A stretch of DNA of 64,000 nucleotides from Colwellia sp. Arc7-D (lineage in GTDB: Bacteria; Pseudomonadota; Gammaproteobacteria; Enterobacterales; Alteromonadaceae). The DNA lies in NCBI RefSeq assembly GCF_003061515.1, contig NZ_CP028924.1:310001-374000 (forward strand), read 5' to 3'. The notes under the pieces are model-generated. The model was not told the origin of the DNA. It was given only the letters and a program-made list of their open reading frames with translations, and did no database searches. Position numbers and translations under genes: made by a program. Of this stretch, positions 1-64,000 are shown in pieces; position 1 is the first letter of the stretch; each line of letters starts with the position of its first letter.

Positions 1-779
1 CCGCCCAATTTTAATTCTGGCTGTGCTTTATATAACGCTTGAAAACGCTCAAAGCGTGGTAAAGAGTGCATTAAGCGATTCTCTTCAAACGTACTTTTAT
101 TCAAATCGTTTTGGCCAAAAAAATACCATGGAGTGTCTGAAAACCAACGGTTTAAAGTAGCGCCTGTTTTTATCAGTGATGTTGCTAGCCAATTTGGCGT
201 ACCGCCTCTTGATATAGCTATCATTGGTGAACTTAATGTTAGGGCTTTGATTTTACTTGGATAGAGTTGTAAATATCTTAAAGCAATGGCTCCGCCCATA
301 GAATGCGCCAACATATAAGCCTGTTTATTATGCTCAGGATATTGTAATGGTAAAACCACGTTAAGTAAGTGGTGCAAATCTTGAGCGTATTGATCAAACT
401 TATCAATATGACCTTGAAAACGGTTAGGGGTTAAACGTGCAGAAAGCCCTTGTCCACGATGATCTATAATGACGCTGTCGTAACCCTGATTGTCGAGATC
501 AAACGCTAATTCTTGATATTTAAGATAGCTTTCAGAGCGGCCAGGAACAATAACAATGTAAGGTTTATCAGGCCGTTTAAAATTAGTCGCATAAGCAATA
601 CTAATATTGTCGTCGGTTGTGAATGCCGCTTGCTGCACTGTTTTCCAAAAAGCTGTAATAGCGGCAACTTTTTTTGGTGTGAGTGCTCGCTTACTTTCTT
701 CGCTAATTTCATTAGCCATTAATGGAGTTCCTAAAAATAGCCAAAAAAAGACTAATGAATATAGTAATTTAAATTTCAT
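1..779 (-). CDS. pldB: Lysophospholipase / monoacylglycerol lipase-like alpha/beta hydrolase (3' end off the window)
   Basis: The reverse strand reads open from an ATG at 779 to the window edge, about 259 codons without a stop, so the C-terminus is missing. It begins with a hydrophobic signal peptide (KLLYSLVFFWLFLG...). The core shows the PldB-like sequence PGRSESYLKYQEL, then DHRGQG, and a nucleophile elbow AHSMGG around residue 155. This predicts an exported or membrane-associated hydrolase of lysophospholipids or monoacylglycerols. The catalytic Asp and His would lie beyond the edge. The start overlaps the last 11 bases of the upstream kinase gene, so it is probably translationally coupled to the CpxRA-like pair, which would put a phospholipid hydrolase under envelope-stress control (inference). 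Confidence 0.82.
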   Translation of the reverse strand, partial: MKFKLLYSLVFFWLFLGTPLMANEISEESKRALTPKKVAAITAFWKTVQQAAFTTDDNISIAYATNFKRPDKPYIVIVPGRSESYLKYQELAFDLDNQGYDSVIIDHRGQGLSARLTPNRFQGHIDKFDQYAQDLHHLLNVVLPLQYPEHNKQAYMLAHSMGGAIALRYLQLYPSKIKALTLSSPMIAISRGGTPNWLATSLIKTGATLNRWFSDTPWYFFGQNDLNKSTFEENRLMHSLPRFERFQALYKAQPELKLG

Positions 780-2175
780 GTGTATTATTTTTACTGATCA
801 CTATCGGTAATTCAATGATAACCGTTAAACCATTTTGGTTATTGTTTTGCGCACTTATGATGCCATTATGCGCAACAATGGCTTGCTTTGCTATCGCCAT
901 GCCTAATCCTGTGCCGCCTGTTGCACGATCACGCGCTTGAGCAACGCGATAAAAAGGTTCAAATAACTTAGGTAAGTCTTCAATGGGAACACCAGTACCC
1001 GTATCAATAATCTCAATAATAAATGACGTGCTTGTTTTAGTTAAGTTAACCGTTACCTGGTGGTTTTTATGGCTATAATTTATCGCGTTAACCAAAATAT
1101 TATTAAGGGCACTAGACAATAAGTTCGGATCGGCTTGCAGTAACGCGGTTCCTTGATAGTCAAAGTGAATATTAATCGATTTCTCATTAGCCATATATTG
1201 CGCATCTTCAATACACAAGATTAAGAGTTGCTTTAGATCTACGGCCATTAACTCCAATTGGCTGATGGTGTTTTCTAACCTTGATAAGGATAATACACTT
1301 GAGATCATTTCATCGAGTCTGGCTATTTCGAGTTCACATCGTTGCAAATGTTTATGTAATAAAGCCTGTGAAATATTGTTTTGCTGGGCAAGACCAAGAG
1401 CGATTTGCAAGCGAGTCATAGGTGAGCGTAGCTCATGCGAAACGTCTGCCATCAAGCGTTGATGCGAGCCAATATTCTGCGCTAGTTTTTCTGCCATTAA
1501 GTTGAAGCTTGCCGCGCAAGCACCAATTTCATCATTACGCTGTGCAATTAAAGGAATGCGAGCATTGAATTCACCATCACCAAAACTTGCCGCTGCTTTT
1601 TGCATGGCAATAAGCGGTTTGGTGAATGATCGTGTTAGTAACCACAGTAAAATAGAGCTAATAAAAATAGGAATAGCTAAACGAAGCCAAGTAGGAATAC
1701 GTTGTATTATGTTGCCAGGTAGGCGTTTTCTGTCGATTGTAGCGAGATAAATTTGATAGGGAGTACCTGCAACATCAACGTTAACTGGTCCGGTCATACG
1801 GTAGAATTCAAACTTAATTGTCGTAAGGTTATCGAGATTATTTTGCGTTAAAAATGTTTGTAAGCTAGCTATTTGCCATTTGTCAGAAGCCAAGACTTCA
1901 TTGGTGTTAGTATTTTTTAACAGTAATTCTCGGCCTGGCTTTCTTGATAACGTTGATAGCAATTTCTCGGTTGTATCTACGGGTGTAAGTGTTAATTTTT
2001 GCTTGATTCGCTCTACTTTGGCTACATCGGAGTGATGAGTTGGGATAATAAAGCTTTTTGTTCTAAATTGTTCAGATACTAATCGCGTGATACTAATGGT
2101 TAAAATAATAATTAACCAAAAGCAGATAAACAGCTTAGCGCCTATAGAGGAGAATTTTCTCGGTATTTTAAACAT
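769..2175 (-). CDS. cpxA: CpxA-like envelope-stress sensor histidine kinase
   Basis: 468-residue inner-membrane histidine kinase. TM1 lies at about residues 12-32, a periplasmic sensor at 33-165, TM2 at about 166-183, and a HAMP domain follows. The phospho-acceptor is His247 in DVSHELRSPMTRLQ. The ATPase has N box NNILVNAINYSH, G1 DTGTGV and G2 GGTGLGMAIAK, so it should be active. CpxA of E. coli is 457 residues, and the H-box wording is CpxA-like. The ATG shares one base with the stop of the upstream regulator gene (TAATG), so the two are cotranscribed and coupled. A divergent Spy/CpxP gene and a Cpx box upstream support the assignment. A kinase of the related RstB type is the main alternative. 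Confidence 0.85.
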   Translation of the reverse strand: MFKIPRKFSSIGAKLFICFWLIIILTISITRLVSEQFRTKSFIIPTHHSDVAKVERIKQKLTLTPVDTTEKLLSTLSRKPGRELLLKNTNTNEVLASDKWQIASLQTFLTQNNLDNLTTIKFEFYRMTGPVNVDVAGTPYQIYLATIDRKRLPGNIIQRIPTWLRLAIPIFISSILLWLLTRSFTKPLIAMQKAAASFGDGEFNARIPLIAQRNDEIGACAASFNLMAEKLAQNIGSHQRLMADVSHELRSPMTRLQIALGLAQQNNISQALLHKHLQRCELEIARLDEMISSVLSLSRLENTISQLELMAVDLKQLLILCIEDAQYMANEKSINIHFDYQGTALLQADPNLLSSALNNILVNAINYSHKNHQVTVNLTKTSTSFIIEIIDTGTGVPIEDLPKLFEPFYRVAQARDRATGGTGLGMAIAKQAIVAHNGIISAQNNNQNGLTVIIELPIVISKNNTHEI

Positions 2176-2876
2176 TAAATTAACTCTCCCGCTAAGAAAA
2201 TATAGCCTGCTCCACGAATAGTTTTAAGTTTGTCATTAGGGCTAAAGGGTAAGAGTTTACGTCGAATATTACTCACATGCATATCTATACTGCGATCAAA
2301 AGCACTTAATTTACGTTTTAATACCTGCTCTGAAATTTCAATTTTACTGACAATTTCGCCTGGTTTTGCCATTAAATGCTCAATAATTTGGTATTCGGTA
2401 CCCGTAAGCTCAATAAACTGGTCGTGACAACTGACTTCTCGGGTTGCATGATTAAGTTTTACGCCGTTAACTTGTAGCACTGAGCTTTGCTCTTTGCTAT
2501 TTTTAACGATGTTTATTCGACGAAGAATGGCGTTAATACGTGCGAGTAATTCACGATGTTGAAAAGGTTTAGGTAAATAATCATCAGCGCCAAGTTCTAA
2601 TCCTAATATTCGGGAGGCATTATCACCTTTAGCCGTTAGCATTAAAATCGGAGTTTTGTGATTGCCTCCTAACGCTTTTAATACCTCAAAACCGGTTAAG
2701 CCTGGCATCATAACATCGAGTAAAATTAGCGAAATTTTATCGTCAAATGCTTTTTCTAACCCTGAAATTCCATCATGGCAGCAGATAAGATCGAAACCTT
2801 CAGTGGCAAGGTAGTCAGTTAACAACTCAGCAAGCTCTTTGTCATCGTCGATTAATAAAAGTTTGTGCTTATTCAT
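2175..2876 (-). CDS. cpxR: CpxR-like response regulator, OmpR family
   Basis: 233-residue regulator: receiver domain (about 1-118) with acidic residues D10-D12, phospho-acceptor Asp54 in ILLDVMMPG, Thr in LMLTAKG and Lys in LPKPF, followed by an OmpR-type winged helix (about 135-230) with the usual GAGYIF ending. It should bind direct GTAAA repeats when phosphorylated by the kinase encoded immediately downstream. The gene is divergent from the CpxP/Spy-like gene, the arrangement seen for cpxRA and cpxP in enterobacteria. The only candidate Cpx box in the 175-bp intergenic region lies about 95 bp upstream of this start, so autoregulation is possible. Confidence 0.87.
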   Translation of the reverse strand: MNKHKLLLIDDDKELAELLTDYLATEGFDLICCHDGISGLEKAFDDKISLILLDVMMPGLTGFEVLKALGGNHKTPILMLTAKGDNASRILGLELGADDYLPKPFQHRELLARINAILRRINIVKNSKEQSSVLQVNGVKLNHATREVSCHDQFIELTGTEYQIIEHLMAKPGEIVSKIEISEQVLKRKLSAFDRSIDMHVSNIRRKLLPFSPNDKLKTIRGAGYIFLAGELI

Positions 2877-2909
2877 TGTTGCTCTCGCTAATCACTTGTT
2901 TATGTCGAA

Positions 2910-2929
2910 CGAATCAACTTATTGATTCG
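2910..2929. repeat. Perfect inverted repeat in the cpxR-cpxP intergenic region
   Basis: CGAATCAA and TTGATTCG flank a 4-base loop CTTA, giving an 8-bp perfect hairpin 34-53 bases upstream of the cpxR start codon. It has no U-tract. It could be an mRNA leader hairpin of cpxR or an operator for an unknown regulator. Confidence 0.5.
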
Positions 2930-2970
2930 AGAGGACATGATAACGTATAAATTTAAAGCGAATTGCTATC

Positions 2971-2986
2971 TTTACAAAACATTTAC
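2971..2986 (-). promoter_or_regulatory. Cpx box (CpxR binding site)
   Basis: On the minus strand two GTAAA half-sites (TTTAC at 2971-2975 and 2982-2986 on the plus strand) lie 11 bp apart start to start, i.e. GTAAA-N6-GTAAA, matching the known CpxR pattern GTAAA-N4-8-GTAAA. A clear TATAAT -10 element for the divergent cpxP-like gene lies at 3018-3023 with a poor -35, placing this box near -51 of that promoter, a usual activator position. Confidence 0.72.
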
Positions 2987-3017
2987 GTTGGTTTGCGTTT
3001 CTTTTCGTTGCACAAAT

Positions 3018-3023
3018 TATAAT
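3018..3023 (+). promoter_or_regulatory. -10 element of the cpxP-like promoter
   Basis: A perfect TATAAT is seen 28 bases upstream of the ATG at 3052. No good -35 hexamer is present 16-18 bases upstream, which suggests activator dependence; the Cpx box just upstream fits that role. Confidence 0.55.
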
Positions 3024-3051
3024 GATGGTGAATTAATTGAGGAACAACATT

Positions 3052-3540
3052 ATGCAAATACAAAAACTATATTCAACAATCAAACCTTACGCTGTGATCA
3101 GCCTACTTGTGCTTGGTGGTATCAGTAGCCTTAATGTTAATGCTATGGGCCACAAAAGTGAAGCTCATAACATTGAAAAGAGCCAAATAGAGGGCGAAAT
3201 CAGCAATAAACACCATGATAAGATGAAAAAACACTTGCATCGATTAGCGAAAAAATTGGATTTAACGTCTGAGCAACGTAATGAGATTAAGGCTATTTAT
3301 GTAGCGATGAAAGAAGACAGGAAAGCAGATGAAAAATCACTTTCTAGCTTTAAAGAACAAATGAATTCATTGCTTAAAGCAGGCAAGTTTGACGAAACTA
3401 AGTTTAGTGTTATTTATGACAAGTATCAGAAAAATTTTAAAATGGTGGCAATGGAAAAAGCAAAGCGTCGCCATGCTATTTTGCAAGTATTAACGCCAGA
3501 GCAACAGTCAAAATATTTAACAATGCGTAAACACCGCTAA
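3052..3540 (+). CDS. cpxP: CpxP/Spy-family periplasmic chaperone-like protein
   Basis: 162 residues: an N-terminal signal peptide ending near NVNAMG, then an all-helical, Lys/His-rich body with two LTxxQ motifs (LDLTSEQR and LTPEQQSKY) that define the Spy/CpxP family. These periplasmic proteins buffer misfolded envelope proteins, and CpxP also restrains CpxA. The ATG at 3052 is chosen because GAGG lies 9 bases upstream; an upstream in-frame TTG at 3037 precedes that ribosome site. The gene is divergent from cpxRA and preceded by a Cpx box, so induction by CpxR is likely. It ends 3 bases before the stop of the convergent peptidase gene, with no terminator between them. Confidence 0.82.
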   Translation: MQIQKLYSTIKPYAVISLLVLGGISSLNVNAMGHKSEAHNIEKSQIEGEISNKHHDKMKKHLHRLAKKLDLTSEQRNEIKAIYVAMKEDRKADEKSLSSFKEQMNSLLKAGKFDETKFSVIYDKYQKNFKMVAMEKAKRRHAILQVLTPEQQSKYLTMRKHR

Positions 3541-3543
3541 GGT

Positions 3544-5502
3544 TTAATTTAAAAGACTAAACGAAAATATTTTAGACATTTTGCTTTCTACCGCGCGGCC
3601 ATTTTCTTTGGCTGGTAGAAAGCGCCATTTTTCCATTGCATTACGAATGGCACTTCGAAAGTAGTTCACTTTACTTTTTGATTCAAATTCAATATTTTTG
3701 ACCAAGCCATTTCGGTCAATATCAAACTCAACCATAACTTCTAGTTCAATACCTTTTCTTTTTGCAGAAATAGGATATTTAGGGTCTGCAGAATTTAATA
3801 GTTTAGCCGCAACCATATTAAGCTGAAAACCTTTGTTTTCAGATGTATTATTGCTTAATTTTGCTTGATTGAAACGGTTGATATTAGCCGTCAGTTTCAG
3901 GGGATTTGATGCTTGATAATAATTGCTAGCTTGAGTTTTATTTAACGCGGTGATTACGTCATCACTTGGCGTTATTGGTTCATTTAACAAGGTACTAATT
4001 TGCTTGGAGTAAGCATTGTTTTTGTCAATGTTTTGTTTTGAATCTGTACGCTCAAAGGCTAAATCTGACATTGATTTAGTACGCGTTTTTGTTTGTGGTT
4101 GGTTAGTCACTAAAGCGCCACTTAACTCAGCTTGGTGTTGGGTAATATTTTTTCTATCGCTTACATTCATATCAACGAAGGGGAGTTCATTGTAATAAGG
4201 GTTTGTTGTGTATTCACTGACAACGCCTTGCGACTTCAACGGGGCTTTAGTGATAGGTTGAAGCGTTGAATTAAGTTTTTGTGCTTTGCGATTCTGAGAA
4301 GGTATTGAAGATGAATCAGCACTAGTGGAATTATCTATAGCCAATAAACGGCTTGCAAGTGAGCTGTTGTTATTGTCTTGCTCAATAATCATCGCTGTTT
4401 CTAATGACCAGTTTTTATTAACTTTAGCCGCAGAATTATACAATGAAATACTGCCTGATTGTAAATCAATAATGGGTAGCGTTAGCGAGTATTTTGAAAA
4501 AAGAAAAATAACCGTAAGTAAAATACTAATCGATGCTAACCACTTACCTGAGTCATTTGTTTTTGTACAATGTTGTTGATGATCTAGCAGGCGAACAACC
4601 CGTTGTTTTAGATCTCCGCCAGAAGCTGCCATTGCCATGTTGGGAATAGTATTATGACGATGCTTTACGCATAACGACGCGGTATCAGCCAGAGTATGTG
4701 CATAGGCGAGTGGACTGCCGCAGTGTTGTACCGCAATGTCATCGCTGCAATATTCTCGCTCATTGCGCATTTGTTTTGAAACCCATCGCACACCAGGGTG
4801 GAAGAATAATGTAATTTCGACCAAAGTCTGTAAAAAGTTAACTAAGTAATCATGACGTCGAATATGAGCTAACTCATGGAGTAACAGCATATCTAATTGT
4901 TGTGGGGTTAATCCTGAGATCATACTAAAGGGAAGCAACACAACAGGTTTTAACCAACCAATAGCCATAGGTACATCTGTTTTACTAGAAAGCAGTAAAG
5001 GTATGTGTCTTGATAAGCCAACTTTCGTAATTAGGCTATCAAAGCGCTTTTGCAACGTAGCATCAGCTGCAGAACAGCCCTGTAAAGGTAGGCGATTTAC
5101 ATTATATAATTCTATGATTAATTTAAGAGCTAATACGATAACGAAGCTAAGCCATACAATGGTCAATAATGGTAAATACTCTAACCACTCTATGTACCAA
5201 ACATTAGTCTGTATTTGCTCTAGATATAAGCTTTGATCAAGCAAAGGTAAAGCATACACAAGGTGTGTTACTTGACGGTAGTCGATATCATAAACTAGGA
5301 AAAAAGTAACCGCGGGTAAAATAAGGTTTGCTAGCATGGCTAACGTACTTAATGCATAACGTAGTTGAGATTTTTGGTAAGAAATTAACGACAGTAAAGC
5401 TTTTAATACCGCAGCAACAAGTACTCCTTGCCATAAAAAATGGATAAGAGTAATGGCTAAAGCAGCTAATAATGGATTATTAATTAAGCTTTCCTGAAAC
5501 AT
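3544..5502 (-). CDS. BlaR1-type M56 zinc metallopeptidase with C-terminal TonB-like domain
   Basis: 652 residues. The N-terminal part is a polytopic membrane peptidase of family M56, with hydrophobic segments near residues 10-30, 48-70, 108-130 and 318-338 and a zinc motif HELAHIRRHDY (HELAH at 209-213). Instead of the penicillin-binding sensor of BlaR1/MecR1, a long Ser/Thr/Asn-rich linker (about 340-565) leads to a TonB C-terminal fold (about 570-652: DPKYPISAKRKGIELEV ... MEKWRFLPA). It follows a BlaI-type repressor gene by 34 bases in the same direction, so the peptidase probably inactivates that repressor. No beta-lactamase gene lies nearby, so the signal is unknown. The TonB-like domain may sense or contact periplasmic or outer-membrane partners (inference). 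Confidence 0.86.
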   Translation of the reverse strand: MFQESLINNPLLAALAITLIHFLWQGVLVAAVLKALLSLISYQKSQLRYALSTLAMLANLILPAVTFFLVYDIDYRQVTHLVYALPLLDQSLYLEQIQTNVWYIEWLEYLPLLTIVWLSFVIVLALKLIIELYNVNRLPLQGCSAADATLQKRFDSLITKVGLSRHIPLLLSSKTDVPMAIGWLKPVVLLPFSMISGLTPQQLDMLLLHELAHIRRHDYLVNFLQTLVEITLFFHPGVRWVSKQMRNEREYCSDDIAVQHCGSPLAYAHTLADTASLCVKHRHNTIPNMAMAASGGDLKQRVVRLLDHQQHCTKTNDSGKWLASISILLTVIFLFSKYSLTLPIIDLQSGSISLYNSAAKVNKNWSLETAMIIEQDNNNSSLASRLLAIDNSTSADSSSIPSQNRKAQKLNSTLQPITKAPLKSQGVVSEYTTNPYYNELPFVDMNVSDRKNITQHQAELSGALVTNQPQTKTRTKSMSDLAFERTDSKQNIDKNNAYSKQISTLLNEPITPSDDVITALNKTQASNYYQASNPLKLTANINRFNQAKLSNNTSENKGFQLNMVAAKLLNSADPKYPISAKRKGIELEVMVEFDIDRNGLVKNIEFESKSKVNYFRSAIRNAMEKWRFLPAKENGRAVESKMSKIFSFSLLN

Positions 5503-5536
5503 GCCTATTTAAGTTACCTTTTAAGTCATAAGTTAA

Positions 5537-5923
5537 TTAAGATTGTTGTTCTAATTCGTTAAGTAACTGTCTTATATCTTCAATTTCTTTTTTGCTGGTT
5601 GAGTTATCTAACGCACGCATGACGAGTTTTGACGTAGAACCACCAAAAGCTTTTAATACTAAGTCTTTTAATAAAGAAGATTGGGTGACCATTTCACTAT
5701 TTGCCGGAGCATAAACATGTGCTCGGTTGCTTTCATCGCGAATAACTAAGGTTTTTTCGTGCATTATTTGTAGTATTTTTAATACGGTAGTGTAGCCAGT
5801 CGTTTGTGTTTGACTTACCGTTTCATGGATTTGTCGAACGGTAGCGGGTCCCATTCTCCAAAGTATATTAAGCAACGTCAGCTCAGCTTCTGTAGGCTTA
5901 ATATCTGATTTATCTCGTGACAT
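5537..5923 (-). CDS. BlaI/MecI/CopY-family transcriptional repressor
   Basis: 128 residues with the Penicillinase_R winged helix: PTEAELTLLNILW near the start, the recognition segment TGYTTVLKILQIM, and a C-terminal dimerisation helix. Family members repress their own operon and are cleaved or displaced when the partner M56 peptidase is activated. It is the first gene of a two-gene operon with the peptidase. A 14-bp perfect palindrome 50 bases upstream is a plausible operator. The targets beyond its own operon cannot be read from the window. Confidence 0.88.
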   Translation of the reverse strand: MSRDKSDIKPTEAELTLLNILWRMGPATVRQIHETVSQTQTTGYTTVLKILQIMHEKTLVIRDESNRAHVYAPANSEMVTQSSLLKDLVLKAFGGSTSKLVMRALDNSTSKKEIEDIRQLLNELEQQS

Positions 5924-5972
5924 TGAGATTCCTTAGGTAATTTTATCTTTAATTAATGTACTAAACCGATTG

Positions 5973-5986
5973 GCGTAAGCTTACGC
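5973..5986. promoter_or_regulatory. 14-bp perfect palindrome, candidate BlaI-type operator
   Basis: GCGTAAGCTTACGC is a perfect palindrome centred about 56 bases upstream of the repressor start codon. BlaI-family operators are dyads at their own promoters; the sequence itself differs from the staphylococcal TACA-TGTA core, so the assignment rests on position and symmetry. Confidence 0.45.
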
Positions 5987-6181
5987 TATTTTCGTTCATC
6001 AGCTTGGTATTGCTATGTTGCATTATTTGCAGCGTTTTTGTGTCAATATACGAACTTACTCGTATCATATATCACCCATCCTATCTTGCGCTGAATAAAT
6101 GAGCAATAGCAAATGCTAGATTGCTCAATTTTAATCTTAAAAAAACAACCGACAGGAGGTAATGCTTTTATTGTTTTTGTG

Positions 6182-6958
6182 CTAATTCAATGTCGAAATT
6201 ATTTCGCGTGTTCGCTGTGGAAAGTTGGTAAATATGCCATCCACTTGGTAAGCAAGACATTGCTTTATTTGAACGACATTATCGACAGTATAAACCCATA
6301 CTTGCAACCCTCTATGGTGTGCGTCGTTAACAATTTCTGGGTTTAGGCATTCAATCGAAAGGTTTAACATCTTAACGTTTAATTTTTTACAAAATTCAGC
6401 GTAGGTAATGGGACAACAAGCGATGAGCGCTGCTGTTGTTATTTCAGGTAAATGTTCTGCTACCAATAAAAGTGCATGGTGATTAAACGATGAAATAACA
6501 AGTTGCTGATAAGTAATTAACTGTTGTGTTTTTGCTTGTACTAATAGGTGACTTAATCTTTGAATTTGATCTAAAAGTTGAGCACCTTGTGCTGCTGATT
6601 TTAATTCAATATTAATCTGGCATTGACCCTTAATGCATTCTAGCGCTTGAGTTAACGTACAAATTTTATATTTAGCATCAGTGGCAGTGTTTAAAAGCTC
6701 ATTAAGAGGTAATTGATTGAAATGTACTTTTTCGCTGATATTGCCTGTTGTACTATCAATTGTGTGGCTTTTGCTTTTTTTAACATCAACATCAACATCA
6801 AGGTAACTATCATGAAGAAGAATAAAAGTTTCGCTAGGTTGATGAAATTGTACGTCAAACTCAATAGCATCGCAGTTTTGTATTATGGCTTGTTCAAATG
6901 CTAGCAGTGAGTTTTCAGGAAATTCACCGCTAGCACCTCTATGTGCAATAATTTTCAT
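6182..6958 (-). CDS. Glycerophosphodiester phosphodiesterase (GDPD family)
   Basis: 258 residues, a single cytoplasmic GDPD domain with no signal peptide. Visible motifs are the N-terminal AHRGASGEFPENSLLAF (catalytic His and metal Glu), EFDVQ, LLHD, NIELKS and the C-terminal VWVYTVD. It hydrolyses glycerophosphodiesters to glycerol-3-phosphate and an alcohol. The size resembles the cytosolic UgpQ type rather than periplasmic GlpQ. It lies 45 bases downstream of psd in the same direction, suggesting a phospholipid-turnover grouping. The 258-bp gap up to the BlaI-type gene holds only the repressor palindrome. Confidence 0.88.
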   Translation of the reverse strand: MKIIAHRGASGEFPENSLLAFEQAIIQNCDAIEFDVQFHQPSETFILLHDSYLDVDVDVKKSKSHTIDSTTGNISEKVHFNQLPLNELLNTATDAKYKICTLTQALECIKGQCQINIELKSAAQGAQLLDQIQRLSHLLVQAKTQQLITYQQLVISSFNHHALLLVAEHLPEITTAALIACCPITYAEFCKKLNVKMLNLSIECLNPEIVNDAHHRGLQVWVYTVDNVVQIKQCLAYQVDGIFTNFPQRTREIISTLN

Positions 6959-7003
6959 TGACTAAAGATCTCTGTGTTGAGGGCTTTAGTCAAAGGGAGT
7001 AAC

Positions 7004-7882
7004 TTACGCACTTTCATTTTTGTTTACTAAATCTGCATAATGTTCACCAAGACGGGTAACGGTTTCTGGTCCGGCTGCTTGATTAAATTTCACCATGTTT
7101 GGCGCAAAGGTAGTTACAACGGTAGAGCCTAATTTAAAACGCCCCATTTCAGCACCTTTTTCCAAGGTTATAGCACTTGCTCCCTCTGTCGGGTACTGCC
7201 AACGAAATACATCTTTACCGGCCGGCGGTGTAATTGTACCTGCCCATACTGTTTCAATACTGGCTACAATGGTTGCGCCCACAAGTACCATTGCCATTGC
7301 ACCATGTTCGGTATCAAATATAGCGACAACACGTTCGTTACGGGCAAATAAATTAGGCACATTATTAGCAGTTAACGGGTTAACTGAAAATAAATCGCCT
7401 GGTACATAGATCATCTCACGCAAGGTGCCAGCAATTGGCATGTGAATGCGGTGGTAATCTTTAGGGGCGAGGTAAATACATGAAAACTCACCGTCTTGAA
7501 AAGGCGCTGCTGTTGCTTTATCGCCACCGAGTAAGGTTTCTAAACTGTAATTAAAGCCTTTTGCTTGAATAAGTTGGCCTTGCTCAATCGGACCTTGTTG
7601 GCTGATAGCACCATCAACTGGATAACAAACCGTACTGGCATCTTCGATAAAGGTACGAGCACCGTCTTCAAGTTCACGAGTGAAAAAGTCGTTAAAAGTT
7701 TTAAAATCAGTGGCATTTTTTAATTTTGCTTCAGCCATATTGATTTCATAAGCTTTAATAAAGGAGCTAATCGCTTTAGTGGTTAGCCAGCCGGCTTCAG
7801 CGGCAGCGAATTTACCTACAAGTCTTGAGATAGCGTGTTTTGGCATCATGTATTGCAAAGCAATTTTAATTTTATCTAACAC
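7004..7882 (-). CDS. psd: Phosphatidylserine decarboxylase proenzyme
   Basis: 292 residues, the usual length for the bacterial membrane-associated enzyme that makes phosphatidylethanolamine from phosphatidylserine. The autocatalytic cleavage site LGST lies at about residues 251-254 (Gly252/Ser253), which would yield a beta chain and a 40-residue alpha chain carrying the pyruvoyl group. Other family signatures are [23 protein letters not shown] and [11 protein letters not shown] with the catalytic His. It is downstream of rsgA with a 26-base gap, a common gammaproteobacterial order (rsgA-psd), so cotranscription is likely. Confidence 0.95.
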
Positions 7883-7908
7883 TGTTTTTCCTTAATTTAT
7901 TTTTTGTT

Positions 7909-8946
7909 TTAATCATTAAAGCGCGAGGTTAGGGTGTTATCACCTAAACTGGCTAATATTTTTTGGAAACTGGCAAGACGTTCCGGGAAAATTTTGCCCT
8001 CATCTCTAGCCGCAATTAATGCACAGCCAGGATCGTTTTGATGTTTGCAGTCACGAAACTTACAGGTACCTAAATATTCGTCAAACTCGATAAAGCCATT
8101 ACTTACTTGCCCAGGTGATAAATGCCATAAGCCAAACTCTCGAATACCGGGTGAGTCAATTAAATCGCCACCTTGTTCAAAATGATACAGTCGAGCAACC
8201 GTTGTGGTGTGCTGCCCAAGCCCTGAGTTTTCTGAAACAATTTTAGTCATTACTCCTAACTCTGGCATTAATGTATTGGTCAGCGTTGATTTACCCACAC
8301 CTGATTGACCAACAAATACACTGGTATGTTGGCTCAGCTGTAATTTTAACTCAGCAATACCTTCACCCGTTTCGTTACTCACGTAAGTAACTTGGTATCC
8401 TATTTTCCGGTAAATATTTAATTGCTTTTCAATCTCTTCACGATTGCTATCATCGAGTAAATCTAATTTATTTAAGAGGATAACCGGTGTTATACCTGTT
8501 TGTTCTGCGGCGACTAAATAACGATCGATAATGTCAGCATTAAAGGCAGGCAATACCGAGGAAACAATTAAAATTTGGCTTATGTTGGCGGCAATGGGTT
8601 TAACACCATCATAAACATCGGGTCGACTCAGTACTGAATTTCGCTCGTGAACTGCCTCTATAACACCAGAAATACTATGTTGGGTTTCTTTGCCTTTACG
8701 CCAAAGTACTTTATCGCCACAAACTAAAGACGAAATGCTGCGACGTAAATTACAACGAAAAATAATGCCGTCGCTGCTTTCAACGTCAGCATGTTGACCA
8801 AAGCGACTAATAACAGTACCTGTTTCGGCTGCAGCAAGTTCATCATCTTGCCATTGAACTTTTTCAGTAGATTTACGTAACTTCTTACTTTGGTTAGCTT
8901 TGATCTGCCGTGCTTGACCTTTGGTCAGTTTTTTGGCTTTAGCCAC
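7909..8946 (-). CDS. rsgA: Small ribosomal subunit biogenesis GTPase RsgA
   Basis: 345 residues. Circularly permuted GTPase: an OB-fold (about 40-110), then G4 NKLDLL, G1 GQSGVGKST and G3 DSPGIREFGLW in that order, then a zinc finger with Cys-Cys-His-Cys residues in GTCKFRDCKHQNDPGC. The N-terminus is Lys/Arg-rich, as usual for RNA contact. It acts in late 30S subunit maturation. It is divergent from orn, the conserved neighbour in many gammaproteobacteria, and is followed by psd. Confidence 0.95.
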   Translation of the reverse strand: MAKAKKLTKGQARQIKANQSKKLRKSTEKVQWQDDELAAAETGTVISRFGQHADVESSDGIIFRCNLRRSISSLVCGDKVLWRKGKETQHSISGVIEAVHERNSVLSRPDVYDGVKPIAANISQILIVSSVLPAFNADIIDRYLVAAEQTGITPVILLNKLDLLDDSNREEIEKQLNIYRKIGYQVTYVSNETGEGIAELKLQLSQHTSVFVGQSGVGKSTLTNTLMPELGVMTKIVSENSGLGQHTTTVARLYHFEQGGDLIDSPGIREFGLWHLSPGQVSNGFIEFDEYLGTCKFRDCKHQNDPGCALIAARDEGKIFPERLASFQKILASLGDNTLTSRFND

Positions 8947-9159
8947 AAGTTAGTCTCATTTTTATGTTATCTCAGCATTTATGTATTATTCTGATAAGGC
9001 TACCGACAAATAATTTTAATCATGCTACATTCTGACGTATTATATACCCAAGCATTATATAAATGCATGTGTAATTGCGCCTTTTACAGACACTACATCG
9101 TGTAAGTGCTTTGATAATTGGAGCTAACTTGATAATAAGTAATTAACTTAGGGATAACA

Positions 9160-9705
9160 ATGAGCGCGAATGACAGCAATTTAATTTGGTTAGATTTAGA
9201 AATGACAGGCCTTGAACCTAAGACAGATGTTATTTTAGAAATTGCGACAATAATTACCGACAGCCAACTCAATGTGTTAGCTGAAGGTCCTGTGCTTGCT
9301 ATTCATCAAAGTGATGATGTTTTAAATAATATGAATGAATGGTGCATCGAGCATCATGGCCAATCAGGGTTAACACAAAGGTGTCGTGAAAGTACAACGA
9401 GTATTGAGCAAGCGAGTGCTGAAACCTTGGCATTTATTAAGCCTTATGTCACGAAAGGTAAATCACCTATGTGTGGCAACAGCATTGGACAAGATAGACG
9501 CTTTATTAATAAATACATGCTTGAATTTGAAGATTATTTTCATTATCGCAATCTCGATGTCAGTACAATTAAAGAGTTAGCACGACGCTGGAAGCCAGAA
9601 GTATTAGACAAAGTGGTTAAAACCGGTGCCCACCTAGCCATGGATGATATCCGTGAGTCGATTGCGGAACTTAAGGTTTATCAGCAACACTTTTTTAAGC
9701 TTTAA
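9160..9705 (+). CDS. orn: Oligoribonuclease
   Basis: 181 residues, the standard length. DEDDh exonuclease motifs are present: [13 protein letters not shown] (first Asp and Glu), [11 protein letters not shown], and the C-terminal [11 protein letters not shown] with the catalytic His and Asp. It degrades 2-5-nucleotide RNAs and pGpG, the last step of c-di-GMP breakdown, which matters because GGDEF/EAL proteins are encoded later in the window. The ATG at 9160 follows TAGGGATAACA, a good ribosome site. Divergent from rsgA. Confidence 0.95.
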
Positions 9706-9757
9706 TGCTTTCTCGTCAACTGTTCAATGTTTTCCATGGCATTACAGAGTCGACTGT

Positions 9758-10969
9758 TTAGGCTCTGTTTGGCCATCTTAAGGTGATTTGTGCACCTGAT
9801 AGTGTCGATGAATTTGCTAATCTTATCGTTCCTTGATGCCAAATAAGTACTTTTCGAGCAATATATAAACCTAAACCATAACCCGTTTCTGTCGCTTTAT
9901 CAGGTTCTTTTCTGATAAAAGGTTGTACCAATTTTTCCGCTTCTTTTCCTACACCAGCGCCATCGTCGGAAACACTTAACAAGCATCGGCCACCGATAAT
10001 TGAAAATTCTACAATTATTTGGCTGTGTGCATATCTCAAAGCATTATTAATCAAGTTTTGTAGTGCGATTGTCATGGTTTTATCATTGAAATAAGCACTG
10101 ACGACTTTGGTGTTAAATTGGATCGTGATTGAACTATCAATATATTGATATTTTTGTGCCAAACCATCAAGAAAATCAGGGACATTAATGGTTTTTTTAG
10201 CTTTTAAATATTGATGATTTTCCAAACGCTCAAATGATAAATATTCCTTCATCAATTCTTGGATTTCAATAATATCTTTGTTTAATCGTTCGGTATGTTC
10301 AGCCTCAACCGTTGAAGAAATGATTTCTGACAGAAATTTCATTCTGGATAATGGTGTCCGTATTTCATGTGCCATTGTTCGCGATAAGTCTTGATACATT
10401 TGCATGGTTTCTACAATCTGATTGGCCATCTTATTATAGGTGTTAGCTAAAGGATATATTGGGGATGATGGCCTTAATTTAATTTTTACAAAGGAGAGCT
10501 TTTCACCAAAAGCAGTGGCACTGTTTTGTAATTTAGCCATGTCTCTAAATAGCGGCCAAATAAAACAAAGTAATAATAAGGCAAGTGCAGAATAAAAAAC
10601 CAAAACCACATAAAAAGACTCAATGTCATCAGTTTTTTCTGGTTGATAAAAGGGGCCGTATTTACTAATTTCTTCAGCGTTGTTCTTTTTATAATAAAAT
10701 TCTAAACCGTCTTCATTCGCCAGTTTTATAACATAGCCGTTATCGAGTAAAGTGCTTAAACTGTTAGGTAAGGCAATGCTATTACGTGCGATATTTTCCA
10801 TCGTTATCGTTTTTTTTGAATCTTTGTTTTGTTCAAAAATTTGTTCGATATCAATTTGGTAGCTAGTGTTTTTGTTGTTTACAAAAGTATATATTTCACT
10901 AAACGAAAAAATAATAGCGGCAGATATCAGAACAAATAAAACGTATAAGCGAAAAAATTGGTACTTCAT
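9758..10969 (-). CDS. Sensor histidine kinase (RstB/PhoQ-like) of the MipA-DUF3019 operon
   Basis: 403 residues with TM1 near residues 8-27, a short periplasmic domain (about 28-120), TM2 about 121-142, HAMP, then HisKA with the phospho-acceptor in MAHEIRTPLSRMKF and an ATPase with NLINNALRYAH, DDGAGVG and GYGLGLYIARK. All catalytic boxes are intact. Its ATG overlaps the stop of the regulator gene by four bases (ATGA). It is the last gene of a four-gene unit MipA-DUF3019-regulator-kinase. The signal is unknown; the operon partners point to the envelope. The nearest named relatives by motif are RstB-like kinases, but no symbol is assigned. Confidence 0.85.
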   Translation of the reverse strand: MKYQFFRLYVLFVLISAAIIFSFSEIYTFVNNKNTSYQIDIEQIFEQNKDSKKTITMENIARNSIALPNSLSTLLDNGYVIKLANEDGLEFYYKKNNAEEISKYGPFYQPEKTDDIESFYVVLVFYSALALLLLCFIWPLFRDMAKLQNSATAFGEKLSFVKIKLRPSSPIYPLANTYNKMANQIVETMQMYQDLSRTMAHEIRTPLSRMKFLSEIISSTVEAEHTERLNKDIIEIQELMKEYLSFERLENHQYLKAKKTINVPDFLDGLAQKYQYIDSSITIQFNTKVVSAYFNDKTMTIALQNLINNALRYAHSQIIVEFSIIGGRCLLSVSDDGAGVGKEAEKLVQPFIRKEPDKATETGYGLGLYIARKVLIWHQGTIRLANSSTLSGAQITLRWPNRA

Positions 10970-11664
10970 TTCGAGGTATCTATATTTAACATGTAGCCTT
11001 TACCTCGTATCGAACGAATAGTCAGTTGAGGTAGTGTTAAGTCGATAAGTTTTTTGCGTAATCTACTCATGATTAAATCTATAGCGCGGTCGAGACCATC
11101 ATAATCTCGGCCAACAATGTGTTTAAATAGTACCTCTCGTGCAACGATATCGTTATGATGATTGGCGAGTAAGTGAAGTACATCAACCTCTTGAATGGTA
11201 AAAGGTAATACTTCGCCAGCGACACTAATTTTCTTCGCAACTGCATCTATGACAAAATCATCGAAACGAATTTTTTTCAATGAGGTACTTTTATGATGCT
11301 CTCTTATGTGCACGTTAATACGAGCTAATAAAACCGCTGGTTCAATGGGTTTTACTACATAATCTGCTGCGCCAATTTCTAATCCGTGAATTTGATCTTT
11401 GTCATCATCAAGTGCGGTTAGGAAAATAACAGGACAGTGCATTTTTTGTTGAATAATTTTAAGTAGCTCAAAGCCATTAATGTCAGGTAACATCACGTCA
11501 CATATGACAATGTCAAAGTCGTGGTGATTGACCAGCAAGCTAACTTCCGCACCCGTACTAATATGTACTACATCACACTTTTTAGCCCGTAAATACTGAC
11601 AAATCAGTGATGCTAATGGAAGGTCATCCTCTATGAGTAATAGTTTACAAAGTATTTGTGGCAT
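10966..11664 (-). CDS. OmpR-family response regulator of the MipA-DUF3019 operon
   Basis: 232 residues: receiver with E12-D13-D14, phospho-acceptor Asp56 in IVICDVMLPD, Thr in FLTALDD and Lys in VVKPIEP, then an OmpR winged helix ending SIRGKGYML. The ATG at 11664 is chosen over an in-frame TTG at 11679 because it shares one base with the stop of the DUF3019 gene (TAATG). It is coupled to the kinase downstream. Tandem TACAWAA half-sites in front of both this operon and the divergent protease are possible targets (see 13005 and 13152). Confidence 0.86.
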   Translation of the reverse strand: MPQILCKLLLIEDDLPLASLICQYLRAKKCDVVHISTGAEVSLLVNHHDFDIVICDVMLPDINGFELLKIIQQKMHCPVIFLTALDDDKDQIHGLEIGAADYVVKPIEPAVLLARINVHIREHHKSTSLKKIRFDDFVIDAVAKKISVAGEVLPFTIQEVDVLHLLANHHNDIVAREVLFKHIVGRDYDGLDRAIDLIMSRLRKKLIDLTLPQLTIRSIRGKGYMLNIDTSK

Positions 11665-12086
11665 TAAAAAAAGTTCCAACCATAATTTCTGCGTTTTCTT
11701 ACTGGACGATACTGCACGACTTTCAATATCGCTGAAGTTAATGGAAGTCGGCTTTCTTCATCTTCGATGATAATGTGAGTGGTTTTATCTGTGTCTACTT
11801 GAAAAATAAACTGTTCAGAAGCTTCTGGGGCAAAACATGTTTTTATTTTCGGCGTACTACGATTGAAGACACAAAATCGTTGATGAATTTTATAATTAAT
11901 TTTTAACACTAACATTTCTTTACAGCGTTGATTTTGTTTTTCAACAACACAAACTTGTGGTTGAATATTGACGGCAATAGATTGGTTATTGAGTTGACCC
12001 AGCTCTTGCGCATTTATTTTATAACCGGCACTACTGAGCAGTAAAAAGATAGAAGTAACTATGTATTTGAATATAATCACTTTCAT
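11664..12086 (-). CDS. DUF3019 family exported protein
   Basis: About 140 residues with an N-terminal signal peptide (KVIIFKYIVTSIFLLLSSAGY) and a beta-rich mature part with four cysteines (PQVCVV, QRCKEM, RFCVF, KTCFAP) that could form two disulfides. It matches the DUF3019 pattern, a family typically found in Alteromonadales next to two-component genes. The start is one of three consecutive codons (GTG 12092, ATG 12089, ATG 12086); the last has AGG seven bases upstream and is preferred. Function unknown. Its position between an outer-membrane protein and a two-component system suggests a periplasmic role with either one. Confidence 0.72.
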   Translation of the reverse strand: MKVIIFKYIVTSIFLLLSSAGYKINAQELGQLNNQSIAVNIQPQVCVVEKQNQRCKEMLVLKINYKIHQRFCVFNRSTPKIKTCFAPEASEQFIFQVDTDKTTHIIIEDEESRLPLTSAILKVVQYRPVRKRRNYGWNFF

Positions 12087-12094
12087 CATCACAC

Positions 12095-12934
12095 CTAATA
12101 CTGATACTTTAAGCCAATAAAACTGGTGATAAAGTTACCTTTATCAATGAGAATGCTTTCACGAATTTCATCGCCTATTAGTGTATGTTTGACGGCAGCC
12201 ACAAGTGAAAAGGACTCACTTATTGGCACTTCAACATTTACCTTATAATAGCGATTGGTTCCTGATTCTGCGGTATATCCACTGCGTTTAAAAACGTGGA
12301 GTTCGGCTTCGGTAAATTGATAATAATAATTCACCAGATTGATACTTTTTTCAATTTGCCCTAATTCAATAGACGCGTTAAACCATTCAAAGTTAAAGCC
12401 TTTAGAAATGCTAAGGTGTAGTTCGTTGCCATTGTGCACATTGGTAACATCATGGAAGTAGCCGACACGTGTGTTGAAGTAATCGGTCATAAAAGTAAAG
12501 CTGATACCACCAAGATAAGAAATATCTCGTTCAATTGTCGCAAAACCGGATAAATCAGGGAATTTGTTACCAACAGTACCAGGGTTGTAGCCAAGAATGT
12601 TCGCGAGAGTGTAATTTTTATTGCTATCAAAGTGGTAAAACATGCCGTCTTCATTTAATAACCCGACAACATCAATAAGTAAATTATCTGTTTCTAATAA
12701 GCTATAACCTATTGTCGTACCATCAATAAAAAATTTGTCTCCATAATAAGTAATTGACGGAAAAATATTAACACTCAGATCACCACGATCAATAAGGGGC
12801 GTCTCGATACGGCCTTTGCCTAAGTATATGGATAAGTTAAATTCATTGCTTTCAATCTCTTGTTCAAACGCAAAGCTTGAAGAGGAAAAAAAACAAATCA
12901 TTAATAACAGAATAGTTAAAATTTTAGTGAACAC
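12095..12934 (-). CDS. MipA/OmpV family outer-membrane beta-barrel protein
   Basis: 279 residues: signal peptide (TILLLMICFFSSSSFAF), then a run of alternating beta-strands, ending with the aromatic C-terminus GLKYQY typical of outer-membrane barrels. The wording around DLSVNIFPSITYYGDKFFIDG and the overall length match the MipA/OmpV family (MltA-interacting proteins and their relatives). It is the first gene of the operon with DUF3019 and a two-component pair, two bases upstream of the DUF3019 start cluster. A -10-like CATTAT/TATAAA lies at about 12957-12965. The physiological role is not known from sequence. Confidence 0.8.
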   Translation of the reverse strand: MFTKILTILLLMICFFSSSSFAFEQEIESNEFNLSIYLGKGRIETPLIDRGDLSVNIFPSITYYGDKFFIDGTTIGYSLLETDNLLIDVVGLLNEDGMFYHFDSNKNYTLANILGYNPGTVGNKFPDLSGFATIERDISYLGGISFTFMTDYFNTRVGYFHDVTNVHNGNELHLSISKGFNFEWFNASIELGQIEKSINLVNYYYQFTEAELHVFKRSGYTAESGTNRYYKVNVEVPISESFSLVAAVKHTLIGDEIRESILIDKGNFITSFIGLKYQY

Positions 12935-13004
12935 AGAAGAAAATTACTCAAATATATTTATAATGTTAGATTAGCAAAGTTTTAATTTTTTTGAAATCCA
13001 TCTG

Positions 13005-13021
13005 TACAAAACCCTACAAAA
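13005..13021. promoter_or_regulatory. Direct-repeat operator candidate upstream of mipA operon
   Basis: Two TACAAAA half-sites at 13005 and 13015 on the plus strand (10 bp apart) lie about 70-87 bases upstream of the MipA start. Tandem half-sites spaced about one helical turn are typical of OmpR-family regulators. The same half-site recurs as three copies at 13152-13180, before the divergent protease gene. Confidence 0.45.
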
Positions 13022-13151
13022 GTATCCTTATTCTAAAGTAGATACTGGCAGTGTATTTGCGACCTGCATTTTCATTAGGCTGGAAATTAATATTTCATTT
13101 TAATCTATCGAAAAAGTATTTTTTGTCACTTTAATACGTGGCTTAAAATGA

Positions 13152-13180
13152 TACAAAACGCTACATAAATTACATAACTC
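13152..13180. promoter_or_regulatory. Triple direct-repeat operator candidate upstream of the subtilase gene
   Basis: TACAAAA (13152), TACATAA (13162) and TACATAA (13171) are spaced 10 and 9 bp. The cluster ends about 82 bases before the GTG start of the protease, and an AT-rich TATATT element lies near 13200, so it would sit around -45. It shares the sequence TACAAAAC-CTACA with the 13005 site. Confidence 0.45.
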
Positions 13181-13262
13181 TAGTCCTTTAATCTTGGTTA
13201 TATATTACGCAACACTTCTAAAGAAGTGGTCAAAATAAAAACTAATCAATGGAGTTAACAAC

Positions 13263-16200
13263 GTGACTAAAAACAGCATAACTATTGCATTGGCCGCTGC
13301 CCTATATGGGGCTGGCTCAATGTATGTTGCTGCGAGTTTGGTACCAGCGGATACAATCAACACGCTGCAACAACCTAACCTAACGCAAGAGCAGATTAAC
13401 CAATTACAAGTCAATTCAAGCGGTCAAGCTTTTACCGATAGCATGCTAGAAGCTGATGGCCTCAATGTTCAATTAAATAACCAACAAAACAAATTTGCAG
13501 AAGAAGCCGATTTATTCGGTGAGCATATTTATGTTGTGCGTTTACTTAATGAGCCAGTATCTTTGTATGAAGGTGGTATTAAAGGCTTAGCGGCAACACA
13601 CGTTAAAGTGTTGTCAAAAGAAGTTGGTGTATCGAGTTTATATGAAGCTGGTAAAGCAACCACAGATCGTATTACGACATATAGCAATTTCTTAATGGAA
13701 AAGCAGGGTGCTGCAATTAACGCCATGAGTCAGGTTGTTGGCGCGAAAAAAGTGCGTAAGCAATTTACCACTGCGGTAAATGCTTTTTCAGTTGAGATGA
13801 CACAAGATGAAGCACGACGTGTTTCTCAGCTTCCGCATGTAGCTTTTGTTCATCGAGCAAAAACCTATCAGTTACATACAGATGCTGGCCCACAAAAAAT
13901 AAGTGCGGATAAAGTCTGGTCTGGTAACACCGATGCGGGCATCGAATATAAAGGTGAAGGCATTATCATGGGTATTATTGATACAGGTATCAATAGTGAC
14001 CATCCTTCTTTTGCTGATATTGGTGATGATGGATACGACCATACCAACCCATGGGGCGCCGGAGTTTATGCTGGTGCTTGTGCTGTTGAAGGACAAGAAA
14101 ACCTATGTAACGACAAACTGTTAGGTATTCGTACCTATGATGTCATTACTGATGCATTTGAAGAAATGATCCCAGGTTTTCCTGCCATCGGTGAAGATTA
14201 TCAAGGCCATGGTTCTCACGTTGCCTCGACAGCGGCGGGTAATGTATTAAAAGATGTTGACTACGTGCTACCAGAATTTGTCAACACCTCTGACGGTACC
14301 TTAGTTAAAGAAGATATGTTCAACCTTTCTGGCGTTGCGCCACATGCCAACGTAGTTGCTTATCAGGTTTGTCATGCAACAAATGACGCGGGTTATGCTG
14401 GTTGTCCATGGGAAGCTATCATTGGTGGTATTGAAGATGCCATTAAAGATGGCGTTGATGTTATTAACTTCTCAATTGGTGGCCAAGACAATAGCTCACC
14501 GTGGGATGATAGTACTGAACTAGGTTTCTTAGCTGCTCGTGAAGCTGGTATTTCTGTTGCAGTAGCAGCAGGTAATGGTGGTCAAGCTGATGGTGCTGCT
14601 GAATATTTTGGCTCAATCGATCATGCTTCACCTTGGCTAGCTAGTGTTGCTGCAACTACACATGACCGAGAAACAAAAGTAGAGACACCTATTGCTTTTG
14701 CTGGTTTTGCACAAGACAGTGATGGAAGCGACTTAGGCAGTGAAGTGCCTTGGTGGAGTGAATCTGGTCGTGTGGGTGGCTCAGTCAATGAAACCGAAAT
14801 AACGGGTGTTGTTGTTTGGGCGAAAGATTATGATGATATGAATGGTGACCGTGATTCTAGCGGTTACTGTGGTACAGAATACGCACCTGACACCTTTAAT
14901 TTCTATAAAGATGGCTCGGCTATCGTTGGTGCAGCAGAGGGTGATACAAACGTAATCGTTGTGTGTGCACGAAATAGCCTGACTGATGCTAATGGTATTG
15001 CACGTACTGCTAAATCAGACAACGTTAAAGCTGGTGGTGCAGACGGTTTCATTATGTTCAATTATGCTAAGGGTGACAGTACGCCTATCTCTAGTTATTC
15101 ATTACCTTCTGCCCATTTGACTTATGAACAATGGCATGGCGAAGTGACCTCATATGGTGACGACGGCTATAACTATGGTTTAGAAGACTGGCTTGATTCT
15201 TATTCAGAAAAAGGCCATATGATCTCCCTAGGGAAAACGTTTATTGGGAATGAGCACGATGAAGCAAATGGCGATTGGTTAGCCAACTTTTCATCGCGCG
15301 GTCCAAGTAATTCAACGGCTGAAATGCTTATTCCACAGATAGCAGCACCAGGTGTTAATATTTATGCTGCTTATGCCGATGAACATCCATTTACTGAAGC
15401 TGGCGGGTCGGCAGATTATATCGCAATAAGCGGTACATCAATGGCGTCACCACATGTTGCTGGTGCTATGGCACTTATTCGTCAAGCACATCCAGATTGG
15501 ACACCAACAGAAGTACAATCTGCATTAATGTTGACGGCTGATAATGTTGTTAAATATAGACGACTCAATCAAGCTGATGGTGATATCGGTGATGCCTTTA
15601 TTTACCGAGCAGGTGCGGGCCGTATAAACGTTGCTGAAGCAATTGATACGGGTTTGATCATGGATGAAAGCATTGAAAACTTCCGTGCAGCTAACCCGAA
15701 CAACGGTGGACAAGTACATAGATTAAATATTCCACAATTAGTTAATTTTGAATGTAAGCCGACTTGTCAATGGACGCGTACATTTAAAGCGACTAAAGCG
15801 GGCACATGGAAAGTTGATCATGCTGATGTTTATAACTGGAATTTTGATGTTCGTAGCCAATATCCACAAAATGGTGTCAACATTAAAGCATCTCCTAGTG
15901 AGTTTACAGTTGCAGCGGGTGACACCCAGACTATTGTTTTTGAAGCATCTATTATGGATACTCAAGATCTATTTTCAAATGCGGAAGTAGAATTACACTC
16001 AGATGTTATTCTAACGGAAACAACCGGTGCAAGCTCTGAAGCACATCTACCACTTGCCTTTAAATTTAGTAAAAATGGTATGCCTTCTCGTCTACGTGCA
16101 ATAGCACATCGAAACGAAGGTAGTTTCCAATTTAACGATATAGAATTGCCAGCATTAGCAACACCTTATACTCAGGTTTACTCACCAGTAAAAGCTGAAG

Positions 16201-18509
16201 TTAAAACGGTGGCAATACCAAAAGATGATGATGGTTACTTCCCATGGACGACCAAAGGCTCTGAAGGTATTGATACTTCAATGCGTATTGATGAAGCGAC
16301 AGTGGTTGAAATGATTGAAGTGCCAGCGGGTACTAAACGTCTGATGATAGAGTCTTTAGGTACGGTTCAATCTGACCTAGAAGGCCAAACTGATAAAGGT
16401 AACGCGACTATTTTTGTTGGTAAAGATTACAACGGTAATGGCGCTCCGGATCCATTTGAAGAAATTCTATGTGTTTCGAATCACATCTTGTTTAATAACT
16501 TCTGTAATATCAACTCACCAGAAGAAGGTACTTATTGGGCGGTTATATACAACTCAGGTCGATTACTTGGTCAAGCACCAAACTGGACTGAACAATATCC
16601 AGGCATTGGGCCAGAAGTATTCACTTATACTATTGCGGTAATTGCTGATGAAATTGCAACAGATATGACACTTGATGTTGAACCAACTGATGGTAAAAAT
16701 ACAGTAAGTGCAACATTAAACTTTAATATGCCAGATATGGTTGAGGGTGACATATATTACTCTGTATTAGATTTTGGTACTTCAGAGGTTAATGCGGGTA
16801 ATGTTGGTAAAGTAGCCTTTAAATTAGAGCGTGGTCAAAATGATGTGCATTTAGATGTGCCTCAAACAATCGCTCGTGCGGGTGATGTTGTGCCGTATAC
16901 GTTTGAAGTACAGCCAAATGATACTGGTGTTGATCGTGCGTTTACTATTACAGCACAAATGCCAGCAGGTATTAGTATCACCGAAGAAGATATCTTCTCA
17001 TCTAGCGACATGGTGGAAAGTGTCACTATTGAAGGTAATACCGTTACTATTTCAGGTATGCAACCAGATACATCTACAGTAACACCGAGTTACATAGTTA
17101 CTACTAACGTTGAAGACGAAATGTGTTTAATGCCAAACTTTGGTAACAGTAACCCAGGTGGTTATGTTGATTTAGAAGAGTTTAACTATGGCCCAAGTTT
17201 CTCTGGTTTTGACTTAAGTGTCGATGAAAATGGTGACCCTGTTGGTAATAATAATATTAATTATGACCGCGGTATAGAGCTACCTATTGAAGTACTTTTC
17301 AACGGTCTTTATAAATCATTCCATCTTTACAACAATACTGACCAATTGAATTATTGGGTTGAAAACGCCATCACACTGCGTGGTACTGGCTTTTTTGATA
17401 TGATGGCTTCACGTTGGCCTTCACCATACCACGGTGTATTTCCTTACAATAGCTTCCCATATGAATCAGTTGGTCCATTATGGCGTGCTCGAGGTTTAGG
17501 GGAAATGGCTACTAGTGGTTTTGAAATGATGAGTGTACCGTTAATTAATACATACTCAGAAGTGGCTGGTATTTCTTTAGCAAGCACATCATCTGGTTGG
17601 GGTATTATCGAAGTAGATAATGCACGTACATATGCACATGCAGGTATTGACTCTTCGCAACCTAACCGTCCAATTATCTGGGAAGAAAAAGATGATCGTT
17701 TTGATTACGAATTAATTTTCAATGTTAATACGCGACACGGTAAAAACGAGCATGAACTTTACTTTGCTTATGACAACATTGATTTTGGTACCCAAAACGC
17801 ACGTGGTAGTATTGGTTTACAAGGTTTCACAGGACCTTTATATGTTCGTGGACCAATTAGTGGTGGTTTCTTAGGTGAACAGTTTGCTCGAGATGATCTT
17901 CAAGAGAAACTTCACGATGGCTTGGTGATTTGTTTCGATTACTACGGTCCAGAATCATCACAATTCGAAGTGACCATGTGGACACAAGTTCAACGTGATG
18001 CAATTGGTACTGATCAAGTGATGACAGCAACTAGCCAAGTAGACGGTATGGCCGATATGGTAATGACGCATACTTTGGTAACACCTTCAAATATCGATAT
18101 TACTGATATTAACGATATGACGGTTGCTGAAGACGAGTCTGTAGATATTAATGTTTACTATGCAGATAATTCTGAATTGAAAACTGCCAACTCAATTACT
18201 ATAAGTGGTGCAAATGTAACAGGTGTAGCTAGCAGTAATGAATCTGGCTCTACTGTTACAATAACGCCTGCTGCTGACTTTGATGGTGAAACTATGGTGA
18301 CTGTAACGGTTGCTGATCTAGAAAACCCATCAGATAAAGCTAGCACGAGTTTTATGCTTACAGTGGCTTCTGACGGAATTGATGAAGCAGCACTTATTGT
18401 TGAAAATGAAGAAACACCAGAAGTTAAAAAATCATCAGGTGGTTCGTTAGGTTATGCATCATTGATGCTACTAGCACTATTAGGTTTACGCCGTAAACGT
18501 ATGAGCTAG
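13263..18509 (+). CDS. Large secreted S8 subtilisin-family serine protease with PA insert and GlyGly-CTERM
   Basis: 1748 residues. It has a signal peptide at about 1-27, an I9-type propeptide (about 60-205), and an S8 catalytic domain with Asp240 (IIDTGINSDHP), His316 (GHGSHVAS) and Ser726 (GTSMASPHVAG). The wide gap between His and Ser holds a PA-like insert. Long beta-rich C-terminal domains follow, including a cadherin-like repeat (about 1610-1700). The extreme C-terminus (SGGSLGY, hydrophobic stretch, LRRKR) is a GlyGly-CTERM sorting signal, normally processed by rhombosortase after type II secretion. GTG is the start: GGAG lies 8 bases upstream. It is divergent from the MipA operon and has its own terminator. 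Expected to act at the cell surface or outside, degrading proteins for nutrition. Confidence 0.93.
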   Translation: MTKNSITIALAAALYGAGSMYVAASLVPADTINTLQQPNLTQEQINQLQVNSSGQAFTDSMLEADGLNVQLNNQQNKFAEEADLFGEHIYVVRLLNEPVSLYEGGIKGLAATHVKVLSKEVGVSSLYEAGKATTDRITTYSNFLMEKQGAAINAMSQVVGAKKVRKQFTTAVNAFSVEMTQDEARRVSQLPHVAFVHRAKTYQLHTDAGPQKISADKVWSGNTDAGIEYKGEGIIMGIIDTGINSDHPSFADIGDDGYDHTNPWGAGVYAGACAVEGQENLCNDKLLGIRTYDVITDAFEEMIPGFPAIGEDYQGHGSHVASTAAGNVLKDVDYVLPEFVNTSDGTLVKEDMFNLSGVAPHANVVAYQVCHATNDAGYAGCPWEAIIGGIEDAIKDGVDVINFSIGGQDNSSPWDDSTELGFLAAREAGISVAVAAGNGGQADGAAEYFGSIDHASPWLASVAATTHDRETKVETPIAFAGFAQDSDGSDLGSEVPWWSESGRVGGSVNETEITGVVVWAKDYDDMNGDRDSSGYCGTEYAPDTFNFYKDGSAIVGAAEGDTNVIVVCARNSLTDANGIARTAKSDNVKAGGADGFIMFNYAKGDSTPISSYSLPSAHLTYEQWHGEVTSYGDDGYNYGLEDWLDSYSEKGHMISLGKTFIGNEHDEANGDWLANFSSRGPSNSTAEMLIPQIAAPGVNIYAAYADEHPFTEAGGSADYIAISGTSMASPHVAGAMALIRQAHPDWTPTEVQSALMLTADNVVKYRRLNQADGDIGDAFIYRAGAGRINVAEAIDTGLIMDESIENFRAANPNNGGQVHRLNIPQLVNFECKPTCQWTRTFKATKAGTWKVDHADVYNWNFDVRSQYPQNGVNIKASPSEFTVAAGDTQTIVFEASIMDTQDLFSNAEVELHSDVILTETTGASSEAHLPLAFKFSKNGMPSRLRAIAHRNEGSFQFNDIELPALATPYTQVYSPVKAEVKTVAIPKDDDGYFPWTTKGSEGIDTSMRIDEATVVEMIEVPAGTKRLMIESLGTVQSDLEGQTDKGNATIFVGKDYNGNGAPDPFEEILCVSNHILFNNFCNINSPEEGTYWAVIYNSGRLLGQAPNWTEQYPGIGPEVFTYTIAVIADEIATDMTLDVEPTDGKNTVSATLNFNMPDMVEGDIYYSVLDFGTSEVNAGNVGKVAFKLERGQNDVHLDVPQTIARAGDVVPYTFEVQPNDTGVDRAFTITAQMPAGISITEEDIFSSSDMVESVTIEGNTVTISGMQPDTSTVTPSYIVTTNVEDEMCLMPNFGNSNPGGYVDLEEFNYGPSFSGFDLSVDENGDPVGNNNINYDRGIELPIEVLFNGLYKSFHLYNNTDQLNYWVENAITLRGTGFFDMMASRWPSPYHGVFPYNSFPYESVGPLWRARGLGEMATSGFEMMSVPLINTYSEVAGISLASTSSGWGIIEVDNARTYAHAGIDSSQPNRPIIWEEKDDRFDYELIFNVNTRHGKNEHELYFAYDNIDFGTQNARGSIGLQGFTGPLYVRGPISGGFLGEQFARDDLQEKLHDGLVICFDYYGPESSQFEVTMWTQVQRDAIGTDQVMTATSQVDGMADMVMTHTLVTPSNIDITDINDMTVAEDESVDINVYYADNSELKTANSITISGANVTGVASSNESGSTVTITPAADFDGETMVTVTVADLENPSDKASTSFMLTVASDGIDEAALIVENEETPEVKKSSGGSLGYASLMLLALLGLRRKRMS

Positions 18510-18528
18510 TATATTTATAACGATAGTT

Positions 18529-18561
18529 AGCCCTACTTAAGCAATTAAGTGGGGCTTTTTT
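18529..18561 (+). terminator. Rho-independent terminator of the protease gene
   Basis: A 12-bp stem (AGCCCTACTTAA with TTAAGTGGGGCT, one G-U pair) with loop GCAA is followed by five T, 20 bases after the stop. Confidence 0.9.
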
Positions 18562-18673
18562 ATGTTTGGATAATGTATCAAAAACGTTTATTAGGTCGGG
18601 TTTTACTCTACATACAGAAGGTGTTTATTATTAAAGAACAGCGAGAAGTGCTTAATTATTTATAAAACGCTTG

Positions 18674-18686
18674 CAGGTCTGACCAG
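18674..18686. promoter_or_regulatory. FadR-like operator
   Basis: CAGGTCTGACCAG contains the dyad GGTC-T-GACC that forms the core of FadR sites (TGGTCNGACCA). It lies 43-55 bases upstream of the DUF4442 start. Its position relative to the promoter is unresolved, so repression or activation cannot be decided. Confidence 0.5.
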
Positions 18687-18728
18687 TATGTTGCACTCTT
18701 AAGTTAGATCAATATTATAAGGGTATTT

Positions 18729-19208
18729 ATGGCAAACCGTTTTAGTCGTGCAATAGTAAACATTAAAAAACTTCCTAAGTTTAGTCATTCATTTCTGTTG
18801 ACGAAACTCTTTTGTTCGCAAGTAAAATATGCGAACACCTCGAAGGTTCGCATTCTTGATATTCAAACTCAACAAGTGACGATGTTGATGGCAAATCGTA
18901 AACGAGTTCAAAATCATATTGGTGGTGTTCATGCGATTGCTGCGGCACTGCTAGCTGAGTCTGCTACGGGGATCGTTTTTGGTATTAACTTACCTGACAG
19001 ATGCTTACCGTTATTAAAGTCACTGACCATTAATTATCAGCGCAGAATGCAAGGTGATTTAACCGCCGTTGCTGTTATTTCAGATGAACAAATAGCGTTA
19101 CTAACTGAAGAAAAAGGCACTATGGACATTGCAGTAAGTATTACTGATGAGTCAGGTGAACAGCCAATAGAGTGCCTGATGCAATGGGCATGGGTCACTA
19201 AAAAATAA
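18729..19208 (+). CDS. DUF4442 hotdog-fold protein (thioesterase-like)
   Basis: 159 residues, with the sequence KRVQNHIGGVHAIAAALLAE that typifies the DUF4442 branch of the hotdog (PaaI/FabZ-like thioesterase) superfamily; the helix containing HIGGVHA is the usual hot-dog helix with a possible catalytic residue. No signal peptide. The ATG has AAGGG five bases upstream. It is monocistronic, with a terminator at 19258. A FadR-like site in its upstream region suggests acyl-CoA or acyl-ACP metabolism. Substrate unknown. Confidence 0.72.
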   Translation: MANRFSRAIVNIKKLPKFSHSFLLTKLFCSQVKYANTSKVRILDIQTQQVTMLMANRKRVQNHIGGVHAIAAALLAESATGIVFGINLPDRCLPLLKSLTINYQRRMQGDLTAVAVISDEQIALLTEEKGTMDIAVSITDESGEQPIECLMQWAWVTKK

Positions 19209-19257
19209 TAAGTTGATAACTTAGTTATAATCCATAATATGTTGTGTTGTATTGCAT

Positions 19258-19293
19258 AGTAAACGGTTTTAAAAAGAAGTCCGTTTACTTTTA
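19258..19293 (+). terminator. Rho-independent terminator after DUF4442 gene
   Basis: Perfect 9-bp stem AGTAAACGG / CCGTTTACT with a 14-base loop, followed by TTTT. Confidence 0.65.
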
Positions 19294-19468
19294 CTGCATT
19301 AACTTACTTAAAAATACTTTCTCCTATTAGATTAATCGTTGCTAATTAACGTTAAATCCATACACTGTTATATAGCCAAACCATTTCACTATACTGTTAA
19401 TTTATCGAGTTGGTTTGTCTTTATAAACTGCCCATTATGTATTTGACCAATTAGGATAGTCCTCGTTC

Positions 19469-22400
19469 ATGGATTCAACATTACCCTTATATCGCCAACT
19501 TACCAGCCGACTATCTTTATTAATGTTGAGCTTTGCGCTGCTTTTTATTGTTGGATTTTCGCTTTACTATCAATATGAACAAGATTTAACCCAACTTAAA
19601 TATCAACAATTACCTGCAATTGAACAATTTAATCAACGCCAACAACTCCTGATTAAAAATGATCGCTTGCTCAGTGAAATAATCAGCAGTAAATACGCTA
19701 CAACTTTTGCAGACAATTATTTAACTTTGAATGCTAATTTAAAGAAAATATCTGATACAAGTCGAAATAATAGAAGACGGTTAGAACAACTCTTGCAGGA
19801 GTTAAAGTTACAATCTGAAAATGTAACACTGTTGACTGAAAATGAACGACGAAATATCCAACTCAAAGATAATGTCATCATTCAACTAACATTAATTGCT
19901 GACAATTTAGCCTTGTTAATTTCTGAACAATCGGTTGAACAAAAAACATTATTCCGACAAATTAGCGTCGAAAAATCTACGGCTAGAACCGCGATTAATC
20001 GCGCGAAAACATTCAGTCGTCTCATTGCTAGTTTAAAAGTCAATCATGAATTACATCAAAGTTTGATTGATACGTTAGTGATGTTTAACCAGCTTGATTT
20101 GCAATACGATCTAGCTGAGTTTGATTATATTAAACTTAAAGCCCAACGTGAGATAAGTTATTGGCTGGATCATTCTGCCACTTTAGTGTCTAAAACCCCA
20201 CACGAAGAAGCTTTAACAGAACAAATTTTAGTCCTTAATGCCTTGCTATTTAGTGAGCAAAATACTTTGGCAAAATGGCGTGGTCAATTACGTATGGCAA
20301 TTGATTTACAAACTGAATTAGCAAGACAAAAAACCGAACTTAGCCCCTTACTTGATGAAGTGCTTGTCGTTCAGTCGCCTAAATCTTCAATTATAGAACA
20401 ACAGCTAGTGGCTGGATTAGCTATTTTAAAGCTGGATTTAGAGCCAAAATACTATATTGGTGTTATTGCAGGTGTTTTTCTATTTATTGCCATTATTTTT
20501 CTATGTTTACTGATAAGCCTGCGGAGAAAAATCAAACATTTTGGTTGGCAAAGTATAACGGTTGTTGAAGAGCTAGTGACATCAGGTGCGGTATCAACGC
20601 CAATACCAGCGCTTGAGGTTTCGACCATAATTAAAAGTATTAACCAGCTTTCTCAACCTTTACATAGTGAGGCTGACTTTCAGCTCCAACAGCAACAGTT
20701 TCAAGCTCATAATACACTTATGTCGCGTCATACCAGCGATTTTTATTGGCAGTTACCTGTAGCTTCAAAAAAACTTCAGCGAAAATTAAGCGCATTATTA
20801 GCTGGCGAATCTAACGAGAAACATTGGCGTCATTTTTTTAGTCGAATTGATGTTCGCGCTATATTAACAAGCGCTAGAGATGCTAAGAAAAACAAGTGTG
20901 TTGAAAAATTATCTGTCACCAGTAATCTAGGTAAATCGATGCGACTAACACTTGAATATATTGATGGTACTTGGTGTGGCAGTTTGTGTGATACAGAAGA
21001 ATATAGAACGCTAATAGATGAAAATTCACAATTAAAGCAGCAGCTTAAACAGCAGAATCAAACAGACAAACTGGCTATTATTAACAGCAGTGAAGATACC
21101 TTAGCTATCGTAAGTAAAGCTATGGTTCAACGACAAGTTTCTTCTTTAAATCCTGGTAATGAACAGTATGCTTATCAGCCACTAAATCAACTCCTTAGCT
21201 GGAGTGAGCAACAACGAGCCTCAGCACAACTAAGATGTGACGATTATGTTTTAACGTTATCGACCGTCGCATTAGCGAATGAAATACATACCGCATTGGC
21301 AAATGTATGTCTTTGCCAAGCGCAAAATAGTAATCATATTTATGTCGATATGGATGACAACTTAGCCACCTTGGTAACGCTTGAAAGTGAGTTTTTTCAG
21401 GCTATGTTCACGACAATTTGCCAAAAAATGTTCACAGAGCAACAGGGAGTCGATCTTAATGTTGAACTGAAAGTTATTGATGTTAATAGTGCTCAACAAA
21501 TAGTACGCGTTAGCTTTGCGATGAATAATGCGTCACAGATGCCGCAGTTAATAAAAGTAATTGACCAGTTGGCGTTTAATGATGAAGTCAGTGCAGATTA
21601 TGATAACGCTACCGATAACTATTTAAGGGACTTGCAGCTGGTATTTAATGTTGATAACAAAGTATGCCAATCTTTTGATAAGGGAGGTAAGTTCACTTTT
21701 GACATGCCTTTTGCTCTGGCTGAAGGTTTGAGCCAAACAAGTAAAGATAAAACGGTTAAGTTAGCAAAATGTTCGATTTTAGTGATAGCAACTGAAAAAC
21801 CTCATCGTGAAAGGATTTGCCAAGCACTGAGCAAGAGCAAAGCTGTTGTTGAAACCATGCATGACTTGTTATTATTCCAGCGACAACTTAGCATCAAACA
21901 CCTAACTAAAAATTCTGTTGATGTCATTATTTTATCTTCGGAAGTTTATTTATCAGATTACGACTTAATTACACAGCATCTCGCAAGTTTGCCTACTAAA
22001 ATACAGCCCAAAATTTTGGTTATTCAGCCGTTCAATTATCTAACTTTGCAAAGATCTGGATTATTTTCTTTATGTAACCTACCTTGGTTTAGTGAAGCAC
22101 TTGTTGCCAATGTTGAGCAGTTACTCCAGGGCAATAGTCAGATGAATATATTGGTTGAACCTGAAATTTTCTTCCCTTATCGGTTTGAACCAGGCCAAGT
22201 TGAGGTCTTAGTGGGCGTAGAAGAAGCCAATAAAAATCAACCGTTAATTAGAATACTGCATTGGCTTGGTTTAAAGCTTACTTTGGTTTCTCAGCCGGAG
22301 CATCTTGAACGCTTATGGGGAACAGGGCGATTTTTAGTGGTTATCTCTGAATTTACTGACGTTAATGTCGCCATTGATGAAGCCGTAAGCACGTGTCGTG

Positions 22401-23092
22401 GTGTTTTTATTTTAAACTCTAGTGCCAGTAAAAAAGCGACTATTATTGATAAAAACAAGTTACCTAATACGTGGCGTGTTGAGCCCTTAGTGCCAGTGTT
22501 AGATATTCAAAAGCTTACCGCGCAATTATCACCTTGGTTAAAGATGAGTATAGGCACAAATGAAAGTAATACCGTGTTAGCTCAAGTGGAAATAGGTAAA
22601 AAATCACCACTAACAAGTTTGAACGTTAATAAAGTCACGATACCGGTTGAGCAAGAGGTTGGTATTGATGATATTGAGCAATTGTTTGATGTTGAATTAG
22701 ATGACAAACATGAGCATGAACAAGAAAGCAGTTTCACAAAACATGCTTTTGACTTAAATCAATATGCGCAAAATCAAGGTTCTGCCGAGCTAGCTGCTTT
22801 TATGCTAGACGATTATTTAACTGATATTACGGCTGATGCCCAAACGCTTATTGCTGCGATTAATGAAAAAAATTATACATTAGCCAATCAAACGTTATCG
22901 TCGTTAATTAAATTAGCGAAAGTCATTGCCGCTAAGCCTTTAATAGCACAATGTGAAGATCTTACTCTACTAATGAATGAGTATAGTAACGATAGTGAAT
23001 TATCCGTTAAACAACATGAGGCATTGCAAAATCAATTAAATCACCTAAAACCATGTATAGTTGAATTAACCGATTTTGCAGAAGCCATATGA
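19469..23092 (+). CDS. Degenerate hybrid sensor kinase-like membrane protein (pseudo-kinase with two receiver-like and one Hpt-like domain)
   Basis: 1207 residues. TM1 is at about 18-36, a coiled-coil-rich periplasmic region at 37-327 and TM2 at about 328-350. A PAS-like region (about 455-530) leads into a segment shaped like HisKA-HATPase (about 540-760, ending GGKFTFDMPF), but no HE-P phospho-acceptor motif and no N, G1 or G2 box can be found. Two receiver-like segments follow (about 765-890, ILVIATEKPHRERI ... VDVIILSSEVY; and 910-1010), without the phospho-Asp. A C-terminal Hpt-like helix bundle (1110-1207) has SSLIKLAKVIAAKPL where Hpt domains have H-x-L-K-G: the His is Ser1144. So this looks like a BarA-type tripartite kinase with every catalytic residue gone. 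The following gene overlaps it by four bases. Confidence 0.6.
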   Translation: MDSTLPLYRQLTSRLSLLMLSFALLFIVGFSLYYQYEQDLTQLKYQQLPAIEQFNQRQQLLIKNDRLLSEIISSKYATTFADNYLTLNANLKKISDTSRNNRRRLEQLLQELKLQSENVTLLTENERRNIQLKDNVIIQLTLIADNLALLISEQSVEQKTLFRQISVEKSTARTAINRAKTFSRLIASLKVNHELHQSLIDTLVMFNQLDLQYDLAEFDYIKLKAQREISYWLDHSATLVSKTPHEEALTEQILVLNALLFSEQNTLAKWRGQLRMAIDLQTELARQKTELSPLLDEVLVVQSPKSSIIEQQLVAGLAILKLDLEPKYYIGVIAGVFLFIAIIFLCLLISLRRKIKHFGWQSITVVEELVTSGAVSTPIPALEVSTIIKSINQLSQPLHSEADFQLQQQQFQAHNTLMSRHTSDFYWQLPVASKKLQRKLSALLAGESNEKHWRHFFSRIDVRAILTSARDAKKNKCVEKLSVTSNLGKSMRLTLEYIDGTWCGSLCDTEEYRTLIDENSQLKQQLKQQNQTDKLAIINSSEDTLAIVSKAMVQRQVSSLNPGNEQYAYQPLNQLLSWSEQQRASAQLRCDDYVLTLSTVALANEIHTALANVCLCQAQNSNHIYVDMDDNLATLVTLESEFFQAMFTTICQKMFTEQQGVDLNVELKVIDVNSAQQIVRVSFAMNNASQMPQLIKVIDQLAFNDEVSADYDNATDNYLRDLQLVFNVDNKVCQSFDKGGKFTFDMPFALAEGLSQTSKDKTVKLAKCSILVIATEKPHRERICQALSKSKAVVETMHDLLLFQRQLSIKHLTKNSVDVIILSSEVYLSDYDLITQHLASLPTKIQPKILVIQPFNYLTLQRSGLFSLCNLPWFSEALVANVEQLLQGNSQMNILVEPEIFFPYRFEPGQVEVLVGVEEANKNQPLIRILHWLGLKLTLVSQPEHLERLWGTGRFLVVISEFTDVNVAIDEAVSTCRGVFILNSSASKKATIIDKNKLPNTWRVEPLVPVLDIQKLTAQLSPWLKMSIGTNESNTVLAQVEIGKKSPLTSLNVNKVTIPVEQEVGIDDIEQLFDVELDDKHEHEQESSFTKHAFDLNQYAQNQGSAELAAFMLDDYLTDITADAQTLIAAINEKNYTLANQTLSSLIKLAKVIAAKPLIAQCEDLTLLMNEYSNDSELSVKQHEALQNQLNHLKPCIVELTDFAEAI

Positions 23093-23286
23093 ATATAAAA
23101 TACCATCAGTCAACAGAGCCGGTTGCTAGCCCTTGTGTTCGTAATTGTTGTTTGAATCAGCAAGATGTTTGTTTAGGTTGCTTTCGCCATATAGATGAAA
23201 TTATGGCTTGGGGTAAACTCGATACTAACGCAAAGAAAAACGTACTTAACTTATGCGAGCAACGTCAGCAGCAGATAAAAAAATAG
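23089..23286 (+). CDS. DUF1289 family small cysteine-rich protein
   Basis: 65 residues with the DUF1289 signature: CVRNCCLN ... VCLGCFRHIDEIMAWG, i.e. paired cysteines likely to bind a metal, followed by an E-I-x-x-W helix. The ATG overlaps the stop region of the pseudo-kinase gene (ATGA), so translation is coupled. Members of this family (YdhL-like) are found across Proteobacteria without an agreed function. It sits between two signalling genes, 30 bases upstream of the receiver-TPR gene. Confidence 0.85.
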   Translation: MNIKYHQSTEPVASPCVRNCCLNQQDVCLGCFRHIDEIMAWGKLDTNAKKNVLNLCEQRQQQIKK

Positions 23287-23316
23287 CGTGCTAGGTCAAT
23301 AGCCAGTAGGTATAAA

Positions 23317-24966
23317 ATGGAAGAAGTCGATAAAAATACATTAGCGCAACTTGATCAACTCAATGTTTTGATTATAGACGACAATTTACTTGTTCATAGC
23401 ATTTTGAAAGAGAGCTTATTCGCTTTAGGTATTAAAGAAGTGCGTTGCGCACAAAATGCCTACTACGGACTTAGGTTGTGCGATGAAATGTTTTTTCATA
23501 TTGTAATTTGCGCCTTTAATGTTAAAAGTGACAAAGACGGATTTCATTTATTAGAAGAATTAAAGTTTAAAGGCCATGTTACTAAAACTACGGTTTTAAT
23601 CTTTCTTAGTACGGAAACGAATGAGTCATTAGTTAACTCTATTATTGAATTGCAACCAGATGACTTCTGGACGAAGCCACTGGCTATAAAAAAAGTACGC
23701 AGCCGTTTTATTGCCCTATTAAAGGTGAAGCAAGTGTTGTTCAATATTAACAATGCTATAGATAAAAAGTCTTATTCCAAAGCACTCTATTTTGCCGATC
23801 GCCACCTACAAAATGAAAAGCTCGCATTTTACCATCCTAATATTAACCGCATTAAAGGCGAGTCATACCTAGCTTTGCGTGAATTTGAAGAAGCAGAGAA
23901 ATTTTATTTTCAACTCTTTAAACAATATAAATACTCTTGGGTCTATTTGGGTTACGCCAAAGCTTTATTAAAGCAAGGGCGCTTAGAAGAAATTAGCGAT
24001 ATGTTAAAAACCTTAATTGATAAACCTGACACACGCTTTGGTGCCCACGATATGATGGCACAGTACTTCATAGAACAAGAAGACTACGAGCAAGCGTATG
24101 AAGAAATTAAAAAAGCCATGGCGCTGGCTCCTCGAAATATAGAACGTAATAAAAAATCATGGGATTTAGCACGCTTAACGCATGATCATAAAGGCCAGTA
24201 TGTCGCTACTAAAAACATTGCACAACAAGCGAAAAACTCTATTCATGACTCACCTGAGCTACTACTTAATGTTATTAGAGCAAGCATTGACCTGGCGTGT
24301 GCAACCCCTGATGAAAGCACTAATGAGTTACTGCAGCAAACCGAGCGTTATATTAGGCAATTTGAACATGATCTTCACGATGCCAACCACTTTAAACAAC
24401 AACTCATTGTAGTAAAAGCCAGATTGCACAATGTTCGAAATGAACGAGAAAAAGCGACTAAGTTGGTTGATAACCATATGTCACTTATGCCAACTAGCAT
24501 AGTAGAAGATAACTTAGATCGCGTGAAAGTTTTACATGAACTCGGTATGCGTGAAGATGCTATTGATTTGCTTGCTGCTATAAATAATCAAATTGCCGGA
24601 GACTCGTTAAACAGCCAAGTTGTTCGACGTTATATTGCGCAAGAAAGCGAACAACGTGAAGAAATACACTTTACGGCTAAAGAACTAAATAGCATGGCCG
24701 TAGAGCACTTTCAGAAAAATCGATTATTACCAGCACTTGAGGCAATAAAACAAGCATTGAAGCTTAGTCCAAAGAATATAAAACTATTATTTAGTCAGTT
24801 AAAAATAATGATCAAAATTACCCAAGAAGACCAAGATACAGAGGAACTCCGGGAAGGAGCAGAAAAGATTATTGCTGAGCTGCAACACCATAAACTTGAA
24901 GGGAAAAGCCTGGTTACGTTTGAAGATTTAATGTTGAAATGGCAAAAAGTAACCAGCAAAGATTAA
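23317..24966 (+). CDS. Receiver-TPR protein lacking the phospho-acceptor Asp
   Basis: 549 residues. The N-terminal receiver fold (about 14-130) keeps the acidic pair D21-D22 and Lys120 (DDFWTKP), but the phosphorylation position in FHIVICAFNVKSDKDG is Ala66 (codon GCC at 23512) rather than Asp. The rest is a series of TPR-type helical repeats (about 150-290 and 430-520, e.g. ALREFEEAEKFYFQLFKQY). There is no output enzyme or DNA-binding domain, so it is a scaffold-like protein. It is third in a compact unit with the pseudo-kinase and DUF1289 genes. The family of TPR-containing regulators is widespread in Alteromonadales and Vibrio. Confidence 0.8.
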   Translation: MEEVDKNTLAQLDQLNVLIIDDNLLVHSILKESLFALGIKEVRCAQNAYYGLRLCDEMFFHIVICAFNVKSDKDGFHLLEELKFKGHVTKTTVLIFLSTETNESLVNSIIELQPDDFWTKPLAIKKVRSRFIALLKVKQVLFNINNAIDKKSYSKALYFADRHLQNEKLAFYHPNINRIKGESYLALREFEEAEKFYFQLFKQYKYSWVYLGYAKALLKQGRLEEISDMLKTLIDKPDTRFGAHDMMAQYFIEQEDYEQAYEEIKKAMALAPRNIERNKKSWDLARLTHDHKGQYVATKNIAQQAKNSIHDSPELLLNVIRASIDLACATPDESTNELLQQTERYIRQFEHDLHDANHFKQQLIVVKARLHNVRNEREKATKLVDNHMSLMPTSIVEDNLDRVKVLHELGMREDAIDLLAAINNQIAGDSLNSQVVRRYIAQESEQREEIHFTAKELNSMAVEHFQKNRLLPALEAIKQALKLSPKNIKLLFSQLKIMIKITQEDQDTEELREGAEKIIAELQHHKLEGKSLVTFEDLMLKWQKVTSKD

Positions 24967-25007
24967 TGACTTCTTACTTAACCAAACTTTACATAATATT
25001 AATATCA

Positions 25008-26153
25008 CTAAGCGTCGCGTGGCATGCCTTTTTCAACCGAGCGAATCAACCGTGCCGTTAGACGTAAGTTTTTATCTTGAACTAGCGCTTTTTGCTTTAA
25101 TGCTTGTTGTGCTAATGCCCATTCAATGTGTTCTGCAACCATAGCCTCAGCATTTGCCAGTGCAGCGGTTAAGGCATTTACATTGTTCTGAGAAAAGTCA
25201 GCGTTACCAAGTGCAACGGCTATATTACGTTGCCAGGATTGAAAACCAATACGTCGTATAGGTGAGCCCTCTGTTTTACTTAGAAAGGTCGCCTCGTTCC
25301 AAGCAAATAAAGTTAATAAGTCGATATTGTCTAAATTTTGTCGAGGCTTAAAATCGTCTTCACTACCCAGTTTGGCAAATTTGTTCCATGGGCAAATTAA
25401 TTGGCAATCATCACAGCCATAAATTCTATTACCAATTAATGGTCGAAACTCTTCAGGAATAGCTTCTCGTAGCTCTATAGTAAGATAAGATATGCAACGC
25501 CTAGCATCAACAACGTAAGGCTCAACTATCGCTTGAGTAGGGCAAATTTTAATACATGCTACACAGGTTCCACAGTTATTCTCTGCTTTAGTATCGGTAA
25601 TTAAGGGTATATCAACCAAAAGCTCGCCGAGAAAAAACCACGAACCTGCTTGTTTGTTGATCAGCAACGAGTGTTTACCAACCCAGCCTAAGCCCGCTTT
25701 TTCAGCTAAAGGTCTTTCTAATATTGGGGCGGAATCAACAAAAGGACGATAATTAAAGTTTTCACAATGAGCTTCAATTTTTTCGCCTAATTGCTTAAGG
25801 CGTTTACGCATTAATTTATGGTAATCTCGACCTAGGGCATAACGACTAATATAAGCGTGCTCTTTACTCTTTAAAATACGAGCAAACTTAGCATCAGTAG
25901 GTAAGTAATCCATACGTACGCTGATAACATTAAGTGTACCTTCTACCAACTCTTTTGCCCTAGCGCGCATTAAACCATGACGCGCCATATAATCCATGTT
26001 GCCATGATAATTATTTTCTAACCACTGCGTTAAAGCAGCTTCATGCTCAGACAAGTCAACATCGCTAATGCCCACCTGTGAAAAGCCGAGCGCTTCGCCC
26101 CAAAGTTTAATTTTTTCGGTTAATGTTTGATAATTAATAACAGATGTTGTCAT
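25008..26153 (-). CDS. queG: Epoxyqueuosine reductase QueG
   Basis: 381 residues. It shows the two 4Fe-4S motifs CGTCVACIKICP and CDDCQLICPWN, the cobalamin-binding region (RYALGRDYHKLMRKRL, DSAPILERPLAEKAGLGWVGKH) and a C-terminal HEAT-like segment (GSPIRRIGFQSWQRNIAVALG). It carries out the last step of queuosine synthesis, reducing epoxyqueuosine at tRNA position 34. It is divergent from tsaE as in E. coli, though the nnr gene usually between them is missing. Confidence 0.94.
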   Translation of the reverse strand: MTTSVINYQTLTEKIKLWGEALGFSQVGISDVDLSEHEAALTQWLENNYHGNMDYMARHGLMRARAKELVEGTLNVISVRMDYLPTDAKFARILKSKEHAYISRYALGRDYHKLMRKRLKQLGEKIEAHCENFNYRPFVDSAPILERPLAEKAGLGWVGKHSLLINKQAGSWFFLGELLVDIPLITDTKAENNCGTCVACIKICPTQAIVEPYVVDARRCISYLTIELREAIPEEFRPLIGNRIYGCDDCQLICPWNKFAKLGSEDDFKPRQNLDNIDLLTLFAWNEATFLSKTEGSPIRRIGFQSWQRNIAVALGNADFSQNNVNALTAALANAEAMVAEHIEWALAQQALKQKALVQDKNLRLTARLIRSVEKGMPRDA

Positions 26154-26514
26154 GGCTGCAGAATATTAAAAAAATTTAGGTGATATTGAAAGTGTGACAG
26201 ATTAACACATCGCGCTTATAAGATTAATTTAAGTGAGCTTTAGTGCTAAAAATATGAAGATAAAATAGCAAACAAATCATATAAAGTTAATGATTTCGCG
26301 ATCAGGGCTTTTAGAATTGAGTGTGTAAGCATTAAATCAATCCATATTTTCTCCAAGGTCACAAAGGTGTGACTGTATTCACAGCGATACAGCTGATATT
26401 ATTACCAACACTGATGGCTACATGCTGACAAAAACGTGAGTTATAGTGCCTAAATTGACCTGCTAATTAATGGTAATTGTGCAGTAGATAAGATACTTTA
26501 TATCTCATAACAAA
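26154..26514. other. 361-bp intergenic region between queG and tsaE
   Basis: No ORF with a credible start was found, and no remnant of nnr was recognised. It contains a strong CRP-type site (26368-26383) overlapping a second dyad, GTCACA-AAGG-TGTGAC (26358-26373). The rest is AT-rich with no terminator. Confidence 0.5.
26368..26383. promoter_or_regulatory. crp box: CRP (cAMP receptor protein) binding site
   Basis: TGTGA-CTGTAT-TCACA matches both half-sites of the CRP consensus exactly with the correct 6-bp spacer. It lies 132-147 bases upstream of tsaE and about 215 bases upstream of queG. Confidence 0.7.
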
Positions 26515-27003
26515 ATGATGAATAATATAGTGACAAAACAAACGTTTATATTAGCCGATGAATTGGCGACAATTGCTTTAGGTAAACAACTCGCTGATAT
26601 TGTAAAAATAGAGCTTAAACAAGGTATTATTGTTTTTTTAAATGGTGATCTTGGCGCAGGAAAAACCACATTAACGCGTGGCTTTGTGCAAGGAATGGGA
26701 CATGTTGGTAATGTTAAAAGCCCAACATACACCTTAGTTGAACCTTATGATTTGCAAGATTGGCAAGTTTACCACTTTGATTTATACCGTTTAGCTGACG
26801 CTGAAGAGTTAGAGTACATGGGTATTCGAGATTACTTTAGTAGCCATTGTTGTAGTTTTATTGAGTGGCCTGAAAAAGGTCAAGGTATGCTGCCAAAAGC
26901 TGACATGACTATTGATTTAGCTTATCTTGATGAGCAACGTCAAGTGTCACTACAAGCCAATACGCCATTAGGTGAATTACTGTTATCATTTTTGGTAAAA
27001 TAA
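26515..27003 (+). CDS. tsaE: tRNA t6A threonylcarbamoyladenosine biosynthesis ATPase TsaE
   Basis: 162 residues with the P-loop GDLGAGKTTLTRGF and the family segments SPTYTLVEPY, YHFDLYRL and FIEWPEKG. With TsaB, TsaC and TsaD it makes the t6A modification of ANN-decoding tRNAs. Two consecutive ATG codons (26515, 26518) are possible starts and there is no strong Shine-Dalgarno. It is the first gene of the run tsaE-amiB-mutL-miaA-hfq-hflXKC. Confidence 0.93.
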   Translation: MMNNIVTKQTFILADELATIALGKQLADIVKIELKQGIIVFLNGDLGAGKTTLTRGFVQGMGHVGNVKSPTYTLVEPYDLQDWQVYHFDLYRLADAEELEYMGIRDYFSSHCCSFIEWPEKGQGMLPKADMTIDLAYLDEQRQVSLQANTPLGELLLSFLVK

Positions 27004-27069
27004 AACACTTTTAATGCATTGGTTTCAACAGCATTAGAATTTAAGCAGATACACGAAGGAATAGATTCG

Positions 27070-28389
27070 ATGCACTTAAGCAGTATTGTAAAAAAATTAA
27101 CCGCTGTATTCATGCTTTGGCTTGTTTATGCAACGACGGTTAACGCAAACAACAGTATTGAAAGTGTACGAATATGGCCTGCGCCAGAAAATACTCGTAT
27201 TGTTTTTGATCTGAGCAATAAACCTGACTTTAAATATTTTTCATTAAAATCCCCACAACGCTTAGTTATCGACTTTAAAAATAGTACAAATAATGCTGAA
27301 TTAATGTCAGCCATTAAAGCGGATCGCCGAGTCCAGAAAATTCGCACCAGTCGTTCAAAAGAAAAAGGCACTACCCGATTAGTATTGGAATTAGCTGAAG
27401 ACTACAGAGTGTCGGTATTTCCATTAGCGCCAGCAGGGCAGTACAGTGACCGCTTAGTTATTGATCTTTATGACAAGAATAGCCAACCGATTGCTACATA
27501 CGATAACAGCAAAGGTAAACGCGATATTGTTATTGCTATTGTTGCTGGTCATGGCGGTGAAGACCCCGGTTCAATAGGCGCTTCAGGTACTTATGAGAAG
27601 CATGTCACCCTAAAAATAGCGCAAAAACTTGCTCATTTGATCAATAAAAAGCAAGGGCTAAAAGCGGTGATGATCCGCAGCGGCGATTATTATGTTGATC
27701 ATAACCGTAAAACTGAACTCGCGAGAAAGTCAAAAGCGGATTTACTTATCTCCATTCATGCTGATGCATTTACCTCATCAAAACCTAACGGCGCTTCAGT
27801 GTTAGTTCAAGCAACGCGTCGTGCTGATTCTGAATTTGCTCGTTGGATTCAAAACAGAGAAAAAAATTCAGAGTTACTCGGCGGTGCAGGAGAAACCATT
27901 AGAAGTACCAAAGATAATAACTTAGCCATTGCCCTTGGCGATATGAAAAAAGAATACACTATGGCCAGTAGCTATGATTTTGCTGAGCATGTGGTTAAAC
28001 AGTTAAAAAAAGTAACCAAATTACACAAGCATAAGCCTGAACGCTTAAGTTTAGCGGTGTTAAAGTCTTCTGATATTCCGTCTGTACTCATCGAAACTGG
28101 CTTTATTTCTAATCATCAAGAAGAAAGACGGTTGAATAACAGTAGTCATCAGCAAAAGCTAGCTAATGCGATATATATTGCTGTTGATGATTATTTTTCT
28201 CGCAACCCTCCTGACGGCACATTAATGGCGGCAACACGTGTTCGTGAACACAAAGTGAGTCGTGGTGAATCGCTTTCTGTTGTTGCACAACGCTACAAAG
28301 TTTCTATCAGACAATTAAAATCTGCCAATAACCTCAAATCAAATGTCGTTAGAATTGGCCAAACACTCAAAATACCACAGGCAGACTAA
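27070..28389 (+). CDS. amiB: N-acetylmuramoyl-L-alanine amidase AmiB
   Basis: About 439 residues. Signal peptide ([22 protein letters not shown]), AMIN domain (about 25-135) for septal targeting, Amidase_3 zinc domain with [17 protein letters not shown] and [10 protein letters not shown], and a C-terminal LysM repeat ([16 protein letters not shown]). It splits septal peptidoglycan during division. The ATG at 27070 is preferred: GAAGGA lies nine bases upstream and the signal peptide begins directly; the longer frame back to a TTG at 27019 has no ribosome site. The gene order with tsaE and mutL supports AmiB. Confidence 0.93.
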
Positions 28390-28396
28390 CGCTCGT

Positions 28397-30355
28397 ATGA
28401 CCATCGCAATATTACCCGCTCGCCTCGCTAACCAAATTGCCGCAGGCGAAGTGGTTGAACGCCCAGCCTCTGTTGTTAAAGAACTTGTCGAAAATAGTAT
28501 TGATGCTGGCGCAACCAGTATTAAAATTGAAATCGAGAAAGGCGGCGCCAAGCGTATTCGTATTATTGATAACGGCAAAGGCATTGCCAAAGCCGAGTTA
28601 GCCTTAGCGTTGAGTCGACATGCTACCAGCAAAATTAAAGATCTTGATGATCTGGAGGCTATAAGTAGCTTAGGATTTCGTGGTGAGGCACTAGCCAGTA
28701 TAAGTTCTGTATCGCGTTTAACATTAACGTCGAAACCTGAGAATCAAGAATCCGCATGGCAAGCGAATGCAGAAGGGCGCGATATGGCCGTATCGGTTAA
28801 GCCTGCTGCTCACCCGAACGGCACAACTATAGATGTCAGCGATTTATTTTTCAATACGCCTGCTAGACGAAAATTTATGCGCACTGAAAAAACAGAATAT
28901 GCTCATATTGAAGAAGTTATCAAGCGTATCGCACTTGCAAATTTTGATATTACCTTTGTTTTGTCACATAACCATAAAATTATTAAACAATTTCGTAGTG
29001 CCAATACAGATACTCAGCGCAGTAAACGTGTAGCGCAAGTGTGTGGGCAAAAATTTATTGATAACGCTATTGAAATAAACTGTGAGCATGAAGGCTTACA
29101 TTTACATGGTTGGATTGCTCAGCCAAGTTATTTTCGTAACCAAAATGACCTAAGTTACAGTTATGTAAATGAACGCATGATGCGTGACAAACTTATTAAT
29201 CATGCTATTCGTCAAGCATATGCTGACTTATTGCCCAGCGATAGTTTCCCTGCATTTGTTTTATTTTTACAGCTCGATTTCAGTGAAGTAGATGTGAATG
29301 TGCATCCAGCAAAGCATGAAGTGCGCTTTCATCAAGGGCGCTATGTGCATGATTTTATTTATTCTGTTTGTAACCGAGCTTTACATAGTGAGCTCGAGCT
29401 TAATGTAGATAATTCTACGGGTGAAATACTTCCTGTTTCAAGTAATGAACAAGTGCATCAGCAGGTTGACACTCAACCCTCGAGCTTTATTACGCCTTTA
29501 AAGGCACGCTCTGATTCACCTGATTCACGTCAAGACATCGCTACTTCAGACCGTAATAAACCGGCAAGTCAAACGCCTCAATATCATCATGAGCATCAAG
29601 ACCAGCGCAGTAGAGGACAGCATTACACTAATAGGGTTAACCCTCAAGCCAGTAAGGCTTACAGTGATTTAATGACACCCATAGCGTTAGACTCACAGGT
29701 AGGAGAGCCGGCAATTATACAAGAAACGGCTTCCTCAGCGTCAGCCAGTTCAGCAATGCCAATACCTGAGAGTAATCTAACTACAGCGGAAAATGAAATA
29801 ACTAACGATACAAAAATATTGTTTTGGCAGGCACCACATTATTTAGTTTTTCAACAGCGTGAATCATTACGTTTGTTGTCGGTAAATAAGCTTGATTTAC
29901 AAATTAAGTTACAGGCTATTAAGCAACGCTGGCATGAAAAATTAGTGAGTCAGCCATTATTACTTCCTATAAAAATATCGGTTAGTGAAAAAGTCGCCCA
30001 ATTCGTACAAATGAATGAAAATCAATTTCAACATATTGGTATGGACATTCGCCAGATTAACGCTAGTACAATTCAAATTCGACAGTTCCCTGCTTTACTG
30101 AGAAATCAAGATATTGCCAATAGTTTTAATAAGTTAATTAAACAGTTAGATGTTGAGCACTGTGACGAAGTGCATGCAGAAATTAGCTGGCAAATGGCAT
30201 TGGCTGCACTTATGGTAAGTGACGAATTAACACAAGCCCATGCATTACAAGTCTGGCGAAATGGCGAAAGTCACTTTAATTGTCAATTTGAGCAGCAACT
30301 ACGCTTGAATTCTGTCCCTATAGACCTCACATCTTACATAAATCAGCTAGCGTAA
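28397..30355 (+). CDS. mutL: DNA mismatch repair protein MutL
   Basis: 652 residues. GHKL ATPase motifs: [28 protein letters not shown] and the NTPARRKF segment; transducer domain around VNERMMRDK and [12 protein letters not shown]; a disordered Gln/Ser-rich linker (about 345-490); and a C-terminal dimerisation domain. No DQHA(x)2E(x)4E endonuclease motif is seen, as in MutH-using gammaproteobacteria. It couples MutS mismatch recognition to MutH and helicase. The ATG at 28397 is 7 bases after the amiB stop and gives the standard [19 protein letters not shown] start; a longer frame overlapping amiB is not used. Confidence 0.96.
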
Positions 30356-30367
30356 ATTTATACCATA

Positions 30368-31324
30368 ATGACCAAGGTGTTAAACCAACAAAACATTAAC
30401 CAGCAGCAGCCTCCCGTTATTTGTTTAATGGGGCCTACAGCTTCGGGTAAAACCGCATTGGCGATGGCATTATGTGATGCGCTGCCTTGTGACATTATTA
30501 GTGTTGATTCAGCGTTAGTTTTTAAAGGTATGGATATTGGCACCGCGAAACCGACTGCAGAAGAACTTGCAGCATATCCACATCAATTGGTCGACATTAG
30601 GGATCCAAGCGAAAGCTATAGTGCGGCTGACTTTTGTCATGACGCACTTAAGGCAATAGCAAAAAGTCGAGCCAATGGTCGTATACCGTTATTGGTCGGC
30701 GGTACTATGATGTACTTTAAAAGTTTAATTGAAGGGATTTCGCCACTTCCTGAAGCGGATCAAGATATTCGAAATACCATAGCGTTAGAAGCTGCAGATA
30801 AAGGCTGGCTGGCGATGCATGAAGAATTAAAAAGCTTTGATCCTGTTTCTGCAGAGCGAATTCACCCTAACGATCCGCAAAGACTTGCGCGTGCGATCGA
30901 AGTATATCGAAAGTCTGGTAATACTTTGACACAATTAACTGCAATAAAAGGTGATATAGTCAGTGGAAATGTTTTACAGTTTGCTATAGCACCAAAAGAG
31001 CGTAGTGATTTGCATGCACGCATTGAACTTCGTTTTAAGCAAATGATAGCGCAAAACTTTGAACAAGAAGTTATCGCTTTGAAAGAAAGAGGCGACTTAC
31101 ACCTTGATTTACCTGCAATTCGTTGTGTTGGTTATCGGCAAATGTGGCAACACTTGGCAGGTGACTTTACTCATGAAGATATGGTTTTTAAAGGTATTTG
31201 TGCAACGCGTCAATTAGCAAAAAGACAGCTGACTTGGTTAAGAAGTTGGCAAAACCTACATTGGTTGCATATGGAAGACGAAAATAATTTAAAACTTATT
31301 TTATCGGCAGTAAGCAAACTGTAG
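30368..31324 (+). CDS. miaA: tRNA dimethylallyltransferase MiaA
   Basis: 318 residues with P-loop [40 protein letters not shown], and [16 protein letters not shown]. It transfers a dimethylallyl group to A37 of tRNAs reading UNN codons. It lies 12 bases after mutL and upstream of hfq, the conserved order. Standard length (E. coli 316). Confidence 0.96.
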
Positions 31325-31442
31325 ACATTAATGTATAATTAAATTAGTTGCGCAGTAACCAGCTAGTTTATTGAATTATTCTAATAAAATATTTGAACTG
31401 AATATTTAATTTTTTACTAAAAATAACAAAAGGGGCCAAATA

Positions 31443-31691
31443 ATGGCAAAGGGGCAATCTTTACAAGACCCGTTTTTGAATGCGTTACGTCGTGATCGTA
31501 TTCCGGTAGCAATATATTTAGTTAATGGCATTAAACTACAAGGGCAAGTAGAGTCATTTGATCAATTTGTAATTTTACTTAAAAATACCGTTAGCCAAAT
31601 GGTATATAAGCACGCCATTTCAACGGTAGTGCCAGCGCGAGCAGTAACTACTATGCCAGCCCCACAATCGAATCAGGAATTAGAAGATTAA
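31443..31691 (+). CDS. hfq: RNA chaperone Hfq
   Basis: 82 residues. The Sm core is nearly identical to other gammaproteobacterial Hfq proteins: [41 protein letters not shown] and the Sm2 motif YKHAIST. Only the short C-terminal tail differs. It forms a hexamer that pairs small RNAs with mRNAs. A ribosome site AAGGGG is 9 bases upstream. The 118-bp gap after miaA is AT-rich and may hold a private promoter. Confidence 0.97.
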
Positions 31692-31724
31692 TGCAAAAAG
31701 CTAGTATTGTATGGAGTCGCTCAT

Positions 31725-33011
31725 TTGTTTGATAGGTATCAAGCAGGTGAGCAGGCGATACTTGTTCATTTAGATTTTCCAGATGATAACACCCGCGAAG
31801 ATATACAAGAGTTCGAAATGCTTGTTGATTCTGCTGGTATTACTGCGTTAAATACCGTTACGGGTAAACGCAATACTCCGCACCCAAAATACTTTGTTGG
31901 CACAGGTAAAGTACAAGAAGTTGCTGATGCTGTACGTATGTTCGATGCGAATATTGTTTTATTTAACCATAGTTTATCGCCTTCTCAGGAAAAAAATATT
32001 GAAGCTTTGTGCGAATGTCGTGTGGTTGATCGCACTACATTGATTTTAGATATTTTTGCTCAGCGAGCTCGAACTCATGAAGGTAAATTGCAAGTAGAGT
32101 TAGCGCAATTACGTCATATGAGTACCCGCCTAATTCGTGGGTGGACTCACTTAGAGCGACAAAAAGGCGGTATTGGCTTACGCGGACCTGGTGAAACACA
32201 ACTTGAAACTGACCGTCGTTTACTTCACGAACGTATGGTAAATATTCGTAAACGTTTAGGTAAAGTTGAAAAGCAAAGGCAGCAAGGTCGTCGAGCAAGA
32301 ACTCGAGCTGAGATCCCAACAATTTCTTTAGTCGGTTATACCAACGCCGGTAAATCGACCCTATTTAATAAAATTACCCAAGCGGGTGTTTATGCCGCGG
32401 ATCAATTATTTGCCACTTTAGATCCAACTTTACGTAAAATTGAAGTTGAAGATGTTGGTCGTGTTATTCTTGCCGATACGGTAGGCTTTATTCGTCATTT
32501 GCCTCATGATTTAGTTGCTGCATTTAAAGCCACGTTAACCGAAACACGCGAAGCGGAGTTATTACTCCACGTCATTGATATCGCAGATGAGCGACGCAGT
32601 GAAAATATTGAACAAGTAGAAGAAGTTTTAAAAGAGATAGAAGCGGACGAAGTCCCACAACTATTAATTTGTAATAAAATAGACCAGTTAGATGATGTAG
32701 AGCCGCGAATTGACCGTGACGATCAAGGATTACCTATTCGTGTGTGGCTTTCAGCGCAACAAGGTGTTGGTATTGAATTATTATTCCAAGCGCTTTCAGA
32801 GCGATTAGGAAAAGAAATTATCCAACATTTACTGTGTTTACCGCCATCTGCAGGTAAAATTCGTGGTCAACTTTACGAGTTAAATTGTATTACTAATGAA
32901 CATTATGATGAAGAAGGTAATTGTTTAATCAACATAAAATTACCTATCAGAGAGTGGAATCAGTTACTAAAACAAGATGAAGCTGAAATAGAGCACTTTA
33001 TTCAAACTTAA
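31725..33011 (+). CDS. hflX: Ribosome-associated GTPase HflX
   Basis: 428 residues. N-terminal HflX domain with GTGKVQE, the RTHEGKLQVELAQL segment and GGIGLRGPGETQLE, then a GTPase domain with G1 GYTNAGKST, G3 DTVGFI and G4 NKID. It splits stalled or stressed 70S ribosomes. TTG at 31725 is chosen as start: the protein then begins MFDRYQAGEQ like the E. coli protein, and GGAG lies 8 bases upstream; a TTG at 31707 is upstream of that ribosome site. Located between hfq and hflK, as in E. coli. Confidence 0.93.
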   Translation: MFDRYQAGEQAILVHLDFPDDNTREDIQEFEMLVDSAGITALNTVTGKRNTPHPKYFVGTGKVQEVADAVRMFDANIVLFNHSLSPSQEKNIEALCECRVVDRTTLILDIFAQRARTHEGKLQVELAQLRHMSTRLIRGWTHLERQKGGIGLRGPGETQLETDRRLLHERMVNIRKRLGKVEKQRQQGRRARTRAEIPTISLVGYTNAGKSTLFNKITQAGVYAADQLFATLDPTLRKIEVEDVGRVILADTVGFIRHLPHDLVAAFKATLTETREAELLLHVIDIADERRSENIEQVEEVLKEIEADEVPQLLICNKIDQLDDVEPRIDRDDQGLPIRVWLSAQQGVGIELLFQALSERLGKEIIQHLLCLPPSAGKIRGQLYELNCITNEHYDEEGNCLINIKLPIREWNQLLKQDEAEIEHFIQT

Positions 33012-33092
33012 CAGACTGATATATTACGTGAAACGCAGTGTTTTATCGTTAGTGTAGCAGTTAGCGCATTAATTTTTATAGCGGAGAATAGC

Positions 33093-34244
33093 ATGGCTTG
33101 GAATGAACCGGGGAATAATGAGAAAGACCCCTGGAAAAATAAAGGTGGCAAAAACCAAGGTCCACCTGACCTAGATGATTTATTAAAAGATATCGGCAAT
33201 AAATTTGGCGGTATATTCGGTGGTGGCAAATCAGGAGGCGGTTCTGGAAAAAGTTTCTCCAGTATTGGCATCATGGTTGTACTCATCATATCAATATTGG
33301 TTTATGTATTTGCAGGTTTCTTTACGATTAAAGAAGCTGAAAAAGGTATTGTTTTACGCTTTGGTCAATACGCAGGTACGGTAGAACCAGGTTTGCGTTG
33401 GAAGTGGACGTTCGCTGAACGTATTATTCCAGTTGATATGCAAACAACACGTAACCTTCCTTCTTCAGGGTTTATGCTGACGAAAGATGAGAATGTTGTG
33501 CGTGTTGAAATGGAAATTCAATACCGTGTTGTTGACTCACGTAACTATATTTTCAGTGTTACTAATGCTGATGAAAGTTTAAGTGAATCGCTTGATAGTG
33601 CTTTGCGTTATGTTGTTGGTCACGCAAACATGGACGACATTTTAACGAGTGGTCGTGAGGCTGTTCGTCAAGCTGTTTGGAAAGAACTAGAAAAAATTAT
33701 CGAGCCTTATAATTTAGGTTTGATCATTGTTGATGTTAACTTCAAGGATGCTCGTCCACCAAACGAAGTTAAAGATGCATTTGATGATGCTATTTCTGCA
33801 CAAGAAGATGAAGTTCGCTTTTTACGAGAAGCTGAAGCTTATGCTCGTGGTATTGAACCTCGTGCCCGTGGTCGTGTTAAGCGTTTAGAGCAAGAAGCTT
33901 TAGCTTATAAATCGCAAATACTTCTCGATGCTGAAGGTGACGTGGCTCGTTTTAACAAGCTATTACCTGAATATAAAGCAGCGCCTGAAGTAACTCGTCA
34001 GCGTATGTACATTACATCGATGGAAAAAGTATACAGTAACACCAGTAAAGTTATGGTTGATGTTGAAGGTGGTAATAACATGATTTACTTACCATTAGAT
34101 AAAATAATGCAACAGCAATCTGGTGGTCAACGTACTATTCAACAATCATCATCACCGACGACGATAAATCAATCGTCAAATAGCAATAATACTGCACCAA
34201 CATTATCCGGTCGTAATGACCGTTTCAATAATGGGAGAGACTAA
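33093..34244 (+). CDS. hflK: FtsH protease modulator HflK
   Basis: 383 residues. A Gly/Lys-rich cytoplasmic N-terminus (KNKGGKNQGPPDLDDLL, GGIFGGGKSGGGSG), one TM segment at about 60-84, then an SPFH/band-7 domain (IKEAEKGIVLRFG ... ARGRVKRLEQEALAYK) in the periplasm, and a Gln/Ser/Asn-rich tail. With HflC it forms a cage around FtsH in the inner membrane. GGAG sits 7 bases upstream of the ATG. It is followed by hflC after three bases. Confidence 0.95.
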   Translation: MAWNEPGNNEKDPWKNKGGKNQGPPDLDDLLKDIGNKFGGIFGGGKSGGGSGKSFSSIGIMVVLIISILVYVFAGFFTIKEAEKGIVLRFGQYAGTVEPGLRWKWTFAERIIPVDMQTTRNLPSSGFMLTKDENVVRVEMEIQYRVVDSRNYIFSVTNADESLSESLDSALRYVVGHANMDDILTSGREAVRQAVWKELEKIIEPYNLGLIIVDVNFKDARPPNEVKDAFDDAISAQEDEVRFLREAEAYARGIEPRARGRVKRLEQEALAYKSQILLDAEGDVARFNKLLPEYKAAPEVTRQRMYITSMEKVYSNTSKVMVDVEGGNNMIYLPLDKIMQQQSGGQRTIQQSSSPTTINQSSNSNNTAPTLSGRNDRFNNGRD

Positions 34245-34247
34245 GCC

Positions 34248-35132
34248 ATGAAGAATTTTCTATTGGCAATTATTGCCTTAATACTTGTGCTAACGGTTTC
34301 GTCTGTTTTTGTGGTAATTGAAGGTCAACGTGGCATTGTTTTCCAATTCTCAAAAATTAAACGTGATGGTGATACCGGCGACATGAAAGTTTATGAGCCT
34401 GGTTTACACTTTAAATTTCCGTTTATTAACCAAGTACGTAAACTTGATGCACGTATTCAAACGTTAGATGATGCACCGGATAGATTCGTTACATCTGAAA
34501 AGAAAGATTTAATGGTCGATTCATTTGTAAAATGGCGCATCGTTGACTTTTCTACTTACTATTTACGTACCTCAGGTTCAATTGAGAATGCACGTGCATT
34601 ACTTAAACAGAAAGTAAACAATGGTCTACGTACCGAAATTGGTACGCGTACTATTAAAGATATAGTCTCTGGTGAACGTGATGACATTATGGCGAAAGCA
34701 CTTGAAAGTGCTGCAAGTAGCCGTGAAGATTTAGGTATTGAAGTCATTGATGTGCGTATCAAGGCGATTAACTTACCTACTGAAGTTAGTACGTCGATAT
34801 ACGAGCGTATGCGTGCTGAACGTACCGCTGTGGCGAAAGAACATCGCTCACAAGGTCAAGAGCAAGCTGAAATCATTCGTGCAACAATTGATGCTAAAGT
34901 TACTGTAATGTTAGCGACAGCACAAAAAGAAGCACAAGAAATTCGTGGTGAAGGCGATGCCTTAGCAGCGAAAGTTTATGCTGACTCTTACAGTCAAGAT
35001 GCTGAGTTCTATGGCTTTTTCCGTAGCTTAGAAGCTTACGAGAAAAGTTTCAGTGATAAGAGTGATATCTTAGTCGTTAAACCTGATAGCAACTTCTTTA
35101 ATTATCTAAAAGATAGTAAAAAAGCGAAGTAA
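34248..35132 (+). CDS. hflC: FtsH protease modulator HflC
   Basis: 294 residues with an N-terminal TM segment (AIIALILVLTVSSVFVV) and an SPFH domain (IEGQRGIVFQF, VRIKAINLPTEVS, AEIIRATIDAKV) of standard length. It is the partner of HflK in controlling FtsH proteolysis. The ATG is three bases after the hflK stop. A strong terminator follows at 35156, ending the tsaE-to-hflC run. Confidence 0.96.
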   Translation: MKNFLLAIIALILVLTVSSVFVVIEGQRGIVFQFSKIKRDGDTGDMKVYEPGLHFKFPFINQVRKLDARIQTLDDAPDRFVTSEKKDLMVDSFVKWRIVDFSTYYLRTSGSIENARALLKQKVNNGLRTEIGTRTIKDIVSGERDDIMAKALESAASSREDLGIEVIDVRIKAINLPTEVSTSIYERMRAERTAVAKEHRSQGQEQAEIIRATIDAKVTVMLATAQKEAQEIRGEGDALAAKVYADSYSQDAEFYGFFRSLEAYEKSFSDKSDILVVKPDSNFFNYLKDSKKAK

Positions 35133-35155
35133 GCTTAGCGTTTAATCGAGTATTG

Positions 35156-35184
35156 AAAAGCCATGACAGTGTCATGGCTTTTTT
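35156..35184 (+). terminator. Rho-independent terminator after hflC
   Basis: Stem AAAAGCCATGAC / GTCATGGCTTTT with a 3-base loop AGT and a run of six T. Confidence 0.92.
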
Positions 35185-35213
35185 GTAATTAAAATAAAAT
35201 AACAGGGCGAAAA

Positions 35214-35399
35214 ATGCTAACTACATTATTAATGGCTATCGCGATTGCGTTCATTATTGAGGGCTTGATCCCTGCGCTTTTTCCGAATAAATGGCGCGCT
35301 TATGTTTTAAAATTAGCCAATGAACCTATTGGCGCTATTCGTCAGGTTGGTATTTTTTTGGTGATAATTGGGCTTTTAATTTTTTGGGCGGCAAATTAA
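35214..35399 (+). CDS. DUF2065 small inner-membrane protein (YjeT-like)
   Basis: 61 residues with two hydrophobic segments (LTTLLMAIAIAFIIEGLIPALF and VGIFLVIIGLLIFWAA) joined by a short basic loop containing NKWR. It matches the DUF2065/YjeT family, which lies between hflC and purA in E. coli too. Function unknown. The ATG is preceded by AGGG. Because the hflC terminator lies between, it is either read through or has its own promoter in the short gap. Confidence 0.88.
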   Translation: MLTTLLMAIAIAFIIEGLIPALFPNKWRAYVLKLANEPIGAIRQVGIFLVIIGLLIFWAAN

Positions 35400-35465
35400 T
35401 TATCTTGCTAACTGTGCACTACCACTCGCTTTTTTTATATCGCGCTAAAAATCACCAACTTTTGC

Positions 35466-35494
35466 TTGGACTCAATATTGATATTTGATAGAAT
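35466..35494 (+). promoter_or_regulatory. Sigma-70 promoter of purA
   Basis: TTGGAC (35466-35471) and TAGAAT (35489-35494) are separated by exactly 17 bases. Predicted start of transcription near 35501, giving a leader of about 25 bases. No PurR-type dyad was noticed. Confidence 0.65.
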
Positions 35495-35504
35495 CCCCGC
35501 CTAA

Positions 35505-36824
<1,320 letters not shown>

Positions 36825-36848
36825 CTTAATCTCAACGTTTTAATCCAT

Positions 36849-36876
36849 AAAAAACCACCTTCTAGGTGGTTTTTTT
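36849..36876 (+). terminator. Rho-independent terminator of purA
   Basis: Stem AAAAAACCACCT / AGGTGGTTTTTT with loop TCT. The 50-bp repeat array begins two bases after its T-tract. Confidence 0.93.
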
Positions 36877-36877
36877 A

Positions 36878-37126
36878 TGTGCAGGACGCACGTATGTCGT
36901 GGGTGCAAGGAAGCACAGGAACGACGATGTGCAGGACGCACGTATGTCGTGGGTGCAGGAAGCACAGGAACGGCGATGTGCAGGACGCACGTATGTCGTG
37001 GGTGCAAGGAAGTACAGGAACGACGATGTGCAGGACGCACGTATGTCGTGGGTGCAAGGAAGCACAGGAACGACGATGTGCAGGACGCACGTATGTCGAG
37101 GGTGCATGGATGTACAAGAAAGGTGA
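36878..37126. repeat. Tandem array of five ~50-bp GC-rich units, stop-free in all six frames
   Basis: Units start at 36878, 36928, 36977, 37027 and 37077 (lengths 50, 49, 50, 50, 50). Each begins TGTGCAGGACGCACGTATGT and ends AGGAACGACGA. Units 1-4 differ by one to three positions; unit 5 is diverged in its second half. A decayed piece (ACAAGAACGACACTATACAGG) recurs at 37164-37184. The unit is 58% G+C, far above its surroundings, and contains no stop triplet on either strand, so long overlapping open frames run through it. There is short self-complementarity (GCACA ... TGTGC; GCAC ... GTGC). There are no unique spacers, so it is not a CRISPR array. The nature is unknown; it may be an intergenic repeat family found elsewhere in the genome. 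Confidence 0.95.
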
Positions 37127-37405
37127 TGTAAAGGGTATACCTATATAGTTAATACATAGATAGACAAGAACGACACTATACAGGCGTAACCAGTCATACC
37201 AGCCTCAAAGTTATTTATGGCTACCCAAGCCTTAAACTGAATGTGCATTCATTTAATGAGATACACACCACGTAAATATAAAGTTTAAGTAGTATATTTC
37301 TAAGAAATATAGCTACAAACACATTGAGCTAACTAAAATATAACTTTGCAAAATAATATCCCTACCTCAAGTATTCTAGCTTCAAAATAAAAAATATTTC
37401 ATCAG

Positions 37406-37619
37406 GTTAACCAGTGGTGATGTGTGCTAAAATCAGCGCGAGTTAACATAATCAGCTATTCAGAAGTTAACTTAGGCTAAATTCTGGTATTGAACCTGAA
37501 ATAATACAAAAACATATAGATTTACATATAAAACAGTTAACTTGCACTCATAGCTGCCTTTTAAGGGAGATATCATTTGATAAGACGCTCTAAGTGCTAT
37601 TTTTCTATGAATAGTTAAC
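37406..37619. promoter_or_regulatory. Cluster of five GTTAAC palindromes
   Basis: GTTAAC occurs at 37406, 37442, 37466, 37536 and 37614; four have A before the G (AGTTAAC). At this base composition about one per 3 kb is expected, so five in 214 bp is notable. Spacings are 36, 24, 70 and 78. A regulator of the downstream malic enzyme could bind them. Confidence 0.4.
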
Positions 37620-37626
37620 TATATAT

Positions 37627-37640
37627 GTTGAATATTCAAC
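37627..37640. repeat. 14-bp perfect palindrome GTTGAATATTCAAC
   Basis: Perfect dyad 174 bases upstream of the malic enzyme start. It is not an ArgR box (the half-sites have no spacer). Possibly an operator. Confidence 0.35.
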
Positions 37641-37667
37641 TTAGTTATATGAAAAATAAATTATTTA

Positions 37668-37688
37668 AAGCTATATTAATTATAGCTT
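37668..37688. repeat. Inverted repeat AAGCTATA / TATAGCTT
   Basis: 8-bp perfect arms around TTAAT, about 125 bases upstream of the malic enzyme start; no U-tract. Confidence 0.4.
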
Positions 37689-37813
37689 GTAGCTAATTAA
37701 TATATACAAAATAGCTTGAAATTAGCCAACGCATTGCAATAGTATATTAAGTGACATTACTAAAAAAAAACAACCATAGACTCTCGCATCAGACGCATAC
37801 ATTAGGAATTAAC

Positions 37814-39055
37814 ATGACAGATCTTAGACAACAAGCACTGGATTATCACCAATACCCAACTCCAGGTAAAATTAGTGTTGAATTAACTACCCCGGCTGAG
37901 ACCAGCCAAGATCTATCACTCGCTTATAGTCCTGGTGTTGCTGAACCTGTTCGTGCTATTGCTGAGAACCCTGACGATGTCTATAAATATACCGGTAAAG
38001 GTAATACGGTTGCTGTTATTACTAACGGTACAGCAATTTTAGGTCTAGGTAACTTAGGTCCAATGGCCGCTAAACCGGTGATGGAAGGTAAAGCATTATT
38101 ATTTAAACGTTTTGCCGGTATTAATTCTTTTGATATTGAAGTAAAACACAAAACGGTTGAAGACTTTATTAGCACAGTAGCAAATATCGCTGACAGCTTT
38201 GGTGGTATTAACTTAGAAGACATTAAAGCACCTGAATGTTTTGTCATTGAAAAAGCGTTAATTGAACGTTGTAAAGTACCCGTGTTTCACGATGACCAAC
38301 ATGGTACTGCTATTGTCACCGCAGCAGGTATGATCAACGCGTTAGAAATTCAAGGTAAAGAACTGCGACACGCTAACATTGTTTGTATGGGCGCAGGTGC
38401 GGCAGCAATTGCTTGTATGGAGCTGTTGATTAAATGTGGCGCACAACGTGAAAAAATTTATATGCTCGACACGAAAGGCGTTATTCATACCCGTCGTGAC
38501 GATTTAAATGAATATAAAAAATTATTTGCTAATAATACCGATAAACGCACTTTAGTAGAAGCTATTGATGGTGCAGACGTATTCGTTGGCGTATCTGGCC
38601 CTAATGTATTATCGGCGGAACATGTCAAGCTGATGGCTGCTAAGCCCGTGATATTTGCTTGTTCAAACCCAGATCCTGAAATTAAGCCAGAACTTGCTTT
38701 GGCTACGCGTGATGATTTAATTATCGCTACAGGTCGTTCAGACTACCCTAACCAAGTAAACAACGTACTTTGTTTTCCATTTATTTTCCGTGGCGCTTTA
38801 GATGTACGCGCACGTACTATTAATGACGAAATGAAAATAGCCGCTGTGCATGCTATTCGTACCTTGGCGAAAGAAGTCGTGCCGGCTGAAGTGCTTGCCG
38901 CTAGTGGTACTGAAAGCTTAAGCTTCGGTAAAGATTATATTATTCCTAAGCCAATGGACTCGCGCTTACGTTCAGCTGTAGCTATTGCAGTTGCGCAAGC
39001 CGCCGTTGATTCAGGTGTTGCAGCACTAGAGATGCCTGAAAACTATAACGGTTAG
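37814..39055 (+). CDS. NAD(P)-dependent malic enzyme, short form without phosphotransacetylase domain
   Basis: 413 residues. Malic N-terminal domain with LAYSPGVAEPV (catalytic Tyr), IKAPECFVIEK (catalytic Lys and metal ligands) and FHDDQHGTAIV; NAD-binding domain with GAGAAAIA and FACSNPDPEI. It decarboxylates malate to pyruvate. At 413 residues it lacks the C-terminal PTA-like region of E. coli MaeB (about 760). The ATG at 37814 has AGGA six bases upstream. It is monocistronic with its own terminator. The long upstream region with repeated dyads suggests regulated expression. Confidence 0.92.
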   Translation: MTDLRQQALDYHQYPTPGKISVELTTPAETSQDLSLAYSPGVAEPVRAIAENPDDVYKYTGKGNTVAVITNGTAILGLGNLGPMAAKPVMEGKALLFKRFAGINSFDIEVKHKTVEDFISTVANIADSFGGINLEDIKAPECFVIEKALIERCKVPVFHDDQHGTAIVTAAGMINALEIQGKELRHANIVCMGAGAAAIACMELLIKCGAQREKIYMLDTKGVIHTRRDDLNEYKKLFANNTDKRTLVEAIDGADVFVGVSGPNVLSAEHVKLMAAKPVIFACSNPDPEIKPELALATRDDLIIATGRSDYPNQVNNVLCFPFIFRGALDVRARTINDEMKIAAVHAIRTLAKEVVPAEVLAASGTESLSFGKDYIIPKPMDSRLRSAVAIAVAQAAVDSGVAALEMPENYNG

Positions 39056-39108
39056 TTATTGAGGTAGCTAAAAGCAAGATAGGGTGTCGGTATTGGCACT
39101 ACAAATTA

Positions 39109-39131
39109 GGCGTCACATTGACGTCTTTTTT
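39109..39131 (+). terminator. Rho-independent terminator of the malic enzyme gene
   Basis: Stem GGCGTCA / TGACGTC (one G-U pair) with loop CAT, followed by six T. Confidence 0.85.
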
Positions 39132-39267
39132 GATTTTAAAAGCTTATTAAATACAGACAATGGATTTCTTCGGTTTTTGAAAACTATTTATCAACAACTT
39201 TAGAATGATATGTATGCTGAAAAAAACTCCAGAGTAAATTTACAAGCAAGGCAGTAGAGCAGAGTAT

Positions 39268-39681
39268 ATGACAAAAGCAATTAAACAACGCATATCTAAC
39301 ATTGCCTTAGTGGTTGAAGATTACGATGATGCAATTAAATTTTATACCCAAAAATTGAACTTCGAACTCGTTGAAAATACCGATTTGGGCGGCGGAAAAC
39401 GCTGGGTACAAATTTCACCTCCGAACGCTGAAGGGACTAATATATTATTGGCGAAAGCGAGTAATGATCAGCAGCAACAATCAATTGGTAACCAAGCCGG
39501 CGGACGAGTTTTTTTATTTCTACAAACCAATGACTTTTGGCGAGACTATGAACACATGAAAAGCCAAGGTGTTGAGTTTACAGAACAGCCTCGGGTTGAA
39601 GAATATGGCACAGTAGTCGTGTTTAAGGACTTATATGGAACGAAGTGGGATTTACTACAATTAAATGATGCAACTTGGTAG
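39268..39681 (+). CDS. VOC (glyoxalase/bleomycin-resistance fold) family protein
   Basis: 137 residues made of the paired beta-alpha-beta-beta-beta modules of the vicinal oxygen chelate fold: RISNIALVVEDYDDAIKFYTQKLNF at the start, and a second module FLFLQTNDFWRDYEHMKSQGVEF ending FKDLYGTKWDLLQ. Such proteins use a divalent metal for isomerase, dioxygenase or resistance reactions; the substrate cannot be told. Single gene, sharing a bidirectional terminator with convergent metJ. Confidence 0.85.
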   Translation: MTKAIKQRISNIALVVEDYDDAIKFYTQKLNFELVENTDLGGGKRWVQISPPNAEGTNILLAKASNDQQQQSIGNQAGGRVFLFLQTNDFWRDYEHMKSQGVEFTEQPRVEEYGTVVVFKDLYGTKWDLLQLNDATW

Positions 39682-39722
39682 ATTTAAAAATGAATTTCAC
39701 CAGTAAATACTTCAGATAATAA

Positions 39723-39745
39723 AAAAGGCGCTTTAAGCGCCTTTT
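39723..39745. terminator. Bidirectional terminator between VOC gene and metJ
   Basis: GGCGCTT-T-AAGCGCC with flanking A-run and T-run on both sides, so it can serve both convergent genes. Confidence 0.88.
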
Positions 39746-39776
39746 GTCATTTATAAACCTAATAGTTTATATCCCA

Positions 39777-40121
39777 TTAATCTTCTGTTTCTTCTTCCAT
39801 GTCAGTTTCGTATTCACTAAAGTCAGTTACACCTTGTGCTTCTAACGCTCTGCGAACACTTGCTGGTAATTTTTGTGTGTTGTCTTTAGCCAAATCACTA
39901 TCGTCAGGTAACGGTTGGCCAGTGAATGCGTGTAAAAACGCTTCACATAATAGTTCACTGTTGGTTGCATGGCGCAAGTTATTTACTTGTCGGCGTGTAC
40001 GTTCATCAGTTAGTACTTTTAACACACGTAAAGGGATAGACACGGTTATTTTTTTTACTTGCTCACTTTTTTTGCCGTGTTCGGCGTAAGGGTTAATATA
40101 CTCGCCATTCCACTCTGCCAT
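39777..40121 (-). CDS. metJ: Methionine repressor MetJ
   Basis: 114 residues, close to the usual 105. The ribbon-helix-helix core is clear: [49 protein letters not shown] contains the beta-strand that reads Met boxes and the two helices. S-adenosylmethionine is the co-repressor. A short acidic C-terminal tail (DMEEETED) extends beyond the E. coli protein. Divergent from metB, with Met boxes between them. Confidence 0.96.
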
Positions 40122-40251
40122 GAATATTCCTCTATGCTTAATTAATTGCGATAAACTTAGAAATTGCTGTTCTGGTGTACCAGTTTGCGATAAGTTTTAT
40201 CTTACTAGCTGATTTTACTGGTTGTGGGGCGTGAGTCAATAACGAATGTGT

Positions 40252-40275
40252 AGAAGTTTAGATGTCTAAAGTTCT
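40252..40275. promoter_or_regulatory. Met box array 1 (MetJ operator)
   Basis: Three contiguous 8-mers AGAAGTTT, AGATGTCT, AAAGTTCT; the central one matches the AGACGTCT consensus at 7 of 8 positions. Nearer to metJ than array 2. Confidence 0.65.
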
Positions 40276-40290
40276 TGACCGCACACTTTA

Positions 40291-40322
40291 AAGCGTTTAG
40301 ATTGATAGACGTCCAAACATCT
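40291..40322. promoter_or_regulatory. Met box array 2 (MetJ operator at metB)
   Basis: Four contiguous 8-mers AAGCGTTT, AGATTGAT, AGACGTCC, AAACATCT ending 29 bases before the metB ATG. AGACGTCC matches the consensus at 7 of 8 positions. Confidence 0.7.
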
Positions 40323-40351
40323 ATATAGAAAATATCCAATCTGGAGTTCAC

Positions 40352-41509
40352 ATGAGCGAGAAAAAAATAGCCACTACCGCTGTTCGAGCCGGTATAAACA
40401 GTGACCAACACCATGGCGCTGTTATTCCAGCTCTTCATCTTTCAAGTACCTATGCATTGAAAGGTTTCAATGAAAAGCGTCAGTTTGACTATTCACGTAC
40501 GGGTAATCCAACGCGCGCAACATTTGCCCGTGCTATTGCTGAATTAGAACAAGGTGCGGTTGGTATTGTCACAAGTACAGGTATGTCGGCCGTTCATCTA
40601 ATTTGCCAGTTGCTTAATACCGAAGACACAGTAGTGATCCCTCATGATTGTTACGGGGGCAGTTTTCGATTATTTACGCACCTGGCCAAACGTGGGCAAT
40701 TTAACTTAGTGGTTGTTGATCAAAACGATCAAACAGCATTAAGCGAAGCGCTTGCCAAAAAACCTAAGTTAGTCTTACTTGAGTCTCCTAGTAATCCGCT
40801 TTTACGTTTGGTCGACATTGCCGCGATAACCATACAAGCCCATAACGTAGGCGCTTTAGTCGCTGTTGATAACACCTTTTTATCACCGGCGTTACAGCAA
40901 CCACTATTGTTAGGTGCTGATATTGTTTTTCACTCAACAACTAAATATATCAATGGTCATAGTGATGTCGTTGGCGGCGTTTTAGTTGCCAAAGAACAAG
41001 CATTAGGTGAAGAGCTTGCTTGGTGGGCAAACTGTATCGGCATAACAGGCTCAGCATTCGACAGTTACTTAGCTTTACGTGGCTTAAAGACCTTACCTAT
41101 TCGGATGAAACAACATCAAATTAACGCTAATGCTGTCGCAGCGTTTTTGCAACAGCATTCAGCGGTAGAACAAGTATATTTTCCAGGCTTGAGCGATCAC
41201 CCACAACATGAATTAGCTAAAAAGCAGCAATATGATTTTGGCGCCATGATGAGCTTTGAGATTAAAGGGGGCGTTGAAGCGGTGAAAGTATTGTTCGATA
41301 AATTAAAGTTTTTCACCCTTGCTCAATCATTAGGTGGTGTTGAAAGCTTGATCAGTCATCCATCCACTATGACTCACGCGGGTATGGAGATTGAAGCACA
41401 ATTGGCTGCTGGTATAACTCAGTCATTAATACGACTTTCTGTGGGTATTGAAGATATCGAAGATATGATCGATGACCTTTCGCAAGCACTTGATGCAAGC
41501 CAAGCCTAA
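40352..41509 (+). CDS. metB: Cystathionine gamma-synthase
   Basis: 385 residues, PLP enzyme of the Cys/Met metabolism family: SRTGNPTRATF, the phosphate-binding STGMSAVHL, and the PLP lysine in HSTTKYINGHSDVVGG. It condenses O-succinylhomoserine with cysteine. The Met box arrays and the metJ-metB-metL order identify it as MetB rather than MetC or a gamma-lyase. A ribosome site TGGAG precedes the ATG. Confidence 0.94.
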   Translation: MSEKKIATTAVRAGINSDQHHGAVIPALHLSSTYALKGFNEKRQFDYSRTGNPTRATFARAIAELEQGAVGIVTSTGMSAVHLICQLLNTEDTVVIPHDCYGGSFRLFTHLAKRGQFNLVVVDQNDQTALSEALAKKPKLVLLESPSNPLLRLVDIAAITIQAHNVGALVAVDNTFLSPALQQPLLLGADIVFHSTTKYINGHSDVVGGVLVAKEQALGEELAWWANCIGITGSAFDSYLALRGLKTLPIRMKQHQINANAVAAFLQQHSAVEQVYFPGLSDHPQHELAKKQQYDFGAMMSFEIKGGVEAVKVLFDKLKFFTLAQSLGGVESLISHPSTMTHAGMEIEAQLAAGITQSLIRLSVGIEDIEDMIDDLSQALDASQA

Positions 41510-41619
41510 ATTCGTTATTCAAAAGTTGGCCAATCCGTGTATTTGGTCGACCTTGATATAAGCGTATTAAAAATAATTTAAAAGTGGTGTGACAATATCA
41601 GTCAGCCTGCGGTAATAAA

Positions 41620-44127
41620 ATGATTGATCCTAATGTAGCGGAAACGCCTAATTCGGCAAATAATAAATTGGTAAAAATTGCTAGTAATGTGCATAAATTC
41701 GGAGGTAGTAGCTTAGCCACCAGTGCATGTATTGAACGTGTAGTGGATATTATTCGTCAGCATTGCCAGATAAACGACATTGTAGTGGTATCTGCCAACG
41801 GTAGTACTACAGATGCATTGTTTGATATCTATCAGCTAGCTGTTGAACTAAAAGATGCGACGTTGCTAAGTGCTGAATACAATAAAGAAAATAATGAATT
41901 AGTAACGTTACGTGAGCAATTACTTGCCGCGCTTGCTGATTTAAATACTGTGCAAGCCACATTAATTGATGAGCTTTTAAATACCAGCAGTGCTGCCAGA
42001 CTTAATGGTTTATTAAGTGATGAAATTGCAGACAGCACAAAAAAATTAATCAATGACCCTATAAGTTATCAAAATGACTTATTAGCCTTTGGTGAAGTAT
42101 GGTCAGCACGTTTATTGTCAGCGGTATTAAGTGAAAGTGTTTGCCCAAGTTATATGTTAGATGCGAGGGATTTCTTGCTACTTCAAGATGAAAAAAATTG
42201 CACCATTGACTATAGCGTAAGTGAAACTGCATTCTCTGCGCTTCGCCAACAGAATAAATTAGTGGTTGTAACAGGCTACATCGCACGTAATAAACAACAG
42301 CAAACGTGTACATTGGGGCGTAACGGTAGTGATTATTCGGCCACAATAATGGCAGCATTGTCACAAGCGCGAAATGTTACGCTTTGGACTGATGTTGATG
42401 GTATTTATAGCGCTGATCCTCGCATTGTACCTTCAGCGAGAAAACTACACCGTTTGCCTAATGCTGTAGCTAATGAACTTGGTCGTTTGGGTAATCCTGT
42501 TTTACATGCAAAAACTTTACAACCATTAACTAGTCATAATACCCACCTACATGTTGCGAGCAGTTTTGCACCTGATATTAGCGGTAGTGAAATAGGCAAG
42601 TTTGGTCAAATAGCAAAGCAAGAGCTTTCAGTGACCAGTTTAAACGATTTAATATTAGCAAAGTCTGCTAGTTTTTTAGCCAAGTCAGGTGAGTTAGCGG
42701 TAAGTGAATTTTCACCGGTTTGTTATAACCTTGACGAAGGCTACATAGTTGTACCACAGGCACAACAAAAGTCGGTTAGCCAGTGGCTAGCAAGCCATGA
42801 CACAGAAGTAACCTTTAAACCAGTGGCGATTATAGCTATTGTGGGTCATAGCGTGGCAAAGCAAGGAGATATGCGCGCTAGGTTTAAAAGAGCGCTAAAA
42901 CATCAGCCTACTTTACATTTTTTACATTCTTTTAATGAACATAGTTATATTGCGATATTACCAGAGGTTTGTTCGAGTGAAGTGCTCAATAATGTTCATG
43001 CAGATATGACAAAAGACGCTAAAAATATTGCATTGGTTGTTGCTGGTTTAGGCAATGTTGGTCAACGTTTTTTAACCATGTTACCTAAACAAATTGCACG
43101 AGTTTCAGGCTTAGAAAATGTTCATTTAGTTGGCTTGGTTGGTGCCAGTAAAGCGTTAATAAATACCGATGGTATAGATGTAGCCAATGCGCTTGAACAT
43201 TATCAGCAACAAGCACAGCAATATGATAGTGAACAATTATTAGCGTGGCTAACCAGTCACCCATACGATGAATTGATTATTGTTGATATTACACCTAGTG
43301 AAGCTTTCAGCCATTTGTATCAAGAGTTTTTTACCCGTGGCATACATGTCATTGGTGCGAATAAATGGGCTGCTTCTTCAAGTACAGAAAACTATCGAAA
43401 ATTACTGATAACTGCAGAAAAAAGTAACAGTATTTGGCTTGGAAATACGACGGTTGGTGCAGGCTTACCTATTAATTCAACTATTAAAGAGCTACTTAAT
43501 AGTGGTGACAAAATTTCAGAAATCTCTGGCATATTTTCTGGTACTTTATCTTGGTTATTTCAGTATTACGATGGTTTGACACCATTTTCAACGCTGCTTA
43601 ATGACGCGTTATCACAAGGTATTACAGAGCCAGATCCACGAGAAGATTTATCAGGTAGAGATGTACAACGTAAACTCTTAATACTCGCGCGTGCTGCTGG
43701 ATTTGAGTTATCGTTAACTGATATCGATTGCCAAAGCTTAGTACCAGAGCCACTACGTGATATATCATTAGCCGAGTTTCTTACACGAACAGCTGAGCTA
43801 GACGAAATGTTTTTGTCGCGCTTAAAGCAGGCACAAGAGAAAGCTTGTGTTATTCGTTATGTAGCAAGATTTATAAGCGAAGATGATCAGGTTGTAGCTA
43901 AGGTAAGTTTGGAAGAGTTAAGTGAAACGGATGCCTTCTCGCAGTTAACACCGTGCGATAACGTATTTCAAATTAAGAGTGAGTGGTATCAGGAAAATGC
44001 GTTGATTATTCGTGGCCCAGGTGCAGGTCGTGATGTAACCGCTGGTGGCATTCATGCCGATTTGGTTACTATTTGCCAACAATTAAATCATCGTCATCAG
44101 CAAGTTAAGATCAATGGTTTAAATTGA
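41620..44127 (+). CDS. metL: Bifunctional aspartokinase/homoserine dehydrogenase II
   Basis: 835 residues (E. coli MetL 810). Aspartokinase part (about 20-330) with VHKFGGSSLA, LGRNGSDYSA and WTDVDGIYSADPR; a central ACT-type region; homoserine dehydrogenase part (about 465-835) with GLGNVGQRFL, GANKWA and GRDVQRKLLILARAAGF. It makes aspartyl phosphate and homoserine for methionine synthesis. It follows metB by 110 bases without a terminator between. The stop codon lies inside a 12-bp tandem repeat. Confidence 0.95.
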   Translation: MIDPNVAETPNSANNKLVKIASNVHKFGGSSLATSACIERVVDIIRQHCQINDIVVVSANGSTTDALFDIYQLAVELKDATLLSAEYNKENNELVTLREQLLAALADLNTVQATLIDELLNTSSAARLNGLLSDEIADSTKKLINDPISYQNDLLAFGEVWSARLLSAVLSESVCPSYMLDARDFLLLQDEKNCTIDYSVSETAFSALRQQNKLVVVTGYIARNKQQQTCTLGRNGSDYSATIMAALSQARNVTLWTDVDGIYSADPRIVPSARKLHRLPNAVANELGRLGNPVLHAKTLQPLTSHNTHLHVASSFAPDISGSEIGKFGQIAKQELSVTSLNDLILAKSASFLAKSGELAVSEFSPVCYNLDEGYIVVPQAQQKSVSQWLASHDTEVTFKPVAIIAIVGHSVAKQGDMRARFKRALKHQPTLHFLHSFNEHSYIAILPEVCSSEVLNNVHADMTKDAKNIALVVAGLGNVGQRFLTMLPKQIARVSGLENVHLVGLVGASKALINTDGIDVANALEHYQQQAQQYDSEQLLAWLTSHPYDELIIVDITPSEAFSHLYQEFFTRGIHVIGANKWAASSSTENYRKLLITAEKSNSIWLGNTTVGAGLPINSTIKELLNSGDKISEISGIFSGTLSWLFQYYDGLTPFSTLLNDALSQGITEPDPREDLSGRDVQRKLLILARAAGFELSLTDIDCQSLVPEPLRDISLAEFLTRTAELDEMFLSRLKQAQEKACVIRYVARFISEDDQVVAKVSLEELSETDAFSQLTPCDNVFQIKSEWYQENALIIRGPGAGRDVTAGGIHADLVTICQQLNHRHQQVKINGLN

Positions 44128-44151
44128 GGTTTAAGTTGAGGTTTAAATTAA
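44116..44151 (+). repeat. 12-bp tandem repeat containing the metL stop codon
   Basis: GGTTTAAATTGA, GGTTTAAGTTGA, GGTTTAAATTAA. The first ends in the metL TGA; the next two repeat an in-frame stop (TGA, TAA). Probably a small slippage duplication. Confidence 0.7.
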
Positions 44152-44215
44152 GGACTTAAATTAGAGATATAGATTAAGGATTTTAATTTTCATTCATTAC
44201 AAAACTGTTAGCGAT

Positions 44216-44260
44216 AAAAAAATATTGATTGGCTTTAACTCAACCAATCAATATTTTATT
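44216..44260. terminator. Bidirectional terminator between metL and the TorF-like gene
   Basis: Perfect 12-bp stem AATATTGATTGG / CCAATCAATATT, loop of 11 bases, with A-run before and T-rich run after. Confidence 0.82.
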
Positions 44261-44294
44261 GATACATCTAATTATAGTTGCTGTTAACTATGTA

Positions 44295-44939
44295 TTAAAA
44301 AGATTTACCTATGCTAAATACTAGGTTTTCGTCACTTGTAGAGCCGGCTAATTCTTTTGAGTTAGATACAATAGCAATACCAACATCGAAACCTGAAACT
44401 TCAGTACCGTAACCTACTTCGATGTAATCACCATCAAAGTCTTTACCCCAAGTACCGTAAATAGCATAAAAACCTTCATGCTCAACAGTAGCCGATAAGA
44501 AGTCGTAGTCTTGATCTGGACCATTTTCAACTTCCCACTCACCCACGTTATAAGTCAGTGAGAACATATCGTAGCTTAAACCTAAGTTGATTTCGTTATA
44601 TGAGGTATCAAAATCACCCGTGTATTGGTATGAAGTAAAACCAACGCTATAGCCTAGACCACTGTCTAGCTCTCCGCCGTAGCCACCATAAATATCAACT
44701 TCTAAACCGTCTTGAACGTCCGCCGCCCAAGTTCCAAGATAAAAGCCACTATTTTCATAGTCAATACCGGCACTAGCTGAGGCTGTGTCTGTTTGTACAA
44801 TACCACGGAAAATATATTGAGAAACTAGACCAACATTGGCACTTAAACCTTCTACTTCAAGTGCTGAGGCTGAAGTAGAAACCAATGCTGAAGTTGCTAG
44901 AATCGTCGATAATGAAAGAGAGATAATTGATTTTTTCAT
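44295..44939 (-). CDS. TorF-family putative porin
   Basis: 214 residues. Signal peptide cleaved near ASALEVE, then short amphipathic beta-strands of a small outer-membrane barrel, including the family start SANVGLVSQYIFRG and the C-terminal FSIGKSF with terminal Phe. The sequence matches the TorF/TIGR02001 family, whose members often lie next to glnK-amtB genes in other Proteobacteria. The mature part is very acidic, as expected in a marine organism. Upstream on the same strand is a sigma-54 promoter and, further up, an NtrC-like dyad, so it is probably induced under nitrogen limitation. Confidence 0.82.
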   Translation of the reverse strand: MKKSIISLSLSTILATSALVSTSASALEVEGLSANVGLVSQYIFRGIVQTDTASASAGIDYENSGFYLGTWAADVQDGLEVDIYGGYGGELDSGLGYSVGFTSYQYTGDFDTSYNEINLGLSYDMFSLTYNVGEWEVENGPDQDYDFLSATVEHEGFYAIYGTWGKDFDGDYIEVGYGTEVSGFDVGIAIVSNSKELAGSTSDENLVFSIGKSF

Positions 44940-44976
44940 GTTTTAGTCCACTAAGTTTTTATAATTGATGTAGCTA

Positions 44977-44993
44977 TTGCAAAGAAAGTGCCT
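44977..44993 (-). promoter_or_regulatory. Sigma-54 (-24/-12) promoter of the TorF-like gene
   Basis: The minus strand reads AGGCACTTTCTTTGCAA: GG and GC are separated by exactly 10 bases, matching TGGCAC-N5-TTGCA at all but the first base. Transcription would start near 44967, giving a leader of about 28 bases before the ATG at 44939. Confidence 0.7.
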
Positions 44994-45079
44994 GAGTGCC
45001 TATTTTTATATTAAATAATCATATATCAGTGCTTTACATGTTTTTTAGTTGAATTTTAATTTGTCATCAAATGTATAAT

Positions 45080-45096
45080 TGTACTAAATTGGTGCA
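45080..45096. promoter_or_regulatory. NtrC-like enhancer site
   Basis: TGTACT-N5-GGTGCA matches the NtrC dyad TGCACY-N5-RGTGCA at 11 of 12 positions. Its centre lies about 120 bases upstream of the predicted sigma-54 start site, a usual enhancer distance. Confidence 0.58.
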
Positions 45097-45249
45097 ATTA
45101 TCATCGATTGTGTGCAAAAAAGGGCATCGTTTGATGCAAGTATTCAATATTTAATGCTTCTTATACTGAAATTAATCAAGGTGTTGAAATCTACATGTGA
45201 ACTTGATTACGATATAAGATGTTATATACATTTTTGTGACTGATCTAAG

Positions 45250-45293
45250 TCGCAAAATTTGCACAATTAAGTTAAAGTATCGCAAATTTTGTC
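45250..45293. repeat. Near-direct repeat upstream of rpe
   Basis: TCGCAAAATTTGC (45250-45262) and TCGCAAATTTTGTC (45280-45293) are 30 bp apart and end 12 bases before the rpe ATG. The first contains the dyad GCAAA-A-TTTGC. They may be operator half-sites; no known regulator was recognised. Confidence 0.4.
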
Positions 45294-45305
45294 AAGGTAA
45301 TTACT

Positions 45306-45977
45306 ATGTCTGATTTTCTTATTGCTCCATCAATTTTATCTGCTGACTTTGCTCGCTTGGGCGAAGATGTTACAAAGGTGCTTAATGCTGGCGCTGATGT
45401 TATTCATTTTGATGTGATGGATAATCACTTTGTACCAAACTTAACGTTTGGCTCAATGATCTGTAAATCATTACGAGACTACGGTATTACCGCACCTATT
45501 GATGTGCATTTAATGGTGAAGCCTGTTGATAGCCTGATCCCTGATTTTGCTAAAGCCGGTGCTGATATTATTACCTTCCACCCTGAAGCTAGTGATCATA
45601 TTGATAGAACCTTGCAGCTCATTAAAGATCATGGCTGTAAAGCGGGCTTAGTATTAAACCCTGCAACACCTTTACATGTTTTAGATTTCGTTATGGATAA
45701 ACTCGATGTTATTTTGTTAATGTCAGTTAACCCAGGCTTTGGTGGGCAATCATTTATTCCTACTACTTTAGATAAACTTCGCTTAGTGCGTGAAAAAATC
45801 GATGCCAGTGGTTTCGATATTCGTTTACAAGTAGATGGTGGCGTTAAAGCCGATAATATTGCAGATATAGCTAAAGCAGGCGCTGATATGTTTGTGGCTG
45901 GTTCGGCTATATTTTCAAAGCCAGATTACAAAGTTGCAATTGATGAAATGCGCGCAGCATTAGCCACCGTTAAATAA
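45306..45977 (+). CDS. rpe: Ribulose-phosphate 3-epimerase
   Basis: 223 residues, standard length. TIM barrel motifs: [52 protein letters not shown] and [10 protein letters not shown] with metal and catalytic Asp residues. It interconverts ribulose-5-phosphate and xylulose-5-phosphate. It is followed 40 bases later by trpS; the gph gene that separates them in E. coli is missing. Confidence 0.96.
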
Positions 45978-46017
45978 TTAACAGATTAAATAATTAAGAA
46001 AACTTCAAGGATAAAAA

Positions 46018-47022
46018 ATGAGTAAACCTATTGTACTAAGCGGCTGTCAGCCATCAGGCGAGTTAACCATTGGCAATTATCTTGGTGCATTAAAGCAATG
46101 GGTAAGCATGCAAGATAGTCACGAATGTTATTACATGCTGGTTGATCAGCATGCCATAACTGTTCGCCCTGAGCCTGAAGCGTTGCGCAAAGCAACTTTA
46201 GATGGTTTAGCATTATATTTAGCTTGTGGCGTTGACCCAGAAAAAAGCACTATTTTTATTCAATCACATGTGCCTGAGCATGCGCAATTGAGCTGGGTAT
46301 TAAATTGCTACACTCAAATGGGTGAGCTTAATCGCATGACGCAATATAAAGATAAGTCGTCTAAATCTGAAGCCAATATGAACTCAGGTTTGTTTACTTA
46401 TCCGGTTTTAATGGCCGCTGATATTTTATTATACGGCGCCAATAAAGTGCCCGTTGGCGATGATCAAAAACAGCATTTAGAATTAGCACGTGACATTGCT
46501 ACGCGTTTTAATAACTTGCATGGTGAAACTTTTAAAGTGCCTGAACCCTTTATTCCTGAGTTTGGCGCTCGTGTCATGAGCTTATTAGAGCCGACTAAAA
46601 AAATGTCAAAATCTGATACGAATCCAGGTAACTTTATTGGCTTACTAGAAGATACTAAGAAAATAACCAAAAAAATTAAACGTGCTGTGACTGATTCAGA
46701 CGAGCAAGCGAATATCTATTTTGATATTGCAGAAAAGCCTGGTGTATCAAACTTGTTATCGCTTTTATCATGTACAACAGGTAAAACAGTTGCTGAACTT
46801 GTGCCTGAATATGAAGATAAAATGTATGGGCATTTAAAAGGTGATGTTGCTGAAGCTGTTGTTGCTTTACTTGCGCCGATTCAAGAACGTTATCATCAAT
46901 TTCGTAATGACCAAGCCTACTTAGATGAAGTGATGCGAAAAGGTGCAGATAAAGCGTCAGCGCGTGCGAGTAAATTGCTAGCTGAGGTTTATCAAGCTAT
47001 TGGTTTTATCGCCAAACCTTAA
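46018..47022 (+). CDS. trpS: Tryptophanyl-tRNA synthetase
   Basis: 334 residues, class I synthetase. HIGH-type motif as [18 protein letters not shown], tryptophan-binding residues around DQHAITVR and [13 protein letters not shown], and the KMSKS loop as KKMSKSDTN. Usual length for bacteria. Downstream of rpe, with a strong terminator after it. Confidence 0.97.
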
Positions 47023-47051
47023 TTACACCTTATTGCACTTTTGTAATATCT

Positions 47052-47082
47052 AAAAAGCCGTCGTAACCACGACGGCTTTTTT
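47052..47082 (+). terminator. Rho-independent terminator of trpS
   Basis: Stem AAAAAGCCGTCGT / ACGACGGCTTTTT with loop AACC and a T-run; symmetric, so it may also serve the convergent FHA gene. Confidence 0.93.
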
Positions 47083-47118
47083 ATGCTTAAACCTCAGTAA
47101 TACTAAGCTTTTATCTAA

Positions 47119-48087
47119 TTAATCTTTACTGTCTTTTTCTACGCTTTTTGTCGCTTTATCAAAGAGCTTACTTGCGTCATTAACAAAGGTTTCAACATTA
47201 GTACTTGGCGCAAATATAAAGGCTGGCGACATAATGGTGGTGTCAAATTGCGGGCGCGGATTAAAGTCAGGTTGTTTACTCATTTGAATGACAAAACTGC
47301 CGCCAAAGAGCAAGAGTATTAAACATGAGGCGACAACATTTCTACGACGTAAAGTCATGTGAAAGCCGACATAACAGTTAAGCCAAAATAAGCCAAAAGC
47401 CAATAGCAATGGAATAATAGATAACAACCAGAGCATTGAAAAATTACTGGAAGTATTAAAGTGCACAATGTTTTCAAAAATATCACTGAGCCACATTAAA
47501 TTAAAAAAGATAAAGCTAATGCCCATTTGGGTCCAAAAACGCGCATCATGTTTGGTCAAGTGTGACACTAATGCAATGCCGGCAGGCCATAAGGCAAAGC
47601 CTAAGGTTAAGCCAATGGTAGGCACAAGTATTTGAGTTAACGAAACTTCGTTAGCATTGTTTAAATTGATTATCCAACCACCAATTAAAGCAAATAAAGT
47701 CATACTAAGTGCAAGTACAACAGGGTGACGCGCTAAGTTTATTAAGCTCTCGAATGGACTAATGGCAATACTTTCAGATACAGGATGACTAGGAAAAACA
47801 AGGCGTACTTGGCTTTTACCAATGGAGATAATATCGCCAGAACTGACTTTATGTTGGATAACATTTTCTTTACTGCCTTCAAGAAAACTGCCGTTAATTG
47901 ACCCTTGATCATCAACCAACCAATGCTCACCGTTAAAATGCAACTGCAAGTGTTCAGGACAAACATGAGGGTCACTAATGATAATGTCGTTATCGTAGCC
48001 CCGACCTATAGTAATGTTGTTTGGAGCAAATTTTTGGCGACTTAAGAGTTTGTGACCATGACTGATTTCTTCAATAATTATTTCCAT
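47119..48087 (-). CDS. FHA-domain inner-membrane protein
   Basis: 322 residues. N-terminal FHA domain (about 1-100) with ITIGRGYDNDI, the segment DPHVCPEHLQLH in place of the usual S-R-x-H, and GSINGSFLEG, so the phosphothreonine-binding Arg, His and Asn are present. The rest holds about five hydrophobic segments (between about 128 and 262) and a charged tail. FHA domains bind phosphothreonine; the partner kinase is not in the window. Its start overlaps the end of the upstream protease gene by 10 bases, so the two are coupled. Confidence 0.8.
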   Translation of the reverse strand: MEIIIEEISHGHKLLSRQKFAPNNITIGRGYDNDIIISDPHVCPEHLQLHFNGEHWLVDDQGSINGSFLEGSKENVIQHKVSSGDIISIGKSQVRLVFPSHPVSESIAISPFESLINLARHPVVLALSMTLFALIGGWIINLNNANEVSLTQILVPTIGLTLGFALWPAGIALVSHLTKHDARFWTQMGISFIFFNLMWLSDIFENIVHFNTSSNFSMLWLLSIIPLLLAFGLFWLNCYVGFHMTLRRRNVVASCLILLLFGGSFVIQMSKQPDFNPRPQFDTTIMSPAFIFAPSTNVETFVNDASKLFDKATKSVEKDSKD

Positions 48088-49331
48088 GAAACCGACTCCA
48101 TAAATTTAGCTAAAAAGGCAAGTGAGGTTTCTTGTGCAACGCCAGAAATGGTGAAATGGCTGAGTAATGCGTATTGCTCATGGTCGACAGAAATAGCGAT
48201 ATAAAGCACATCGTACAGCGCCGGGAAATCTTTATAAGCACGAGTACAAAATACGGCTTTATTATTAATATTGCTGCTTTGTGGCATAACAAGGTCATGG
48301 TGACATTGATATTCAGTTACATCATCCTTACCTGCTAGATTACCTGGTGCTACTTGGTTTAGCTGACGCTCAAAAATATGATAAAACTTAGTACTGCCAA
48401 TTTTATCTGATTCCATATAACGGTATTCCATTTCTAAAGAGCCAGTAAAAAAGTCAGAAGAAATATAGGTATTTTCATCTAAATCGCAATTTGCAACGGC
48501 CGCCATTATTTGAGCATCGACTTTATCTGAGTTGGACTCACCCCAGCAACGTACAAAAGGCACATCAATAGTAGGTATTAAGCCTCGACCTAATTGCTTT
48601 AATTGCCAATCACTTTTCAAAATTGTAGTAATTAACTTTTCTTGATTCTGCATAAGCTGAGCTGCCATTTGTTGCTCAATGCTTTTTGGTGGGTTTTGTT
48701 GATATTGCTGATAAAGCGCAAGTAATTTGTCGTGTGGCACTAAAAAACCGATTTGATTACCCGAGGTAGCAACATTAATGCCGACGACTTCGGTATTCTT
48801 ATTAACAACGGGGCCACCACTCATGCCTGAGTTAACTGAACCCGTAAAGTGAATGCGGTCGTTAAAAGACTCATTTTTTAAACCATTATATGTACCCGGT
48901 ACGACTATCATGCCTAAGTCATGCGGGTTACCTAACGAAAATAGCTCCTCACCTTTTGTCGGCGCTTGCTTCGCGATATGAAAATATGGCATTTCAGTGC
49001 TAACTTCACGTTGAACAATGGCAAGGTCATTAATGACATCTACACTTTTTAAGGTAAGCGCTGACTTGTTACCTTTATTATCTAAATACTCTATGGTGTA
49101 TTTATGAGGATGTCGGGCAAAACCTGAAATAACGTGATAATTAGTCGCAATAAGACCATCGCTGCTAATTTGAAAACCCGAGCCAATAGAAGACTTTTCA
49201 CCACTGGCTTTGTCGATTAAGCGTATTTGATAAAGTGAAGGGGCTAATTGTTTAAAAATTTCTTCGGCCTGCTCAACAGCAAAACTTAACGTGCTAAAAC
49301 ACATAAGTAGCAGAGCAAAAATAGCTTTCAT
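48078..49331 (-). CDS. Secreted trypsin-like (S1) serine protease
   Basis: 417 residues. Signal peptide (AIFALLLMCFSTLSFAVEQ), then a chymotrypsin-fold domain (about 30-210) with the triad His in TNYHVI, Asp in NDLAIV and Ser in NSGMSGGPVV. It resembles DegP/HtrA proteases in the protease domain but has no PDZ domain; instead a unique C-terminal region of about 200 residues with several cysteines (RCWGES, NCDLDE, YQCHHD, VFCTRAY). It is expected in the periplasm. First gene of a two-gene unit with the FHA protein. Substrate unknown. Confidence 0.84.
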   Translation of the reverse strand: MKAIFALLLMCFSTLSFAVEQAEEIFKQLAPSLYQIRLIDKASGEKSSIGSGFQISSDGLIATNYHVISGFARHPHKYTIEYLDNKGNKSALTLKSVDVINDLAIVQREVSTEMPYFHIAKQAPTKGEELFSLGNPHDLGMIVVPGTYNGLKNESFNDRIHFTGSVNSGMSGGPVVNKNTEVVGINVATSGNQIGFLVPHDKLLALYQQYQQNPPKSIEQQMAAQLMQNQEKLITTILKSDWQLKQLGRGLIPTIDVPFVRCWGESNSDKVDAQIMAAVANCDLDENTYISSDFFTGSLEMEYRYMESDKIGSTKFYHIFERQLNQVAPGNLAGKDDVTEYQCHHDLVMPQSSNINNKAVFCTRAYKDFPALYDVLYIAISVDHEQYALLSHFTISGVAQETSLAFLAKFMESVSWK

Positions 49332-49760
49332 TGAATATCCTTTTTTATTATTACTTTAGGAACTGTTTGACCTTTAGGCAAAGCAGAACTTATCTGGTTA
49401 CCATTGTGCCAGTGTAATAAATTTTGTCATCTTTTATCCGATTAAATACCGTTTTTCTCTGTTGCATAACATGGTTGATGGAATGGTAATGTGAGCATTT
49501 GATTATTAATAGCCGATAAAACTGTCGTTTTTAATTAAAGCAGCTTGAGCAGCACAGAGCACATTAGAGGCTTTGTATAATCAGTAGCTTAGTAACCTCA
49601 TTTCCCCGAAGGGCTAATATAAGCGAAAACATATGTATAACTAGCTAATAGCCATCATTTACTCTGATGCATATTACTCAGCTTTATTTTGTTTACATAA
49701 GCGAAATTACCTATTTAAGTCTATTATTAATATATTGAAGTTACTGGGCCTCTCCACGTT
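49332..49760. other. 429-bp intergenic region between protease and GGDEF-EAL gene
   Basis: Divergent promoter region. I saw no coding frame, no clear regulator site and no strong hairpin; a short CCC-CGAA-GGG element occurs near 49613-49622. Confidence 0.35.
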
Positions 49761-51839
49761 ATGAATTCGAAAAAAGCTGTTAGCGCGTTAAGCCACAAAT
49801 ATATTATTAACGACCCATTGCATCAGATATTTGATGCAGTCAGTGCTATTTCTGTACAGGGATATGATGAAAATCGACGGGTAATTTATTGGAACGAGGG
49901 CAGCGAGTTACTTTATGGCTTCACCAAAGAAGAGGCGACGGGGCAACAAATAGAAGACCTTATTATTCCCAAACCCATGTGTGAGTTTGTTATTGCTGCG
50001 CACACTAACTGGATAAAAAATGGTGTAGAAATACCCGCAGCAGAACTTACTTTACTTGATAAACAGGGTAATGATGTATGTGTTTACTCAAGTCATGTGC
50101 TCTTTACTAACCAATACAACAATAAACAAATGTACTGTATTGATATTGATTTAACCGATGTAATACATGCACAAGCACAAGCTACTTTTAAAGATCAGAT
50201 GCTTGAGACTATATTTAAAGCGATACCCGATTTATTTTTCTTGATGGAAAGTGATGGAACGATTGTAGATTATCACGCCAGTAACATAAGTGACCTTTAT
50301 GTATCGCCTGAAAAATTTATTGGTAAAAATATGACTGATGTACTACCGGAAGACGTTGCCCGCAAGTTTCATAACCATATAGCCAAAGCATTAAAACAAA
50401 CCGAAATGATAAGTTTTGAATATGATTTAATCCTGCCGCGTGGTTTATCCTTTTTTGAAGCTAGAATTAATTATTTGTCAAAATACCAGCAGCTCGTTGT
50501 TATTATTCGTGATATTACTGAGCAACATAAAAATGCAGAGTTGATCCGTCATCAAGCTTATTTTGATTGTTTAACGCTATTACCAAATCGATTTTTGGCA
50601 CTAGATCGCTTAACACAAATATTAATTGAAGCAGATAGGAATACTGAGCAGGCGGCGGTACTTTTTCTTGATTTAGATGACTTTAAAAAAGTGAACGATT
50701 CTTTAGGACATGAAATCGGCGACAAGTTGTTGATCGAGTCCGCGAAGCGACTGCAAAATGTTTTACGAAAAGAAGATACGGTTGGTCGTTTAGGTGGTGA
50801 TGAGTTTATTATTCTTTTACGGGGCCTAACCGAACATTACAATGCGCTTGCCGTTGCTGAGGTTTTACTAAAAACCTTTAGAGAGCCATTCAATATTGAT
50901 GGCAGAGAGCTGATATTAACATTGAGTATCGGAATTGCCCTTTATCCTGAAAATGGCCTTGGCGCCTCAGACTTATTACGTAATGCTGATACAGCAATGT
51001 ACCAAGCTAAAGCTTTAGGGCGTAATACTCATTCTTTTTTTACCAAAGAAATGAACACGGTTATGCAACGTCGTTTTGCGATTGAAGAGCAAATGCACGG
51101 AGCATTAGAGCGTCAAGAGTTTGAATTATACTATCAAGCCCAATTTGATCTTAGCAATGACAAAATGGTCGGTGCGGAAGCTTTATTGCGCTGGCATAAT
51201 CCTGTATTAGGTAACGTTACACCTGATGAATTTATACCTATTGCTGAGCACACAGGACTGATAGTACCCATTGGGCAGTTTGTCATTAGGCAAGCCTTAA
51301 CGTTTTTAAGTGTTTGGCAAGGTAAAGGGAATAAAAAATACACCATGGCCGTTAATTTATCTCCTCGCCAGTTCAGAGATGAAGGGCTATTGAGATTGAT
51401 TCAAAATACGGTGAATGAAGCTGGTATTGATTTTGAGGATTTTGAGTTAGAAATTACTGAAGGCGTATTGATGGGAGGACAGTCTTATATTAAAGATGCT
51501 TTACATGAAATCAATAAGTTAGGTATAAAACTATCAATGGATGACTTTGGCACAGGTTATTCATCGTTAAGTTATTTAAGGCAGTATCATTTTGATATAT
51601 TAAAAATTGATCGTAGTTTTATTCATGGTATAACGTTAAATAAATCGGATTGTGATTTAGTTAAAGCAACTATCGCCATGTCACATAGTTTAGGGCTTTT
51701 GGTTGTAGCTGAAGGAGTAGAAACCAAAGAGCAACATACTTTGTTGGGAGAGTTAGGTTGTGATTTTGTACAAGGCTTTTATTTAAGTAAGCCGATGCCT
51801 GCAAAGCAAATAATGAATTTGTCTTCTTATTTTAACTAG
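49761..51839 (+). CDS. PAS-PAS-GGDEF-EAL c-di-GMP turnover protein
   Basis: 692 residues, cytoplasmic (no TM segment). Two PAS domains (about 15-135 and 145-265), a GGDEF domain (about 275-440) with intact RLGGDEF and an upstream RxxD inhibitory site (RKED), and an EAL domain (about 450-690) with AEALLRW, NLSPRQF, ELEITEG, DDFGTGYSSL and KIDRSF. Both catalytic sets look intact, so it may make and break c-di-GMP, with PAS input setting the balance. The orn gene for the final product is also in the window. Single gene; the family is often involved in motility or biofilm control. Confidence 0.94.
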   Translation: MNSKKAVSALSHKYIINDPLHQIFDAVSAISVQGYDENRRVIYWNEGSELLYGFTKEEATGQQIEDLIIPKPMCEFVIAAHTNWIKNGVEIPAAELTLLDKQGNDVCVYSSHVLFTNQYNNKQMYCIDIDLTDVIHAQAQATFKDQMLETIFKAIPDLFFLMESDGTIVDYHASNISDLYVSPEKFIGKNMTDVLPEDVARKFHNHIAKALKQTEMISFEYDLILPRGLSFFEARINYLSKYQQLVVIIRDITEQHKNAELIRHQAYFDCLTLLPNRFLALDRLTQILIEADRNTEQAAVLFLDLDDFKKVNDSLGHEIGDKLLIESAKRLQNVLRKEDTVGRLGGDEFIILLRGLTEHYNALAVAEVLLKTFREPFNIDGRELILTLSIGIALYPENGLGASDLLRNADTAMYQAKALGRNTHSFFTKEMNTVMQRRFAIEEQMHGALERQEFELYYQAQFDLSNDKMVGAEALLRWHNPVLGNVTPDEFIPIAEHTGLIVPIGQFVIRQALTFLSVWQGKGNKKYTMAVNLSPRQFRDEGLLRLIQNTVNEAGIDFEDFELEITEGVLMGGQSYIKDALHEINKLGIKLSMDDFGTGYSSLSYLRQYHFDILKIDRSFIHGITLNKSDCDLVKATIAMSHSLGLLVVAEGVETKEQHTLLGELGCDFVQGFYLSKPMPAKQIMNLSSYFN

Positions 51840-51969
51840 GCCTTTTAGTGTTTTTTTGTTATTTTTTACAACTTTTTTATGAAAAGAATGAGAGTTTTTT
51901 AAGCTGTTCGCTCCCCTAAGTTTGCGGTTTTATTTGTTGTCGTATCGTGTTTGTTGGAGTATGATTTAA

Positions 51970-51984
51970 TGATAATAGTTATCA
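51970..51984. promoter_or_regulatory. Fur box
   Basis: TGATAATAGTTATCA matches the Fur 7-1-7 consensus TGATAATNATTATCA at all but one position and is part of an 8-3-8 dyad (51968-51986). It lies about 190 bases upstream of the MmcQ/YjbR start. Confidence 0.6.
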
Positions 51985-52087
51985 TTTAAAACGCAGGCTT
52001 ATATCTTTATTTTTGAATGATATAAGTATGATTTCGGCCATTATTTTAGGCTGTTTTTAGTCATTGTCCTTGTGGATTTACTTAATG

Positions 52088-52108
52088 AATGGCAATTTTT
52101 TTGCCATT
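52088..52108. repeat. Hairpin AATGGCAA / TTGCCATT
   Basis: Perfect 8-bp arms around a T5 loop, 65-85 bases upstream of the MmcQ/YjbR ATG, followed 14 bases later by a T7 tract. Too far from the T-tract to be a classical terminator. Confidence 0.4.
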
Positions 52109-52174
52109 GTAGTCAATTAGTTTTTTTATCGGAATAGAGTGTTAATCACTCATTTAAGGTGCAGTAACAATATT

Positions 52175-52567
52175 ATGGATAACATACAAGCTAGGCGTTA
52201 TTTACTAGATAAAGCTGAAACAATCGAATATTTTCCTTTTGGTGAGGATGTCAGTGTATTTAAAGTAAAGCATAAAATGTTTGCAACCTTAGCCCTAGGC
52301 AAAGGTAATGAAAAAGGCACTCAAGGGAAAATGGCGGGGCATTATTGTATTAACTTAAAATGTGAACCCGATGAGGCTGTAATGTTACGTGATGTATTCA
52401 GCGCGGTTATACCTGGCTATCATATGAATAAAGTACAATGGAATACGGTGATTTTGGATGGTTCAATTCCTCAGGGAGAAATTGAACGCATGATGGATAA
52501 CTCATATAGGTTAGTGGTGAGTAAAATGCCTAAAAAAGAACAAACGTCACTACTAATACACCTATAG
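52175..52567 (+). CDS. MmcQ/YjbR family DNA-binding-fold protein
   Basis: 130 residues with the family pattern: ARRYLLDKAETIEYFPFGEDVSVFKVKHKMFAT, LKCEPDEAVMLRD, YHMNKVQWNTV and IERMMDNSYRLVV. The fold is cyanobacterial-like CyaY/YjbR; suggested DNA binding is not proven. The ATG at 52175 is used because the preceding in-frame codons (back to 52139) carry no better ribosome site and extend beyond the family's usual start. A Fur box upstream suggests iron control (inference). Confidence 0.85.
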   Translation: MDNIQARRYLLDKAETIEYFPFGEDVSVFKVKHKMFATLALGKGNEKGTQGKMAGHYCINLKCEPDEAVMLRDVFSAVIPGYHMNKVQWNTVILDGSIPQGEIERMMDNSYRLVVSKMPKKEQTSLLIHL

Positions 52568-52688
52568 CACAGTATTTATCAATAGGTTGCTCTTGGGGCA
52601 GGTAGGTCAACATACTGATTAGTTGATTCATAAAACAGCGACTCCTTTAATGGAACCGCTGTTATAAATAGAAGCTTCCACCGAAAAT

Positions 52689-53492
52689 TTATTTTTCAAA
52701 TATGCAAGGCGGATGAGTTTTAATAGTTTCAGAAGCCATTTGCCTTAAAATTTGCTGAGTTGCTTCATCTACATCGATGTTACTATCAAAGGGCAACAAA
52801 TCTGCTGCCTCACCAGTAATAACTTCATAAAAAATGAAAGCGCTGAGTAATTGCCCAGTCAAAGATGCGTGATTACCGTCATCTGTATGTAAGACGATTT
52901 GTGGATACGTCATGATGACTCTATCCCAAGCTAAGCCAACAGGTGCAACACACGCCTTTTGTAATTCAGCAATACCAGTATGTATAAGATGCACTCTACT
53001 CCCTTCTTGAGTTTTCCCTTTTTGTGGGTGCTCAGGGAAAAGTATCGGGGTTGTGTTATGACTCTTAGCTTTATCTATCCAAGCTAGTGCTGCATTAATT
53101 GGGTAGGTTTTCGCACCTGATTGAGAATATTTTTGGCCTTGTAAGATAACATGCGTCCAAAGCTCACTTTCAAGTAACTCAATTCTTCTTTGTTTACTGG
53201 AACTATCATCTAAAAATCCACCTCCAGCATTTTTTATGGTAATTGTGGCAAAAGGGTTGCCTGCACTAATAAGTCTTTTAAGTAAGCCACTTAACCCTAT
53301 AACATGGCTATTACCAAAGAGTAACACTTGATAGTTATTAGCATAACGATTATCAGGGATCGCGATATTATTAATCGGTATGCTGGTGTTACCTGAAGTA
53401 TTATCTGTTTGTGGTATTTCTGCGTTATTGCCACCGTCAGAGCAAGCCGATATAAAAACTACTATAAGTAAAAAACTGAAAATTTTCTGCAT
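52689..53492 (-). CDS. SGNH/GDSL-type hydrolase-like lipoprotein
   Basis: 267 residues. Lipoprotein signal with lipobox FISAC (LLIVVFISACSDGG), then a spacer and an SGNH-like domain: nucleophile block LLFGNSHVIGLSG, and the distal Asp-His block DGNHASLTG (D-x-x-H). It probably hydrolyses an ester or acyl group in the envelope. The ATG at 53492 has AGGA six bases upstream; an in-frame upstream start (53531) lacks one. Second gene after the depolymerase-like lipoprotein gene, 48 bases between. Confidence 0.72.
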   Translation of the reverse strand: MQKIFSFLLIVVFISACSDGGNNAEIPQTDNTSGNTSIPINNIAIPDNRYANNYQVLLFGNSHVIGLSGLLKRLISAGNPFATITIKNAGGGFLDDSSSKQRRIELLESELWTHVILQGQKYSQSGAKTYPINAALAWIDKAKSHNTTPILFPEHPQKGKTQEGSRVHLIHTGIAELQKACVAPVGLAWDRVIMTYPQIVLHTDDGNHASLTGQLLSAFIFYEVITGEAADLLPFDSNIDVDEATQQILRQMASETIKTHPPCIFEK

Positions 53493-53539
53493 AATGTATC
53501 CTTTATTATATTTGATAATCTTTTGCCACACGGCCTACT

Positions 53540-54421
53540 TTAATTAAAAATAGGCTGGTAGATTTGTTTCAATACTTCTGCGCTATAACTGGCTTCATGC
53601 GGTACATTATTTAATGCTGAAAAGCTGACTTCTTTGACACAACCTTCCCAGGTTTGAGTCTCAGTGCCATTACTGGTACTACTTACTTTCGGGTGTTCCA
53701 CTGTGGTGAATGTTTCACTACAACCATTGATAAGCAACCAGTGTGCGAGTGTTTCGGCAACCGATTTTATCTCACCCACCTCTCTACCCTTGATAGGGAC
53801 TTCTCTATCTTGTGGACTATGAAAGTGATGCACAGTCACCGGTGTAGATGTTGAGCAGGCGCTAAAGTCACCCCTATATTGTCCTGCAAGAGATACAATT
53901 GCGGTTATATGTCCTGGTATTTGACAGGCAAGTTTATAAGCCATAAACCCACCGGCAGAGTAGCCAAAAATATAAACTTTATCGGTGGTAATGTTGTTGT
54001 CAGTTCTGATCTTAGTCAGAAGGTTAACAATAAAATCTACATCGGCTTGCTTAGCATTCGCGGAGTCATTAACACTTTCCCAGCCCCATTTTTCATTTAT
54101 ACCTTGAGGCGAAACGGATATTAATTGTTCACTATCACTGATTGATTTAGCATTAAATATTTTACTGACTTTTTTAGGAGATCCAGGAGCGCCATGTAAA
54201 AACACTGCGATCCCTTCAATAGTATTGCTAGGTTTATAAACAATGGCCTCTCTATTCTCTAATGTTATACAGCTTGTTCCCGACTCAAGTGATTGTCCTG
54301 CACATGTCGTTATTATCGGTGTGGGAGATGGTTGCTCTGCTTTTTTACTACCGCTTCCTCCACAGCCTAAAAGTAAACTACACGAGATTATAGTAAGGTT
54401 AATCATGCTTTTTTTATTCAT
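53540..54421 (-). CDS. PHB-depolymerase/feruloyl-esterase-like alpha/beta hydrolase lipoprotein
   Basis: 293 residues. Lipobox SLLLGCGG after a short hydrophobic segment, then an alpha/beta hydrolase of the LpqC/depolymerase type: oxyanion region VFLHGAPGSP, nucleophile GYSAGGFMAYKLAC, Asp in PQDREVP and His in NVPHEASYS. Cysteines outside the core may form disulfides. Predicted to be an envelope esterase; the substrate cannot be told. Divergent from the CadC-like regulator and cotranscribed with the SGNH lipoprotein. Confidence 0.82.
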   Translation of the reverse strand: MNKKSMINLTIISCSLLLGCGGSGSKKAEQPSPTPIITTCAGQSLESGTSCITLENREAIVYKPSNTIEGIAVFLHGAPGSPKKVSKIFNAKSISDSEQLISVSPQGINEKWGWESVNDSANAKQADVDFIVNLLTKIRTDNNITTDKVYIFGYSAGGFMAYKLACQIPGHITAIVSLAGQYRGDFSACSTSTPVTVHHFHSPQDREVPIKGREVGEIKSVAETLAHWLLINGCSETFTTVEHPKVSSTSNGTETQTWEGCVKEVSFSALNNVPHEASYSAEVLKQIYQPIFN

Positions 54422-54549
54422 TATATTGCTCTTGTTATGCTTTACTCATTTAAAGCTGGAGTGTGTCAGTTTCTTGATTTCATTCAATAAAGAGGTAACA
54501 ATGGTTTTATAATGAAATGATAATGATTAATTAAATGATGGAATACTAA

Positions 54550-56640
54550 ATGCGTTTTTTATTTGGCGATATAGTCGTTGACGTTGAACAGATAGCGTTA
54601 ATTAAAGACGATAAATGTATTGAGTTTGAGCCTCGAATTTTTGAATTACTGGTCTATTTTTGTCAACATCCTCAAGAGGCTATTTCTAGAGAAGAGTTAA
54701 TTGCAAAAGTTTGGCGAGGCAGAATTGTTAGTGATGCAGCGATTAATCGAGCTGTTGGTGAATTACGTAAATTAATCGAAGATAACCCGTCCTCACCACA
54801 ATGGATAAAAACGGTAAGTAAAGTGGGGTATAGATTAACGGCAGCACCTGTTATACAAAACATCCCAAGTGAAAATAATAAGCCTCAATCGGACTTAGCT
54901 GAGTCTGATTCCCTAGACACTCACCCAGCTGAAAATGATGAGATTGCTACGCCAACAAATAATCGTCATAAATTTCAGCTATTAGGCGGTAAACGAGGAT
55001 GGATTTTTGCGGCATTAGCGTTAAGTGTATTTTTTATTTATAAATTATATGGGTCTACAAGTTCAGCCGACAACTTGCGGGTTGTTGGGTGGCAACCTGT
55101 TACATCAACATTAGGGAACGCTTTTAACGCGAGTTATGATGCAAAAACAGGTTCACTGGTTTACCTACACCGGACTGGCACTGATGCGAGTGCACAACTT
55201 TTCATTAAACAGGCTGACGCACCTGCTCAAGCGATTACAGATGATAATTATTACTACACCGATGTTTTATTTGCCGGCGATGGTTTTATTTATGCATCGA
55301 GATTAAACAACTTACAACAAAGGCAGTGTGAAATAGTTAAAGTTAATTTAGCTGCCATGGCGTTTGAACCGATAATTGATTGTGGCGAAAGGGTGGTTAC
55401 ACAACTCGTTTTTGATGAGAAAAAGAGACGATTAATTTATCGCTCTAGATCAAGTATATCTGAGCCATATGCTATTTATTCTTATCAACTTGATACCGGA
55501 AGAAAGCAACAACTTACTCATCCGATACAAACAGGTAATACGGTAGGGGATTATATGTTTGCAATATCGCCTAACTTTAAAACCTTAGCTGTTATTGAGT
55601 ACAACGGTGATGAAACCGATAAAGTTAAACTTATTTCGCTAAATGATAATTCTATTATATTGACTGCCGATTTTGTTGATGAAGTTTACGGCATGGTTTG
55701 GCATTCAGCAGATATAATTTTAGTGGCAAACAGTACTGGATTATTCAGTTTTGATGTTAATCATCATACGCTAACGGTTATTGAACATGGCGACCAGTTC
55801 AGCCGGCTTGCAAAAGGCGACACTAATCAAACGGTGATAACTGAACGTAGTCAATCGACGGTTAATATTTTTAGTTACGCTAATCAGGGCAATAAGTTAA
55901 TACCATTAACAAAAAGTAGTGGTATTAATCTCAATCCGATACTTGGAAATAAATCTAACGTACTGGCATTTACATCTAACCGTACGGGTAAAGAACAAAT
56001 ATATATTCAAGCTGAACAAGGTGGCATTAGTATTGCCGCGTTTGATGAAAAAATCACTTATATTGCCGCTATGGCCTTCTCATCTGAAGATAATCAACTC
56101 GTTGCGAGCATTAATAATGCTTTATATCGCTATTCTTTGAAAAATAAAAAATGGCAGAAAATCGCAGTAGGATTTACAAAAGTGCATCACGTTGCTTATG
56201 TTGAAAAGCGCATCATGTTTAGTGCTGAAGTTGATGGACAATGGAACATCTGGCAGATGTCACCAGATAATACCGTTACTCAGGTAACGACTAACGGTGG
56301 CTATAGTGTTCAAGGAAGCAATAATCAAATTTATTACACTAAGTTTAATCACGAAGGCTTATATCAATTAGATTTAATGACCGGTGTTGAGTCGACCATA
56401 ATTGAAAGTTTTCCTATTTCTGGTTGGCGACATTGGCAATTGCGCGATAATACGATTTATTACTTAATGGGTAAATCATATAAGTCATTAAATTTAACAA
56501 CGCTTGAACAGAAAATTATTTACAACTTTAAAGGCAGAACGCCTAATAGTTGTAATACGGCTTTTTCACACGACTTTTTTGCTTGTGAAAAAATTGAGTC
56601 AGACACAAGCAATGTCTGGAAGTTTCAGTTGTCGAATTAA
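54550..56640 (+). CDS. CadC/ToxR-like membrane-anchored winged-helix regulator with beta-propeller sensor
   Basis: 696 residues. N-terminal OmpR-type winged helix (about 1-100; FEPRIFELLVYFCQHP ... SDAAINRAVGELRKLI ... VSKVGYRL), a variable linker, one TM segment (about 155-172, GWIFAALALSVFFIYKLYG), and a periplasmic TolB-like beta-propeller (about 190-690). There is no receiver domain, so the signal is sensed directly across the membrane. Divergent from two lipoprotein hydrolase genes with 128 bases between, which it may control. The ATG at 54550 gives an early wHTH start. Confidence 0.88.
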   Translation: MRFLFGDIVVDVEQIALIKDDKCIEFEPRIFELLVYFCQHPQEAISREELIAKVWRGRIVSDAAINRAVGELRKLIEDNPSSPQWIKTVSKVGYRLTAAPVIQNIPSENNKPQSDLAESDSLDTHPAENDEIATPTNNRHKFQLLGGKRGWIFAALALSVFFIYKLYGSTSSADNLRVVGWQPVTSTLGNAFNASYDAKTGSLVYLHRTGTDASAQLFIKQADAPAQAITDDNYYYTDVLFAGDGFIYASRLNNLQQRQCEIVKVNLAAMAFEPIIDCGERVVTQLVFDEKKRRLIYRSRSSISEPYAIYSYQLDTGRKQQLTHPIQTGNTVGDYMFAISPNFKTLAVIEYNGDETDKVKLISLNDNSIILTADFVDEVYGMVWHSADIILVANSTGLFSFDVNHHTLTVIEHGDQFSRLAKGDTNQTVITERSQSTVNIFSYANQGNKLIPLTKSSGINLNPILGNKSNVLAFTSNRTGKEQIYIQAEQGGISIAAFDEKITYIAAMAFSSEDNQLVASINNALYRYSLKNKKWQKIAVGFTKVHHVAYVEKRIMFSAEVDGQWNIWQMSPDNTVTQVTTNGGYSVQGSNNQIYYTKFNHEGLYQLDLMTGVESTIIESFPISGWRHWQLRDNTIYYLMGKSYKSLNLTTLEQKIIYNFKGRTPNSCNTAFSHDFFACEKIESDTSNVWKFQLSN

Positions 56641-56785
56641 TCGAGTTTAGTTGCAGGGCAAAGGATAGTTTCACGCTTTAGATGATCTTTATTTACGCAG
56701 AGCGCGTACTGTTAGTTAGATTAAGTATTGATTTCAATAAATACTCAAACGGCTACTTGAACATTCTTATAAGGAGATAAATGGC

Positions 56786-57403
56786 GTGTTACCACATAAA
56801 TTGTTAGGCGTAATATTTGACTTAGATAATACCTTGGTTTCTTCAAACTTAAACTTCGACGATATTCGCACAGCATTAAGGTGCCCGAAAAATATCGACG
56901 TACTCGATTTTGTAGATACCTTACCAAAAAAGCAGCAAATATTAGCCAATAATTTATTAGTTGAATTTGAACTTAATGACGCGCTAAATACAAAAAAGTT
57001 ACTCGGTACTGGTGAACTTATTGAGCTATTGTCTCGGTTAGGTATTCCTTGTGCTATTGTCACGCGTAATTGTCGAGAAGCCGCATTAATAAAAATTCAG
57101 CGTAACAATATTGACATTGAATTGCTTTTTACAAGAGCGGACCACAAAGCCAAACCCGCACCAGACGCCTTATTACACTTAGCTAAACTATGGGCACTGC
57201 CCGTTGAAAACTTATTATATGTTGGCGATTACTTATATGACCTACAAGCGGCTGAAAATGCTCATACTATGTCATGCTTAGTCACACATCTTGAAGTGGT
57301 TGAATATGCCAGTATGGCGACAATTGTGGTGAATGAGCTTACCGAGTTAAGCCATAGTATTGAGTTAACCTTTGCCCGTGAAACTACTTGTGACTCAGCC
57401 TAA
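56786..57403 (+). CDS. HAD-superfamily hydrolase (Gph-like subfamily)
   Basis: 205 residues. Motif I IFDLDNTLVSS (nucleophile and general acid Asp), motif II TRN, motif III Lys in HKAKPAPD, and motif IV GDYLYD. The cap is helical (subclass IA), as in phosphoglycolate phosphatases. Physiological substrate unknown; it could substitute for Gph, whose gene is missing between rpe and trpS (inference). The start is GTG at 56786, nine bases after AAGGAG; an ATG at 56781 is out of frame and too close to that ribosome site. Confidence 0.8.
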   Translation: MLPHKLLGVIFDLDNTLVSSNLNFDDIRTALRCPKNIDVLDFVDTLPKKQQILANNLLVEFELNDALNTKKLLGTGELIELLSRLGIPCAIVTRNCREAALIKIQRNNIDIELLFTRADHKAKPAPDALLHLAKLWALPVENLLYVGDYLYDLQAAENAHTMSCLVTHLEVVEYASMATIVVNELTELSHSIELTFARETTCDSA

Positions 57404-57451
57404 AACTCATCACGCGGCGAAAATTAATCCCGCTTTAATATCTAAGTAAGC

Positions 57452-58093
57452 ATGATGCGCTTTATTGCTTTAATTATATTTTTTACTTTGTGTACCTTTT
57501 TTGGTTTAGTAAAAATTTATAGCAATAAGCCATTTACGCTGAATAGCTCGGAACTGATAGCGAGCAAAAAAGAGCATATACCTATGATTGACTTTACTAA
57601 GCAAAATTTATCACAGCTAGGCCTTTTGGAACCACAAGACATTGAAAGCTGGCGTATTACAAATGATGGCGTTATGGGAGGTCAATCTCAAGGGAGCTTT
57701 TCATTGCAAGCAAGTCATGCTCTTTTTGCAGGTCATATTTCGCTAGAAAATAATGGCGGGTTTAGTTCAGTCTTTCGTTCGATTAAATCGTTAAACAAAG
57801 GCTTTGAAAAGGTGTCTATTAATATTAAAGGTGATGGGCTTACTTATCAATTAAGAATGAGCGTAAAGCTTGATGGTTATCGTTTAGCGTATAAACACAA
57901 TTTTACTACAGTTGCTGGCCAACAAAAGCAGTTAACGTTTTTGTTAGCAGACTTTCAAGCCTCATTTCGGGGGCGCAACATTCCTAATGCACCAGTACTG
58001 TTATCAGAAAACATTATAGAAGTGGGATTTTTAGTGAGTAGTAAAGTCGCTGGTGCTTTTTCATTAGCCATTTCAAGTGTAAACTTTAAATAG
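57452..58093 (+). CDS. CIA30-family protein
   Basis: 213 residues. An N-terminal hydrophobic anchor (FIALIIFFTLCTFFGLVKIY) precedes a CIA30-type galactose-binding-like domain (about 45-213): ITNDGVMGGQSQGSF, NNGGFSSVFRSI, VSINIKGDGLTYQLRM. The family is named after a complex I assembly factor, but bacterial members are of unknown role. Probably faces the periplasm. Either of two adjacent ATG codons (57452 or 57455) may be the start. It follows the HAD gene by 48 bases. Confidence 0.82.
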   Translation: MMRFIALIIFFTLCTFFGLVKIYSNKPFTLNSSELIASKKEHIPMIDFTKQNLSQLGLLEPQDIESWRITNDGVMGGQSQGSFSLQASHALFAGHISLENNGGFSSVFRSIKSLNKGFEKVSINIKGDGLTYQLRMSVKLDGYRLAYKHNFTTVAGQQKQLTFLLADFQASFRGRNIPNAPVLLSENIIEVGFLVSSKVAGAFSLAISSVNFK

Positions 58094-58127
58094 CGAGTGC
58101 TGTTTGGTAAAGCTTCGTAATGGTTGT

Positions 58128-58162
58128 GATAATTAAGTCGCTAACCTAGCTACTTAATTATC
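58128..58162. repeat. Long AT-rich hairpin between convergent genes
   Basis: GATAATTAAGT / ACTTAATTATC, 11 perfect base pairs, enclosing a second stem GCTA-ACC-TAGC after one mismatch. It lies between the CIA30 and SDR stops. No T-tract; possibly an mRNA 3'-end stabiliser or weak bidirectional terminator. Confidence 0.5.
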
Positions 58163-58179
58163 AAATAGTAAGCCTTTGA

Positions 58180-58926
58180 CTACCAGTTAATCGTTTCACC
58201 TTGCCAATCAAGATAACTTGGGCTCTGGTCTATTGGGGTGTTTTCAACAATATCTAATAGCTGCTTAGCGACAAACTCTGTACTAAAAAGCTTATTTTCC
58301 GGAACATTTTTTTGAAACGGTTTCGATAATGGCGTATCGGTTGTACCTGGGTGAAAAGCAATAAGTTTTATATTTTTAGCTCTGCGAGCTAGCTCTATCG
58401 CTGCGGTTTTTATCATCATGTTTAAAGCCGCTTTTGATGCGCGATAACTATACCAACCACCTAAGCGGTTGTCGCTTATACTGCCTACTCTAGCGCTAAA
58501 TAGCACGAATGTGCAGGGTGACTTCCCTGTCAATAATGGAGTTAACTTTTGTATCCATAACATCGGCGTTAAAGTGTTTGATGTCATTACTTGAATGAAA
58601 GATTGAGCATCAAAGTCTTCTAAGCGTTTTTCCGGTTTAATGGTGTCGTTGTGGAGTATACCGTTACAAACAAATACGCGGGTTATTGGTGCTTGGTTAT
58701 GTTGTGCTAATTGCGTTATAGCGTGATCAATTGACTGTGGTTGATAATCTTCAACCCTAATTTTAGTCACCTGTGATGAATTGGTTACACTCGTTTGCAA
58801 GTCAGCATGTTTGAAATTACGGCTTATCAGCAGTAAACCTGTATTTTTATCAGTTTGTACTTGCTTAGCGATAGCCATACCAATATCGCTACTTGCGCCG
58901 ATGATCAGTGTTTGTTGGGTTGTCAT
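58180..58926 (-). CDS. Short-chain dehydrogenase/reductase (CsgA-like)
   Basis: 248 residues. Nucleotide-binding start LIIGASSDIGMAIAK, VCNGIL, Ser in LFSARVGS, and catalytic YRASK. This SDR type is commonly found with DCC and flavin-reductase-like genes in photolyase clusters of marine gammaproteobacteria. Its ATG lies inside the end of the DCC gene (38-base overlap), with AGGA seven bases upstream. Substrate unknown. Confidence 0.85.
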   Translation of the reverse strand: MTTQQTLIIGASSDIGMAIAKQVQTDKNTGLLLISRNFKHADLQTSVTNSSQVTKIRVEDYQPQSIDHAITQLAQHNQAPITRVFVCNGILHNDTIKPEKRLEDFDAQSFIQVMTSNTLTPMLWIQKLTPLLTGKSPCTFVLFSARVGSISDNRLGGWYSYRASKAALNMMIKTAAIELARRAKNIKLIAFHPGTTDTPLSKPFQKNVPENKLFSTEFVAKQLLDIVENTPIDQSPSYLDWQGETINW

Positions 58927-59314
58927 AGCATGTTCCTGATGTGCAGTGAGTGGTTTTAATGTTAAATATTTTTGCGAGCAGCGCTGAAATTGGATGACGA
59001 TATTTCGCTAAACCCAAATATATCCAGTGGCTGATGGTTTTAATTATTGGCCAATTTAATGGCGCTACCCAAAAGCCTTTACCCACTAAAGTCCAAGCTC
59101 TATGGGTTACTTCAAGTCCCAGTAGCAACTGTGACTTATAATGCCCATGCAATATTTTCATGGCATCATCAAAGCAAACACTCGGGTAGCGTGCAGAAAA
59201 ATCATCTTGATGTATATCGACCAAGCTAATTCTGTTGTCTGTATCATGCTTTTTAAGGTGTGCCATTTCTGTCGCGCACATTGGGCAATTACCATCATAA
59301 AAAATTGTTAACAT
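58889..59314 (-). CDS. DCC family (DUF393) thiol-disulfide oxidoreductase-like protein
   Basis: About 141 residues. The start LTIFYDGNCPMCATEM carries the D-x-x-C-P-x-C motif that names the family; later YLGLAKYRHPISALLAK is also conserved. Further cysteines are at the C-terminus (HCTSGTC). Of two in-frame ATG codons (59320 and 59314) the second is preferred: GAGG is seven bases upstream and only one base from the first. Middle gene of the SDR/DCC/flavin-reductase group. Redox partner unknown. Confidence 0.84.
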   Translation of the reverse strand: MLTIFYDGNCPMCATEMAHLKKHDTDNRISLVDIHQDDFSARYPSVCFDDAMKILHGHYKSQLLLGLEVTHRAWTLVGKGFWVAPLNWPIIKTISHWIYLGLAKYRHPISALLAKIFNIKTTHCTSGTCYDNPTNTDHRRK

Positions 59315-59356
59315 CAACATGCCTCACAGAGGTTTAAGTGTATTTGAGTTTGCCTT

Positions 59357-60004
59357 TTATTCACCGTTAAGAGGAATGCTTTTGGGCAATACCCCAGGTT
59401 TAGCGTAACTCAAACGTGAAAGTCTTTTACTGGTGTGGTAACTGTCAAGGCCTGAAACCATAACGGTATTCAATGACTCAATATCAATGTAACCATCATC
59501 TTTAATCGCTGATTTTTGGCATAAAATATCGGTAATTTCACCAATAACTAATACCGTATTATTAAGCGTGATAGGGACTATTGATTTTAATGCCAGGGCA
59601 TACTTTAGCTGACTCTCTTTAACAAAAGGTGCATCTATACCTGCGATTAACTCTGCGGTTAGGCCGGTTTGTTTAAATTCGCATTCTTCATCATCATAAC
59701 GGGCTGATGTTTGATGGGCTGCTTGCCAAAAGCTCTCACTCACTTGATTGATGGTATATTGTTGAGTCAGTTTAATATTTTTTAACGTATGTCGATCAAC
59801 ACTGTCTGGACGTGAAATAAAACCCACTAAAGCAGGTGAAGCACCTAAATGAAATACAGAGCTAAACATCGCTAAGTTGTGTGTGCTGCTCTGGCTACTC
59901 GTCCCAATAAGGTTGGCACTTTTAAAACCAGACAAGCTATTAATAATTTGCGCTCTATAACGAGGAGCCATTGAAGTCATTTCGTCTTTATTTATATATT
60001 TCAT
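59357..60004 (-). CDS. Flavin reductase-like (flavoredoxin family) FMN-binding split-barrel protein
   Basis: 215 residues. The pattern SLSGFKSANLIGTSSQSSTHNLAMFSSVFHLGASPALVGFISRPD is that of the flavin reductase-like split barrel; later ALKSIVPITLNNTVLVIGEI. It probably binds FMN. This variant typically occurs in photolyase-associated gene groups of Vibrio and Alteromonadales. First gene of the trio with DCC and SDR. The reaction is unknown. Confidence 0.8.
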   Translation of the reverse strand: MKYINKDEMTSMAPRYRAQIINSLSGFKSANLIGTSSQSSTHNLAMFSSVFHLGASPALVGFISRPDSVDRHTLKNIKLTQQYTINQVSESFWQAAHQTSARYDDEECEFKQTGLTAELIAGIDAPFVKESQLKYALALKSIVPITLNNTVLVIGEITDILCQKSAIKDDGYIDIESLNTVMVSGLDSYHTSKRLSRLSYAKPGVLPKSIPLNGE

Positions 60005-60126
60005 TTAAGTTATGTTTGGTAAGCCATATCTATTATTCAATACGACAAGCATCGGGTTTACGATCACCTTATTTTAAATGAACCTGCAATAATGAAGATT
60101 GCTAGGTTAGCTAATCGTTTTGCTAT

Positions 60127-60675
60127 TTAGTTGAAAAAAGCCTTTTTTATTTGTGCAATAACAAAGTGCATAAAGAAGTAAATCACAACCGAGGCTAAGG
60201 CTATTACAGCAGCAAAAACAGATGACAATACCGCGCCAAAAGTAATGTTCATACTAAGAATAAAGCCTAATACGTATTGCGCTTGATAAACTTTAAAAAA
60301 TAGCGCAAAAACGAGTATCGCAGGAAATAAAACCGCAGAAATATCGCTATACCCTTTAATAAACATTAATGACAATATTACGCCATAACCAAAGGCTATA
60401 AAAAAACTGAATACCACCTGTTTACAAATTAATGAGTTTTGCTCAGCAGGTGCTTTTCGTATTCTATTTTCAATTCGGATCATAGCTAACCAAGTAAAAA
60501 ATGGTAACAAAATTCCGCCCCAGCCATTTGATATTTCTGGCATGTCAGCACGCTGAAGAAAATAATGACTTGGCACGCCCAAGTGAAAATATTGCCAAAT
60601 TAGCATTGTCCAAATAGTGAATGTTATAAAGCCAACCAAGTACCATTTAATTACACGGAGTTGTTTCTCGTTCAT
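60127..60675 (-). CDS. Unknown multipass membrane protein
   Basis: 182 residues, not recognised. Four to five hydrophobic segments (about 10-28, 52-66, 85-105, 112-130, 138-172) and short charged loops, with a basic C-terminus (IAQIKKAFFN). No catalytic motif. It stands alone, 122 bases upstream of the flavin-reductase gene in the same direction. Membrane location is clear; no function can be suggested. Confidence 0.7.
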   Translation of the reverse strand: MNEKQLRVIKWYLVGFITFTIWTMLIWQYFHLGVPSHYFLQRADMPEISNGWGGILLPFFTWLAMIRIENRIRKAPAEQNSLICKQVVFSFFIAFGYGVILSLMFIKGYSDISAVLFPAILVFALFFKVYQAQYVLGFILSMNITFGAVLSSVFAAVIALASVVIYFFMHFVIAQIKKAFFN

Positions 60676-61226
60676 GCATAGATCTTATTTCATTGATGTT
60701 ATTGTTAAATAATAGCAATGATTACGGTAACGTTTTTCTCTGTCAGCACAACGTTGAATTTAACAATGTTGAGCTGAAGCAAATAAGTCAACGATTGCAT
60801 TTATCATGGCGTGGTGAGACTACTTTCTTAATTAAGCGGATTAATAAAAGCAGATTGATAAATGTGGATGGATAAAGTGAGTGTGACCTCATAGCCACAA
60901 AATTTAATGTATTCGACTTTAAAGATGTTAATTCACTCTAGTGGTGAGTATAGAAAATACAGAGATTGCGTAAATCTTGGGGATACTTTTTGCAGTGAAA
61001 ATTTTAGTTTTTGAATGATTTATTAAAGATATTTTTTTAACGTTAAAGTTTAACAGAGACTTTAACGTAAATTAAAAAGCAGATTAAAAGATAACTGCTA
61101 ATATTATTGTTTAATGACTGCCGTAATTCAATTAATTAAGATTTGATGCTGAATTAATAGGATATATCATTAAACGTGCATATAATATCTATTGATAATG
61201 CATGGGTAAAAAAGGAGATTTAAGCT
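60676..61226. other. 551-bp intergenic region
   Basis: No supported coding sequence; a 60-codon open frame at 60693-60875 lacks a ribosome site. The region contains a 10-bp inverted repeat (61040-61068). Confidence 0.35.
61040..61068. repeat. 10-bp perfect inverted repeat upstream of the substrate-binding gene
   Basis: ACGTTAAAGT and ACTTTAACGT around a 9-base loop, 159 bases before the TTG start. No T-tract follows on either strand, so it is not a terminator; could be an operator. Confidence 0.5.
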
Positions 61227-62228
61227 TTGCATGAAAAAAAACCACTAGCACCTGCTGTTTTAGTGCTTGCCATTACTGGTATTGTAATTTGCTACTTTAT
61301 TGTAGAAGGTTTTACAAACCAAGAAAAATACCCCATCACTATTGCTGTTTCTAAAACGCCGCTTTCTACGCCTTTTTATGTTGCCAATGCTATAAATGCG
61401 TTTGAAAATACTTGTGTTGATGTGACGTTTGATCAGGTGATGGGAGGACAAGTATCTTTTGAAAAAGTTATGAATGGTGAGGTTGATTTTGGCACAAGTT
61501 CAGATTCTGTCATTGCTTTTCAAAGCTTAACGTCGCAGCAATTTGTCACCCACGCTATGTTCGTACAGTCGGATAATGATGTGAAATTAATTACTCATGC
61601 TGTTGATGAAATTGAGTCCATGTCAGCGTTAAAAGGGAAGCGAATAGGAGTTACTAGAGGCACATCTAGCGAATATATCTTAAGCACTTTATTGGCTATT
61701 GAAGGGCTAACGATGAATGATGTCAAGTTGCATCATTATAAACCTGAAGAATTGCTCTATGGCTTTAATCAGGGGGAAGTTGACGCTATTCTTCCATGGG
61801 AACCCTTTGCCTTTGAAGCGATGCAACTATTGAATGAAAAAGTAAAAATTCACGATACTAAAAGTTTAAGCACCTTGAGCTTTAACCTGATCTCTAAAAC
61901 CGCAGACAGCGAGCTTTTAGAAAAAGCACAATGTGTTATTGAAGGCTTAAACATTGCCATTGATTATATTGCTTCAAACCCCGAAACAGCTAAAAAAATA
62001 GTCATTGCAGAGTTGGATGTAGATCCTGAATTTATTGCTTGGGTTTGGTCAGATTACATTTTTAAGCTTGGCTTAAATCATTCCTTGATGTTAAATATTA
62101 ACTCTCAAGCTATTTGGGCTATGGAGGCGCAATTAGGAGGGTTTGACCATATTCACAACACAGATCGTATTGTTGATAGTAGGGCACTTACCAAGGTCAG
62201 TCCTGGGTCAGTAAACCTTTCAATGTGA
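61227..62228 (+). CDS. Membrane-anchored substrate-binding protein (NMT1/SsuA-like)
   Basis: 333 residues. An uncleaved N-terminal TM segment (APAVLVLAITGIVICYFIV) leads into a periplasmic-binding fold: ITIAVSKTPLSTPFYVAN, GEVDFGTSSDSVIAF, LKGKRIGVTRGTSSEYIL, and GEVDAILPWEPFA. These match SsuA/TauA/NMT1-type binders of organic nitrogen or sulfur compounds. No ABC permease or ATPase gene is adjacent; the next gene is a diguanylate cyclase 13 bases on, so it probably works as its sensor. TTG is the start: AGGAG is nine bases upstream, while an ATG at 61231 is out of frame. Confidence 0.84.
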   Translation: MHEKKPLAPAVLVLAITGIVICYFIVEGFTNQEKYPITIAVSKTPLSTPFYVANAINAFENTCVDVTFDQVMGGQVSFEKVMNGEVDFGTSSDSVIAFQSLTSQQFVTHAMFVQSDNDVKLITHAVDEIESMSALKGKRIGVTRGTSSEYILSTLLAIEGLTMNDVKLHHYKPEELLYGFNQGEVDAILPWEPFAFEAMQLLNEKVKIHDTKSLSTLSFNLISKTADSELLEKAQCVIEGLNIAIDYIASNPETAKKIVIAELDVDPEFIAWVWSDYIFKLGLNHSLMLNINSQAIWAMEAQLGGFDHIHNTDRIVDSRALTKVSPGSVNLSM

Positions 62229-62241
62229 AAAGGGATATTCT

Positions 62242-63540
62242 ATGAAGTTAAGCTTACAACAGAACATTTACGCATTTACGCTCAGTAGTTGTGTGTTTTT
62301 TCTTGCACTTGCGATCAGTATATTGTGGTCAATTCAGGTGGTCAATGTTGCATTGGAAAGAGAAAGGTATGCTCATAAAGTTGAAAATCATGCCAACATT
62401 TTAAAACAATTTATTAGTATTGAAAATATTTACGCGAACGACTTTAATACCGATAATTGGTTGGCATTAGATCGTGATTTTAGTGAGCTACTAAGATCAA
62501 CCCCTAACTTGACCTCGCAACAGCAAACTATTCAAAATAGTATTGAAAGCCAAAATAAAAATGTTTTACGGTTATTTAACGCGATTACAAAAAATAAATT
62601 GTTAAATGCAGGTGAGAACATTAAACAGCATTTAAAAATTAGGTTGATAACACAATTGGAAGCAATAAGAGCCGACTCTATTCAGCTTTTTAATATTGTG
62701 CAGGTTGATATAAATAGCGTTATTCGTCAGCAAGTTATTATCATTTTGTCGATATTATTGCTGAGCCTTTTTATTATGGTTTTTGGTGCATTTAAGGTCG
62801 TTAGAATCTTTAGAACTTCACTCAAAGAAGTTAAATCAGCTTTTGTAAATACCCGTTGTGGCAATTTTCAAAAAATAGAACTGTCTAATAAATCTGAAGA
62901 GTTTGACAGTATTGCTAATGCATTTAATGAAATGAATACGGAGTTAAGTGAAACAACCATTTCTTTAGAGTCGATGACCCAAATTGTAGCTGAGAGAACC
63001 GAGGTGTTAGAAAAACTGTCTAATACCGACCCATTAACAGGTGTTGCTAATAGACGTGCTTTATTTGAAAGAGGTAATGCAGAGTTTTCTAGAATTCAAA
63101 GGAGTCATAATAAATTTACCATTATATTGTTAGATTGTGATTTATTTAAAGATGTGAATGATCAATTTGGTCATTCATTTGGTGATGAAGTATTAAAACA
63201 TATATGTAAAATATGCTCTGAAGAAATTAGAAATATTGATTTTTTTGCACGCTATGGCGGTGAAGAATTTATTATACTTTTACCTGAAAGCGAGTTATCT
63301 GGCGCCGTTAAAACGGCTGAACGTATTCAAAAATCTTTAGCAAATAATGCTATTACCTTTGAAGGTAACGAAATATGTGTGACTTTAAGTCTGGGTATTT
63401 GTGTCGTTAATGACAATCACGCTAATTTTGAATCGGTAATAAAAGATGCTGATATCGCTATGTATCGAGCCAAGGAAAATGGACGTAATAGGATCGAGGT
63501 GATAGACAGTACAACAGCTTGTGATGCTATCACAAGCTAA
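62242..63540 (+). CDS. Transmembrane HAMP-GGDEF diguanylate cyclase
   Basis: 432 residues. TM1 about 10-32, periplasmic helical domain (about 33-160), TM2 about 166-188, HAMP-like linker, coiled coil, and GGDEF domain (about 258-425) with intact YGGEEF and an upstream RxxD inhibitory site (RNID). It should be an active cyclase. It follows the anchored binding-protein gene, suggesting that ligand-loaded binding protein regulates it. Ends without a clear terminator. Confidence 0.92.
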   Translation: MKLSLQQNIYAFTLSSCVFFLALAISILWSIQVVNVALERERYAHKVENHANILKQFISIENIYANDFNTDNWLALDRDFSELLRSTPNLTSQQQTIQNSIESQNKNVLRLFNAITKNKLLNAGENIKQHLKIRLITQLEAIRADSIQLFNIVQVDINSVIRQQVIIILSILLLSLFIMVFGAFKVVRIFRTSLKEVKSAFVNTRCGNFQKIELSNKSEEFDSIANAFNEMNTELSETTISLESMTQIVAERTEVLEKLSNTDPLTGVANRRALFERGNAEFSRIQRSHNKFTIILLDCDLFKDVNDQFGHSFGDEVLKHICKICSEEIRNIDFFARYGGEEFIILLPESELSGAVKTAERIQKSLANNAITFEGNEICVTLSLGICVVNDNHANFESVIKDADIAMYRAKENGRNRIEVIDSTTACDAITS

Positions 63541-63609
63541 CAGTAACCGATGACTGCATTATTACTACAATTCATACTGCAATGTAGTAATAATGCTATT
63601 TTAGCTTTG

Positions 63610-64000
63610 CTATTTATTAGATATCCATACTGTTTGATAAGGCGATAACATTATTTCTTCCGTTAACACGGTTATTTTATCACCGCTTATTAATTCGACC
63701 CAAGCTTCGGTCACAATTAAATTAAGCTCGCTTAAGGGCAAAGCGACAGGCTTATCTGAAATGTTACTGACACAGAACATGCTTTGTTTTCTGTTTTGGC
63801 TTTGTCGCCAAAAACCAAATAACTGTAACCCCAAATGAAGTGTAAATTGCGTCGCATTAGGATGAAATGCAGGCTGTTTAATACGAGTACTTAATAACGA
63901 TTTTAAGGTTGAAAGTACTTTACCATGATGTAAATCAGTATTTGCTAAAGTGCTTTCTAGCTCATCATCATCCCAACGATGACGATTAATCGAGCGGTTA
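63610..64000 (-). CDS. Sugar phosphorylase, GH13_18 (sucrose/glucosylglycerate phosphorylase-like), C-terminal part
   Basis: The frame is open from the right edge to a stop at 63610, about 129 codons. The edge begins NRSINRHRWDDDELESTL, then QPAFHPNATQFTLHLG, QLFGFWRQSQNRKQS and a beta-sandwich ending in PYQTVWISNK. This is the C-terminus of a GH13 subfamily 18 phosphorylase, which splits sucrose, glucosylglycerate or sucrose 6'-phosphate with phosphate. The catalytic residues lie beyond the window, so specificity cannot be read. Confidence 0.83.
   Translation of the reverse strand, partial: NRSINRHRWDDDELESTLANTDLHHGKVLSTLKSLLSTRIKQPAFHPNATQFTLHLGLQLFGFWRQSQNRKQSMFCVSNISDKPVALPLSELNLIVTEAWVELISGDKITVLTEEIMLSPYQTVWISNK

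Follow-up and report, generated by a model that had tools for sequence, protein, structure and literature searches.

A dispersed family of short folded repeats at the edge of intrinsic terminators, represented by a tandem array behind purA in Colwellia sp. Arc7-D, and its candidate CsrA-type hairpins

Directly behind the purA gene of Colwellia sp. Arc7-D, in the 64,000-nucleotide stretch of DNA that we have analysed (the window), five GC-rich units follow one another in otherwise AT-rich DNA. The locus raises the question of what this array is and what has kept it there. A sequence-only reading had described five 50-bp units at 36878..37126, with 58% GC, placed immediately after the purA terminator and different from a CRISPR or an IS. 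Most of this description stands. Tandem Repeats Finder reports a repeat at 36877-37110 with a period of 50, 4.7 copies and 95% matches, and the GC content reaches 0.57 in the array and 0.58 in the unit, compared to 0.38 for the window and 0.30 for positions 37127-37800. The last T of the terminator T-run (36876) is followed without a gap by the first unit, and the units lie head-to-tail without spacers, as expected if this is no CRISPR. The boundaries had to be redrawn, with the start at 36877 and one unit of 49 bases (the five copies are spaced by 49, 50, 50, and 50). Table 1 collects the features of the locus. We read the array as the product of local expansion in tandem, the underlying repeat being mobile, about 51 bases long and folded as a single strand; it sits at terminators, and its read-through RNA would offer CsrA-type hairpins. 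To this reading as a whole we give a probability of roughly 0.45. The anatomy of the repeat family, its junction with terminators and its turnover are well supported.

Table 1. Features of the purA locus (window positions). R1 is the covariance model described in the text; units from this same array went into building it.
Feature	Position	Strand	Evidence and remarks
purA (adenylosuccinate synthetase), gene 5' of the array	35526..36824 (start provisional)	+	Pfam PF00709, E 5.5e-184
purA intrinsic terminator (12-bp inverted repeat and T-run)	36849..36876 (arms 36849-36860 / 36864-36875)	+	present in 17 of 17 genus genomes compared
Array, five head-to-tail units (50, 49, 50, 50, 50 bases)	36877-37125	+	gapless after the purA terminator
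Unit 1 (50 bases)	36877..36926	+	R1 69.5 bits, E 4.1e-18
Hairpin 1 of unit 1, family stem GUGC/GCAC, loop AGGAC (36883-36887)	36879..36891	+	predicted fold, covariation
Hairpin 2 of unit 1, outer stem 36896-36900/36921-36925, internal loop GG/AGGA, inner stem 36903-36906/36913-36916, hexaloop AAGGAA (36907-36912; ANGGAN)	36896..36925	+	predicted fold, covariation
Unit 2 (49 bases; one A short in loop 2)	36927..36975	+	R1 62.9 bits
Unit 3	36976..37025	+	R1 66.9 bits
Unit 4	37026..37075	+	R1 69.5 bits
Unit 5, diverged, loop 2 AUGGAU	37076..37125	+	R1 58.9 bits
Possible decayed sixth unit	37126..37175	+	weak: R1 10.4 bits, E 0.3
Malic enzyme gene, next gene 3' of the array	37814..39055	+	Pfam PF00390, PF03949

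Scanning the window with Rfam at gathering scores returned no family, and promoter-like sites near the array numbered 7 against 5.5 in shuffles, that is, without excess. A generic terminator scan of 36500-38000 detected no terminator-like site, which is a weak negative for a second terminator near the array since the purA terminator itself was missed (the rule needs T's 3' of the stem and most of its T's are inside the repeat). The window holds a second tandem repeat, AT-rich and with a period of 12-13, at 44116-44188.

The property that had first drawn attention to the array was the lack of stop triplets on both strands, regarded as unlikely in such DNA and as a sign that either the composition was imported or some selection was acting. 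The circular unit indeed has no stop triplet, but the interval given for the array contains one, a TGA at 37124, at the end of unit 5. Only 216 of the 63950 50-mers of the window (the array itself counted) are free of stops on both strands, as are 1.9% of the shuffles of the unit, so that for AT-rich DNA the stop-free state is unusual, and with the composition of the unit it is less so. Among 145 distinct near-full units of the family, stops are missing from both strands in 12, from the plus strand in 26 and from the minus strand in 25, with 0.9% of composition-matched shuffles stop-free on both. Being shared by only 12 of the 145, the lack of stop codons is an incidental feature of the unit and no family trait. 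Neither of two ORF translations across the array matched a Pfam family at E 0.01, and we discarded coding or six-frame openness on both grounds, stops being common among related units. A chance local expansion without wider meaning, or a six-frame coding sequence selected for its openness, has in its favour that, searched for as DNA only, the array occurs a single time in its own genome. Against this there is a covarying family in many genera, besides the stops of its relatives and the missing Pfam match, and these family-wide data have already refuted it; we leave it next to no weight. What survives of the dilemma between import and selection is its substance, for the family is dispersed and varies between lineages, and the predicted single-strand fold is preserved by selection or by some mechanism, but open frames are not.

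The extent of this family depends very much on how it is searched for. In the complete 4.3-Mb genome, DNA comparison found the unit at this array and nowhere else. A 29-letter pattern that tolerated up to 3 mismatches recovered only the same five units, and an exact 27-letter pattern had no match in a collection of genome contigs. Among 97 other genomes, DNA comparison did give matches in 8, and in these the stems differ and the loops are constant. We then used a covariance model, R1, built from 21 aligned units with the two-hairpin structure written by hand. With 150 of 944 candidates scored in the genome of Arc7-D, it recognises at least 34 units, spread over about twelve places. The sequence-only reading had held that an array present only here would point to a chance local expansion; this is true of the DNA search and no longer holds with the structure model, and a single-locus chance expansion was rejected once the structure profile had revealed a family. 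Across the GTDB family, 152 of 395 genomes have R1 matches, as do 32 of 52 genera; across the order the figures are 58 of 394 genomes (11 of the 58 from the same family as Arc7-D) and 22 of 115 genera. As 15 first-look candidates were scored per genome, of some 500-2300 in those listed, the copy numbers for family and order are lower bounds. The search in this genome and in relatives that had been proposed at the outset therefore gave copies in all three, the own genome, the family and other orders. An exact 26-letter pattern hit at least 118 stretches in the contig collection, and the matches listed include Colwellia, Bowmanella, Marinobacterium, Neptunomonas, Bermanella, Sedimenticola, Marinobacter and Amphritea, along with Xanthomonadales, Woeseiaceae and one Bdellovibrionales assembly. 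Relatives of the unit thus occur in several gammaproteobacterial orders, and the family is one of short folded repeats that are widespread in marine and related bacteria. We considered a plasmid or a phage as the vector and set both aside, as neither annotated collection matched the unit; 5 viral contigs carry the unit pattern. Among the papers listed by searches of an open-access corpus, from which most subscription journals are absent, no title or abstract beginning described such a family.

The evidence that the unit is built around a fold comes from several alignments (Table 1 gives the fold of unit 1). For 108 distinct units from 97 loci (150 of 203 matches were aligned), almost all from outside the R1 training set, with one locus repeating a model-building site, the covariation score is 0.541 against 0.164 in shuffles, none of 500 reaching it, and at most 0.105 for structures slid along the alignment. 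Paired cells amount to 98.2%, a figure inflated by the fitting of this alignment to the model; 302 cells have changed on both sides, double changes affect 10 of the 13 pairs, and 23 of 500 shuffles reach the observed number of pair types. The original 21 units score similarly, at 0.481, where shuffles give 0.165 and slid controls 0.127 at most; in this set neither double-change pairs (46 of 500 shuffles) nor pair types (378 of 500) beat the shuffles. In a structure-free profile alignment of 145 near-full units (271 hits, 197 of them distinct), columns 30 and 39 carry 0.12 bit each and yet form a Watson-Crick pair in 142 units. Along similar lines, in 69 further units found class-wide (157 hits, 123 distinct, 83 near-full, 69 new), 840 of 871 lettered cells are Watson-Crick. 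From the pairing and covariation in the 108-, 145- and 69-unit sets, a predicted single-strand fold, in RNA or in DNA, is preserved. Folding energy is less telling, with four of the five single units gaining little or nothing in stability over shuffles (z -0.2 to -1.95).

Wobble pairs bear on which strand folds. The first set showed a bias towards the GGA strand, with 29 G-U against 9 A-C when counted by locus (p 0.002; the loci are only partly independent). However, the bias did not replicate class-wide (10 to 6, p 0.45), and unaligned class-wide slices gave 12 to 19 for the wobble pairs of helix 3. On account of this failure we lowered our estimate for CsrA binding from even to slightly below, trimmed a little the already low one for a sponge planted by terminators, and raised the one for a plain DNA element, all of which are discussed below.

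The second regularity of the family is its position. We extracted 127 distinct arrays with a complete first unit (165 arrays, 152 distinct, kept if the unit start was complete, the score at least 30 and 50 bases available upstream, so that arrays with incomplete starts were excluded). A T-run ends exactly at the junction in 104 of them and is preceded by a hairpin of at least 5 bp in 100, compared to 117 and 23 (0.9%) of 2540 random positions in the same loci. In other words, 100 of 127 arrays start directly after the last base of an intrinsic terminator and run in its direction. The result is not circular, since neither R1 nor the search pattern contains a T-run. Class-wide, 117 of 140 units could be counted (23 are not first units), with a T-run in 88 and a hairpin too in 71, against 0.8% of random positions for both; 12 of the 117 overlap the earlier arrays, and without them the T-run is present in 78 of 105 junctions and T-run plus hairpin in 61. 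The sequences upstream of the 100 terminator arrays fall into 87 clusters and are therefore mostly different terminators. The nearest upstream gene is on the same strand in 91, at a median of 56 bases from the stop codon, and on the opposite strand in 8; a crude ORF caller places 10 of the 100 inside an ORF. Units begin with ATGT. The left end of these arrays is constant and the right end is variable, ATG coming next in 71 and at least the 8 first bases of a new unit in 47.

This leaves 27 of 127 arrays, and 44 of the 105 class-wide junctions, where terminator and unit were not found together. At eight loci of one genus of the order the unit belongs to a larger conserved composite with other GGA-loop hairpins, which sits behind a conserved TTGCCTGCCGC-like flank and has no terminator. 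At seven other loci it breaks a transposase-like gene, always at the same site after ...FEPLDF / GATTTT, and in two of these genomes the gene is interrupted in frame. The interrupted gene has a weak Pfam match to Y2_Tnp (E 0.007, below its cut-off), and we take it to be IS91-like. A related unit (GTGCACGGATGCACTAATG...) lies in 23S-5S rRNA spacers, antisense to the rRNA, at four loci of the Arc7-D genome and, by eye, in one relative. Several arrays (four loci and others) enclose a second type of repeat in reverse orientation (GTGCATGGATGCAC...TAATGCC type), which puts GGA-loop hairpins on the opposite strand as well. An unrelated palindromic repeat with the core GTGTATCTGACCC adjoins two loci in two genomes, the purA site of a relative and a locus of Arc7-D with tandem TwoAYGGAY matches.

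The exact junction and orientation might simply mean that the unit is part of the terminator, its downstream hairpins stopping read-through or guarding against convergent transcription, with selection keeping the junction. The downstream gene is convergent in 46 of the 100 terminator arrays. However, 39 lie between co-directional genes, some copies are in coding DNA or rRNA spacers, and the same terminators occur without a full unit in 14 of 17 genomes at one site and 14 of 16 at another, which makes this explanation very improbable. The junction would rather have been made by targeted insertion than by selection alone.

These two sites also show that the repeat comes and goes. At purA, 3 of the 17 genus genomes are filled, with five, two and one units that differ in their stems; another may retain a remnant, and the site is empty in the other 13. 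The second terminator is occupied in 2 of 16 genomes and vacant in 14. One terminator has been duplicated, and of its two copies, lying side by side, one is filled and the other empty; by eye this paralogous pair fits a 51-base insert between T7 and ATG. We could not use the second orthologous site as a clean insertion footprint, because the two filled alleles also have a divergent stretch downstream in common, suggestive of allele exchange. The element moves or is exchanged.

How it moves can be approached from three sides. The preferred reading has insertion targeted to a site close to hairpin-TTTTT^AT, which would place the left end at the 3' edge of the T-run and the unit in the direction of the terminator. 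One could think of a non-autonomous retro-element that uses the reverse transcriptase of a group IIC intron, with the RNA of the unit as template and the target of the intron as the site of the new copy. Terminator motifs are insertion sites of such introns (PMC4424553). The junction of hairpin and T-run followed by A, with the element in terminator orientation, would agree with this. The unit, however, has about 51 bases and no intron-like domains. Moreover, target-primed copying is expected to truncate 5' ends, and here the side at the T-run is complete and the far side is variable, the reverse of that expectation (in a set from which incomplete starts were excluded). We regard this origin as improbable.

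A much more serious competitor is a non-autonomous DNA element of the REP/BIME or IS91-like kind, in which an HUH transposase recognises hairpins in single-stranded DNA, the GGA loops and the GGTAT linker are the contacts of the transposase, and there is no RNA function. The constant left and variable right ends would suit such an element, and so would the interruption of a transposase-like gene in several genomes and the conserved linker as a protein contact; the antisense copies in rRNA spacers would be harmless to it. However, Y1 transposase genes (PF01797) do not clearly track the repeat, being present in 23 of 31 carrier genomes (eight carriers lack them) and in 11 of 20 genomes without a unit match (p 0.22), and for this reason we set the REP transposase aside as the probable mobiliser. 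The REP foot tetranucleotide (GTAG/GGAG) is absent as well, and the match of both loops to the CsrA consensus would be left unexplained. We consider a pure DNA element a realistic possibility, although one that we would not bet on.

It is the loops that lead to CsrA. In the family model both hairpins have four-pair stems closing near-invariant loops, C-AGGA(U/C)-G in the first and C-ANGGAN-G in the second. Over 145 units the least conserved GGA column is kept in 144 for loop 1 and in 142 for loop 2; in the 69 class-wide units, gathered with a pattern that left loop 2 unfixed, the three GGA columns of loop 2 are kept in 69, 67, and 68. Loop 1 is a five-base AGGAN with T or C at the last position in 138 of 145, and the second position of loop 2 is T in 129 of 145 (and A in most units of the window). 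A third GGA, in the internal loop GR/ARGA, is variable, with G or A at column 43, and the linker GGTAT is conserved nearly as well as the loops. The known elements recognised by CsrA are the CsrB repeat CAGGA(U/A/C)G and, for CsrA/RsmE, the hexaloop ANGGAN, and selected CsrA/RsmE ligands mostly have four or fewer contiguous pairs (PMC7652899). CAGGACG in unit 1 fits the former, and both predicted loops of the unit are published CsrA/RsmA recognition elements.

There is also some likeness to CsrB as a whole. Among 18 low-threshold Rfam matches around the array, CsrB (RF00018) has the lowest E value (36859-37153, E 0.0017), with a score of 20.2 bits that misses the gathering score of 71. At E 0.001 the genome of Arc7-D yields two CsrB matches, the window array not among them, and one of the two is a six-unit array of the family (E 2.9e-5). 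A separate CsrB candidate of this genome lies at 2571935-2572261 on the minus strand, with 17 GGA and its own terminator, likewise below the gathering score. A csrA gene was found in 20 of 20 genomes, Arc7-D included. The number of GGA in the window array (14) is within the range of shuffles (mean 10.2, largest 18). Several details speak against CsrA: in unit 1 of the array hairpin 1 is predicted to extend to six pairs, exceeding the stems that CsrA favours, the predicted fold of the whole array makes units pair with each other, a long-range competition that would bury some GGA motifs, CsrA alone does not explain the conserved linker, and the rRNA-spacer units are antisense. Since the terminator junction is explained by targeting, it is no argument for an RNA function; what speaks for CsrA is the loops and the similarity to CsrB. 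On these grounds, we would put binding of CsrA by the units at somewhat less than an even chance.

If CsrA does bind, the proposed chain of events would be simple. RNA polymerases reading through the terminator would produce an RNA with two CsrA/RsmA-type hairpins per unit, ten in the purA array. Every leaky terminator would thereby become the source of a small CsrB-like decoy titrating CsrA, at a dose given by the number of units. Extended to the whole family, the proposal becomes a gammaproteobacteria-wide mobile element that plants candidate CsrA-decoy hairpins behind terminators, a distributed sponge whose insertion is targeted by the terminator, and in this broad form we consider it rather unlikely. 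Were it true, the size of the sponge would report total read-through, tuned by tandem copy number. Dispersed short repeats of bacteria seldom show a clear target rule or a candidate ligand, and this family has both, with the 3' edge of intrinsic terminators as a sharp target rule and CsrA as a strong candidate ligand. With binding, a global regulator would be titratable by a mobile repeat across unrelated genes; without it, a terminator-targeting element of about 51 bases remains to be explained.

Compared with known systems, the array differs from CRISPR in that its units have no unique spacers. With REP/BIME and their TnpA-REP (RAYT) transposases the family shares short, dispersed and clustered extragenic palindromes with a single-strand fold; it departs from them in its exact anchoring to terminators, in showing no clear correlation with Y1 transposases and in units that begin with ATGT in place of the foot tetranucleotide. 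Group IIC introns insert at intrinsic terminators (PMC4424553), which is where the first unit sits in 100 of 127 arrays, but the unit of about 51 bases has neither ribozyme nor reverse transcriptase.

The TwoAYGGAY RNA (RF01731) likewise has two hairpins with GGA loops; it is a proposed CsrA-binding RNA, and the tandem GA pairs described for it (PMC4333381) resemble the internal loop of our unit. On the other hand, loop 1 of the unit is the pentaloop AGGAY and not AYGGAY, and at the gathering score (43 bits) neither the window nor 20 further loci gave a match. The TwoAYGGAY matches in the Arc7-D genome lie elsewhere than the array. Two of them are in tandem at C1:1708912-1709410 (45.9 and 40.5 bits, the second below the gathering score). 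At E 0.001 there are one to three such matches in 13 of 17 genus genomes. Their layout, on one strand and a few hundred bases apart, resembles that of cassette arrays.

The closest relatives in terms of the loops are the CsrB/CsrC/RsmZ sRNAs (RF00018, clan CL00106), which also repeat GGA in the loops of short hairpins, combine CAGGA(U/C)G with ANGGAN and offer several sites per RNA. Unlike them, the array sits behind the terminator of another gene, with no promoter or terminator of its own found (in what was a weak scan), and consists of a tandem unit of about 51 bases that is dispersed, varies between species and scores far below the gathering score. In Pseudoalteromonas, the Csr sRNAs Pf2 and Pf3 were found via GGA motifs, putative promoters and terminators (PMC11882849). 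A genome from another family of the order has four overlapping or adjoining CsrB-family matches at C1:595028-595758, all below the gathering score, and two further ones above it at 68-70 kb. A precedent for the proposed route is found in RrA, RrB and RrF of Escherichia coli, described as three near-identical copies that lie between the dual terminators of rRNA operons, arise by read-through of the first terminator and interact with CsrA in vitro (PMC8144298); in the family described here, a comparable read-through is proposed at the terminators of many genes.
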